DNA of 38,396 bases from a virus. The translations under genes and the position numbers were made by a program. Below the pieces are notes generated by a model, which was not told the DNA's origin, did not search any database, and saw only the letters and a list, made by a program, of their open reading frames with translations. This document shows, in pieces, positions 1 to 38,396 of this stretch. Each line of letters opens with the position of its first letter. The stretch's first letter is position 1. The DNA is taken from the IMG/VR virus record IMGVR_UViG_3300002242_000342, positions 1 to 38,396 of that record; one strand, 5' to 3'.

Positions 1-2702
1 CCCTTGGCGTCTCCGAGCATTCCCATGATGCCCTGCATTGAGAACAGGTCAGTGAAGCCGGTGTCGTTCATGACAGTGCTGAATGCCGTTTTGAATAAAC
101 CTGCTGGGTTTATTTCCGCCCAGATCTGCTTGATTCCATTTGTTATGGACAGGATGAATTCTATTCCTGCCTTCTTGAGTACGTCGCCCACCGCTGGACC
201 AAAACCCTTCTCGCCAACGTCCTTCATGAACTTGGCTATCTTTGGGAACTGATCCTTCAGGCCATCAGACAGTCCCTGTCCGAAGGTCTTGCTTCCGCCC
301 TGACCGTCTCCGCCAGCCGCTCTGTCCGCTTCTGATGCAGCCGCAGTGTCCGCGTCTCGCATTGCCTCGCTTTGACCCTTAAGCTGATTGAGCATGTTAT
401 CAAGGCCGGATAAGTCTGCGTCCGGGTTCATGGCGAGCGCTATAGCCTTGGCTTTCTTAATCTCAAGCTCATAATGTTCCATGCGCTTCTCATGCGCACG
501 TTGGGCCCTGGCGATGTCTTCCTCGTACTGCATGCCCTGCAGTCTTCCGAGAGAGGTGATCTCGTTGTCGATGATCTGTTCCTGAAGATCTGACGTGATC
601 CTGTTAAGGTCTCGCTTCTGCTTCGCTGTCTCTTTGTCTTGTTCCCTGGCCAACTTAGCAACGTCAAGGAGGTTCTCCTTCTCAAGCGCAATAACCTCGT
701 TGTCGTAGGCTATGTTGATCGAAGCCTTAAGTCTCGCGTTTTTTCCTGCCGCCTTGAGGTCTGCCTGTCTTCGCTCCTCAATCTTCTTCAGGTCGTACCG
801 GAACTGCGCTTCAGTCCTGACCATCTCGTCCTGCTTCATCTTGATGTTGCGCTGATCAACGTCGTCGTACATTTCGTTGATTCTGGACTGGATGTCAGCT
901 ATGGCTGCGGCCTTGTCCTTTGCGTCCTGGTCTTCGTCTCCAAGAGCGCCTCCGGGAGTCAGTTTTGGTCCGGGCCTTGTTTTGGACTTTCCTCCACCAT
1001 CCATCTTGTCCATTTCCTTGTTGATCTTAACAAGGTTTCCGTGCGCATCAAGGGTGTAATCCTTTATGTTGCTCCATGATACACCGGCATTTCTGGCTTG
1101 TGTGGCTATCACGATCTGCTTCTGCGTAAGGCCATCTATGCCCCCGCCGAATAGCGCTGCCTTTATCTTTAACACGCTGAATCGCAAGTCCAGTGCAAGG
1201 TCCTGCATGTCGAAGAACAGCCTGAATATGGTCGTCAGGATCTCTTTAATCCAAGTCAGTGGATTGTACCAGGAGACGAGCGCACTACTTATCCCCTTAA
1301 CCTTACCCTCTGTTGTTGTGGCGTTTGCTGCGACAACGAAGCTGCCCTCCGTAGTGATCGCCCAGAAGTCTTTCCAGACGTTAATTAGCTTGGCCATGCC
1401 CGCGAACGCTTGGGCTATCTTCAGGACTATCTTAACGAGGGTTCTGGCTGATCCCTCTGACTCGCCAAACATATCCTTAAGCTCTTCGCCCAGAGCGCCA
1501 AACACTGCCTCAAACTCATCAGCGTTTTCCGTTATGGCTTCTGTTATCTCGTCAATGAAAGCCTTAATGTTCCTTAGTATCTCGATGAGAGGGCCATCGG
1601 TTCCGCCGAACGTCTGGAACATGTTCTGCATGGCTCCGTCGAGCGCAGACTTTATCATCGTAACCTGTCCGGAAACGCTGTTCAGCATGGCCTCGCGCAT
1701 TGCCTTGGCAGCGCCTTCCATGTTCTTCATCTTGTTCGCAAGGTTCTCAATGGCAACTTCGCCAGCCATAGCCTTCTGGATCAGAACGGTCATGGGCGAA
1801 CTTGCTCTAGCTCCGAAGATCTCTACGATGTCAGCGCCCGTAACATTAGTAGCTTCAGACAGCCTCTTGATGGTATCGATGAACTGTGTGGTCTTTCCGT
1901 CTGACCCTTCCATGCCTGGAGTAATGTCAGCAAGCGTTAGACCCATTCTCTTCAGTGAATCCTTGGCAGCCTGTGTTGGCTTGAGCAACTTCTGCATTGC
2001 CATCTTGAGCGCGTTACCGGCAAGAGATCCATCAACGCCGATCTCGATGAACGATGCCGCAGCCTGGAACGCCTGTTCCATGTCCATGCCGAAGGCTCTT
2101 GCTGCGGGTGCAGCGTAAACCATCGCGTTGCGCAGTGATTCAAAGTTTGCCCGTGTATTGGTAAGGACTGTCGCCATAGCGTCAGACACCCTTCCTGCCT
2201 CATGAGCCTCAAGACTGAATACCTTCAGAGTTGTACCAACGAAGTCGGCAGCCTCTCCCAGAGACGTCGTGCCGATTGTCGCGACCGAAAGCGCGGGACC
2301 TGTTGCCTTTATCGCTTCGTTTGCGGTCATGCCCTGCTTGGCGAATTCCTGCATAGCGTCAGCGGACTGCTTGGCCGTGAATTCAGTTGTTGCGCCGAAG
2401 TGGATGGCAGCCTTTGTCAGCTTCTCAAGGTCGCCCTTCATCCCCTTGTCGCCAAGTAGAGTTCTGGCTCTAACGATTGAATCCTGCATGGATGCGCCGG
2501 TACTCGTTATGGCAGCGAAGCCGGCAGCAATACCGCCAAGGCCAAGGCCGACACCAGCGGCGACAGCCGTGAATCCCTTCATGGCGTTCTGCATGTTGCG
2601 TAACGACTTCTGTGACTTCTTGGAGTTCCTGTCGAAGTTCGACGTGTCCATCATCAATCGGACTACCAAGCCACTCGCTTTACCGGCTTTACCAAATGCC
2701 AT
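1..2702 (-). CDS. Tape measure protein (TP901 type), C-terminus cut by the window edge
   Basis: This protein sets tail length and is packed inside the tail tube; about 900 residues are visible and the frame is still open at position 1. The start is the ATG at 2702-2700, six bases after GGAG. Residues about 45-65 are a glycine/alanine-rich hydrophobic segment (VAAGVGLGLGGIAAG). Residues about 70-200 match the conserved core of TP901-1-type tape measures: a GATTEFTAKQSADAMQEFA stretch, then GTTSLGEAADF and FEIGVDG-like helices. A second hydrophobic patch lies near residue 480 (WYNPLTWIKEIL), and a K/E-rich coiled coil covers about residues 600-740. It sits directly downstream of the frameshifted tail chaperones, the usual place for this gene, and its own late-promoter-like motif lies 24 bases upstream of the start. 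The family call is firm; how much is missing is unknown. Confidence 0.93.
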   Translation of the reverse strand, partial: MAFGKAGKASGLVVRLMMDTSNFDRNSKKSQKSLRNMQNAMKGFTAVAAGVGLGLGGIAAGFAAITSTGASMQDSIVRARTLLGDKGMKGDLEKLTKAAIHFGATTEFTAKQSADAMQEFAKQGMTANEAIKATGPALSVATIGTTSLGEAADFVGTTLKVFSLEAHEAGRVSDAMATVLTNTRANFESLRNAMVYAAPAARAFGMDMEQAFQAAASFIEIGVDGSLAGNALKMAMQKLLKPTQAAKDSLKRMGLTLADITPGMEGSDGKTTQFIDTIKRLSEATNVTGADIVEIFGARASSPMTVLIQKAMAGEVAIENLANKMKNMEGAAKAMREAMLNSVSGQVTMIKSALDGAMQNMFQTFGGTDGPLIEILRNIKAFIDEITEAITENADEFEAVFGALGEELKDMFGESEGSARTLVKIVLKIAQAFAGMAKLINVWKDFWAITTEGSFVVAANATTTEGKVKGISSALVSWYNPLTWIKEILTTIFRLFFDMQDLALDLRFSVLKIKAALFGGGIDGLTQKQIVIATQARNAGVSWSNIKDYTLDAHGNLVKINKEMDKMDGGGKSKTRPGPKLTPGGALGDEDQDAKDKAAAIADIQSRINEMYDDVDQRNIKMKQDEMVRTEAQFRYDLKKIEERRQADLKAAGKNARLKASINIAYDNEVIALEKENLLDVAKLAREQDKETAKQKRDLNRITSDLQEQIIDNEITSLGRLQGMQYEEDIARAQRAHEKRMEHYELEIKKAKAIALAMNPDADLSGLDNMLNQLKGQSEAMRDADTAAASEADRAAGGDGQGGSKTFGQGLSDGLKDQFPKIAKFMKDVGEKGFGPAVGDVLKKAGIEFILSITNGIKQIWAEINPAGLFKTAFSTVMNDTGFTDLFSMQGIMGMLGDAK

Positions 2703-2725
2703 TCTAAACTCCAGGGATTCAGAAG

Positions 2726-2735
2726 ATTATACCCC
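2726..2735 (-). promoter_or_regulatory. Late-promoter-like motif GGGGTATAAT before the tape measure gene
   Basis: It lies in the 39-base gap between the chaperone extension and the tape measure start. It is one of the set of GGG(A/G)TATAA elements in this window. No TTGACA-like box is visible 15-19 bases upstream. Confidence 0.55.
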
Positions 2736-2741
2736 TATCCG

Positions 2742-3143
2742 CTACAGAACAGGGATACCCATTGAGGCAAGGCCGAGTAGCTTATTGTTCTCCATAGTGA
2801 CCTTGTCCTCGTCACTCATGTTAGCCCTCTTGCTCTTCTTCTTCTTGGGCTTATTGCCCTGATCGGTGCTTGCTGGCTTGTAATCAACGCCCATTGCACC
2901 CATGATGGGCTCAACCAACCCGTTGAGAAAATCGATCTTAACCTTCGTGATGCAGTACGCAGACAACTGGATCTGGTCGAACGTCATGTCCAGAACCTCA
3001 TCCAGCGTGTGACCGGAACCCATAAGGATCCCGATCGCGGAGTGTATTGCGTCGGTCGGGCTGTTGCCCTTGGAGGTTTCCCCCTCTACCGACCCATCAG
3101 ATGACTCGCCTTCGTCAACGTCTTGGCGAAGGCTACCGCTAAA
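2742..3143 (-). CDS. Tail assembly chaperone, frameshift extension (T part of GT)
   Basis: This segment is the C-terminal extension of the tail chaperone, made by -1 frameshifting from the G frame. It adds about 133 residues, so the fused GT protein would be about 265 residues. The frame has no good start of its own: it is open from just after a TAA at about 3158, and its first ATG (3023) lies deep inside the conserved-looking part and has no ribosome site. Its visible features are an acidic serine-rich linker, then a helical region (GHTLDEVLDMTFDQIQLSAY), then a lysine-rich tail (NKPKKKKSKRAN). In lambda-like phages GT binds the tape measure and tail tube proteins, and here it lies between those two genes, as expected. 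Confidence 0.8.
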   Translation of the reverse strand, partial: FSGSLRQDVDEGESSDGSVEGETSKGNSPTDAIHSAIGILMGSGHTLDEVLDMTFDQIQLSAYCITKVKIDFLNGLVEPIMGAMGVDYKPASTDQGNKPKKKKSKRANMSDEDKVTMENNKLLGLASMGIPVL

Positions 3144-3538
3144 GGGCCGAAACTCTTAATCAAGTCTTCGATGTCGAAGCAGTCAGAAGGAAGTCCGTCC
3201 AGCTTCTCTGAAACCTTTGGGTAACAGGCAGAGAATGCCTCGTCAATCAGGTCAATGAGTCGCTCGTCAGAAAGTACGCCAAGCGCTGCGCGCATCATAG
3301 ACTCAACGTCAGTGAATGCGTCCTCTGCAACGTCGATGTTCTGCAGTAGTTCTGCAGCCTTCTCGACCATTCGCAGCGCCTTGATTTGTCGTCGAGCAGA
3401 CAACTTGCTGGGCAACTTGTACTCGTTGCCTTCCAGGTCCCTGATGATCAGGTCTGTAGGAACGAGCGTTTCGAGCAGTGCTACGAAATCGGTTGGTTCT
3501 TCAGATTCAGTTACTTCTGTGGTTTCTTCTTGGTCCAT
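3086..3538 (-). CDS. Tail assembly chaperone (G)
   Basis: This is the short form of the tail chaperone, about 150 residues and acidic at its N-terminus (MDQEETTEVTESEEPTDF). The rest is helical, with RRQIKALRMVEKAAELLQ in the middle and a C-terminal LIKSFGPLAVAFAKTL segment where the frameshift occurs. It is recognised by position and architecture (between tail tube and tape measure, with an overlapping -1 frame) rather than by a catalytic motif. The start chosen is the ATG at 3538, five bases after GGAGG. An upstream in-frame ATG at 3550 contains that ribosome site, and one at 3577 lies upstream of the promoter motif, so both are unlikely. Confidence 0.82.
   Translation of the reverse strand: MDQEETTEVTESEEPTDFVALLETLVPTDLIIRDLEGNEYKLPSKLSARRQIKALRMVEKAAELLQNIDVAEDAFTDVESMMRAALGVLSDERLIDLIDEAFSACYPKVSEKLDGLPSDCFDIEDLIKSFGPLAVAFAKTLTKASHLMGR
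3140..3146 (-). promoter_or_regulatory. Probable -1 ribosomal slippery heptamer CCCTTTA
   Basis: Read on the minus strand in the G frame, the sequence is GGC CCT TTA, so the heptamer C CCT TTA fits the X XXY YYZ rule exactly. A one-base backward slip gives CCC TTT and enters the T frame, which then stays open for 133 codons. The G frame stops 52 bases further on (TAG at 3088-3086). The T frame has a stop just upstream of the site, so only slippage in this short window joins the two frames. Confidence 0.8.
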
Positions 3539-3559
3539 TGTTTCCTCCATAGACACAAT

Positions 3560-3569
3560 GTTATACCCC
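3560..3569 (-). promoter_or_regulatory. Late-promoter-like motif GGGGTATAAC before the tail chaperone gene
   Basis: It is placed between the terminator of the tail tube gene and the chaperone ribosome site, 22 bases upstream of the chosen start. Confidence 0.55.
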
Positions 3570-3573
3570 ACAA

Positions 3574-3603
3574 ACAAAAAGAGGGCACCCGAAGATGCCC
3601 TCT
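3574..3603 (-). terminator. Rho-independent terminator after the tail tube gene
   Basis: On the minus strand the stem is GAGGGCA-TCTTCGGG-TGCCCTC followed by TTTTTG. The tail tube stop codon is about 27 bases upstream. It separates the tube gene from the chaperone/tape measure unit. Confidence 0.85.
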
Positions 3604-3629
3604 AAATATGCGTTTAATCGCTTAATTGA

Positions 3630-4190
3630 TTACGCGATAACTCTGTGGATTTGCATCAACTGACTTGTGTAAGCCAAAGAGTTGCCGTCCCAATCTGTTC
3701 CAGCGCGCAGAGCTTTGAAGCTGTACTCGAAGGAGTGCTCGTCTGCCGTGAAAGGAAGAGTCAAGCCACCGTTAGAAACTGCTTTCCAGACGTTTACGAA
3801 CAAGGTGTCACCAGTGACTGCCATTGCGTGCTCAACCTGCAGAGCAAGTTGAGTTACAAGTGGGTCGCCACCGAACGCGAAGTGTTCTTCGGTAGAAGTT
3901 GTTGTGTGAACGCCAGCGCCAAGTGCGTGTGCGAAGTTAGCGAAGTTCCACTCGATTCCGGTCACGGACAAGTTTACGCCCTGTGCCTGTGTGAAAGAGT
4001 AGATAGGCAGCTTTGGGTTGCCTTGAGAGATGTCACGCTTTTCAGAAGTAATCTCGATTGAGATTCCGTCTTCAGTGATAGCGCCAACGTCGACAAGACT
4101 AGCGGTTCCGCCAGAAGTCGTAGCTGGACCAATCTTTAAGATACCGGGTCCGAAAGCGAAGTTATTTTCGGTATAAGTAGGAATGTTCAT
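3630..4190 (-). CDS. Major tail (tube) protein
   Basis: This 186-residue protein is the likely building block of the tail tube. Its pattern is typical of siphovirus tube proteins: an N-terminal arm with a glycine/proline-rich loop, then DVGAITEDGISIEIT followed by beta-strand-rich sequence (SEKRDISQGNPKLP). The C-terminal part reads HSFEYSFKALRA, a strand pattern also common in tube proteins. The start is at 4190 with GGAG seven to ten bases upstream. It is followed at once by a strong terminator, which fits a highly expressed protein, and the tail chaperones come next. Assignment rests on fold-like pattern and gene order. Confidence 0.82.
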   Translation of the reverse strand: MNIPTYTENNFAFGPGILKIGPATTSGGTASLVDVGAITEDGISIEITSEKRDISQGNPKLPIYSFTQAQGVNLSVTGIEWNFANFAHALGAGVHTTTSTEEHFAFGGDPLVTQLALQVEHAMAVTGDTLFVNVWKAVSNGGLTLPFTADEHSFEYSFKALRAGTDWDGNSLAYTSQLMQIHRVIA

Positions 4191-4217
4191 TGTTAAATCT
4201 CCAGATCTGTGAGATGA

Positions 4218-4427
4218 TTAAGGTTGCTCGACTAGGATCCATAGACCCATCGTCTTGGAGCATGTATTACAAGTTAATTGAATTTTCTCTTTCTTATACC
4301 CCTCCGGCGTGGCTGCACCCCTCGTTGAGAGTGCCTCGCCATTGTGGTCCAGCTTGCAGCCGCACTCACACCTTACGGTCAAGTTTAGCTTCAGCGAAGA
4401 AAGAGGTTTTGAGTCGAATGTGTTCAT
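4218..4427 (-). CDS. Small zinc-ribbon-like protein
   Basis: The product has 69 residues with a CECGC group at residues 20-24 and CNTC at 53-56, the layout of a four-cysteine zinc knuckle. Its ATG overlaps the stop of the upstream tail terminator gene (TAATG), so it is probably translationally coupled to it. The function is unknown; its place between the tail terminator and tube genes suggests an assembly factor or a minor virion part. A late-motif-like stretch (GGGGTATAAG, 4293-4302) lies inside the reading frame and could be chance or an internal promoter for the tube gene. Confidence 0.65.
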   Translation of the reverse strand: MNTFDSKPLSSLKLNLTVRCECGCKLDHNGEALSTRGAATPEGYKKEKIQLTCNTCSKTMGLWILVEQP

Positions 4428-6160
4428 TATAAGGTCCCAACGTAAGAGAATAGTCCACGGATGTAATACCCGTCCACCTGTTGGTTGTATCCGTCATGCG
4501 GCCTTTCCGTTTCACGAATAACTCCCTTCGGGGAGAATCCTTCGCGACCGATTCGTTCGTGTTGCAGCTTTGAGCGTACCAATTCGTACATGCGCGCAGC
4601 ATCAGAGTAACCGTCGCGAGAGTAGCAGTACACGGCTATGGTCACGTTCTGGACGCCGCCGTGCCATCTTGCGTTGCCGGATATGGCCTCGATTATGATT
4701 CTCGGCATCTTCACGGACGAAGACTCGTCTCCGTGCTTTACCTGCTCGTGGGTTCCGATGATCCGCCCGTCAACGTGGTCAACAAGCTCGTCAACCTCAA
4801 AAAGCTCTCTAACGATGAGCGACTTGAGTCCGGGAACTCCAATCTTGGCGGATTCTGAAAGTGTTGGCAGCACAGTTTCCGCAACTGCCTTCTTTATGTT
4901 GGAGAGGTCCGCAATCTGAACATACAGTTGCGCTTTGTCGTCTGATGTTGCTGCAGACGTAGACTCGTACTTAAACTCCTCTCCCTCCAGCGAGAAGTCT
5001 GACAACATTGGACCGTCGTTGTTGTTGTCTGTTGCGCCAGAGTCACCCGTGTACTGCACGAGAGGAATCCTTGCACCAGAGATCTTTTCAAAGCTCAAGT
5101 CAACGCCAGCCGATGGAGATGCAGACGACTCCGACCTTGATGGGATCAGCGCCTTGGGAATGGATAGCGTCTGCTCTGTCCTGGGCATGGCCCTGGTTCC
5201 TCGCTCGGGAGTGTAGTGCGTGACGTGCATGTCCTGGTTTGTAGCCGTGTACAGGGAGCCCTTAAAGTTTGTGGCCGTGTTTACTGGAGCGGTTACGGAG
5301 AGCTCCGTCTGCAACCCAGACAACCCTGAAGTTGTCCCGTCTCCGGGTCTAACGACTGGTACTGCACCGTGTAATCTTCCGCTTGAACCCCCTCCGTGCC
5401 AGGACAGGTGCGTAATGGTGTGATCCATGTCGATGAACGCTGGCAATCCGTCCCAGCCAATAAAGTTGTTCTGCACATATGAAGATGGGTCATCGAACCC
5501 TGCTGATGGATTTATTGCGGTAACATCAAAGTCTTGACGTGTCACGCCCCAGTTAGTACCCCATTCTACGATCTGGACAGTTGTAAACGAATTAACGCTG
5601 AACACGAATCCGGCATAAGAGTACCTGTGGACTTCCAGGTCCGTGTTGCTGGTCATGAATTCCTTGGTAATGCACGCAGTTAGGGCTGATCCCCCTCCGC
5701 TGCCCGCTCCCCACATTCCGCCAACAACCCAGCACTGCTTGAAGTCTTGAACATTGGATACCGTGTCGCTGTAGGTGACAATGCCCGTTGTGGTTATGGC
5801 TGGGTGCTCAACCTGCTTTACGTCGCGAAGTTTGAATCCATTCGGATCGTCACCGTCAAGACACTCAACAACCGTTATTTGAACACGTGGAGCGCGTGAT
5901 GTGTTGGACTGGTTCTCGATAACAAGGAAGTTACCACCAGACGATCCGAGTTCCCCGGTCCCGTATGGGTCCGCAATTAGTCTGAAGCTAGTCCTGCTTG
6001 GGTGATAGCCCTCGTTATTGTCGGGGTCGGGAGTGCAGTGAAACACAGCGAAGTAGTCTCTAGACAGCGTATGGTCGAGCGGCACAACGTGCACTCTTCT
6101 AAGCTCGTCCACCACATGGTGCATCCTTATCTGCGTCACTCTGAATAATTGCTCGGACAT
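4427..6160 (-). CDS. Tail terminator-like protein with a long N-terminal extension
   Basis: The product has 577 residues. The last ~150 residues look like a tail terminator/completion protein: helix (SNIKKAVAETVLPTLSES), strands (PRIIIEAISGNARW), then NVTIAVYCYSRDGYSDAARM and a closing strand (GYYIRGLFSYVGTL). Such proteins are usually only 120-200 residues long. Here about 420 residues of glycine- and histidine-rich, strand-rich sequence precede it (for example WVVGGMWGAGSGGGSA and THLSWHGGGSSGR); I do not recognise that part. The start at 6160 follows TGGAG. The gene lies between the neck protein and the tube gene, the right place for a terminator. Only the C-terminal call has family support, and it is moderate. 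Confidence 0.6.
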   Translation of the reverse strand: MSEQLFRVTQIRMHHVVDELRRVHVVPLDHTLSRDYFAVFHCTPDPDNNEGYHPSRTSFRLIADPYGTGELGSSGGNFLVIENQSNTSRAPRVQITVVECLDGDDPNGFKLRDVKQVEHPAITTTGIVTYSDTVSNVQDFKQCWVVGGMWGAGSGGGSALTACITKEFMTSNTDLEVHRYSYAGFVFSVNSFTTVQIVEWGTNWGVTRQDFDVTAINPSAGFDDPSSYVQNNFIGWDGLPAFIDMDHTITHLSWHGGGSSGRLHGAVPVVRPGDGTTSGLSGLQTELSVTAPVNTATNFKGSLYTATNQDMHVTHYTPERGTRAMPRTEQTLSIPKALIPSRSESSASPSAGVDLSFEKISGARIPLVQYTGDSGATDNNNDGPMLSDFSLEGEEFKYESTSAATSDDKAQLYVQIADLSNIKKAVAETVLPTLSESAKIGVPGLKSLIVRELFEVDELVDHVDGRIIGTHEQVKHGDESSSVKMPRIIIEAISGNARWHGGVQNVTIAVYCYSRDGYSDAARMYELVRSKLQHERIGREGFSPKGVIRETERPHDGYNQQVDGYYIRGLFSYVGTL

Positions 6161-6180
6161 GTTTCACTCCATTCAGGACT

Positions 6181-6190
6181 GTTATATCCC
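6181..6190 (-). promoter_or_regulatory. Late-promoter-like motif GGGATATAAC before the tail terminator gene
   Basis: It is located in the 34-base gap between two structural genes, about 21 bases upstream of the start codon. Confidence 0.55.
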
Positions 6191-6194
6191 TACT

Positions 6195-6863
6195 TTACTT
6201 GAAAGTCCAGCGGAGGTCCAGCTTCTGGAATCTTCCCCCAGCGCCCCTCTTCCTTATCGTGTTCTCTATCTTCTTCTTCATCCTGTTTTGCACATCTTTC
6301 TCTGATAGAGTACCGTTAATAACGTCTCTAGGCAGCATAACCCTTGACCCGTCAATAACAGCACTGGCGTAAGGTGCCTTTCCGGCGTCAAAACTAAGCT
6401 CACTGCCCCCGTAGGAGTCATTGCCCTTGTTGGTGATCCCCAGCGCGTCCTTTAGCGATCCGTCCTGATCGTGGATCTCGTACTCTTTCATTCCACCCAG
6501 GGCCGTGGTGCGTACACGCCCGTGCCTCTTGGCGTATGGGTGGTCCATGTCTGCCAGCGCTTGCGGAGAATGCGCGGTGCTGGACATGTTGTCCTTTACA
6601 GCGTCCATTAGCACTTCCGCAGAAGCCCTCATCGCATCCCTGGCATTGCGCTTGAGCGCCTTCCTGTCTCCGTCCATTCGATTCAGCGTCATGCGAAGGG
6701 AGCCAAGGTCAAGCTCCAGCTTAAGGTTCCTGGGATCCATTGGCTTGCCGTCGCCGCCCTCCATCAGACCCCTCATGGCGTTCTTTGAAAAGTTCTTAGC
6801 GAACTTCTTAGACATGCCCTTGGTGACGAATCTACCTGCTAGTGCTGCTATTGGTAACGCCAT
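6195..6863 (-). CDS. Neck/tail completion protein (HK97 gp10-like, tentative)
   Basis: The product is a basic protein of 222 residues. The middle carries KRNARDAMRASAEVLMDAVKD, then a DHPYAKRHG motif of the kind seen in gp10-like tail completion proteins, which plug the head-tail joint. The N-terminal ~40 residues are basic and methionine-rich. It is downstream of the glycosyltransferase gene and upstream of the tail terminator, a position that fits a neck protein. No catalytic motif is seen. The start ATG at 6863 has CGGAG seven bases upstream. Confidence 0.55.
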   Translation of the reverse strand: MALPIAALAGRFVTKGMSKKFAKNFSKNAMRGLMEGGDGKPMDPRNLKLELDLGSLRMTLNRMDGDRKALKRNARDAMRASAEVLMDAVKDNMSSTAHSPQALADMDHPYAKRHGRVRTTALGGMKEYEIHDQDGSLKDALGITNKGNDSYGGSELSFDAGKAPYASAVIDGSRVMLPRDVINGTLSEKDVQNRMKKKIENTIRKRGAGGRFQKLDLRWTFK

Positions 6864-6884
6864 GGGAACTCCGAGTGCTCCCTG

Positions 6885-6894
6885 GTTATATCCC
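6885..6894 (-). promoter_or_regulatory. Late-promoter-like motif GGGATATAAC before the neck protein gene
   Basis: It overlaps the stop codon region of the glycosyltransferase gene, about 22 bases upstream of the neck gene start. Confidence 0.55.
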
Positions 6895-8702
6895 TAGACC
6901 TTGAAGTCGGGTATCTCGAAAGATATACCGGGCAGCGGCAAGCCCTTCTCCTTGAGCCCCTTGCTGGCTCCAAGCAGTGGTCTTTCCGGGGCGATCTGCT
7001 CCAGAACCTCGACAAGTTTCTTTGTCGCGTCGTAAGAACCGTGCGCGCTAGATATGCGATCAAGCACGTTGCTGAAGTACCGCTTGGCCTCTCTCATGTG
7101 GTATGATCCGAGTTCCCTGTGCGGCAAGTATGAATTTCCGCTACACTTCACTCCGTTCTCGTAGCAACGAACAGCGTCATTGATTGACCCGTCGTTCTCG
7201 CACTGCAACCCAAGGGCAACCCATGCCTGGACACAGTCTGTGTCGTGCTTGATTTCCTCAAGCAGCAAGTCAGTGTACTTCTCCAGCTTGGCCTGTACCT
7301 GTTCGTCACTCATCGCCTGTCCGGTGTTGACCATCTTGAACGGTGCGTATCGGATCCTGGGGTGCACTCCAGCGTCCCTGATCGCGTTCAACGAATTGCC
7401 GAAGCCTTCGTGGATCCGACCATTCATCCGCATGGTCCCGTTTCCGTCAACCCTTGTCATGCGAAGCGTTTCTGACTCGCTGGATTGACCATCTCTCTGT
7501 ACGTTGTCGAACTTGACCATCCATCCCCATGAGTTGGAGATCTCCGCCATTCTGCGGACGTGCCTAGCCATCTGCTGCCAGTCCTCACAGACTTCGTCCG
7601 GGTCAAAGAACAGCGCCCATGCGCAGCCCTTGGATTCGAGGTAGTCGATACCGGCATTTCTGGCGTTGGCTAGGTGCTTGTCCAGCGGAACCTTTATGAG
7701 CGTTGCGTCGTAAAGGTCCACAACGTCCATCATGGAATCACTGATCCCGTCCTTGTCTCCCGTCCACACGATCACGATGTCATCTACAATGCCGTAGAGT
7801 TGGTCGAACAGCCTGACGTAATCCTGCGGATCTTCCTTCTCGTATGCCAGGACATGCAATCCGATGCCGTTGTGCTCGACGAACTTACACATGATCATGC
7901 CCTCGTCGTCCAGCATGTAGTTGTGGTTTGCGCTGGGGCTGATCTCTCTGGCCTTCATGTACTGATGGATGCGATCCTGCTGTCTCACCATTGAGTATGA
8001 CCTGGTTCGGATCGAGCATTCCTTCGCAATCTGTTCGTCAGACAATGGCTTCGTCCTAAACATCTTCACAGAACCGTTCTGACCCCTGTATTCGCCATCG
8101 TCTCCCCACGGAGAATCCACGCGGCACAACTCCTCGCTGTCCCAGTGGGTTGCCCAGGAGAAGCCCCAGGCTGTCACTGATGGGTCGGGATGAGACATGA
8201 GCCTCTCCATGAGTCTCCGGCTTGCCCTACCTTCAAGGATCTCGTCCTGGTCAAGCAGCAGAACCCAGTCCGGCTCCAGCTTCGCGGTCAAAGAAAGCGT
8301 CTGGCCCCGCTCAAGCTCTTCATCCATGGCTCCCTGGTACACGCCGGCTTCGACTGTGCTGGCCATGTTGCCCGCCGTCTTGGCTGCAACTGATGCAACC
8401 CAGCCAGCGGTAGCCTTTCGGATCTGCTCGATGTCTCCCTCGGAGCAAGCCCTAAACCAAGCTATATCGTCCTTGTTAAACAGCGCTTCGTGCTCCTTCC
8501 AGTCCGGTGCCTCGCACGCCTGGAGGGGGTTTCCAGTCAGCAGTATAGCGAAGCTATTTGCCACGGTCGCCGACTTCTGGATACTCTTGCGCAGGGTAAT
8601 GATGTCCTTTGCGTGTGCGGCCCTGAATGTGTACGCCACACACAGGCTGTCGCTTCCTTTTGTCTGATCGCGGTTAGACTTATAGTGCTCTATGAGATCC
8701 AT
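6894..8702 (-). CDS. Tandem family-2-like glycosyltransferase with C-terminal TPR-like repeats
   Basis: The 602-residue product seems to hold two glycosyltransferase A-fold units. In the first, a DQDE metal/nucleotide-sugar motif is at residues 151-154. In the second, VLAYEKEDPQDY opens the fold near 284, LANARNAG is at 344-351, FDPDE at 366-370 and GRIHEG at 428-433; this is the classic order for GT2 enzymes. Residues about 465-560 form helical repeats (WVALGLQCENDGSINDAVRCY) like a TPR segment, often found behind such domains. It probably transfers a sugar to a phage or host surface component; the substrate cannot be read. It sits within the neck genes and has its own late-type motif, so it is likely made during virion assembly. 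Start ATG at 8702 follows GGAGG. Confidence 0.8.
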   Translation of the reverse strand: MDLIEHYKSNRDQTKGSDSLCVAYTFRAAHAKDIITLRKSIQKSATVANSFAILLTGNPLQACEAPDWKEHEALFNKDDIAWFRACSEGDIEQIRKATAGWVASVAAKTAGNMASTVEAGVYQGAMDEELERGQTLSLTAKLEPDWVLLLDQDEILEGRASRRLMERLMSHPDPSVTAWGFSWATHWDSEELCRVDSPWGDDGEYRGQNGSVKMFRTKPLSDEQIAKECSIRTRSYSMVRQQDRIHQYMKAREISPSANHNYMLDDEGMIMCKFVEHNGIGLHVLAYEKEDPQDYVRLFDQLYGIVDDIVIVWTGDKDGISDSMMDVVDLYDATLIKVPLDKHLANARNAGIDYLESKGCAWALFFDPDEVCEDWQQMARHVRRMAEISNSWGWMVKFDNVQRDGQSSESETLRMTRVDGNGTMRMNGRIHEGFGNSLNAIRDAGVHPRIRYAPFKMVNTGQAMSDEQVQAKLEKYTDLLLEEIKHDTDCVQAWVALGLQCENDGSINDAVRCYENGVKCSGNSYLPHRELGSYHMREAKRYFSNVLDRISSAHGSYDATKKLVEVLEQIAPERPLLGASKGLKEKGLPLPGISFEIPDFKV

Positions 8703-8727
8703 CTTATTCCTCCATGTTCCACGATAG

Positions 8728-8737
8728 TTTATATCCC
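8728..8737 (-). promoter_or_regulatory. Late-promoter-like motif GGGATATAAA before the glycosyltransferase gene
   Basis: A TTGACT occurs 15 bases upstream of the TATAAA, a short spacing for sigma70. The motif is 26 bases upstream of the start codon. Confidence 0.5.
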
Positions 8738-8757
8738 AGAAGCATGGAAGTCAACGA

Positions 8758-9399
8758 TTATTCTTGGGCTTGGGGATCCCCGTGCTCAAGTCTGGTGCAC
8801 ATGATTTCCCAGTGGTGGAACCGTCTGCCGCCGCGATACGTCTTGATGCCGCCGACAAGCCACTCTTCGCCCGTATCGTCATCAACAATAAAGTCTCCAA
8901 CCATTGGTGTGAAATCTGTTGTGTACTGGATTGCGATCATCACTCCGGAGTCTGACCGGACGCCAACCTTTACGGTGTTGACTTCGTGCTCTCCACGGTA
9001 GCTGATTGCGCCAAGTGTGCTCGCTACAACTATAGAGTCGTGAGCCAACACTGCGGACCCATCAGACCCGGAAACGCGAAGGTCAATCGTTGCACCGACA
9101 GCGCCCAACTGGGCCTGTATGCTGGTGATCGAGGAGAAGGTCTTGTCTCCCATGATCCAGCCGCTCCTACTGATAGTCAAGTCCTCTGACTCAAACAGCG
9201 GGTTGGCTTCGCTGGTTCCCTTGATCGTGATCAGGCCGGCAACGGTTACGCCAGAGATCTTGCCCTTTATGAAGGATGGCAAGCTAGGGCTGTAGCTCAA
9301 CGCTTGCTCTGTTCCGTCCAGAACGATGTCGGACGCAGATACGCTCGCGCTCTCGCGCTTGATTGTAAGGTTGCTGCTCGCAAGTCTGTTGATCGACAT
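8758..9399 (-). CDS. Probable head closure/head-tail joining protein
   Basis: The product has 213 residues and is strand-rich. Its C-terminal third contains PMVGDFIVDDDTGEEWLVGG followed by a basic strand (RRFHHWEIMCTRLE), a pattern reminiscent of head-tail joining proteins, in which a bound tag or edge strand closes the connector. The order connector, this gene, neck protein, terminator supports that reading. The start at 9399 follows GGAG. The evidence is position plus a weak sequence pattern; another minor structural role is possible. Confidence 0.45.
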   Translation of the reverse strand: MSINRLASSNLTIKRESASVSASDIVLDGTEQALSYSPSLPSFIKGKISGVTVAGLITIKGTSEANPLFESEDLTISRSGWIMGDKTFSSITSIQAQLGAVGATIDLRVSGSDGSAVLAHDSIVVASTLGAISYRGEHEVNTVKVGVRSDSGVMIAIQYTTDFTPMVGDFIVDDDTGEEWLVGGIKTYRGGRRFHHWEIMCTRLEHGDPQAQE

Positions 9400-9422
9400 C
9401 TGGACGCTCCACTATTCAGATG

Positions 9423-9432
9423 TGTTATATCC
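9423..9432 (-). promoter_or_regulatory. Late-promoter-like motif GGGGATATAA before the head closure gene
   Basis: It overlaps the end of the GIY-YIG-like gene and lies about 25 bases upstream of the next start. Confidence 0.55.
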
Positions 9433-9814
9433 CCTTAGTGCGAGTATACGGACGAGTCACGATCCCCAGCGCCTTCTTCTTAGCGTGGTATCTGGCCCTG
9501 GCCTTTCTCTTGCGCTCTTCCATCTTGTCTTCACTTGTTCCGGTGTTCCTGCCCCTCTTTCTGTTTAGGCAGCCCTCTCCAGAGTGCGCGTCACGACGTA
9601 GCTCTAGCGTCCTGTGAGGCGCCCCTGGCGGCATTTCCTCAAGCAACTCGAAATCGTAGTCGCCATTCTTGTCAAATGCCTCCCTAAGCGCTCTGGACGG
9701 ATGTGAGCCCCTATTGAACCATCCTATATGATAGGACAGCGCGTAGGAGTAATCCTTAGTGAATCCTAGCCAGTACGTCTGGTCTGGGAATGTGATCTTG
9801 AATATGCAGGACAT
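9425..9814 (-). CDS. GIY-YIG nuclease-like protein (possible homing or cargo endonuclease)
   Basis: The product has 129 residues. The N-terminus reads CIFKITFPDQTYWLGFTKD, which lines up with the GIY...YIG strands of this nuclease family (IFK for GIY, YWLG for YIG). It is followed by a basic helix, ALREAFDKNGDYDFELLEEM as in the family, and a late glutamate region (TLELRRDAHSGEGCLNRKRG). The tail is strongly basic (RKRKARARYHAKKKALG), suitable for DNA contact. The first motif is degenerate, so activity is uncertain. The ATG at 9814 overlaps the stop of the upstream gene (TAATG), implying coupled translation from the sigma70 promoter at 10334-10362. It interrupts the virion gene order. Confidence 0.6.
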   Translation of the reverse strand: MSCIFKITFPDQTYWLGFTKDYSYALSYHIGWFNRGSHPSRALREAFDKNGDYDFELLEEMPPGAPHRTLELRRDAHSGEGCLNRKRGRNTGTSEDKMEERKRKARARYHAKKKALGIVTRPYTRTKGI

Positions 9815-10314
9815 TACTTCTTGCTCGTCTTGTTGTAGTGATCGAACAAGGAGAACCCGAACGGGTAGCACTTGTGTGCTTCGCCCCTGTTGTATTCGCA
9901 CTTCTTAAGGTGCGCCAGGAAGATTGCGAAGTCGTATGGGCATTCAAATACTACCTCGCTCTTCTGCTGTTCTGGCACCCAGTAACCATTAGCGTTACGT
10001 TTACGGAACAATGTTCCACCGGCGCGAATGGCTTCGTGCTCCCGAACCGTTCCTTCAAGGATGGTCACAAACTCTATTCCTCCGTCAAGCTCACCGCTTG
10101 CGCCTGACTTGTTTTTGTAAGACAGGTTGGTTCCAGAAACGTGGAACACGATCTTTTCGTATTGCACTCCGGCCTCTACCTTATTGTAGAACAGCACTAG
10201 CGCCATTGTCTTGGACCGCTGCTGCAGGATGATGTTTGGCATGTACGGGTAGTCCGTAAGGTTAAAGCCCATACGGGTTGCCCGGTTCGTGATGTTGAAT
10301 AGTTTATCTGACAT
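9814..10314 (-). CDS. Hypothetical protein, 166 residues, inserted in the virion operon
   Basis: I do not recognise the family. The N-terminal half is strand-rich (ALVLFYNKVEAGVQYEKIVF); the C-terminal half is mixed with two cysteines (ECPYDFAIFLAHLKKCEY). The start at 10314 is set by AGGAGG five to seven bases upstream; an in-frame ATG at 10362 lies in the promoter and is unlikely. Unlike its structural neighbours it has a sigma70-type promoter, so with the nuclease-like gene behind it, it may be a separately controlled cargo pair. Confidence 0.65.
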   Translation of the reverse strand: MSDKLFNITNRATRMGFNLTDYPYMPNIILQQRSKTMALVLFYNKVEAGVQYEKIVFHVSGTNLSYKNKSGASGELDGGIEFVTILEGTVREHEAIRAGGTLFRKRNANGYWVPEQQKSEVVFECPYDFAIFLAHLKKCEYNRGEAHKCYPFGFSLFDHYNKTSKK

Positions 10315-10333
10315 GTTTCCTCCTATTGCTGAT

Positions 10334-10362
10334 ACATTAGTCATATCGGCAAAGGAGGTCAA
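10334..10362 (-). promoter_or_regulatory. Sigma70-type promoter on the minus strand
   Basis: TTGACC and TAATGT are 17 bases apart. The expected start of transcription is about 12 bases upstream of the ribosome site of the 166-residue gene. Confidence 0.6.
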
Positions 10363-10367
10363 GAACT

Positions 10368-11183
10368 TTATGCGTAAATCGTTAGTTCTCTTGTCAAGAT
10401 GGCCGATCCCTTTGCGTAATCTGTGTCTGGAGCATAGCCGGTAATGCGTGCCAGTTCCCGGTTTACTTCCCCGTTCTCTGGCCCGGCCATACGGATGAAC
10501 TCAAAGGGGTCAAGTTCGTGCCGGCTGGAAGCAAGTTGCACAACGGCCTTGGAGAAGTCCCTGATGTACATAGGGTGATCTGTCGGCTCGTTCACAGGAA
10601 GCGCTATCCCCATGTTTCTGTGCAGCTTGTTGTGGTAGGCGTTCACGAATGAACCCTGTCCAGGGCCGTATAGCTCCGCTGGAGACACGACAACGATGTA
10701 TCCGAACTGGTCTTGTTCCTGCACTTCCTTAAGGTAAGCGGCAGCGAACAGGTGCCCTGGTCCACCCCTTTCGTTGTGAACATGGATCAGCTTGGAGTTC
10801 TTGCCCATAAACACCGATTGCTCCCTGCGTGCCTGGATTATGTTGTCCAGACCCTCTGACAGGGACTTCATTGAGTCAACGCGATCTAGACCCATCAGGT
10901 CCGCCGCGCAGTTAATGATAACGTCAGGGTTGAATTGTAGGATCCTTGTTCGGAGGTTCTCAAAGTCCTGCACGTCGCTCTCTTTTCCGGAGAGTATGCC
11001 TACCTTGCCGTTTGCTGGCGGGCCTAGACGCATTGGAACGCTGTCCATCTGTAGTCTCTGCACGTTGTATCCACTCTGATCGGATCCGCGATCGCAGATC
11101 AGTATATCGTTTCCGTGATTAAAGAACTCATCAACCAGGTTTGACCCGATGAATCCGAGCCCACCAAGAATCATTACTCGCAT
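10368..11183 (-). CDS. NAD(P)-binding epimerase/dehydratase-like protein (extended SDR)
   Basis: The product has 271 residues. The N-terminus MRVMILGGLGFIGSNLV carries the Rossmann GxxGxxG motif (residues 7-13), and ICDRG closes the second strand. Later SPAELYGPGQG and the MYIRDFSKAVVQL segment match the substrate-binding half of sugar-nucleotide epimerases. The usual catalytic YxxxK is not visible (the region reads FAAAYLKE), and the serine-rich motif before it reads HVHNERGG, so activity may differ from known enzymes. A sugar-nucleotide role would fit the glycosyltransferase nearby. The start at 11183 is set by CGGAGG; it has its own sigma70-type promoter. Confidence 0.8.
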   Translation of the reverse strand: MRVMILGGLGFIGSNLVDEFFNHGNDILICDRGSDQSGYNVQRLQMDSVPMRLGPPANGKVGILSGKESDVQDFENLRTRILQFNPDVIINCAADLMGLDRVDSMKSLSEGLDNIIQARREQSVFMGKNSKLIHVHNERGGPGHLFAAAYLKEVQEQDQFGYIVVVSPAELYGPGQGSFVNAYHNKLHRNMGIALPVNEPTDHPMYIRDFSKAVVQLASSRHELDPFEFIRMAGPENGEVNRELARITGYAPDTDYAKGSAILTRELTIYA

Positions 11184-11184
11184 G

Positions 11185-11541
11185 TTATCCTCCGTATAAT
11201 TCTGATAATATAGCGTGGAGGCTTTCCTTGTCAACTGATTTACCGTCAACGCTGCTCGCGACGATTTCCTCAAGCACAACATCCCACACTATCCCCAGCG
11301 GGATCCCGCACTCCTGCGCGGCAATCAGGGTGTTCAAGAGAACCTCAACAAGGGTTCTGCTGGAGGATACGATGTCACCGGACTCAATAGCGTCACAGGC
11401 ATCGCTCGTGCTCATCTTCAGCCTAGCACATGCAGCCCTTACGGTAGGGTAGTCCGGAATCTCCGGCCTATCTGCGACTTCATGTGTGCCGGCAATGTGA
11501 GATAAGCACTGCGTGTCTTCCCAAGGACTCCACTTCTTCAT
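11185..11541 (-). CDS. Hypothetical protein, 118 residues (faint MazG-like helices)
   Basis: This is a helical protein whose C-terminal half (LVEVLLNTLIAAQECGIPLG followed by VWDVVLEE) resembles the second helix pair of MazG-type nucleotide pyrophosphohydrolases. The metal-binding EExxE motif of that family is not visible, so I leave function open. The start chosen is the ATG at 11541, eight bases after GGAGG; an upstream in-frame ATG at 11562 overlaps the late-type motif. Confidence 0.6.
   Translation of the reverse strand: MKKWSPWEDTQCLSHIAGTHEVADRPEIPDYPTVRAACARLKMSTSDACDAIESGDIVSSSRTLVEVLLNTLIAAQECGIPLGIVWDVVLEEIVASSVDGKSVDKESLHAILSELYGG
11207..11234 (-). promoter_or_regulatory. Sigma70-type promoter for the epimerase-like gene
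   Basis: TTGACA and TATATT are 16 bases apart, inside the 3' end of the upstream gene. The start codon of the epimerase-like gene is 24 bases downstream of the -10 box. Confidence 0.6.
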
Positions 11542-11560
11542 CCTTCCATCCTCCACTTTC

Positions 11561-11570
11561 ATTATACCCC
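11561..11570 (-). promoter_or_regulatory. Late-promoter-like motif GGGGTATAAT
   Basis: It lies directly after a terminator and 20 bases before the start codon of the 118-residue gene. Confidence 0.55.
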
Positions 11571-11572
11571 GA

Positions 11573-11602
11573 AAATAAGGAAGGGGGCTTGCGCCCCCTT
11601 GA
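11573..11602 (-). terminator. Rho-independent terminator
   Basis: The minus-strand stem AAGGGGGC-GCAA-GCCCCCTT is followed by CCTTATTTT. It lies between two late-type motifs, so it would end any transcript begun at 11658-11667. Confidence 0.8.
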
Positions 11603-11657
11603 GAACCCTATGTGCGACTTATTATGCGCACCGGACGAACTCACTCAATCTTCACCA
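11573..11657 (-). ncRNA. Candidate short RNA between a late-type motif and a terminator
   Basis: This stretch of about 85 bases runs from the motif at 11658-11667 to the terminator. It has no start codon with a ribosome site. It contains a small hairpin (GTGCG...CGCAC) before the terminator stem. It could instead be only the 3' trailer of the upstream connector genes. Confidence 0.3.
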
Positions 11658-11667
11658 GTTTATACCC
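11658..11667 (-). promoter_or_regulatory. Late-promoter-like motif GGGTATAAAC with no gene directly downstream
   Basis: It abuts the stop codon of the 135-residue gene (11668). The next recognisable element is the terminator 56 bases further on. Confidence 0.45.
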
Positions 11668-12075
11668 TTAGTCGAGTCGTTTGATGTAGGATTTAATGTG
11701 TTTGATAACTGTTTTTCTGGGCTTGCCGTATTTATTGTCTCCGGCTTTCTCTGCGTCAAGCATTCTTGTAGCGTATTCTAAATTCGGCTCATGCTCTCGC
11801 AACCAGTTATCAACCAGACTTGCTGGCATATCTAGCCCGGAAAATTCTCCGGCTTCTTCGATAATCTCTTCTGGGTATACGGGACCGTTGTCCATGATGG
11901 CGGGCTCTTCTGGCGCGATCTCCCATCGTCGGATCTTGAGTGTGCGCTTGCCGCCACTCGTTTTAGGCTCCGCGTAGGCGTAACCATCGTCGCCCTTTCG
12001 GACGCGAATGATCTCTCCAGGAGAGTGGATCTTCTTGGGACAAGGTCGCCCCTGTAATTTCTTTCGCATTAACAT
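11668..12075 (-). CDS. Hypothetical virion-region protein, 135 residues
   Basis: This is a lysine-rich protein: a basic N-terminus (MRKKLQGRPCPKKIHSPGEI) precedes a short strand pair, an acidic middle (EEIIEEAGEFSG), and a C-terminal helical part ending KTVIKHIKSYIKRLD. I do not recognise it. Its ATG overlaps the stop of the connector gene (TAATG), so the two are translationally coupled. By position it could be a second connector or a joint-associated protein. Confidence 0.6.
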   Translation of the reverse strand: MLMRKKLQGRPCPKKIHSPGEIIRVRKGDDGYAYAEPKTSGGKRTLKIRRWEIAPEEPAIMDNGPVYPEEIIEEAGEFSGLDMPASLVDNWLREHEPNLEYATRMLDAEKAGDNKYGKPRKTVIKHIKSYIKRLD

Positions 12076-12605
12076 TAGTAATTTCTCCCCGGAATGACAG
12101 ACATGTATCGAGACACGATGCGGTAAACTAGCGGAGGCCAGCCACCGAATTCGCCCTGGTCGCCTCGCTCAAACTTTTTGTATGAGTAGGCACCAATTGT
12201 CTCGGACTGCTTGTCGTCCGATTTTTGCATTATATCCACGGCCAGCAGAACTACTGCTTGCTCAATGTCGCCCGGAACGCTGGCAAAACCAGCATCGTAG
12301 ACAACGGTAACCGTCTGGCTGCCTCGTGTGAAGTAGGCATTACGGTTCTTGAGGCAAAGCCATCTCTCGGCCTTGGTGTAGTACTTGTCGGCATCGATAA
12401 GTGTTCCCTCATCAGTTACCGAAGTTATTGATGAAATCCAGCGCCGTAGTCTAAGGGCATCCTGAAGGGTGTCCTCTACGTCGTAGATTTCCGTGTACTC
12501 TGTGACGCTCAAAGAGTCAAGGTCAAGGGCTTCTGCTATCTCTGCTTCAGCAGAGGCTACAGCGGCAGCGATGATCACGTCCATACTTGTATCAGTTATT
12601 CCCAA
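12075..12605 (-). CDS. Head-tail connector (gp6-like), N-terminus possibly frameshifted
   Basis: This is the adaptor that binds the portal. Its pattern is clear: helices at the N-terminus (DVIIAAAVASAEAEIAEALD), then RRWISSITSVTDEG, VTVVYDAGFASVPGDIEQAV and IGAYSYKKFERGD near the end, which is the DNA-packaging gp6-like layout. As read, the frame would start at a TTG (12605) with no ribosome site. A much better start, AGGAG plus ATG at 12636, lies one frame off and stops after 14 codons. Removing one C of the CCC at about 12631 would join them and give a typical N-terminus (MAATDNVKSFLGITDTSMD). So either the assembly has one extra base, or a +1 shift or unusual start is used. Confidence 0.8.
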   Translation of the reverse strand: MGITDTSMDVIIAAAVASAEAEIAEALDLDSLSVTEYTEIYDVEDTLQDALRLRRWISSITSVTDEGTLIDADKYYTKAERWLCLKNRNAYFTRGSQTVTVVYDAGFASVPGDIEQAVVLLAVDIMQKSDDKQSETIGAYSYKKFERGDQGEFGGWPPLVYRIVSRYMSVIPGRNY

Positions 12606-12649
12606 GAATGATTTTACGTTGTCGGTCGCGGGCCATCGCTGTCTCCTAT

Positions 12650-13177
12650 TTATTTGATGTCTTTGATTCGCTTCTGGATAGCGCCGATTACGCCCTTGCG
12701 GTTCTCGCCTTGCTTTTCTGCAAAGAGGATGTCTGCAAGGTACTCGTCCGCTTCGCCCAACTTGAGGGCTGTACGGATTTGAGTGAGATTCTTGGTGAGC
12801 AATTTTGCTGCGTCGAAAGAATCATCCTTAACGACTGCTTCTTCTTCAACAACCGGCTCAATGATCTCAACAACTTCAGTAATCGGAGTTTCCGTCCAGT
12901 ACTTGCCGTTGACGTCGATGTCTGCAGTGATGTTCTTCCATCCCAGTCTCCAGGCTCGGTCAACAAGGTATTGAGTGCGCGGGTAAATAGCGCAAACAAC
13001 TTCACCTTCGTACCGCAGCTTGCTGCTGTTCTGTACTTCAGAGTAGTTCTGGATCTTGTATACAAGTGAGGGGTCCAGGTCTTGGCGAATCATGATCGCC
13101 TTGTATTGGATTCCGTCACGAAGCGGATAATCTGCTTCTTCCAGGTTCGGGTTAAAAGGGAATTTATTGTTAATCAT
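12650..13177 (-). CDS. Hypothetical capsid-region protein, 175 residues
   Basis: The gene is placed between major capsid and connector. The N-terminal two thirds are mixed (YEGEVVCAIYPRTQYLVDRAW), then an acidic linker rich in E and V (EIIEPVVEEEAVVKDD), then a helical C-terminal domain (LTKNLTQIRTALKLGEADEY...NRKGVIGAIQKRIKDI). That last part resembles small helix-bundle binding domains found at the ends of minor head proteins, but I cannot name it. The start at 13177 follows GGAGG; two upstream ATGs lie at or before the promoter motif. Confidence 0.65.
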   Translation of the reverse strand: MINNKFPFNPNLEEADYPLRDGIQYKAIMIRQDLDPSLVYKIQNYSEVQNSSKLRYEGEVVCAIYPRTQYLVDRAWRLGWKNITADIDVNGKYWTETPITEVVEIIEPVVEEEAVVKDDSFDAAKLLTKNLTQIRTALKLGEADEYLADILFAEKQGENRKGVIGAIQKRIKDIK

Positions 13178-13201
13178 GGGTTCTTCCTCCATTTCATACA
13201 G

Positions 13202-13212
13202 GTTATATCCCC
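13202..13212 (-). promoter_or_regulatory. Late-promoter-like motif GGGGATATAAC (proximal of a pair)
   Basis: It lies 25 bases before the start codon of the 175-residue gene. Confidence 0.55.
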
Positions 13213-13274
13213 AGAAGGAGAAAGCGTGCAACACTGCGCTGACGCTTCCTCCAAAGGACAGGTTTGCATACTCT

Positions 13275-13285
13275 TTTATATCCCC
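13275..13285 (-). promoter_or_regulatory. Late-promoter-like motif GGGGATATAAA (distal of a pair)
   Basis: It follows the capsid terminator and precedes the proximal motif by about 60 bases; no terminator lies between them, so the two would act in tandem. Confidence 0.5.
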
Positions 13286-13291
13286 AAGAAC

Positions 13292-13322
13292 TAAAAAACC
13301 CCTGGCCCGAAGGCCAAGGGTA
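13292..13322 (-). terminator. Rho-independent terminator after the major capsid gene
   Basis: The minus-strand stem ACCCTTGGCC-TTCG-GGCCAGGGGT is followed by TTTTTT. The UUCG tetraloop and long U-run make it a strong terminator, about 30 bases after the capsid stop. Confidence 0.9.
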
Positions 13323-13351
13323 ATTTAAAGCGGTGAGGCTATTCAGTGCAA

Positions 13352-14320
13352 TTACGCGCTGATTCCACCCAACAAGGACGCGCCCTTGGTGTTAGAGAAC
13401 ACAAGAGTCAGGTCGTTGTACATTTCCACTTCTTGGTACTGGCTGGTGCTTTGAGCAACAGGCATAACCGTTAATGGAGACAACTCGCTGATGTACATGT
13501 AGCGCTTGTTCACGATGAACAGGGCAGTCGTGGATCCGCCAGTGAGGGCAGAAACAGCAGTTCCTGACCAGTCACAAACGTCACTGATGCCTGTAGATGT
13601 GATGAGGGGGATTCCGTCGTATGAGCGCACTCGGAAACCAGCCTTGACTTCAACCATGTCGTTGAATGCTTGCTGTGCTTGCAGAGCAGCGTTGACCTTG
13701 CGGATACCTGCGAAAGAACCGAAGATTACGATGTCGGTACGGTTTCCGGAGCCCTTGACCTTGTCAATTGCTTCGTCCAACTTGGCGAGAACCAAGTCGT
13801 CGCCAGCAGTCAGTGAAGAGTTAGCGACAACCTGTGAAGCAACGTCACCGATCAGCTTGAACATTCCGTCAATCTCTTCGGCGGTAGCGGAAGAGTCGCC
13901 ACCGAACAATGCGTCTTCAAGAGCAGCAGCGTAGTCCTCTGCCTTGCCCTGCAGTTCGATTGCAAGTGCGTCACCGTAAGATGCAGCTTGAGCAGCAGCC
14001 TTGCGAGTAACCTTGACTTTCGTCAAAAGGGTCTTGTAACCGAAAGAAACCTGCGCGTAAGTGCCGCTTTCTTCGGTAGCCGAGTCAGTGTCGGAGACCC
14101 ATTCGCCACCGGCTGCGCCAGCATCGCGACGGTTGATGTACACTGCGTTGCCGCTTCCTGCCTTGCGGTCGAGGATAGCTTGAGCGCCCATCTCACGAAG
14201 GGTAAGCTGTTGAACAACTTTGTTGATGTTTGTTTGCAGAAGCACGCTGCCAACGCCAGAGACGTCAAGAGCACGTTCCACCATTTCTGACCGCTCTGGG
14301 TCTTGCTTTACGAATTCCAT
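13352..14320 (-). CDS. Major capsid protein (HK97 fold)
   Basis: This 322-residue protein is the likely main shell subunit. It begins with a short helical arm, then LLTKVKVTRKAAAQA (E-loop to spine helix region), ALEDALFGGD, a P-domain-like stretch (LDEAIDKVKGSGNRTDIVIF) and a C-terminal A-domain part with VRSYDGIPLITSTG. The order of these blocks is that of HK97-type capsid proteins without the long delta domain, because the scaffold is carried by the upstream gene. It lies between the protease/scaffold gene and a strong terminator. Start ATG at 14320 follows AGGAG. Confidence 0.92.
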   Translation of the reverse strand: MEFVKQDPERSEMVERALDVSGVGSVLLQTNINKVVQQLTLREMGAQAILDRKAGSGNAVYINRRDAGAAGGEWVSDTDSATEESGTYAQVSFGYKTLLTKVKVTRKAAAQAASYGDALAIELQGKAEDYAAALEDALFGGDSSATAEEIDGMFKLIGDVASQVVANSSLTAGDDLVLAKLDEAIDKVKGSGNRTDIVIFGSFAGIRKVNAALQAQQAFNDMVEVKAGFRVRSYDGIPLITSTGISDVCDWSGTAVSALTGGSTTALFIVNKRYMYISELSPLTVMPVAQSTSQYQEVEMYNDLTLVFSNTKGASLLGGISA

Positions 14321-14347
14321 AATAAAACTCCTAGAAGGTGGGCTCGC

Positions 14348-15124
14348 TTATTTGCGGGCCTTGAATGTGTTAATTAAACCAGCCTCCACACCTTCACTCA
14401 AGAGTGCAGCAAGATGGTCAGTCAGGTTGTTGTAGTGTGCAGATGTGTTTTCTGCGGGTAAATCTTTCTTAGCTTCTTCGGCTGGTGCGTCAGCATCGCT
14501 GCGTCCAACTGTTGGAAGTTCTGCTTTCGGCTGTGGAAGTGCTTCAAGTTCTGCAACTTTCGCCTTCAACTCTTCAACCTGGGCAGTGTGTTCTGGTTCA
14601 GCTCTCTCGACTTCGACAACTTCTTCAGTGGATGGAGTCTCAAGTGCGGCAATCCGCTCGTTGAGTCCGTCAATCACTGCGTTAAGCTGTGCGATCGTGT
14701 CAAGCAATTCAGACCTGTTGTCTTCGTCTGCTGGCTCTTCAGAAGGCTCTTCATCGGCTTCTTCAGTTGCTTCCTCTGCGTCGTCGGCATCATCTGCTTC
14801 AGGAGCTTCGTCGGCATCTTCGTCGGCTTCAGGGGCTTCGTCTTCGATTACAGCTTCTTCAGCTTCTTCTTCGACAACTTCCTCTTCTTCCTCGATGACT
14901 TCTTCGGCTCCTTCGGCTTCTTCAGTCTCGACAACCTCTTCGGCGGCTTCTTCAGAAACTTCTTCAGTGCGCTCTTCCAATTCTTCAGCGGCTTCTTCAA
15001 CGACTTCTTCAGTTGTTTCTTCAACAACTTCTTCCGTGCGCTCTTCAGCAACTGCCTCATTGGCAAGCTCAACGACTTCGGCCATCAGTTCTTCAACTGT
15101 GCTTTCTGTCTTTTCTGTTTCCAT
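14348..15124 (-). CDS. Nested in-frame scaffold product (internal start)
   Basis: An in-frame ATG at 15124 has GGAG six bases upstream and would give a 258-residue protein made only of the acidic tract, coiled coil and tail. This is the arrangement of lambda Nu3 inside the C protease gene. The seam falls exactly between the end of the protease domain and the start of the acidic repeats. There is no experimental support here; it is inferred from the ribosome site and the domain boundary. Confidence 0.55.
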   Translation of the reverse strand: METEKTESTVEELMAEVVELANEAVAEERTEEVVEETTEEVVEEAAEELEERTEEVSEEAAEEVVETEEAEGAEEVIEEEEEVVEEEAEEAVIEDEAPEADEDADEAPEADDADDAEEATEEADEEPSEEPADEDNRSELLDTIAQLNAVIDGLNERIAALETPSTEEVVEVERAEPEHTAQVEELKAKVAELEALPQPKAELPTVGRSDADAPAEEAKKDLPAENTSAHYNNLTDHLAALLSEGVEAGLINTFKARK

Positions 15125-15877
15125 AGTTCGCTCCATAATGGTTGCGGTTTCCTCTATTTGTACCCCCGGATGATCTACTTCTTTACAACGAGAGATTGCA
15201 TCACCGAGAGAACGTGCTAAATCAAGACCAACAGAGTCAGGATTCGCGGGACGTCGGGTAATAGCAAGATGGTCAAGAACAACGTTGTCGATGATGATTC
15301 GCTCAACTTCTTCATCGTCGCCTGTTACCATTCTGCAATCAACGAACCAGCCACCGATCGACATTCCGATTGGTTGCTTTGATTCCAGTCTGCGTGCGAG
15401 TGCCTTAGCCTTAGGTTCTGTGTCATACAGCTTTGACCATACGCGAAGAACATATCCGTCTTCACTATCGTCTGCAGCTTCAGCAACAGCGCCTACACGC
15501 TCAATGGCACCCTTGTATGTCTCGCCAATAACTTCGTCCCACTCTACAGCGCCCTGATCACCATTGTGACGAGGTGTAAGAGGAACTCCTCTCTCAAACT
15601 GTACAGCCATGGTTTCAAGCCCCTGAAGGCTCATCTCCGTACCGTAGGAGTCGACAGAAGTACTTGAGGCGATCCCGACTACAGCGCCAGCATCAGCGGC
15701 GCCGTACTCTTTCTCTTCTTCTTCATCCTTCCAGGGATTCGCTGCGATTCCGAAGCGGCGCTGGAAAGGAATGCCGGGCAGCGAGCGCTCCCCGTCGATT
15801 ACTTCAAGTAATTTGTATTCGTTATCAGAGACATGCTCTACATTAAACGTAAGATTATCATATTTAAGTGTCTTCAC
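14348..15877 (-). CDS. Prohead protease fused to an acidic scaffold
   Basis: The product has 509 residues. Residues 1 to about 230 are an HK97-type prohead serine protease: His104 in VPLTPRHN and Ser173 in IGMSIGGWF are in the usual places, and the domain ends with DHLAITRRPANP. Residues about 260-400 are a long Glu/Ala/Val tract made of short degenerate repeats (TEEVVEE, EEAAEE). Residues about 405-450 form a coiled coil (LDTIAQLNAVIDGLNERIAAL), and the last ~25 residues are a helical tail (NNLTDHLAALLSEG) like capsid-binding ends of scaffolds. The start is GTG at 15877 after GGAGA. An internal start at residue 252 may give the scaffold alone. Confidence 0.88.
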   Translation of the reverse strand: MKTLKYDNLTFNVEHVSDNEYKLLEVIDGERSLPGIPFQRRFGIAANPWKDEEEEKEYGAADAGAVVGIASSTSVDSYGTEMSLQGLETMAVQFERGVPLTPRHNGDQGAVEWDEVIGETYKGAIERVGAVAEAADDSEDGYVLRVWSKLYDTEPKAKALARRLESKQPIGMSIGGWFVDCRMVTGDDEEVERIIIDNVVLDHLAITRRPANPDSVGLDLARSLGDAISRCKEVDHPGVQIEETATIMERTMETEKTESTVEELMAEVVELANEAVAEERTEEVVEETTEEVVEEAAEELEERTEEVSEEAAEEVVETEEAEGAEEVIEEEEEVVEEEAEEAVIEDEAPEADEDADEAPEADDADDAEEATEEADEEPSEEPADEDNRSELLDTIAQLNAVIDGLNERIAALETPSTEEVVEVERAEPEHTAQVEELKAKVAELEALPQPKAELPTVGRSDADAPAEEAKKDLPAENTSAHYNNLTDHLAALLSEGVEAGLINTFKARK

Positions 15878-15910
15878 GTTTGTCTCCTAAAGGTTGGGTT
15901 AAACTAAATT

Positions 15911-15920
15911 GTTTTATCCC
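15911..15920 (-). promoter_or_regulatory. Variant late motif GGGATAAAAC before the protease gene
   Basis: It differs from the common form by A for T in the third TATAA position (GGGATAAAAC). It lies at the portal stop codon, 34 bases upstream of the protease start. Confidence 0.4.
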
Positions 15921-17365
15921 TATTCCTCTGCTTCCTGCTCCGAGTCGGGGTCTGCGTCATACCCGGCGATAGACTCGAATGGAGTCTCTCCCCTGGCCAC
16001 ATCCTCAAGTCGGATAATCATATTGCCTTCACCAACAGTTGGCACGTCTCCGTCAGCACCGAGAGGAAGCATGCCGAGAAGTTCTCTTGCTTCATTTCGA
16101 GTCATGACGCCCGCTCCGATTGCTCGTCCAAGCATATCGATACGCGCTTCCTGGTCCTTCTGTGTCAGCTTGGCTTCTTTGTTGAAGCGGAACTCAACGT
16201 GGTCGTAGTGATCTTCGCCAGCAAATTGCTTGGCCAGGGCCGGAATGATTTGCTTGTTGAAGACTCCCTCGACCAGTTCGAGGATAGGCGTAAGTAAGTG
16301 AGAAGACGAAACGTCAACCTGCACCTGTGCGGTTGAGCGGTTAATGTCCGCAACTGCGCCCATCTCTACCGGCATAACTCCGTATACGCGCCAGATTGTT
16401 CGCTGAATGCGGTCGATAACTTCATTAAGCTCAAGCTCTTTGGCTGTGTTCTGGAAGTTAATCCATTCTGCGCCACCAGCCTGTGGGCTAGGGAAGTGCA
16501 GCATTCGCATCTTGTGGTCTTTTCCAGCGTCGTTCCTGAAGTCCTGCATCGCGTCTTGCGCTGCGCGGCCAGTAACGCCGCTAAGGACCAGGACACCCTG
16601 GGGAATTTCTGAAATGTCAGCAGTCTGCATGGACCGTTGACCGTACCGAAGAACCGTTACGATCTCATTGAGAACGGTCTCGATGATTGGCATGCCTTCT
16701 GGGTACGTCGTATTCGGGAACAGGTTGAAGTACACAAGCTCATTCTTTTTGAACTTGACTGAAGTACCCGAAGTTGGTGACTGGATGTAGTGGTCGACTT
16801 GACCGTATCTGTCCGTAACAACTCTGAAGTCGTCGCCTCTGCGCGGGCGAAGCTCTTGGATGCGCTTCTTTCGGTCCATAACTGGCTCGATGGCTGCCGC
16901 ATCATAGACCAACAGGTCAACGATAAGCATGAACATTACCTGTTGGAATGTGCGTCCGTCGCGGTCCGGGTTCTTGAGGAATCGTTGAATCTGCCGACTC
17001 AACTTAACCATTTCTTCGTAATGCGCTGATTCGGATACGTCAACCATGTCAGAGACTTGAATGTTCCAGTCCCAGGTAGAAACACGGCGAGCAATAGAGT
17101 CAACGCACGCTCGGACTTCAGGGCATCGCCAGTAGATCTCCCAGAGTTGTTCTGTCGTGAGAGTCCTGTTCGGTGCATTGGTCTCTAAGCTATACGCCCC
17201 AAATGTTGCAGGAGCGCGAACACCAAGCTCGTGATGTGCTGGGTGCAGGGCTTTAACCTTGCGCTCTTGCGTCGGTGCCACTTCACCAGACAACCACCCG
17301 CCCAATTTGGCTGGAGCAGCGGTCCTTTTAGCTATCGGCATCGGCTTTTTGTTGGTAAACTTCAT
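15920..17365 (-). CDS. Portal protein
   Basis: This 481-residue protein would form the dodecameric ring at the head vertex through which DNA is packaged. The recognisable portal blocks are RCPEVRACVDSIARRVSTWDW near residue 80, the wing region (FQQVMFMLIVDLLVYDAAAIE), YFNLFPNTTYPEGMPIIETV near 240, DRIQRTIWRVYGVMPVEMG (clip/stem approach) and RSTAQVQVDV near 345. The C-terminal part has GVMTRNEARELLGMLPLGAD, a standard portal ending. The protease/scaffold gene follows. Start ATG at 17365 after GAGGAATAGG. Confidence 0.93.
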   Translation of the reverse strand: MKFTNKKPMPIAKRTAAPAKLGGWLSGEVAPTQERKVKALHPAHHELGVRAPATFGAYSLETNAPNRTLTTEQLWEIYWRCPEVRACVDSIARRVSTWDWNIQVSDMVDVSESAHYEEMVKLSRQIQRFLKNPDRDGRTFQQVMFMLIVDLLVYDAAAIEPVMDRKKRIQELRPRRGDDFRVVTDRYGQVDHYIQSPTSGTSVKFKKNELVYFNLFPNTTYPEGMPIIETVLNEIVTVLRYGQRSMQTADISEIPQGVLVLSGVTGRAAQDAMQDFRNDAGKDHKMRMLHFPSPQAGGAEWINFQNTAKELELNEVIDRIQRTIWRVYGVMPVEMGAVADINRSTAQVQVDVSSSHLLTPILELVEGVFNKQIIPALAKQFAGEDHYDHVEFRFNKEAKLTQKDQEARIDMLGRAIGAGVMTRNEARELLGMLPLGADGDVPTVGEGNMIIRLEDVARGETPFESIAGYDADPDSEQEAEE

Positions 17366-17390
17366 CCTATTCCTCGCAGTTATCGTTTCA

Positions 17391-17400
17391 TTGTATCCCT
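17391..17400 (-). promoter_or_regulatory. Variant late motif GGGATACAAT before the portal gene
   Basis: It would be the first promoter of the whole leftward virion cluster, 26 bases upstream of the portal start. It has C for T in TATAA, like the motif before the metallophosphoesterase. Confidence 0.4.
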
Positions 17401-17439
17401 GCGAACGCAGTTTGTGTATACAGTGCCGAGGATGAATTC

Positions 17440-17620
17440 CTGCCCCCCCGAATTTCCGCCCGCTCTATTAGGGTATTTAAAAAACCTTAAGAAGAATAGT
17501 ATTACTTCGTAATACTTATAAATATATAAAGGCTTATTATATAAGGTTAATATATAAAGCCTATTTATAGGCTTATTCTTTTTAGGTGCATTTAAAATAC
17601 CCTAATAGGGGGGGATTGAA
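17440..17620. promoter_or_regulatory. AT-rich divergent intergenic region with nested palindromes (possible origin or control region)
   Basis: The 316-base gap between portal and the first rightward gene holds no gene. Outer arms CTATTAGGGTATTTAAA (17465-17481) and TTTAAAATACCCTAATAG (17591-17608) form a near-perfect inverted repeat about 110 bases apart, bordered by a run of seven C on the left and seven G on the right. Inside are a hairpin AGTATTAC-TTC-GTAATACT (about 17499-17517) and repeats of ATATATAAAG and AGGCTTATT. The inner sequence is almost wholly A+T. An origin of replication or a divergent regulatory site is plausible; no known iteron or DnaA box was identified. Confidence 0.5.
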
Positions 17621-17629
17621 AGAAAGTTG

Positions 17630-17658
17630 TTGACTTCACCCACGGCTATGGCTAGAAC
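17630..17658 (+). promoter_or_regulatory. Sigma70-type promoter
   Basis: TTGACT and TAGAAC are 17 bases apart. It feeds the two small genes that start the rightward region. Confidence 0.65.
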
Positions 17659-17681
17659 TGTAATACTGGAGGAATCTAATC

Positions 17682-17891
17682 ATGATGAACTTATTTGAAA
17701 TCGTCGCGCAAGTCAAAGCAGCACACACGCTGCAGACGCTCAATCTGCGACACGGTGTACTTAAGGGCCGAGACTCAAGTGAGTACGGGGACGCCCTGGA
17801 GCAAGCCATAGAGCACGGAATGGTCGTCCTGGTGGACGGCAATCCGACAGTAAGCAAGCGAGGATTGATCCTCATCAGCGTGGGCGGGTAA
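17682..17891 (+). CDS. Hypothetical protein, 69 residues
   Basis: This is a small mixed protein with a helical first half (FEIVAQVKAAHTLQTL) and a strand-rich end (HGMVVLVDGNPTVSKRGLIL). I do not recognise the family. GGAGG is nine bases before the first of two adjacent ATGs, so the second ATG (17685) is equally possible. It is the first gene after the divergent region, which suggests early expression. Confidence 0.6.
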   Translation: MMNLFEIVAQVKAAHTLQTLNLRHGVLKGRDSSEYGDALEQAIEHGMVVLVDGNPTVSKRGLILISVGG

Positions 17892-17892
17892 C

Positions 17893-18300
17893 ATGTTTAG
17901 GGTTGTTGTGCTAATGTCTGAATGCTTTGATGTGGACTCCGATGGGTACTATCGGTATTTCACGGAATCGCAGCACAACTGGGACGAAGATGCTGTCGGC
18001 TACGTCGAAAGAACTTGCCCGAGCAAAAACCCTAATTTCATGGTTGAAAGGCAACAACTCATGGACCTTTGTCAGAAATACAAATTAGTTGTTGACTCGC
18101 GAAGTCCGGGGGCATTACACTCCAAATGGTCAACGGTTCGCGGCGGAAAAGTTGTCAGAGACGTCCTTTATGACGTGTATGCTGAAAGCGCGCCCGGAGC
18201 CAGAGGCAGATACCGGATCAGAGAGTGCCTAGTTACTGGGCGCTGTTTTTTGCAGCCGGTCACTATGTCAGAACTTTTAGAAAGCCGGCTAGGTATCTAG
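17893..18300 (+). CDS. Hypothetical protein, 135 residues
   Basis: It starts one base after the previous stop, so it is in the same operon. It contains an aromatic N-terminal part (DSDGYYRYFTESQHNWDED), three cysteines and a middle YDVYAESAPGARGRYRIREC. No family recognised; no membrane or signal segment. Confidence 0.6.
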   Translation: MFRVVVLMSECFDVDSDGYYRYFTESQHNWDEDAVGYVERTCPSKNPNFMVERQQLMDLCQKYKLVVDSRSPGALHSKWSTVRGGKVVRDVLYDVYAESAPGARGRYRIRECLVTGRCFLQPVTMSELLESRLGI

Positions 18301-18452
18301 CCAAACATTAACAATTAAATTAATCATTAACATACCGTCCCGCTAGTTTTGGTGGGACTTAACTAAGGCCGGGTGTGATTAGGAGGTGGGGAGTAAACAG
18401 CAAACATATGAAGGATTAAAAATAGCTAAGGCACCCGTTTGGGTGCCTTTTT
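18301..18452 (+). ncRNA. Structured 3' region or small RNA candidate ending in a terminator
   Basis: About 150 bases without a gene lie between a plus-strand stop and a convergent gene. They hold a hairpin GTCCCGC...GGTGGGAC (about 18338-18359), an isolated AGGAGGTGGGG that leads only to a 3-codon frame, and the terminator at 18428-18452. This could be a simple trailer. Confidence 0.25.
18428..18452 (+). terminator. Rho-independent terminator
   Basis: The stem AAGGCACCC-GTTT-GGGTGCCTT is followed by TTT. It ends the rightward operon just before the convergent minus-strand gene. Confidence 0.85.
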
Positions 18453-18474
18453 GCTTCTTGCTGGTGGATTTACT

Positions 18475-18894
18475 CTAGCCGGTCTCGGTCACAGAGCCGA
18501 GGAACGACTCGCCAAGAAGGTTCTTCTCCGGCCTTGGCTTTCTTCCGATGATGGTCATCGTCTGGAATATGTGCCCAGTATTACCGTCTCGCCATGTGCG
18601 AAGCTCAAGCCCAGCCTGATGCAGCACGCACCTGTTGGTGTTTGAGTGGCGGGCAGCGTCAAGCATCATCTCAAGAGCCTCGATGCCTACAGAGAGTCTG
18701 CAGTCGCGTCCAGCCTCTGGTCCGCCAATGATCTGCTCCTGTAGCAATTCAGGCATTCCTGGTCGCTGAAGTGGGTTGTCGCGGATCACCGCGTAGTTTG
18801 AACCGTCAATCGCTGTAAGCTCTTGAGGCAGTACAATGTCCTTCAAACCCTCGCTTTCGCGATGGTGAATCTGGATCGGGTCGTCTTTAGCCAT
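18475..18894 (-). CDS. Hypothetical protein, 139 residues, lone minus-strand gene
   Basis: The product is soluble, with a helical centre (SVGIEALEMMLDAARHSNTN) and a strand-rich end (AGLELRTWRDGNTGHIFQTM). Not recognised. The start at 18894 follows TTGGAGGAAAAC; an ATG further upstream lies in the leader hairpin. It is the only leftward gene between the portal and terminase genes and is preceded by a late-type motif plus a terminator-like hairpin, so its transcription may be attenuated. Confidence 0.65.
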   Translation of the reverse strand: MAKDDPIQIHHRESEGLKDIVLPQELTAIDGSNYAVIRDNPLQRPGMPELLQEQIIGGPEAGRDCRLSVGIEALEMMLDAARHSNTNRCVLHQAGLELRTWRDGNTGHIFQTMTIIGRKPRPEKNLLGESFLGSVTETG

Positions 18895-18904
18895 GTTTTC
18901 CTCC

Positions 18905-18930
18905 AAGAAAAATAAAAAAACACTAGACAG
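18905..18930 (-). terminator. Terminator-like hairpin in the leader of the 139-residue gene
   Basis: The minus-strand stem ACACTAG-GCTGT-CTAGTGT is followed by TTTTTTATTTTT, then by the gene's own GGAGG. It lies between the motif at 18948-18958 and the start codon, so it would act as an attenuator. Confidence 0.6.
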
Positions 18931-18947
18931 CCTAGTGTCTGACAACT

Positions 18948-18958
18948 ATTTATATCCC
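18948..18958 (-). promoter_or_regulatory. Late-promoter-like motif GGGATATAAAT
   Basis: Here the motif contains TATAAATA, identical to the core of T4-type late promoters. It drives the leader hairpin and the 139-residue gene. Confidence 0.55.
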
Positions 18959-18983
18959 TGTATGAAGGACAAACCCCGTTCAT

Positions 18984-18996
18984 GGGGGATACAAAC
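18984..18996 (+). promoter_or_regulatory. Variant late motif GGGGGATACAAAC before the metallophosphoesterase
   Basis: It is divergent from the motif at 18948-18958, 26 bases apart, and 21 bases upstream of the plus-strand start codon. Confidence 0.4.
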
Positions 18997-19016
18997 AAAC
19001 CAGTGTAGGAGCTAAA

Positions 19017-20501
19017 ATGAATAATTTACCAAAGTGGTTGGAGAAATCTTACGCCAAACATGGCGCGGAGATTCACGACATGATCATCAACAACAAAGGC
19101 AAGAAGCGCATCGGATGGAGAAAGGTATCGAAAGTATCTGGACTGTCAGAGCGTAAGTCTGTCTACTTGCGCGACTTGGTTGAGGCCAACGGAGCACCGG
19201 GTTCTTCAAACGAGCTAGATTACTCCGGTCCAGGCCAGGAATACAGCGATCGCCAAGACACATCCGCTAAAGCAGATGCTCCAAAGGAGTACGGAACAGT
19301 TAAAGAACTTATCGAAGACAATGGCGGACAACTTAACAGGGAGGTTTATGTGCAATCCAAGGGTATTTATGACTTGGCATCTGCAGTAAAGGCTGCAGGA
19401 TTAGACGAAACAAAGTGGACCATCAAGTCTTGGACGGCCAAGGCGTGGCAGGGATTCGTCAAGACTGCTGACGGACCAGAGGTTGTGCAGATGCACGGCA
19501 TTCGCTTCAACGCAGAGCCCAAGTTTGGCCCAGCAGAAGCCCCTGTAGTGCCAGTGCGCAAGCTGCGACGTAAGAAGTCGGACGAAGTCAAGGCAACAGA
19601 GTCTGTTCTCTGTATCCCCGACTCACAGCACGGTTACCGATGGAACGAGAACCACACACACATGATTCCGCTGCACGATCGGGTTGCCTTCGACGCAATC
19701 GTTCAAGTCGCAGAGGACATGAAGCCAGACCACATCGTTCTTCTGGGCGATATGCTGGACTTGGCCCCATGGTCAACTCGATTCGCTCGCCCTCAAGACC
19801 TGATGGGCACAACGAACGCTGCGCTTCACGAACTTCACTGGCAGATTGCACAGCTTCGCCTCGCTTCTCCAGCCAGCAAGATCTACTTCCTGGAAGGAAA
19901 CCATGAGCAGCGCATCAACCGAGCGCTTGTTGAATTGATGCCAGAGGCACCGGGCGTTCGTCGGGTTGGAGAAAAGCACGAGGCCATGAGCGTTGAACGT
20001 CTACTGGCCCTGGATGAGCTTGATGTAGAGTACATCGGCCCATACGGAGAAGGCATGTGGATGTGGAAGGACCAAGCCAAGACGCCAATCTGGTTCACTC
20101 ACGGCGATGTTGTTCGCGCTGGCGGCGGTTCAACCGCAGCAGCAATCCTCAAGTCAAGCCGATACACACAAATTTACGGTCACATTCACCGAGTCGAGCA
20201 CGTTGCCAAGACCATCCACGGACACAACGGTCCAGAGACAATCCATGCGATGTCTCCAGGGTGCCTCTGCAACCTTACACCGGGCGTTTTGCCAGGTAGC
20301 AAGCGCGCTAACGACTGGAACCAAGCGTTTTCCGTGGGCTACCTTGACGCTGAAACCGGCGACTGTCACTACGCTCTCAACATGATTGAGCACGGTCGCA
20401 CGTTCTTTAACGGCAAGGGCTACCAGGGCCGAGACCGTAGTGTAGAGATTGCAGAATTCACAGGCTATCCAGCGATGGTTACTCCAGAATTGAGAAAGTA
20501 A
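19017..20501 (+). CDS. Metallophosphoesterase with N-terminal helix-turn-helix-like region
   Basis: The product has 494 residues. Residues about 195-400 form a calcineurin-like phosphoesterase: D202-S-Q-H205, GDMLD at 244-248, GNHE at 294-297, THGD at 361-364 and GHIH at 388-391 are all present and correctly spaced, so the two-metal site should be intact. Residues about 30-60 (GWRKVSKVSGLSERKSVYLR) look like a helix-turn-helix, and a linker with a second helical block (residues 90-150) follows. It could act on nucleic acid ends, nucleotides or a protein phosphate; the DNA-binding-like front favours nucleic acid. Start ATG at 19017 after TAGGAG. Codon use is like the structural genes and its promoter motif is of the late type. 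Confidence 0.88.
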   Translation: MNNLPKWLEKSYAKHGAEIHDMIINNKGKKRIGWRKVSKVSGLSERKSVYLRDLVEANGAPGSSNELDYSGPGQEYSDRQDTSAKADAPKEYGTVKELIEDNGGQLNREVYVQSKGIYDLASAVKAAGLDETKWTIKSWTAKAWQGFVKTADGPEVVQMHGIRFNAEPKFGPAEAPVVPVRKLRRKKSDEVKATESVLCIPDSQHGYRWNENHTHMIPLHDRVAFDAIVQVAEDMKPDHIVLLGDMLDLAPWSTRFARPQDLMGTTNAALHELHWQIAQLRLASPASKIYFLEGNHEQRINRALVELMPEAPGVRRVGEKHEAMSVERLLALDELDVEYIGPYGEGMWMWKDQAKTPIWFTHGDVVRAGGGSTAAAILKSSRYTQIYGHIHRVEHVAKTIHGHNGPETIHAMSPGCLCNLTPGVLPGSKRANDWNQAFSVGYLDAETGDCHYALNMIEHGRTFFNGKGYQGRDRSVEIAEFTGYPAMVTPELRK

Positions 20502-20510
20502 TAAAAGTAC

Positions 20511-20539
20511 TTGACGGGGCGTAAGCCCCCTGTTAGTCT
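20511..20539 (+). promoter_or_regulatory. Sigma70-type promoter
   Basis: TTGACG and TAGTCT are 17 bases apart, directly after the metallophosphoesterase gene. The spacer holds a small GGGGC...GCCCC palindrome. Confidence 0.65.
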
Positions 20540-20546
20540 AAAGAAA

Positions 20547-20849
20547 ATGGAGGACAAGTTGCTAAGAAAATTAGTTAGAGACATCGCCCAAGACTTCGCG
20601 GACAGGCTTACTGATAACCTGGATGACAAAGATTACATCAAGATCTCCGCAGAGAGGCTTTTCCTGGAGAAGGACTTCGGTGCCGGGCAGGGTAAGCCCT
20701 CCATGCTGATGATGCTGGACGATGGTCGCGTGATCATTATAGCGGACGACTTCGCTTCGGCGCACAACACAGTCGTGTATATCCATCCCGATGACCTTGT
20801 TGGGAATCACAACTTCCCAGGCGATTACGCCGAATGGCCATCGGCATGA
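20547..20849 (+). CDS. Hypothetical acidic protein, about 100 residues
   Basis: The N-terminus is helical (LLRKLVRDIAQDFADRLTDN), then a strand pair (DDGRVIIIADDFASAHNTVV). Not recognised. The ATG at 20547 lies only about 8 bases after the -10 box, while GGAGG just after it points to the in-frame TTG at 20559 as the real start (96 residues). The next gene overlaps its stop. Confidence 0.6.
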   Translation: MEDKLLRKLVRDIAQDFADRLTDNLDDKDYIKISAERLFLEKDFGAGQGKPSMLMMLDDGRVIIIADDFASAHNTVVYIHPDDLVGNHNFPGDYAEWPSA

Positions 20850-21097
20850 ACCTTGGCCTTTACGCCAAGTTGGTTGCTAAGGGATTCCCGCCGGAGTTCG
20901 CCACCAACATGTGCGCAATGATGTACCCACACCTGGCCCGAATCACAGAGGCAGACAGGAATATGATTGAGTCATACATTCCGCTGATTGCCGGAATTGT
21001 TGAAGAGGCATGGTTAGGGCACGTAGAAATTTTCACCGGAACGCAGCCCTCCGATCCTACACTGAAACCCCAAGTGGCTGCAAACAGAGAGCCCTAG
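20846..21097 (+). CDS. Hypothetical helical protein, 83 residues
   Basis: Its ATG shares bases with the previous stop (ATGA), so it is probably coupled; an in-frame ATG at 20834 is an alternative. It is helix-rich with several methionines (FATNMCAMMYPHLARITEAD). Not recognised. A terminator follows at once. Confidence 0.6.
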   Translation: MNLGLYAKLVAKGFPPEFATNMCAMMYPHLARITEADRNMIESYIPLIAGIVEEAWLGHVEIFTGTQPSDPTLKPQVAANREP

Positions 21098-21114
21098 CTC
21101 TGGCCCTGTAAACT

Positions 21115-21155
21115 CAAGCCCTCACCGATTTGTCCCGGTGGGGGCTTTTGTTGTT
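21115..21155 (+). terminator. Rho-independent terminator
   Basis: The stem AAGCCCTCACCG and CGGTGGGGGCTT encloses seven or so bases and is followed by TTGTTGTTT. It separates the small operon from the terminase operon. Confidence 0.8.
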
Positions 21156-21157
21156 TC

Positions 21158-21167
21158 GGGGTAAAAC
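21158..21167 (+). promoter_or_regulatory. Variant late motif GGGGTAAAAC before the terminase operon
   Basis: This is a plus-strand member of the late set, 17 bases upstream of the next start codon and directly after a terminator. It fits terminase being a late gene although it lies on the strand opposite to the virion genes. Confidence 0.45.
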
Positions 21168-21183
21168 AGAGTGGAGGACGAAT

Positions 21184-21537
21184 ATGCGCTTAGCAGCGAT
21201 AACAGACTATGAAGATGGTGATCTTCTTGTAATCCGGATTGGAAGAAATGACGGTTTCGGTGAGGCGTGGGAGATCATGCAGACAGCTAAGTCCATAGCT
21301 AACGCTTCGGGCATCAACCCGTCCTTCGTTGCTCTACCCAGGGGGGTAACCGTCGAGCATAGAAGAGAGGTTCTATGCAGGTGGGCGGCGACCAAGGGTC
21401 TTGGGATCAGGTGCGCGATGAATTCTGGCGCTCCAGAGTACTCTGTCGGAAGGGGAGACGTTGGTATACTTGGCGTCAGCAACACTATGCTTGGAGCGCT
21501 GGAGTTGGCTATGGAGGCTTACGATGAGAGAAGTTGA
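21184..21537 (+). CDS. Hypothetical protein upstream of terminase, 117 residues
   Basis: It occupies the usual place of the small terminase subunit, but no helix-turn-helix is obvious. The sequence is a mix of strands and helices (DGDLLVIRIGRNDGFGEAWE, RREVLCRWAATKGLGIRCAM). The ATG at 21184 is six bases after GGAGG. Its last 14 bases overlap the start of the large terminase, so they are co-translated. A small terminase role is possible from position only. Confidence 0.6.
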   Translation: MRLAAITDYEDGDLLVIRIGRNDGFGEAWEIMQTAKSIANASGINPSFVALPRGVTVEHRREVLCRWAATKGLGIRCAMNSGAPEYSVGRGDVGILGVSNTMLGALELAMEAYDERS

Positions 21538-23227
21538 AGAACTAAGTCTGGAGTTATCTAAGGCGTGGGAGGCGATGACCGCAGAGTTCCCGCTCCTTGC
21601 TTCAGCGAACACCGTACACAGAACCACACGTGGACAACCCATGAACTTCGGATCCATGCCTAGCTTGGTTGAGTTCTATACCGATTTTCCAAACATCGAC
21701 GGAGCGGACCTCTGCAAGGCTACCCAGACTGGTGGTTCGGAGTGCCTGATCCAACTCGGACTGCACAACGCAGGTAGACGGGGCCGGATTGTTGCCTACG
21801 TTCTGCCGACGCACTCTCTGCGAAACCGATTCGTGCAGCGACGTATCCAGCCGCTAATCAACGAAGTGCCAGAGTACCGGGCAATGTCCGGTGGATACCA
21901 GACCCTGGATGGCGGCAAGAAGAAGGGTGCGGAGAACTTAAGCGTTCGCGAGTTCGGTGAGGGAGCCATGCTGTTCCTGGGATCGAACTCGGTCAACGAC
22001 TTTATCGAATTCTCGGCGGACACGCTGATCATAGACGAACTCGAACAGTGCGTTCCGGCCAACTTGGCCAAAGCGCAGGACCGTATTCGTATGTCACCGT
22101 ACCCGCAGACCTATAAGGTTGCCAACCCGACAATCGCGAACCACGGGATCTGCAAGTTGTTCGACAAGGGCGACGGACGCCTATTTCACTGGCCCTGTGG
22201 CAGATGCGGGCACCGGCAGCCGATGGACTTCTGGTCCGCGATCGTTCACCAGGACGATAATGGCGACTGGGTTCCCAGAGACAAGTCACGATGGACTCAC
22301 CTGCGACTCAACAACGGAAAGGGTCCAGACCTTCGCCCCGTTTGCGTCAAGTGCGGCAAGCCATTCGAGAGGGAGGCTGATGGGGCAGCCTGGGTCGCAG
22401 AGCGTCCAGGAAAGCGCAGAAGCTATCGCATGTCCCGACTGGACGTTCTGTCTGACCGCGTGTTCGACATCTATAAGGAATTCGAGGATGCGTCAGACGA
22501 CGAAGACAGGATTCAAGCATTCTATGCTGGTGCTCTTGGGCTTGGTTACGAGCCGCAGGGCATGAGCCTGAATGCTGGACACCTGGACAAGGTTTCAACC
22601 GGAAGTCGGATCGACTGGTACGGTGGAGACGAGTACGCTCGCGAGACTGTCATAATGGGCGTCGACGTAAACAAGAAGCTCAATATACAGATCGGCATCA
22701 CGGAGCGATCGGACGACGGGACATCAATGCTCCGCGTAGTACATATCTCCGAGGCCAAGGATGTGGACGACCTCAAGAAGCTGATGCTCGCGTTCCATGT
22801 AAATGTGTGCGTAATCGACGCCATGCCGGAGATGCGCCTAGTCAAGCAGTTTCAGGACTGGTCACAACAGCACACTGCCGCGCAGGTGTTTGCTTGTCGG
22901 TTCTTCGGTCAAGAGCGACTAGGCCGAGAGCGATTCGCTATGAAGTTGAACTACCAGGAGTGGTCAGTAAACGTGGACCGGACGCAAGTCATGGACGAGC
23001 ACGTGCAGTCTATTCTGCAGCAGAGGATCATCTTCCCGAGTGACTCCTTCTCTTGTTACCCGACGTGGGACAGGCAGATGGTTGCGCCCAAGCGGATCTG
23101 GGACGAGAAGAAGGGCAAGTTCTACTGGCACGAAGGAAGCGCAAGAGATGACGCGCACCTCACGTCGGTATATTCAATAATCGCCATGGAGATCTCCGGC
23201 CAGTCGGGCGGGTTTATGAAGTGGTGA
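21524..23227 (+). CDS. terL: Terminase large subunit (lambda gpA-type)
   Basis: This is the DNA-packaging motor, 567 residues. The ATPase part has an unusual Walker A (ATQTGGSE, residues 66-73) and Walker B IIDELEQ (D171, E172). A cysteine pair CGRC (225-228) and a second CVKC (274-277) form the zinc-binding insert typical of the GpA family. The nuclease has D381 in GVDVNK, D432 in VIDAMPE and D542-D543 near the end (ARDDAHLTS). Length and order match gpA-like enzymes, which in known phages cut at cohesive ends. The start at 21524 is set by GGAGG six bases upstream; a long in-frame upstream extension lacks a ribosome site. Confidence 0.93.
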   Translation: MREVEELSLELSKAWEAMTAEFPLLASANTVHRTTRGQPMNFGSMPSLVEFYTDFPNIDGADLCKATQTGGSECLIQLGLHNAGRRGRIVAYVLPTHSLRNRFVQRRIQPLINEVPEYRAMSGGYQTLDGGKKKGAENLSVREFGEGAMLFLGSNSVNDFIEFSADTLIIDELEQCVPANLAKAQDRIRMSPYPQTYKVANPTIANHGICKLFDKGDGRLFHWPCGRCGHRQPMDFWSAIVHQDDNGDWVPRDKSRWTHLRLNNGKGPDLRPVCVKCGKPFEREADGAAWVAERPGKRRSYRMSRLDVLSDRVFDIYKEFEDASDDEDRIQAFYAGALGLGYEPQGMSLNAGHLDKVSTGSRIDWYGGDEYARETVIMGVDVNKKLNIQIGITERSDDGTSMLRVVHISEAKDVDDLKKLMLAFHVNVCVIDAMPEMRLVKQFQDWSQQHTAAQVFACRFFGQERLGRERFAMKLNYQEWSVNVDRTQVMDEHVQSILQQRIIFPSDSFSCYPTWDRQMVAPKRIWDEKKGKFYWHEGSARDDAHLTSVYSIIAMEISGQSGGFMKW

Positions 23228-23230
23228 CGA

Positions 23231-23270
23231 AAAAGACCAGCCTCTCATATTTCCGAGAGACTGGCCTTTA
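23231..23270. terminator. Bidirectional terminator between terminase and the convergent gene
   Basis: The stem AAAGACCAGCCTCTC and GAGAGACTGGCCTTT encloses ATATTTCC, with one mismatch. On the minus strand it ends in TTTTT, on the plus strand in TTT, so it can serve both converging genes. A second, weaker inverted repeat (AACCTG...CAGGTT) lies just right of it. Confidence 0.8.
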
Positions 23271-23313
23271 ACCTGTCGGGTAGTTCCCACCATTGCGGCA
23301 GGTTAAAATTACG

Positions 23314-23727
23314 CTACACGTCGTTCACGGTCATGCTGACGCTGATGACTTTGTAGTTGAAGTTGTTGGAAACAACAACGGTGAATCCGTAGATGTCAGT
23401 TCCGCCAGTAAAGGCTGGAGCTGTTCCGCTAAATGTGCCAGCGTTGTCAACTGCTTCAAAGCCGAAGGGCATGACTATGTCCCACTGTGTGGCCTGTCCA
23501 CTTAGTCCGTGGAGAAGTGCAGACAAGTCTTCGGAGAAAGCTGCGCCTTCGTCGCAAGAGAATGAGTGAAACTCTGAAGAAAGCACAACCTTCAGGATTC
23601 CGGGTACGGGCGTGCTGTCGTCGGAGTAATCGTCGACGTAGTTAAGCATTTTTTCAATGCGGTTAGCTAAAGGTGTGTTGTTAAGTGCAGCGCGTAACCG
23701 CTGCTTTTCAAGAGTAGAAAGAGCCAT
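23314..23727 (-). CDS. Hypothetical structural-like protein, 137 residues
   Basis: The N-terminus (KQRLRAALNNTPLANRIEKM) closely resembles that of the 323-residue protein at 29713-30684, so the two share an N-terminal module. The rest is strand-rich (GILKVVLSSEFHSFSCDEGA, YGFTVVVSNNFNYKVISVSM), typical of small virion or tail-tip proteins. Start ATG at 23727 after CGGAG; a late-type motif is 30 bases upstream. Confidence 0.65.
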   Translation of the reverse strand: MALSTLEKQRLRAALNNTPLANRIEKMLNYVDDYSDDSTPVPGILKVVLSSEFHSFSCDEGAAFSEDLSALLHGLSGQATQWDIVMPFGFEAVDNAGTFSGTAPAFTGGTDIYGFTVVVSNNFNYKVISVSMTVNDV

Positions 23728-23756
23728 TAGTATCTCCGGGTTGTAGTGATCAACAC

Positions 23757-23766
23757 GTTATATCCC
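23757..23766 (-). promoter_or_regulatory. Late-promoter-like motif GGGATATAAC
   Basis: It follows a strong terminator by 5 bases and drives the 137-residue gene. Confidence 0.55.
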
Positions 23767-23770
23767 AGAT

Positions 23771-23814
23771 GAAGAAGAACCCCAGTGCTTTATCCGTCAA
23801 GAGCACTGGGGTTC
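23771..23814 (-). terminator. Strong rho-independent terminator
   Basis: The perfect 12-base stem AACCCCAGTGCT / AGCACTGGGGTT is followed by CTTCTTC on the minus strand. It ends only the short transcript that would begin at the motif 23864-23874. Confidence 0.8.
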
Positions 23815-23863
23815 AAATGTGGAGGAAGGGGAATTGGGGTACGCATGGGGTCACGTACATAAA
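23771..23863 (-). ncRNA. Candidate small RNA with an anti-Shine-Dalgarno-like loop
   Basis: This unit of about 90 bases lies between a late-type motif and a strong terminator. Before the terminator stem it carries CCCCTTCCTCCAC, complementary to the GTGGAGGA ribosome sites found before many genes here. A 15-codon frame from an ATG at about 23858 has no ribosome site. Existence and function are inferred. Confidence 0.4.
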
Positions 23864-23874
23864 CTTATATCCCC
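23864..23874 (-). promoter_or_regulatory. Late-promoter-like motif GGGGATATAAG
   Basis: It is back to back with a plus-strand GGTATAAAA at 23879-23887, making a compact divergent pair. Confidence 0.5.
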
Positions 23875-23876
23875 AG

Positions 23877-23887
23877 TGGTATAAAAA
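23877..23887 (+). promoter_or_regulatory. Variant late motif GTGGTATAAAA
   Basis: It lies 16 bases upstream of the probable TTG start of the next plus-strand gene. No -35 box is seen. Confidence 0.35.
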
Positions 23888-23902
23888 GGTGGAGGCACTT
23901 TG

Positions 23903-24235
23903 TTGTATAATTACGAAAGACTTGTTGGTGAGTTCGCGATGATCATACCAACGCACGAAGGAAGGATCATGCTCGAACTCGACAATGGGAGGGCCAGGTT
24001 GGGCCAGAAGTCCTGGGTGGTTCTTCACGATATGACGCAACAAAGCTGGACAGGATACAGCAGAAGCACAACGGAACTTTGGGGCGTTGAACTCTGGGGG
24101 GAGGTCATTATCACCATGACGTCCGACGTTGTTGATGACGAGTGGATAGCAGCGCACAAGGGTGGAACGACAGTTGACCCTGATCCTCTTGTGGCCCTGG
24201 CCATTGCGCTGTACGAATGTTCCGAATACGCTTGA
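23903..24235 (+). CDS. Hypothetical protein, 110 residues, TTG start
   Basis: The product is soluble, tryptophan-rich in the middle (SWTGYSRSTTELWGVELWGE) with a helical end (DPLVALAIALYECSEYA). Not recognised. GGAGG precedes two adjacent TTG codons (23900 and 23903); the second has the better seven-base spacing. There is no ATG at the right distance. Confidence 0.6.
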   Translation: MYNYERLVGEFAMIIPTHEGRIMLELDNGRARLGQKSWVVLHDMTQQSWTGYSRSTTELWGVELWGEVIITMTSDVVDDEWIAAHKGGTTVDPDPLVALAIALYECSEYA

Positions 24236-24260
24236 CAGGTCTGCCCTGAAGGGGTATAAC
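24232..24260 (+). promoter_or_regulatory. Sigma70-type promoter with GGGGTATAAC -10
   Basis: TTGACA and TATAAC are 17 bases apart. This is the best promoter in the window, and its -10 region is also a perfect copy of the late motif, so both factors might use it. Confidence 0.8.
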
Positions 24261-24282
24261 CTAGTAATACTGTGGAGGTATT

Positions 24283-24513
24283 ATGGAAAGATTCACAACA
24301 AGAGAGCACTACATTCAGTCAGTGCACGACCTTATCGCGGCAAACGCCGCTTGGCAGAAGACGGAGCCGAAGTCGCAGGAGCGCAAGGACGCTTTTCTGG
24401 CATACGAGCAAGCACTCGGCGGCGCGCAGATTCGCGCGTCCAGGCTGGGATACCAGGAGCACCAAGTGTTCTCTGATGGCATGAAGATCCGAGAAGGTCA
24501 GAATGTCGTCTAA
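24283..24513 (+). CDS. Hypothetical protein, 76 residues
   Basis: The product is helical and charged (KTEPKSQERKDAFLAYEQAL). Not recognised. GGAGG is five bases before the ATG. It overlaps the DUF3310 gene by 11 bases. Confidence 0.65.
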   Translation: MERFTTREHYIQSVHDLIAANAAWQKTEPKSQERKDAFLAYEQALGGAQIRASRLGYQEHQVFSDGMKIREGQNVV

Positions 24514-24715
24514 GGAGATGGTGAACCACCCAGACCATTATAACGCTGGAAGTATCGAGGCTATCGACTTCATCGAGGCGTGCGACTTAAACTTCTCTTT
24601 GGGAAACGCAGTGAAATACATCGTGCGCGCTGACCACAAGGGTAACAGGGAACAGGATCTGCGCAAGGCGCTATTCTACATACAACGGGAGATCGGCAGA
24701 TGCTCAAAAGAATAA
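24503..24715 (+). CDS. DUF3310 family protein
   Basis: This 70-residue protein matches a small family common in phages: VNHPDHYNAGSIEAIDFIEA at the front, then GNAVKYIVRADHKG, and RKALFYIQREI near the end. Those conserved H, Y, G, N, K and R residues are all present. The family is often found fused or next to nucleotide metabolism enzymes, but its reaction is not known. It overlaps the genes on both sides. Confidence 0.88.
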   Translation: MSSKEMVNHPDHYNAGSIEAIDFIEACDLNFSLGNAVKYIVRADHKGNREQDLRKALFYIQREIGRCSKE

Positions 24716-24828
24716 TCAAGTGGTTCAGGAACTTGGGCGCTTTCGGAATTGGCATGCTTGTAGGAACGATGTACGGGTCTACCGTCGCCAGCATTACGGC
24801 ATATTTTATGCTTGTAGCAATCAAATAG
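24700..24828 (+). CDS. Small membrane protein, 42 residues
   Basis: A basic N-terminus (MLKRIIKWFR) is followed by one hydrophobic, glycine-rich stretch (GAFGIGMLVGTMYG...ITAYFMLVAI) that could span the membrane once or as a hairpin. It overlaps the end of the DUF3310 gene by 16 bases and is in the same operon. Function unknown; holin-like or exclusion peptides are among the options. Confidence 0.55.
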   Translation: MLKRIIKWFRNLGAFGIGMLVGTMYGSTVASITAYFMLVAIK

Positions 24829-24829
24829 C

Positions 24830-24858
24830 TTGACAGGAACTGCCGGAGTACCTACTAT
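24830..24858 (+). promoter_or_regulatory. Sigma70-type promoter
   Basis: TTGACA and TACTAT are 17 bases apart, overlapping the preceding stop codon by a few bases. Confidence 0.75.
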
Positions 24859-24882
24859 CTTGGTAGCAACAAGGAGGTTCCT

Positions 24883-25056
24883 GTGGACCGAAAATTCAAG
24901 AATGCCAATGAAATAGAGAAGGGAGACTTCGTAGATGGTTTCGAGGTTGTTGACGCTGTACATGTGGCAGACTCGTCGATACTAACCATAAGGATCAGAG
25001 ATGGTGTCGAGCTTCCCTTCAGGTTCAAGGGCTGCGAGAGTTTGCCTTGTTCGTAA
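24883..25056 (+). CDS. Hypothetical protein, 57 residues, GTG start
   Basis: AAGGAGG lies six bases before the GTG, and the frame runs without break to TAA. The product is a small strand-rich protein (GDFVDGFEVVDAVHV, SSILTIRIRDGVELPF). Not recognised. The next gene begins inside its stop codon. Confidence 0.6.
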   Translation: MDRKFKNANEIEKGDFVDGFEVVDAVHVADSSILTIRIRDGVELPFRFKGCESLPCS

Positions 25057-25280
25057 TGTATATAGACGGCGTTCCGGTAGCCATGAACGAGGATCGCTCG
25101 ATCCTTGACGAGTGCGCTGCCGGGACCAAGATTAACGACATGGAGATTCGTGGCGAGGTGCGGGAAGTGGAAGTCCGCAAGGTCGGGCCACGGGATCCAG
25201 TTTGGAAGAAGATTAAGCGGGCATCAAAGTTGTACGCAGACGGCGACATCGAGGGTGCCAGGGGGATAATGGGATGGTGA
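25056..25280 (+). CDS. Hypothetical protein, 74 residues
   Basis: It starts at the ATG within TAATG, so it is coupled to the gene before. The product is charged (EIRGEVREVEVRKVGPRDPV) with a helical end (KKIKRASKLYADGDIEGARG). Not recognised. Confidence 0.65.
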   Translation: MYIDGVPVAMNEDRSILDECAAGTKINDMEIRGEVREVEVRKVGPRDPVWKKIKRASKLYADGDIEGARGIMGW

Positions 25281-25558
25281 TGAGCAGTCAAAAAAGGTTT
25301 GAATCTGCAAATTCAAGAGTTAGAAACGCCCTCGCCATAAGGCGAGACAATCCAAAAATGGCGTTCCGCATGCTTGTGGCAGCCGCAGATATATACGAAG
25401 AGCTTGAGCTGTGGAATTTGAGCCAGAACACACTTGAGTATGCGTTTGAGATTCAGTGCGACTTCATGGGCGGGGAGAACCTGAAGAGGTTCGGAAGCCT
25501 GATCAGGGACGCGAGGATCCAAGAGTTTGCCAAGCACTTAGAGGCGGGTGAAGCGTGA
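25280..25558 (+). CDS. Hypothetical helical protein, 92 residues (TPR-like)
   Basis: It is nearly all helix with the hydrophobic spacing of helix-turn-helix repeats (AFRMLVAAADIYEELELWNL, SQNTLEYAFEIQCDFMGG). TGATG links it to the previous stop; an in-frame ATG at 25274 is an alternative start. A binding role is possible; not recognised further. Confidence 0.6.
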   Translation: MSSQKRFESANSRVRNALAIRRDNPKMAFRMLVAAADIYEELELWNLSQNTLEYAFEIQCDFMGGENLKRFGSLIRDARIQEFAKHLEAGEA

Positions 25559-25575
25559 TATGGTGGAGGGACAGC

Positions 25576-25785
25576 TTGTGCCTGAAGCATATGAGGCTAC
25601 TGATCAAGGAGATCGGGATAGAGGAAATGGCGCACCCCAGGGAGTCCTCACTTCCGGGTTGCGCGGTTCGCGTTGAGCCGGAGGCAATAGCGGCACTGCT
25701 CACGGCGCTGGACGAAAAATCGATTAAGTACTTTACTACGCTCGACGGATGTGACATAATTGTCCAAATAGCAGGAGAACTGTGA
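25576..25785 (+). CDS. Hypothetical protein, 69 residues, TTG start
   Basis: GGAGGG is five bases before an in-frame TTG at 25576. The alternative is GTG at 25555, which overlaps the previous stop (GTGA) but has a poorer ribosome site. Short helices (EPEAIAALLTALDEKSIKYF) and an end strand. Not recognised. Confidence 0.55.
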   Translation: MCLKHMRLLIKEIGIEEMAHPRESSLPGCAVRVEPEAIAALLTALDEKSIKYFTTLDGCDIIVQIAGEL

Positions 25786-26018
25786 TGAAATACAATGAAG
25801 AGATAGTAGAATACTTCGCCTGGGATCCGGACGGAAGGTGCTCTGATGGGTTTAGGTACCTTGACGATGCAGAGGTTGCCGCAATGAACGGAGATTACAG
25901 GTACGTCGTCCTGGGGTGCCCGCAAGAATCCATCGAGATCGTAATCGACATGAAGGAAGATGGCGACCGTGGATTCGGATTCAGCGACGTTCTGGACTTT
26001 TTTGAACAAAACGCTTGA
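25785..26018 (+). CDS. Hypothetical acidic protein, 77 residues
   Basis: AGGAG lies seven bases before the ATG, which overlaps the previous stop (TGATG). Acidic and aromatic (EYFAWDPDGRCSDGFRYLDD). Not recognised. The next promoter's -35 box overlaps its stop codon. Confidence 0.6.
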   Translation: MKYNEEIVEYFAWDPDGRCSDGFRYLDDAEVAAMNGDYRYVVLGCPQESIEIVIDMKEDGDRGFGFSDVLDFFEQNA

Positions 26019-26043
26019 CGCACGATCCTCCGCTGGCTAGTTT
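26015..26043 (+). promoter_or_regulatory. Sigma70-type promoter
   Basis: TTGACG and TAGTTT are 17 bases apart, at the stop codon of the previous gene. It feeds the methyltransferase operon. Confidence 0.65.
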
Positions 26044-26062
26044 AAAGTCATCGGAGGAAAAC

Positions 26063-26311
26063 ATGGAAAACAAGAAACTCATCGCCAAGGCATTTCGCAC
26101 ACTTCGCAATCACGGGTATCATGTGCGCATGTCTACTCCTGAAATGATTAGGATGGGCAAGGCTGGCAACTGGATCGAGATCAGCCTCGACAAATCATCC
26201 TATGTCGCTTACCGTGAGTACAACAACGGTCGCCTGGGAGAGGAGAAGACCGCTGCTTTCTCCCCCAGAGACCTTAATTTAGCGGTGCAACTCTGCATCG
26301 ACATCTTTTAG
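26063..26311 (+). CDS. Hypothetical protein, 82 residues
   Basis: The start is the ATG after CGGAGGAAAAC. Helical N-terminus (KKLIAKAFRTLRNHGYHV), then strands with aromatic residues. Not recognised. It is nine bases upstream of the methyltransferase and in the same operon. Confidence 0.65.
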   Translation: MENKKLIAKAFRTLRNHGYHVRMSTPEMIRMGKAGNWIEISLDKSSYVAYREYNNGRLGEEKTAAFSPRDLNLAVQLCIDIF

Positions 26312-26319
26312 GAGGAGAA

Positions 26320-26904
26320 ATGACAAAGAAGTATTCAGTGATCTGCGCGGACCCACCCTGGGCATACAAGAGCGCACGCACACTACAGGGGAAGACCAGT
26401 CACCTTACAGCCAAGGCTGGACAGCAGTACAAGACTGTCGGAAGCAAGTCTCTGCATGACATCGGTCGGCACCTGCATCAGGTTGTCGAGGACGACAGCA
26501 TCCTGTTCCTTTGGTGCACAGGGCCGGTATTGGCTGAAGCCATCGACCTCATGGCTGCCTGGGAGTACCCGTACTCACAAGTCGCATTCGTATGGAACAA
26601 GGTCAACGGGAACCCTGGAAGCTACACTCACACGAATTGCGAGTTCGTCCTGGTTGGACGTCGCAACCGGATCCCCAAGCCTTACAAGAGGGCTTCTGCT
26701 CGCCAGTACGTCGAGATTAAGAAGACGGGACACAGCGTTAAGCCAGAGGACATCCAGGACCGCATCGAGAAGATGTTTGGCCGCGAGGACCATGCCCACC
26801 TTGAGCTGTTCGCTAGGCGTCACCGAGAGGGCTGGGAGTGCCTTGGGAACGAGATCAGCGGGAACGACATCCGCCTGGACCTAGATCTGCTTGCTTTAAA
26901 ATAA
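26320..26904 (+). CDS. MT-A70 family adenine methyltransferase
   Basis: The product has 194 residues. The catalytic DPPW is at residues 11-14 (ICADPPWAYKS), where the family has it, and further family blocks follow: LFLWCTGPVLAEA, VAFVWNKVNGN, the KTGHSVKPED segment and HLELFARRHREGWE. These enzymes put a methyl group on the N6 of adenine. Phage members most often methylate DNA, possibly to evade host restriction. The target motif cannot be read from sequence. Start ATG at 26320 with a strong AGGAGGAG. Confidence 0.92.
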   Translation: MTKKYSVICADPPWAYKSARTLQGKTSHLTAKAGQQYKTVGSKSLHDIGRHLHQVVEDDSILFLWCTGPVLAEAIDLMAAWEYPYSQVAFVWNKVNGNPGSYTHTNCEFVLVGRRNRIPKPYKRASARQYVEIKKTGHSVKPEDIQDRIEKMFGREDHAHLELFARRHREGWECLGNEISGNDIRLDLDLLALK

Positions 26905-26909
26905 ATAAC

Positions 26910-26939
26910 TTGACATGTGTGGTGAAGCTGTGATACGGT
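26910..26939 (+). promoter_or_regulatory. Sigma70-type promoter with no gene directly downstream
   Basis: TTGACA is followed after 17-18 bases by ATACGG/TACGGT. The -10 is weaker than others here. Only about 90 bases lie between it and a terminator. Confidence 0.5.
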
Positions 26940-26940
26940 T

Positions 26941-27029
26941 GTTTTATGTAAAAATAAGGGCGATCACTCACATCCTTCATGGGACTTCAGCCCCCCTCCA
27001 GTGCGGACTGGAGGGGGCGCTTAATTTTT
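26941..27029 (+). ncRNA. Candidate small RNA between a promoter and a terminator
   Basis: The intergenic stretch after the methyltransferase gene has its own promoter and a very strong terminator, but no frame with a ribosome site; the first ATG is followed at once by a stop. It could be a regulatory RNA or a terminated leader. No known family is recognised. Confidence 0.4.
26990..27029 (+). terminator. Rho-independent terminator
   Basis: The stem GCCCCCCTCCAGT / ACTGGAGGGGGC with loop GCGG, then GCTTAATTTTT. It ends the methyltransferase operon and the candidate small RNA. Confidence 0.85.
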
Positions 27030-27040
27030 GAAATAATGCC

Positions 27041-27069
27041 TTGACGATTTGTCCCACAGGGGCTATGCT
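27041..27069 (+). promoter_or_regulatory. Sigma70-type promoter
   Basis: TTGACG and TATGCT are 17 bases apart. Confidence 0.65.
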
Positions 27070-27094
27070 GTAGGCACTGATATAGGAGTGTGAA

Positions 27095-27409
27095 ATGCGT
27101 CAATTTGAAGTAAAGAAAAATGGTCACGAGTGGCTTGTTACCCATTGCGACACGGGCATAAGTCAATTCATTCCAAGCAGCGAAACGCAGCCAAAGGCTG
27201 TGCTGCTCGAACTGGCAGACGACTTCGTGTACTGGCACGAGCTTTCTCGCGAACACGGTGCAGAAACGATCAAGTGCCACAAGATGAACGTCACCGCCGA
27301 CTTCTTGCTGGACGTGGACTTTACTCTTGAGGATGCAAGCCGACTTCAGTGGGAACTCGCGACAGAAGCGTGCGCCGATCCGTACACCTTTTACGGAGGA
27401 GAAGACTAG
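27095..27409 (+). CDS. Hypothetical acidic protein, 104 residues
   Basis: The start follows AGGAGTGTGAA. Strand-rich front (QFEVKKNGHEWLVTHCDTGI) and a helical middle (ETQPKAVLLELADDFVYWHE). Not recognised. It stands alone between its promoter and the next one. Confidence 0.65.
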   Translation: MRQFEVKKNGHEWLVTHCDTGISQFIPSSETQPKAVLLELADDFVYWHELSREHGAETIKCHKMNVTADFLLDVDFTLEDASRLQWELATEACADPYTFYGGED

Positions 27410-27416
27410 GGCACAG

Positions 27417-27426
27417 GGGGTATAAC
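27417..27426 (+). promoter_or_regulatory. Late-promoter-like motif GGGGTATAAC on the plus strand
   Basis: This is a perfect copy, 77 bases upstream of the 27-residue gene and 23 bases upstream of a sigma70-type promoter. Confidence 0.5.
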
Positions 27427-27448
27427 AATACCTATGCATATAAAAGAC

Positions 27449-27477
27449 TTGACACGCGACATACTTGGTGGCATAAT
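27449..27477 (+). promoter_or_regulatory. Sigma70-type promoter
   Basis: TTGACA and CATAAT are 17 bases apart. Confidence 0.7.
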
Positions 27478-27502
27478 GTCCGAATTAGACATTGGAGCAG
27501 AT

Positions 27503-27586
27503 ATGTGCATGTTGAAGGCTGAATGTGTGGCGTGGACTTTTACATGGATGTGCTTTGGCACACTGTTCGCATCGTGTCTGCAATGA
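27503..27586 (+). CDS. Membrane microprotein, 27 residues
   Basis: GGAG is six bases before the ATG. One hydrophobic stretch (AWTFTWMCFGTLFASCL) could span the membrane. The stop overlaps the next start (ATGA). Four cysteines in 27 residues is unusual. Function unknown. Confidence 0.45.
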   Translation: MCMLKAECVAWTFTWMCFGTLFASCLQ

Positions 27587-27729
27587 TAGAATTCATCATG
27601 ACTATAATGTTCGCGGTTGCATCCGCACCACTCGTTGTATTTCTGTTTATGTCGCTTGAAGACGGGCAGGAGGTGCCCTGCGCAATGCTTGAAAAGAACG
27701 AGCGGATGTGGGAAGATAAAAGTCGATAA
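27583..27729 (+). CDS. Small membrane protein, 48 residues
   Basis: The N-terminal half is one hydrophobic helix (FIMTIMFAVASAPLVVFLFM) and the C-terminal half is charged (EKNERMWEDKSR), so it is probably an N-in or N-out single-span protein. It is coupled to the 27-residue gene by ATGA. Their close pairing suggests a joint role, such as a holin/antiholin-like or exclusion pair; this is a guess. Confidence 0.5.
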   Translation: MIEFIMTIMFAVASAPLVVFLFMSLEDGQEVPCAMLEKNERMWEDKSR

Positions 27730-27734
27730 AGTTG

Positions 27735-27763
27735 TTGACTAATGCAGCAGCAGAAAGTATATA
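27735..27763 (+). promoter_or_regulatory. Sigma70-type promoter
   Basis: TTGACT and TATATA are 17 bases apart. Confidence 0.7.
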
Positions 27764-27794
27764 ACCACAGGGCCACCCTGTGAGGAGCAGCCCC

Positions 27795-27896
27795 ATGACG
27801 TTAGAAGGATTAATTTTAGGACTTGTGATCGGAACCTGTATACTCGCATATCATGCCTACAGGGGCGATCTTGACTTAGGAGATAATGATGATTAA
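27795..27896 (+). CDS. Membrane microprotein, 33 residues
   Basis: GGAG lies eight bases before the ATG. Residues about 4-20 are hydrophobic (EGLILGLVIGTCILAYHA) and the tail is acidic (DLDLGDNDD). Its end overlaps the next gene. Function unknown. Confidence 0.5.
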   Translation: MTLEGLILGLVIGTCILAYHAYRGDLDLGDNDD

Positions 27897-28236
27897 AAGA
27901 CTGATTTTTATAACTGCCGCATTGACCCTTTCGGCCACCTCAATGGCGGGACGAATGGATCCCGTTATGATTGCTTCGTGCGAGAATCCATTCGAGGCCA
28001 AACTGATCTCCTTCGGGGAGAGGTTCATGCTTTACGCTGGAGAGGACGAGGGGGGAGAGCTTTTTGACATGGCAAAGCCGGGCTCGAAGGCTCTTGTGCT
28101 GTCCTCTGCTCCGGAAATCCGAAGCGGACGTCGGCGCATCAACGTGTACGTCCTTGACCTTGAGGGCTTCTTCGCTCGCGCAGTGTGGGATACCAAGAAG
28201 AAAGAGTTCAAAAAGGTCGCTGGCTGTGAAGAGTAG
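27886..28236 (+). CDS. Exported hypothetical protein, 116 residues
   Basis: The N-terminus MIKRLIFITAALTLSATSMA is a clear signal peptide (basic start, hydrophobic core, small residues then MAG), so the mature protein is probably periplasmic. The rest has two cysteines (ASCENPF and VAGCEE) that could form a disulfide. Start ATG at 27886 after AGGAG; the second ATG is three bases on. The nuclease gene begins inside its 3' end. Confidence 0.7.
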   Translation: MMIKRLIFITAALTLSATSMAGRMDPVMIASCENPFEAKLISFGERFMLYAGEDEGGELFDMAKPGSKALVLSSAPEIRSGRRRINVYVLDLEGFFARAVWDTKKKEFKKVAGCEE

Positions 28237-28561
28237 GCGCGTAACATACGTCGTTTACTCGCTTGAGTGGCCCACGGGGTCCTATGTCGGAATGACAGGG
28301 GATCTCGGGGCTCGCTTAGCGAAGCACAGGTCCCACTTCGGCACTGGAAAGCACCACTGCGCAGCAGCGCAAGAGCTATTCAACCGGTTCGGGTTCCCTA
28401 AGGCGACGGTTTTAGCCTTTACCGCCAGCAGATATGAGGCGGCGAAGCTGGAAAAGAAGCACACGCGCACAAGGGGCGCGGTGAACACGGACGGCAAGAG
28501 ACACTTTGACCTATTGGCGCGTCAGCGCGCATTCTTTGGAGGAACACATGCAAAGGCATAA
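28226..28561 (+). CDS. GIY-YIG nuclease domain protein
   Basis: The product has 111 residues. The GIY-YIG motifs are seen as YVVY (residues 8-11) and SYVGMT (19-24), with the catalytic-type Arg30 in LGARLAKHR and a glutamate in the later RYEAAKLEKKH helix. This is a single-domain form, as in many phage or UvrC-like nucleases. The start is the GTG at 28226, overlapping the previous gene by 11 bases; the long open frame upstream is only a shadow. It could be a homing or DNA-repair-type nuclease; no separate DNA-binding domain is seen. Confidence 0.82.
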   Translation: MKSRRVTYVVYSLEWPTGSYVGMTGDLGARLAKHRSHFGTGKHHCAAAQELFNRFGFPKATVLAFTASRYEAAKLEKKHTRTRGAVNTDGKRHFDLLARQRAFFGGTHAKA

Positions 28562-28790
28562 GCAAAACTTTGAAACACCGCAGCAGCGGACGGATTCCAT
28601 CAACCTAATGAACCTGCATTGCGGCGGACCCGTGGATGTCACAGAAGATGGGCTGTCAACGCCTTGGGGCGCGCAGCTTGAGGGCTCATGGATGATCTAC
28701 GTCCAGGCTGTGGAGGGGAAATACGCGGTAATAACTGCCATTGGCGAGCATTGTGGGTACGCCTGGGTAGAAAGTTACGAAAACGTGTAG
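28548..28790 (+). CDS. Hypothetical protein, 80 residues
   Basis: The start follows TTGGAGGAACAC and overlaps the nuclease gene by 14 bases. It has a polar front (KQNFETPQQRTDSINLMNLH) and a strand-rich rest (GSWMIYVQAVEGKYAVITAI). Not recognised. Confidence 0.6.
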   Translation: MQRHKQNFETPQQRTDSINLMNLHCGGPVDVTEDGLSTPWGAQLEGSWMIYVQAVEGKYAVITAIGEHCGYAWVESYENV

Positions 28791-28797
28791 AAAGTTG

Positions 28798-28826
28798 TTG
28801 ACTAGCGCTGCCATAGCGCATATTCT
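28798..28826 (+). promoter_or_regulatory. Sigma70-type promoter
   Basis: TTGACT and TATTCT are 17 bases apart. Confidence 0.7.
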
Positions 28827-28848
28827 AACAGCATAGGAGGAATTCACA

Positions 28849-29154
28849 ATGACAATGTGGGACTTAGACAAGTTAGTAGCCAACTTTGCCAAGCGATTGG
28901 CGGCGGGTGAGGTCATGGAAGACCCAAAGGACCTTCAGTTCTACGCGAATAACTCCAAGACAATCGAGATCGCCCTGCAGAGGGTCCAGGATTTGGACAA
29001 GGCTCGGGCAGAATACGCAAAAAGCCACTCCGGTGGCCCTAGAAGCGGAATGACGAGGCGCATATATGGCATTCGTCAGTGGGGAACTCTTACGGAACAG
29101 GAAGCAATCAACGTGCTGTGCGACGTTAGGCGAAGATTCGAGGGGGATAAGTAG
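28849..29154 (+). CDS. Hypothetical helical protein, 101 residues
   Basis: The product is helical and charged (DLDKLVANFAKRLAAGEVME, RVQDLDKARAEYAKSH), with a basic middle (GGPRSGMTRRIYG). Not recognised. Start after TAGGAGGAATTCACA. The next gene begins immediately after its stop. Confidence 0.65.
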   Translation: MTMWDLDKLVANFAKRLAAGEVMEDPKDLQFYANNSKTIEIALQRVQDLDKARAEYAKSHSGGPRSGMTRRIYGIRQWGTLTEQEAINVLCDVRRRFEGDK

Positions 29155-29418
29155 ATGACAACCAAAGAAGTACTAGATTTATTGTCCAGCCAGGGCCGAG
29201 AGTACCGACTCCGGACGTGCCTTGTCTCCAGTGACACCATTGAGGTGCACTCTGACGCAAGCGAGTTCAATGTTCGCGTAGTGAACCTGGAGCGGCAGCC
29301 TAGTGGTTGGCGTGTTCTGGGGCCACAAACCATGTGGGGTCCAAAGTACGACGTGACTATACACTCAACGGGCGAATTGGGCAGCATTCTGGACGCTGCG
29401 CTGGGGAGTAAGCGATGA
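29155..29418 (+). CDS. Hypothetical protein, 87 residues
   Basis: The ribosome site GAGGGGGAT lies in the end of the previous gene. Strand-rich, with a tryptophan-containing middle (ERQPSGWRVLGPQTMWGPKY). Not recognised. The stop overlaps the next start (ATGA). Confidence 0.6.
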   Translation: MTTKEVLDLLSSQGREYRLRTCLVSSDTIEVHSDASEFNVRVVNLERQPSGWRVLGPQTMWGPKYDVTIHSTGELGSILDAALGSKR

Positions 29419-29507
29419 ACGTGGACCACCCAGCGATAACTGTTTTGTCTTTCTTCAGCATCTGGTTCGGGATCATCGCGATCACCTATATCGTGGTGAC
29501 ACCATGA
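29415..29507 (+). CDS. Membrane microprotein, 30 residues
   Basis: It is nearly all hydrophobic (ITVLSFFSIWFGIIAITYIV), with a short polar N-terminus. It is locked to both neighbours by ATGA overlaps, which makes chance unlikely. Function unknown. Confidence 0.55.
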   Translation: MNVDHPAITVLSFFSIWFGIIAITYIVVTP

Positions 29508-29716
29508 CCAGGACGCTAGTTATACACCACCTTAGGGGCATTACCAGCGAGGAGATTTCGGAGTTCTACCCAAAGGACGGGGTCAGGATCCGCGTCTCGA
29601 TAGACGAAGACGGCCAGTACAACATAGCGAGAACTGGCGCTGGGCTCAAGCCCAAGGTCCGCAAGGCTTATTCAATGAACGAGGCAGCGGACATTGTTGT
29701 ATGGATGTCCATCTAG
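29504..29716 (+). CDS. Hypothetical protein, 70 residues
   Basis: The product is mixed (TRTLVIHHLRGITSEEISEF) with a basic middle (AGLKPKVRKAYSMNEAADIV). Not recognised. Its TAG stop shares CTAG with the stop of the convergent gene, and no terminator is seen between them. Confidence 0.6.
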   Translation: MTRTLVIHHLRGITSEEISEFYPKDGVRIRVSIDEDGQYNIARTGAGLKPKVRKAYSMNEAADIVVWMSI

Positions 29717-30684
29717 CGAATAATTGTTGTCAGCAATGACTTGGGTCTTATTATGACTGGGTTGTCCGCCCTTATTGCAGGAAGCGCAATGGCGTGCACG
29801 TCCTCTTCTGACGCAAAGTATGCGGAGATCATTGGCCTGTTGAGGTAAACCTTCCCAACTGTTCCTGTTCCGTAGAACATTGGGGTAGTTGTTAGGGGGA
29901 ACTCGAAGGTCACGTCAAGTGTCTCCGGATCCCTTGTCGCGAATGTCAGCCCGGTCTCTATGGTTGTGTTTGCTATCTGCGGGATAACCTCGAAGTCGAA
30001 CCTGCACATGAGTAGGTCGCCAGTCCTGCATTCCGAGAAGTCCAGCGTTCCTGTCGATCCGTCAGCCCAACCGGAGAACCCGAAGTTGTATAGACTCGAA
30101 ACACCGTATGGAAGGTGCTGTCCGCCAAAGATCCCAAGGCCGACGTGTGGCAGTGGCGTTGGGGTGCTCCAATATGGAATGTCTGACGAAAGATGAACCT
30201 CGTAGTCAAACTCCAGCTTCATCCACTCACCAGATTCGGCCATCTCGCTGGTGTAGAGTATCCCGTCAGTTCCCTCCCATGCGTAGGATGCGTTCGACAC
30301 GCTGGAGCCAGACCCGTGTTCTGCAGGATCGCTACCTAGCGCTCCCCTGGACACGCCAGTCAACTGGTTTCCAGAAACCGCTCCGTATTCAACGATCTCG
30401 ACGCCGCCAATTATCGCCCTGCCGCCCGATGGATTGAATCCTGCTGAAGAGTCCAGGGTTACTGTTGTTGCCAGTGAGTCAATAGCCATGAACAGTTCCG
30501 TTGACACAGTTGTCTTACCCTTGAATCCTGCGGTGAATTCGTAACCGCCATTTAACCCCGTGTTCTCTGGGGCGGAGTCTTGCCATTGTTGCGTCAGGAG
30601 TTCTGAAAGTTGCTTGTTGTTTAGGGCCGCAGCAATTCGCTGCTTCATATTCTGCGTAAAAATAAAATTGTTCTTCGATGGCAC
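29713..30684 (-). CDS. Tail-tip or fibre-region structural protein, 323 residues, GTG start
   Basis: The N-terminus (MKQRIAAALNNKQLSELLTQ, after a short extra start) matches the N-terminal module of the 137-residue protein at 23314. The rest is strand-rich with many glycines and prolines (ATTVTLDSSAGFNPSGGRAI, DTLDVTFEFPLTTTP-like), and it ends with a strand pair. It lies at the end of the leftward fibre group, so a distal tail role fits. The GTG at 30684 has AAGGAG at the right distance; an internal ATG at MKQR is an alternative. Confidence 0.6.
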   Translation of the reverse strand: MPSKNNFIFTQNMKQRIAAALNNKQLSELLTQQWQDSAPENTGLNGGYEFTAGFKGKTTVSTELFMAIDSLATTVTLDSSAGFNPSGGRAIIGGVEIVEYGAVSGNQLTGVSRGALGSDPAEHGSGSSVSNASYAWEGTDGILYTSEMAESGEWMKLEFDYEVHLSSDIPYWSTPTPLPHVGLGIFGGQHLPYGVSSLYNFGFSGWADGSTGTLDFSECRTGDLLMCRFDFEVIPQIANTTIETGLTFATRDPETLDVTFEFPLTTTPMFYGTGTVGKVYLNRPMISAYFASEEDVHAIALPAIRADNPVIIRPKSLLTTIIR

Positions 30685-30716
30685 TGTGCACTCCTTGGTT
30701 TCTGCGGTCGCAGGTT

Positions 30717-30757
30717 AAACGCCCCCCTCCTAGACCACAAGTCGGAGAGGGGCGCGG
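30717..30757 (-). terminator. Probable terminator between two fibre-region genes
   Basis: A minus-strand stem CGCCCCTCTCC...GGAGGGGGGCG is followed by TTTAA. The U-run is short, so termination may be partial. A run of eight C (minus strand) at 30773-30780 precedes it. Confidence 0.55.
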
Positions 30758-30789
30758 CTTTCAACCTATTCAGGGGGGGGATTGTTGGC

Positions 30790-32601
30790 CTAAATAAAAA
30801 GTCTTACTTCGATCTCCTGCCCGTCCTTGCCTTCAGGCGGTGTTATTGTTACTCCGTCGATGTCGCTGCTCACGCTGTAGTCCCGTGAAATGCGCCCACC
30901 CTCAAGCACTTGCGCAAAGGTACACGTTTCGCCGGGGAACTCGATTGGATCTTGTCCAGAGACGGTGTGCTCTGTCGAAGATATATCCATTGTCTGTCCT
31001 GGTCCCATGACGAATGTGTCGACTAGGTCGTCCTCATCGTCCGGGGAATCCGTCAGAAGCCTGTGCCTGGGGAACCCAAACGCCTGGCTGCCGTTGGAGT
31101 ACACCATCATCTCATCAACACCCGCAGTCAGCATTGAGTATACGTTGAATGCGGAGTCCTGGTGGTTCCAGGCTCCATCAACCTTGACATATACATCAAA
31201 GCCACCATCGCACTGAATGAACACTCCTGGGCCGAAATCGGACGGGTCCATGCCGACGAAGTCTCCGCCCGGCTCATCTTCAGATGTTGGGATGGGTGTG
31301 AAGGTGTAGGATGCCGGCCCGTCTGCCGCGTCAAGGGCTGCGTTTATGGCTTCGAACACGTCTGTGATGATGGTGTTTTCTGAAGCGATGATGTCTTCAA
31401 AGGTAACGACAGAGTCACTAAGTCTACACCAGAAGTGTAGGCCCATTCTGTTCTGCACGTTGAAGTCGTTGGACTCCTCCAGAAGATACCATACCACGCC
31501 ATCTGGGCTGTAGTGTAGCTTGATTGTCGTGTCTCCGATCCTTGAGAACCTATAGTAGCCGAAGAACTGCTGGATTAGCTTGTTGTATGCTTCGTGGGCT
31601 TCATCATTTTCTATTGATCCGCCAGAGTACGGTGAGCCGATTGTGCCCAGAAAGTCAACAAGCCCATTCCGGCTGCTGACGGTTGAGTGCTCCCAGTGTG
31701 CGGCAACCACACGCTTGGGCCACCATGGCAACCCCCAGACCTCCTGTCCGTCGTACACACCCAGAACTGATTCGCCACCCACCTCGATGCCGTGCCAGCC
31801 TGGAGCGCCTTCGTAATTTCCGGAGAACACATCAAACACGAGGTCGTGCCAACTGTACCCTGGTCCTTCGTTTCTCATGAATCCAAGATTAAAGAACTGC
31901 TGTGATTCTGCGTTGTCGAGCGAGTCGGGCTCGTACTCTTGAAGAACAATGGCGATCTGCTCTACGGCAAATCCGTCGTCGACCCGCGTCGGCTCGCCTT
32001 CGTCATGCCCTTTACCGGCATTTGGCCCAAAGTTCCAGCCAGACAGCTTAAACACTATCGAGCCGCCGGGGCCGACGTCCGGAAGCTCTGCTTTAAAGTT
32101 TGGCGAGTCACCGTCACCAACCAGTAAGCTGGTGGAGACGATCAGTTGCTCGTTGTCGTTGTCTATAGTATATGAATTTGGAGGACCAAACTCGTCAAAG
32201 TCGATGTCGAAACCGGGCGCGTCCTGCAGCTCTCCTTCCGCATCGATTGATGCTTCCCAGAGATCAAGGTAGTGGTACACAGGCTCTACAACCTCGCCGG
32301 CCTCTAGCGTGAAACTTCCGCTTGCGCCAACGCCAGTTGATGCCGCAAGTTCCTCTCCCGTGTCTGTTCTAACCATTGAGAAAGAGGACTCTTCAATCCA
32401 GCTTCCCTCTCCGAAAGACCAAGTGTACTCAACTCCTGATTCAAGGTTGAATACGTCAGATCCGCTGGCACCCGCTTCAAGCGTGTGGGCGGCGATCTGA
32501 ATGTTCTCTTCGTTGATGTTTTGGTAGATTCTGACCCACTGTCCCTGCCAGCCATCACCATATGTGTCGTTTTCTATAATTTCAATTTGTACTTGGGGCA
32601 T
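30790..32601 (-). CDS. Tail fibre-like protein, 603 residues
   Basis: This is a large acidic, strand-rich protein. Residues 1-110 begin QIEIIENDTYGDGWQGQWV, a D-Y-G-D-G-W type loop seen in calcium-binding beta domains of surface proteins. Then follow a long beta-rich part with many aromatic and glycine residues (KLSGWNFGPNAGKGHDEGEP, IGDTTIKLHYSPDGVVWYLL) like a concanavalin-type carbohydrate-binding fold, and a C-terminal strand domain. It probably reads a host surface sugar or protein. The start at 32601 follows AGGAG. A hairpin without a U-run precedes it. Confidence 0.65.
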   Translation of the reverse strand: MPQVQIEIIENDTYGDGWQGQWVRIYQNINEENIQIAAHTLEAGASGSDVFNLESGVEYTWSFGEGSWIEESSFSMVRTDTGEELAASTGVGASGSFTLEAGEVVEPVYHYLDLWEASIDAEGELQDAPGFDIDFDEFGPPNSYTIDNDNEQLIVSTSLLVGDGDSPNFKAELPDVGPGGSIVFKLSGWNFGPNAGKGHDEGEPTRVDDGFAVEQIAIVLQEYEPDSLDNAESQQFFNLGFMRNEGPGYSWHDLVFDVFSGNYEGAPGWHGIEVGGESVLGVYDGQEVWGLPWWPKRVVAAHWEHSTVSSRNGLVDFLGTIGSPYSGGSIENDEAHEAYNKLIQQFFGYYRFSRIGDTTIKLHYSPDGVVWYLLEESNDFNVQNRMGLHFWCRLSDSVVTFEDIIASENTIITDVFEAINAALDAADGPASYTFTPIPTSEDEPGGDFVGMDPSDFGPGVFIQCDGGFDVYVKVDGAWNHQDSAFNVYSMLTAGVDEMMVYSNGSQAFGFPRHRLLTDSPDDEDDLVDTFVMGPGQTMDISSTEHTVSGQDPIEFPGETCTFAQVLEGGRISRDYSVSSDIDGVTITPPEGKDGQEIEVRLFI

Positions 32602-32622
32602 TACATTCTCCTAATGGGATGC

Positions 32623-32648
32623 GGGAGGGGGCACGACGGCCCCCTCCC
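32623..32648 (-). other. Strong intergenic hairpin without U-run
   Basis: A perfect ten-base stem GGGAGGGGGC / GCCCCCTCCC with six-base loop, between the coiled-coil fibre gene and the next fibre gene. The missing U-run argues against simple termination; an RNA processing or stability element is possible. Confidence 0.55.
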
Positions 32649-32655
32649 AAATGGG

Positions 32656-34578
32656 TTAGCAGATTGACCAGCTTCCGTCACCATTGGAAATCAATGACAA
32701 CATGGCGTAATCGAAAGAGATGGAGAATCCAGCGGAGCCATCGATGACACCGCCAATAACAGACACCGGACTTGCGGTGAATCCTGTCCCGAGAGCCTTG
32801 ATCTCGACCTTTCTTCCGGCTACTGCGCCAGCAGGAAGGTTTACAGTGGAGCCAGTGGCTGCTGCAACATGGTAGCTGGTAGCGCCCATGTCCAGTGACG
32901 CGCCGGAACCGACTAACTCGTAAGAGTACACCACTGGAACGGTAGCAAAACTTCCGCCAGCCATGGCGTCAAGGTTTGCTGAATACGCTTGAGTATCGCT
33001 TCCGATTGCGTGGGAGTCCTTCCAGCCATCAAGATCAGACTGGATAGCGGCTTCAGCGGCCTCGGCCCGAGCAGTTTCTGCGGCCACGGCGTCAGAAGAA
33101 GCCTCACCAAGCGCCTCAATGTCTGACTGAAGCGAAGCAACGTCAGCGTTGTGTGTCGCCAGCAGGTTGTTCACTGCCGTTGTCACAACTCCGTCAGCGC
33201 TTTCAAACGCTTCGATGACTTCCGTGATTGAATCCACAAACTCCGGGTCGATGTTGCTAAGAACGCTGTCGACCCGAGCATCGATAGCAGCCTCTGCGGA
33301 CAGTGCTCTAGCAGCCTCTGCGGCCAACGCAGCGTCGTTATTTGCAACGTAGGCAGCAAGTGCAGCATCTGTTGCTGCATCAGCCTCTGATCTTGTGGTT
33401 GCTTCAGCAGCCAAGTCGTCAGCAACGTCGTTTAGCGCGCCAGCCAGGACATCGTCCGCTGCGGTGCGCAGTGCCGCTTCGCTCTCGTCCGCAGCCTGTC
33501 TAGCTGCAGCTTCGTCAGAAACAGCGGTAGTCAGAACGCCCTCGGCGTCGGTCGCCCTATTTGTTTCGGCTAAAATTGCGGATGCGTTTGCTGCTTCCGC
33601 AAGCTGTGCTCGCGTGGCTTCTGCGGCGATAGCGTCAGCATTAACACCGTCTGCAGCCTCGTAAGCGGTTTGCATATCGCCCATGTCGCTCGCAAAGGCT
33701 TCGTCTGCCGCTACTCTGGCTGCAGATTCCGCAGCGATTGCGTCTCCAAGGTCGGAATCGGCGGACTCAAGGGCTGTAACAGCGTCGTCTAGTTCGGAGG
33801 AAACGCCATCTATGGCCGATTGAAGCGCATCGTCAGCACCTTCTGATTCCTGCGATAATTCCGCTAATTGCGAAGATAATGCAGCGTCTCCGGCCTGACT
33901 TGCAGCGTCTAGTTCCGCAACAAGGCTGAAGTAGTCCGCCTGAATGGCGGCATCTGCGGCAGTAAGTGCCGTTACTGCAGCGTTAAGCTCTGAAGTGTGT
34001 GTGCCCATGACGGTCGTGATTGCTTCCGAGAGGTCATCGTCGGCGTCTTGGAAGGCAGCGACGACTTCCGTCAGTGAGTCGAGTGCGCTTGGGTCGACGT
34101 TAGAGATGATGTCGTTGATCATCGCCTCCAGTTCGTCGTCCTTTGCTGTGCGCGCTGATGCTTCTGCCTCAACCGATGCAGATCGTGCTGCTGATTCGGC
34201 TGCGATTGCAGCGGAAAGAACATCGTCTGCCGCGTCTCTAGCTGCTGCCTCTGCAGCATCACCTGCAGCCATGGACTCAAGGATCGCCGCTTCTGCGGCA
34301 AGCGCCCGAGCCTCTTCGTCTGCAACGAGGCCAAGTGCTGCTACGTTGAGTGCGTCTACATATAGCTTGTTTGTTAAGTGTCCATCACTAGATGGAGCTG
34401 CGCTTGAGGAGGCAACAAAGTCTCCCAGCGCCAATTCTGCTGTTACCTGAAGTCTGTGAAGCTCCATTAATCCTTCAAGGGATTGGTGGTGCTGTCCTAC
34501 GGAATCTTCAGAGATCCTTCCATCAGCAAACTCGCCTGAAACTGCGAGTGCTGCATCGTGTCCTAAGTTAAATGACAT
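32656..34578 (-). CDS. Coiled-coil tail fibre with C-terminal tip domain, 640 residues
   Basis: Residues about 90-540 are an alanine-rich coiled coil (AAEAAARDAADD, AIAAESAARSASVEAE) in long heptad runs, as in trimeric fibre shafts. A block near residue 160 (SNVDPSALDSLTEVVAAFQD) returns near residue 460 (SNIDPEFVDSITEVIEAFES), an internal duplication. The last ~110 residues form a compact tip domain (STVNLPAGAVAGRKVEIKAL, then VIDGSAGF, ending SWSIC) shared with the protein at 34618. The N-terminal ~60 residues probably attach to the tail. Start ATG at 34578 after AAGGAT. Confidence 0.8.
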   Translation of the reverse strand: MSFNLGHDAALAVSGEFADGRISEDSVGQHHQSLEGLMELHRLQVTAELALGDFVASSSAAPSSDGHLTNKLYVDALNVAALGLVADEEARALAAEAAILESMAAGDAAEAAARDAADDVLSAAIAAESAARSASVEAEASARTAKDDELEAMINDIISNVDPSALDSLTEVVAAFQDADDDLSEAITTVMGTHTSELNAAVTALTAADAAIQADYFSLVAELDAASQAGDAALSSQLAELSQESEGADDALQSAIDGVSSELDDAVTALESADSDLGDAIAAESAARVAADEAFASDMGDMQTAYEAADGVNADAIAAEATRAQLAEAANASAILAETNRATDAEGVLTTAVSDEAAARQAADESEAALRTAADDVLAGALNDVADDLAAEATTRSEADAATDAALAAYVANNDAALAAEAARALSAEAAIDARVDSVLSNIDPEFVDSITEVIEAFESADGVVTTAVNNLLATHNADVASLQSDIEALGEASSDAVAAETARAEAAEAAIQSDLDGWKDSHAIGSDTQAYSANLDAMAGGSFATVPVVYSYELVGSGASLDMGATSYHVAAATGSTVNLPAGAVAGRKVEIKALGTGFTASPVSVIGGVIDGSAGFSISFDYAMLSLISNGDGSWSIC

Positions 34579-34617
34579 ATCTTATCCTTATGGGTTTTAT
34601 TGTTTTGTCGGGGGGGG

Positions 34618-35172
34618 TTATAAAATCAGCCACTCATTGTCGCATTGTACAAGTGTTATGGCAGATCTTGGGAAAATCATGCTGTAAAACTCTTGACCGT
34701 CTACCGTCTGTCCATTTGTTGGCATAATAGAAACCGGGTTCTGCTGTGAGCACGCGGGGCTCGCCTTTATATTCAGAACCCTTCCGTCTCTTGTTGCCGG
34801 AAGTGAAACAATAACCGACCCCGGAGCCTTCAGGATGACAACATCGTCCTCTGGTTGTACTATGTACACATCTGCGGATGTGGGCTTCACCGACATTGTC
34901 GATGAGCCGGACACGTTTCCAACAGAAGTAATGTAATCCGCACATTGCTGCGCACTCTCAAACGGGTTATCGTTAGCGTCCCTGAAAACATGGTACGGAA
35001 TCTTGTAGAACTCGTATTCCTTGTTGTCGGGAGTTGACTTAATGTCGTTTATTACGCTCACCGCGTCTCCATCCGCCTCGCCGGATAAACACGCATTGAA
35101 ATAGACTGGGTTCGAGGATCCCTCAAAGTTTATACAGTTACCTTCGTCATTTCTGACAATTTTAATGGCCAT
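34618..35172 (-). CDS. Short fibre/tip protein, 184 residues
   Basis: The C-terminal half (VIVSLPATRDGRVLNIKASP, then TVDGQEFYSMIFPRSAITLV, ending EWLIL) matches the tip of the 640-residue fibre: a strand, Pro-Ala, Gly-Arg, a strand ending in Lys-Ala, an x-DG motif and a final tryptophan. The N-terminal half is different and could be the attachment part. It heads the leftward fibre group and follows a sigma70-type promoter. The ATG at 35172 has AGGGGG at a suitable distance. It may be a second receptor-binding protein or a chaperone-like copy. Confidence 0.65.
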   Translation of the reverse strand: MAIKIVRNDEGNCINFEGSSNPVYFNACLSGEADGDAVSVINDIKSTPDNKEYEFYKIPYHVFRDANDNPFESAQQCADYITSVGNVSGSSTMSVKPTSADVYIVQPEDDVVILKAPGSVIVSLPATRDGRVLNIKASPACSQQNPVSIMPTNGQTVDGQEFYSMIFPRSAITLVQCDNEWLIL

Positions 35173-35201
35173 TATCAGCCCCCTGATATGTCTGTCCGGT
35201 A

Positions 35202-35231
35202 CTTATACCACATGCGGCAGTATCGAGTCAA
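35202..35231 (-). promoter_or_regulatory. Sigma70-type promoter for the fibre group
   Basis: TTGACT and TATAAG are 18 bases apart on the minus strand. The -10 region (TGTGGTATAAG) also resembles the late motif. Confidence 0.6.
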
Positions 35232-35262
35232 GGCGAAATCAGCCAAGTAAAGCAAAAAATCC

Positions 35263-35291
35263 TTGACACAATAAATTCCGGCGTGTAATCT
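35263..35291 (+). promoter_or_regulatory. Sigma70-type promoter
   Basis: TTGACA and TAATCT are 17 bases apart, divergent from the fibre-group promoter, with 31 bases between their -35 boxes. Confidence 0.75.
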
Positions 35292-35318
35292 TGTCGTGAA
35301 ACCTAAAAAGGGGGAATT

Positions 35319-35822
35319 TTGAAATACTTATTACCAACATTATTATTAGTAGCGGCTTGTGGTGAACCAGAAGTCGTAGAAGTTATCGTCGAGAAAGAAG
35401 TGATCGTAGAAAAGGAAGTCATCGTTGAAGTCGAGGCTAAATTCGAGTGCACAAGCACTGGCGTTGTAGCATCGGCATACCACAGCGGCGAGAACGACCA
35501 TGGTGAGCCAGAGATCACCCTGGACGTCAGCCTTCTCATGTGCAACACCAAAGAAGGTACTATGAACAAGGTCAACGTGTACTACTGGGACATGCTTGAC
35601 GCACCCGACATTATGGTTGATGGAGACAGCGACAAGATCGAAATCGTTGCATCATACGTCTACTACGGTCAACCTGAAGATCAGCCACTTGTGCAGTTGC
35701 CTCGCATGTTCATCGAGCAGTGCCAAAAGGGCGCGGCGTTCGACACCGAGTGGGAATGCGGAGGGTTGACAGTCAACGAAGGGATTCAGGTTGTACTTGG
35801 CGAAGTGGTTCTGGAGGAATAA
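35319..35822 (+). CDS. Lipoprotein with a valine-glutamate-lysine repeat, 167 residues, TTG start
   Basis: The N-terminus (KYLLPTLLLVAAC) is a signal peptide with a lipobox LVAAC, so the protein should be lipid-anchored after cleavage before Cys14. Directly after come near-identical short repeats (VEVIVEKEVIVEKEVIVEVE), likely an extended strand or coiled linker. The remaining ~120 residues are a soluble acidic domain with several cysteines (SLLMCNTKEG, FIEQCQKGAA, EWECGG). It could act in superinfection exclusion or lysis from the outer membrane; that is inference. The start is TTG at 35319 after AAGGGGG. Confidence 0.75.
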   Translation: MKYLLPTLLLVAACGEPEVVEVIVEKEVIVEKEVIVEVEAKFECTSTGVVASAYHSGENDHGEPEITLDVSLLMCNTKEGTMNKVNVYYWDMLDAPDIMVDGDSDKIEIVASYVYYGQPEDQPLVQLPRMFIEQCQKGAAFDTEWECGGLTVNEGIQVVLGEVVLEE

Positions 35823-36067
35823 TGAACTATCTTGATAAATTCAGCAAACTTAGCCACGATGCGCTTCAGAAGTCGGCAGACGACGCAGCAATGCACAGGT
35901 TTGAACTTGAGAATCTCGACATGCAGATGTTGAACAGCCCGCACAAGTTCACCGACCGGGAGCAGACCGAGCTTCAGGAAGTGCTGGAACTCGTCATCAC
36001 ACTTGAGAACGAGATCCATGCGGAAATCCAGGGTCGAGAAGCCAGGAGACAACGTCAGTGGCTCTAA
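35822..36067 (+). CDS. Hypothetical helical protein, 81 residues
   Basis: TAATG ties it to the lipoprotein stop, with GGAGG upstream. Helical with charged heptads (REQTELQEVLELVITLENEI). Not recognised. Confidence 0.65.
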   Translation: MNYLDKFSKLSHDALQKSADDAAMHRFELENLDMQMLNSPHKFTDREQTELQEVLELVITLENEIHAEIQGREARRQRQWL

Positions 36068-36075
36068 TAGAGAAG

Positions 36076-36222
36076 ATGATGTTTACGGGGGTGACCAGGA
36101 TACTGGCGCCCATCGTGATTATCTTGGCCATGGCCTATTTTCTGGCGCGTTGCGAGATCGCATATTGGGGTCACGTAAGAAAGTCAAAGAAAACACTTGA
36201 CTCACCTAGCGACGATGGCTAG
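36076..36222 (+). CDS. Small membrane protein, 48 residues
   Basis: One hydrophobic span (ILAPIVIILAMAYFLA) with a basic, then polar C-terminus (HVRKSKKTLDSPSDDG). The ribosome site (AGAGAAG) is weak; a second ATG follows at once. The next promoter overlaps its 3' end. Function unknown. Confidence 0.45.
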   Translation: MMFTGVTRILAPIVIILAMAYFLARCEIAYWGHVRKSKKTLDSPSDDG

Positions 36223-36225
36223 TTT
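36197..36225 (+). promoter_or_regulatory. Sigma70-type promoter
   Basis: TTGACT and TAGTTT are 17 bases apart. Confidence 0.65.
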
Positions 36226-36242
36226 ATTGGTGGGAGGATAGA

Positions 36243-36476
36243 ATGGCACCAGAAATACTAGGCTTTAGGGTCATGAGGCGATCCGAACTGGATATGCTCA
36301 CGTCACTTGTCAAGCTGATGTCAATACCAGACATGAAAGAACTACTGGAAGAGATTGAGAAAGAGACAAGGGTGTTTGAGATGACGGGGGACAAGGCTGC
36401 AGTGGAATTTTTGTACGACGTAGAGTCGCTTGTGTTGGCCGAATACTGGTCACGGGGGTTAGTAAAGACAAAATGA
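36243..36476 (+). CDS. Hypothetical helical protein, 77 residues
   Basis: Start after GGGAGGATAGA. Helical with charged repeats (DMKELLEEIEKETRVFEMTG). Not recognised. It overlaps the next start by four bases. Confidence 0.65.
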   Translation: MAPEILGFRVMRRSELDMLTSLVKLMSIPDMKELLEEIEKETRVFEMTGDKAAVEFLYDVESLVLAEYWSRGLVKTK

Positions 36477-36670
36477 TTAGCGAAACGACCAGACAACTAG
36501 CGCTGCTAGACGAAGAAATCAAAAGTTTGCGGAACCAACTAGCGTCCATGGCCGGATTACGGCAAGCGGCGATACGAAAGACCCGCGAACACATCCAAGA
36601 CGCCATGTTTGTGCTTGAGGAAGAGAAATTAGAGGTTCTGTGGGAGGAACAAGATGGTATTGATAGCTAA
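36473..36670 (+). CDS. Hypothetical coiled-coil protein, 65 residues
   Basis: ATGA overlap with the previous stop. Nearly all of it is predicted coiled coil (LALLDEEIKSLRNQLASMAG, EEEKLEVLWEEQDG). Not recognised. Confidence 0.6.
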   Translation: MISETTRQLALLDEEIKSLRNQLASMAGLRQAAIRKTREHIQDAMFVLEEEKLEVLWEEQDGIDS

Positions 36671-36884
36671 ACACGAAGAATACGGGGAAATTACAGCGTC
36701 TAACGCGGGTGCTGTGGCTGTATTTCTGGGTGTAGACTACTATAAGGTGGTAGAATGCGCAAACAAGGGTCTTAGCATCCAGGGTTGGGCGCTAAATTGG
36801 GACGATGACTTGCCAGAGGAGTTCCCAGACGACGATGACACCATGGACCTGGACGACGAAGAGTCCTGGAATAGAAAAATATAA
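36654..36884 (+). CDS. Hypothetical protein with acidic tail, 76 residues
   Basis: The front (EYGEITASNAGAVAVFLGVD) looks like a small helix-turn-helix or winged segment, and the last 30 residues are very acidic (DDDLPEEFPDDDDTMDLDDE), which could mimic DNA. Function unknown. Start after GGAGG, overlapping the coiled-coil gene. Confidence 0.6.
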   Translation: MVLIAKHEEYGEITASNAGAVAVFLGVDYYKVVECANKGLSIQGWALNWDDDLPEEFPDDDDTMDLDDEESWNRKI

Positions 36885-36892
36885 GAAACTTG

Positions 36893-36921
36893 TTGCGCGG
36901 GGGCGATCCCCTGCCTACTAT
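36893..36921 (+). promoter_or_regulatory. Weak sigma70-type promoter
   Basis: TTGCGC and TACTAT are 17 bases apart. Confidence 0.5.
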
Positions 36922-36946
36922 ATTGGTGTAACGAAGGAGACACACC

Positions 36947-37324
36947 ATGGAAATCAAAACTAAATGTAACAAGTGTGACGGAAGCGGAATCATCAGAGCG
37001 TTCATGCACATCCAGAATGGCCAGTGTTTCTCTTGCAAGGGTAAAGGTCACTTCGTTACGACCGAGGCTAAAGAGGCTCGCAAGGCTAAGCGCAAGGCTG
37101 CTAAGAAAGCAGAAATCGAGGCACGCGCTCTTGAGTATACCGCTAAGTCTGACGCGCTGGTTGCCAAGTACGCAAACGACGCACGGATTGGACCAGAGCG
37201 CAAGGCCATGTGTGAGAAGCACGACTGCGTGGCCCGTGAAACAGCGGAAATACTGCACAAGTGGGACTCAACACCGGGTTGGGCAGACAAATACCACTGG
37301 ATTGCGCGGAATCTCGCAAGATAA
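36947..37324 (+). CDS. DnaJ-type zinc-finger protein, 125 residues
   Basis: The first 36 residues carry CNKCDGSG (Cys7, Cys10) and CFSCKGKG (Cys27, Cys30), the two CxxCxGxG halves of one DnaJ-type zinc centre. A long basic helix (EARKAKRKAAKKAEIEARAL) and a final helical part follow. No J domain is present, so it is not a full co-chaperone. Start at 36947 after AAGGAGACACACC. Confidence 0.8.
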   Translation: MEIKTKCNKCDGSGIIRAFMHIQNGQCFSCKGKGHFVTTEAKEARKAKRKAAKKAEIEARALEYTAKSDALVAKYANDARIGPERKAMCEKHDCVARETAEILHKWDSTPGWADKYHWIARNLAR

Positions 37325-37326
37325 TC

Positions 37327-37355
37327 TTGACAAGGCAGTAACTGATGCCTACATT
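37327..37355 (+). promoter_or_regulatory. Sigma70-type promoter
   Basis: TTGACA and TACATT are 17 bases apart. Confidence 0.75.
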
Positions 37356-37376
37356 ATAGGCATAACAGGAGAAATC

Positions 37377-37571
37377 ATGGAAACGCAAGCATTATACGGA
37401 CAAGAGTCATACGAAGAATACACATTTTTCGCAACACGCCAAAAAGCGGTGGAGTACGTTATCGCAATGGAAGGGGAATGTCGCGGCAAGCGCGTATCTT
37501 GGCCTAAGCAGTCGCACTGGGGCGATTGGTTTACAATTAATCGGGTTTCTTACAAGCCCACGTGGAGGTAA
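37377..37571 (+). CDS. Hypothetical protein, 64 residues
   Basis: Start after AGGAGAAATC. Aromatic-rich (GQESYEEYTFFATRQKAVEY, SHWGDWFTINRV). Not recognised. GGAGG for the next microprotein lies at its stop codon. Confidence 0.6.
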   Translation: METQALYGQESYEEYTFFATRQKAVEYVIAMEGECRGKRVSWPKQSHWGDWFTINRVSYKPTWR

Positions 37572-37573
37572 TT

Positions 37574-37660
37574 ATGGAAAAGAGAATGAACAATGCAGTG
37601 CTGGCTTGCTGGCTTTGGGCGCTAACGTGGTGCGGATTGATCCACACTGGGGTCTTGTAA
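37574..37660 (+). CDS. Membrane microprotein, 28 residues, upstream of the Mrr-like nuclease
   Basis: A strong GGAGGTAATT precedes the ATG. It has a basic start (MEKRMNN) and one hydrophobic, tryptophan-rich stretch (AVLACWLWALTWCGLI). The TAATG overlap with the nuclease gene makes the two a coupled pair. Function unknown; a partner or regulator of the nuclease is plausible. Confidence 0.6.
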   Translation: MEKRMNNAVLACWLWALTWCGLIHTGVL

Positions 37661-38238
37661 TGAGTAAAGAATTCGTGGTGGCTGCACTGGTAATAATGAT
37701 GGTGGTATTCCCGATGGCGATAGGCATCGCAACAGGAAACGCTGAAGACGTGGTGGAAGTGATTGCAGGGTCGGTGCCCTGTGTCCTCTTGTTCCTGGCC
37801 TTCTCTGGCCTGATGGTCTGGCTATTCAGCACATTCACAAGGGACGAGCGTCGTGAGGTGGAAGTCACCAGAGAATACGCAGCCCAGGGCTACACGCCAG
37901 GGATGTGCGGGCACAAGTACGAGCACTTCGTGGCTGCTCAATTGCGGAACTTCGGGTGGAGCGCACACGTGACACAGGGTTCAGGAGACCAGGGAGTGGA
38001 CATAATAGCACGCAAGGGGCTGTTCGTTATGGCTGTGCAGTGCAAGCGTTATGCAAGCAACGTGGGCAACAAGGCTGTCCAGGAAGTATTCGCGGGTGCT
38101 AGTTTCATTGACGCTGACTTGGCTGTTGTGGTCACGGATTCCGGGTACACACAGAGTGCAAGGACGTTGGCCAACAAGCTGGGTGTCAAGTTGGCCCACC
38201 ATTCACAAATTGGCAGTTTTAAGATAGTGGTTGAGTAG
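37660..38238 (+). CDS. Membrane-anchored Mrr-like restriction endonuclease
   Basis: The product has 192 residues. Two hydrophobic segments (about 5-25 and 34-58) come first, then a cytoplasmic Mrr-type nuclease domain (about 80-192): Glu88 in KYEHFVAAQL, Asp114 in GDQGVDIIA and Gln127-Cys-Lys129 in AVQCKRY give the E, D and QxK of that fold, followed by LAVVVTDSGYTQSA, a standard Mrr segment. These enzymes cut DNA; membrane anchoring suggests action on DNA at entry, for example against rival phages, though this is inference. The start is at 37660 through coupling with the microprotein. Confidence 0.85.
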   Translation: MSKEFVVAALVIMMVVFPMAIGIATGNAEDVVEVIAGSVPCVLLFLAFSGLMVWLFSTFTRDERREVEVTREYAAQGYTPGMCGHKYEHFVAAQLRNFGWSAHVTQGSGDQGVDIIARKGLFVMAVQCKRYASNVGNKAVQEVFAGASFIDADLAVVVTDSGYTQSARTLANKLGVKLAHHSQIGSFKIVVE

Positions 38239-38396
38239 ATACTGCGTGGGGTCGTAAAAATTTTAAAATTCAATTTTTGAAAATGCGTGTGGTCGCGTGC
38301 GATTCTATAGTGCGAGAGTGACCTGCCCACGACCCTACCTCCGCCCGAGGGAACTTTGACCCCAGGGGTACCCCCTGCCGATCGCCGGGACCCGTC
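38239..38396. other. Gene-free right end with palindromes
   Basis: Two elements stand out. One is an AT-rich imperfect palindrome at about 38258-38284 (ATTTTAAAATT facing AATTTTTGAAAAT). The other is a GC-rich end with CAGGGGTACCCCCTG at 38363-38377. No gene is seen. It might be the approach to another operon, a terminal (cos-type) region, or simply where the window was cut. Confidence 0.35.

Follow-up and report, generated by a model that had tools for sequence, protein, structure and literature searches.

A phage-borne, predicted membrane-tethered Mrr-type nuclease that may act on foreign DNA, and the short reading frame overlapping its start

We found that a tailed phage encodes a 192-residue protein which, as judged from its sequence and a structural model, combines two N-terminal membrane helices with a C-terminal PD-(D/E)XK nuclease domain bearing an intact active site. 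The gene (37660..38238, + strand) lies in a window, i.e. the whole stretch of DNA analysed here, which takes up positions 1-38396 of an IMG/VR virus record of 39,153 bp; immediately past the window the record has Ns. This record is a fragment of a tailed phage and codes for a tape measure, neck, major capsid and portal proteins, a large terminase, a metallophosphoesterase and a protein with an MT-A70 methyltransferase domain. By analogy with known systems we tentatively propose, with a probability of about 0.4, that the gene is an accessory one of the phage and its product a standalone Mrr-type endonuclease, tethered to the membrane, which would cut foreign DNA at the inner membrane following a logic similar to that of the SNIPE defence protein.

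The Pfam scan recovered a match to the Mrr_cat family (PF04471) over residues 82-183 (E=2.1e-21), with a score of 76.6 bits against a curated cut-off of 21. In an alignment of 22 natural sequences, each of which also matches Mrr_cat on its own, the residues E88, D114 and Q127-x-K129 are invariant and intact in the phage protein, just as the first-pass annotation had read the E, D and QxK residues. Ahead of this domain are two hydrophobic segments, starting at residues 5 and 35 with 19-residue Kyte-Doolittle means of 2.79 and 2.21, which span about residues 5-23 and 35-57 and are followed by a charged linker. An AlphaFold model built from the 22-sequence alignment (mean pLDDT 88) has helices at residues 3-25 and 28-76; the two membrane segments that had been noticed before the nuclease domain are thus seen both in hydropathy and in the modeled helices. 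A lysine precedes the first segment, the loop between the two is acidic and an arginine-rich stretch follows the second. This distribution of charges suggests that both ends of the protein are cytoplasmic, which would place the nuclease on the inner face of the inner membrane. An alternative start codon for the gene, TTG at 37606, was ruled out as its context lacks a Shine-Dalgarno (SD) sequence.

To place the gene in its phage context we searched for related contigs. Searches with the portal and tail proteins led to two contigs, and those with TerL and with a 125-residue zinc-finger protein encoded next to the nuclease recovered no phage relatives. In the relative G001 (59,283 bp) the structural genes occur in the same order and most of them are 50-92% identical. 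No gene follows the nuclease within the window; it closes a cluster of small + strand genes (35319..37324, or 35319-38238 with the nuclease included), which is divergent from the tail genes and was not found in G001; at the corresponding position G001 instead encodes a ParB-like protein, an endolysin-like peptidoglycan-binding protein and a helicase on the opposite strand. Searching G001 with the nuclease, Mrr_cat and the 125-residue neighbor gave no match, and none of the neighboring small genes was found there either. Hence, the nuclease looks like an accessory gene that is likely to be absent from the G001 phage, the completeness of either contig not being established. The same qualification applies to the finding that neither contig contains a detectable tyrosine integrase. 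Elsewhere in the window an ORF at 26320-26904 (+) encodes an MT-A70 type adenine methyltransferase domain (PF05063, E=3.8e-19), possibly marking phage DNA. Among the tail-region genes, the proteins encoded at 29713-30684 and 32656-34578 (-) are 86% and 92% identical to their G001 counterparts, and the one encoded between them at 30790-32601 (-) aligns over only 208 of its 603 residues, with 54% identity, suggesting the exchange of a variable, perhaps receptor-binding, region.

Comparisons of the nuclease model with the PDB recovered AF1548, MspJI and AspBHI (the latter two being modification-dependent nucleases) and Hjc resolvases among the best matches, and the viral proteins that match it best are for the most part from phages, either unnamed or named restriction endonuclease. 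PADLOC profiles matched by the protein include PDC-S02, the ZorD nuclease domain and type IV mREases; a sequence search of the PDB returned no meaningful relative and NCBIfam no match. Holliday junction resolvases have a similar fold, one relative matches the Hjc family and the phage nuclease itself (P0001) weakly matches a RusA-like PHROG, so it could be argued that the protein serves phage DNA metabolism at the membrane, in recombination, repair or the processing of branched DNA. We consider this unlikely: the closest families are restriction nucleases, and the gene was not found in the related contig, whose replication and recombination genes occur without it.

A genome scan for relatives of the nuclease recovered at least 80 loci. 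The first-pass annotation had suggested that this could be a module not described before; for the nuclease layout this did not hold up, as the combination of two helices and Mrr_cat, in proteins of about 190-206 residues, is also found as a single gene on the chromosomes of Paracoccus and Lacticaseibacillus. In particular, the Paracoccus proteins (L009, L011-L015) and a protein from a deep-sea alphaproteobacterial MAG (L016) share the order and size of the phage protein, with two transmembrane segments, a basic linker and a C-terminal Mrr_cat domain in 191-206 residues (the 248-residue Paracoccus frame, L013, being longer only through the start chosen). They are 34-40% identical to it over the full alignment and 48-51% in the nuclease domain. 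These copies differ from the phage version in being chromosomal single genes, beside housekeeping genes where the neighborhood was read, and in lacking an upstream micro-ORF: in two Paracoccus species the gene is flanked by prfA/prmC on one side and by a speB-like gene on the other, and in two others its neighbors, as read by eye, resemble sugar transporter or other metabolic genes. Lacticaseibacillus has two-helix versions, and Clostridia and gut phages have both one- and two-helix versions. These proteins (e.g. L008, L065, L070, L088 and that of Roseburia phage Jekyll) likewise combine N-terminal transmembrane segment(s) with Mrr_cat and the same catalytic residues, albeit some with zinc-ribbon or winged-helix-like inserts and none with a coupled hydrophobic peptide. 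Among plasmids the nuclease domain was detected in 229 records, in none of which did a single place cover 80% of the query. Thus, as far as can be read from sequence comparisons, membrane-tethered Mrr_cat proteins are a widespread and common kind of protein, of which the present one is a phage-borne member. We found no experiment on any close homolog. The occurrence of same-layout proteins on bacterial chromosomes, together with the accessory location of the gene in a variable cluster of small genes, would also be compatible with an acquired bacterial gene that has little or no function in the phage. This is very doubtful, in that the catalytic residues, both transmembrane segments and the start signals are all intact, and a phage gene of no use would generally be expected to decay.

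Of the characterized systems, the nearest in logic is SNIPE (PD-lambda-1), a nuclease anchored in the inner membrane with a cytoplasmic catalytic domain, which cuts phage DNA during injection and, when deprived of its transmembrane region, is toxic through cleavage of host DNA, such that tethering prevents self-cleavage (PMC13190303). The phage protein resembles it in being a predicted inner-membrane-anchored nuclease whose catalytic domain would face the cytoplasm, with cutting at DNA entry attributed to it by analogy. The two are built of different parts: SNIPE combines a GIY-YIG nuclease with DUF4041, which binds DNA and probably tape measure proteins, whereas the phage protein has a PD-(D/E)XK domain of the Mrr type, and the Pfam scan found neither DUF4041 nor GIY-YIG in it; hence it is not SNIPE. 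A second precedent is COG4741, in which an N-terminal membrane helix precedes a minimal PD-(D/E)XK core, and for which a role as a "membrane-associated guardian against foreign DNA" was proposed in 2005 (PMC1189080). It differs from the phage nuclease in having one helix and in belonging to another PD-(D/E)XK subfamily, closest to YraN, with the motif E-(V/I)D-E(V/I)K rather than QxK. Escherichia coli Mrr and the type IV modification-dependent enzymes share with the phage protein both Mrr_cat and the E-D-QxK active site; however, the Pfam scan detected no separate DNA-binding domain beside Mrr_cat, residues 1-81 being accounted for by the transmembrane segments and linker, and the phage nuclease is therefore not a classical type IV enzyme of the Mrr kind, as far as its domain composition indicates. 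The relationship to Zorya is confined to the match to the ZorD nuclease domain; the neighboring genes on this incomplete contig are small ORFs with no matches to the motor proteins ZorAB.

SNIPE (PMC13190303) and the proposal for COG4741 (PMC1189080) make it plausible, by analogy, that the phage nuclease acts against incoming DNA. Under such a scenario it would be made from its own promoter, held on the cytoplasmic side of the inner membrane, and would cut incoming foreign DNA as it enters there, thereby protecting the infected cell from competing phages, with the tether keeping the enzyme off other DNA. Several observations speak against this reading: the closest homologs with the same layout, among the matches listed, stand singly amid housekeeping genes (prmC/prfA/speB; a sugar-transporter operon), and those that were read are not in evident defence islands; the nuclease lacks DUF4041, the DNA-binding part of SNIPE; and the fold to which it belongs also serves recombination and repair. 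The same enzyme might alternatively degrade host DNA, for takeover of the cell or nucleotide scavenging, with phage DNA spared, perhaps via adenine methylation by the MT-A70 protein encoded on the same contig (26320-26904), and the lack of a detected tyrosine integrase in either contig would fit a virulent lifestyle. Yet an enzyme for general chromosome breakdown would be poorly served by a membrane tether, and in SNIPE the tether prevents self-cleavage; moreover, the same-layout homologs sit on the chromosomes of growing bacteria and the methyltransferase gene is 11 kb away from the nuclease, making such a role quite unlikely.

Directly upstream of the nuclease is a micro-ORF (37574..37660, +) encoding a hydrophobic, tryptophan-containing peptide of 28 residues, MEKRMNNAVLACWLWALTWCGLIHTGVL, 3/28 of which are tryptophan. 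The two ORFs, which together occupy 37574-38238, are real and had been correctly placed at first pass, as had the overlap between them: the TAA of the micro-ORF (37658-37660) has one base in common with the ATG of the nuclease (37660), forming TAATG. With a best 15-residue hydropathy mean of 1.91 the product is predicted to be a membrane peptide. Its SD sequence, GGAGGT, has a calculated duplex energy of -10.6 kcal/mol and is among the strongest of the neighborhood (-7.4 to -10.7 kcal/mol for the neighboring genes); that of the nuclease, at -5.4 kcal/mol, is the weakest. In a post hoc test, devised after the ORF had been seen, we generated 20,000 dinucleotide-preserving shuffles of the stretch upstream of the nuclease: 34% of them contained an ORF of 15-36 codons whose end coincides with the nuclease start, 0.8% one that also had a strong SD, and 0.04% one with a hydrophobic core in addition. 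The micro-ORF is thus unlikely to have arisen by chance alone. It is probably translated, bringing ribosomes to the nuclease start, and is most simply understood as a translated leader that couples the translation of the nuclease to its own; because the SD of the nuclease is weak, the ribosome leaving the micro-ORF would re-initiate at TAATG to translate it. An attenuator of the trp type, which might be thought of for a tryptophan-rich leader, was rejected since the overlap of its stop with the next start leaves no room for a terminator.

Translation of the micro-ORF does not in itself make the peptide functional, and its pairing with the nuclease is an orphan arrangement seen once. The first-pass annotation had gone further in suggesting that the two could form an anti-phage module: translational coupling to the short ORF is indeed made probable by the SD strengths and the overlap, whereas the notion of a peptide-nuclease module found no support. 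A tblastn search of 50,697 phage records for homologs of the peptide gave one 11-residue match (E=2), taken as chance, and neither PHROGs nor Pfam contained a relative. A degenerate DNA scan of IMG/VR for WLWALTW gave 28 matches, with none of the 28 followed by an Mrr gene. Among 69 tabulated short Mrr_cat ORFs, two of which are the present locus, no other is overlapped at its start by a short hydrophobic ORF of this kind; SD-bearing ORFs upstream of other Mrr_cat genes are few, and they are hydrophilic, lie inside much larger frames, or differ in start or position. The search for the pair in other genomes that had been proposed at first pass thus recovered no other phage or homolog with it in the collections searched, and such a lack of conserved linkage was one of two outcomes named there as speaking against the module. 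Accordingly, it is improbable that the peptide is a specific partner of the nuclease (an inhibitor, activator or targeting subunit) in a superinfection-exclusion pair: the TAATG overlap, strong SD and hydrophobic core, found together in just 0.04% of shuffles, would favor such a pair, but the peptide has no relatives in the phage records or IMG/VR, homologous nuclease genes have no comparable upstream ORF, and a translation-coupling leader accounts for the layout. The fuller version, in which a dedicated 28-residue membrane peptide controls or targets the nuclease so that it cuts the DNA of competitors at injection, as a SNIPE-like defence made of different parts, is very improbable.

The micro-ORF is itself preceded by an ORF of 64 residues (37377..37571, +) for which we found no relatives; its stop lies 2 bases before the micro-ORF ATG, and it is likely to be the first gene of a transcript shared with the micro-ORF and the nuclease. 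Ahead of all three is a sigma-70-like promoter (37327..37355, +; TTGACA-17-TACATT), recognized by a 10/12 consensus match only, whose spacer contains the inverted repeat AGGCA..TGCCT. Promoter-like + strand sites with an inverted repeat that lies within the spacer or surrounds it (e.g. GGGG..CCCC, AGGCA..TGCCT or GCGGGC..GCCCGC) occur at 20511, 28798, 36893 and 37327 in the window and at 38987 in G000. They follow the pattern TTGNNN-17-TANNNT or TACNNN, and several lie ahead of a small gene or cassette. One strict form of the promoter and repeat pattern was seen 3 times, whereas 60 first-order Markov resamples gave 0.33 on average and never more than 2; G001 showed no excess (1 versus 0.45). 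The sites may be operators bound by a phage regulator. The cluster opens with an ORF of 167 residues (35319-35822, +) that is lipoprotein-like, with a lipobox-like LVAAC followed by repeated VEVIVEKEVIVEKEVIVEVE, and has no family match; since phage lipoproteins are known superinfection-exclusion factors, it is a candidate for such a function. The cluster also encodes a second small membrane ORF of 54 residues (36058-36222, +; GTG start, SD AGGAG) and the above-mentioned 125-residue protein (36947-37324, +), which has a DnaJ/anti-TRAP-like double CxxC zinc motif and matches several PHROGs of unknown function.

Two-helix Mrr_cat proteins are present on several bacterial chromosomes, with no tested function found for them. 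A phage copy under a putative promoter of its own offers a small system in which to test the idea that such a nuclease guards the membrane; were the outcome positive, the entry-cutting logic of SNIPE would extend to a large, so far untested protein family.
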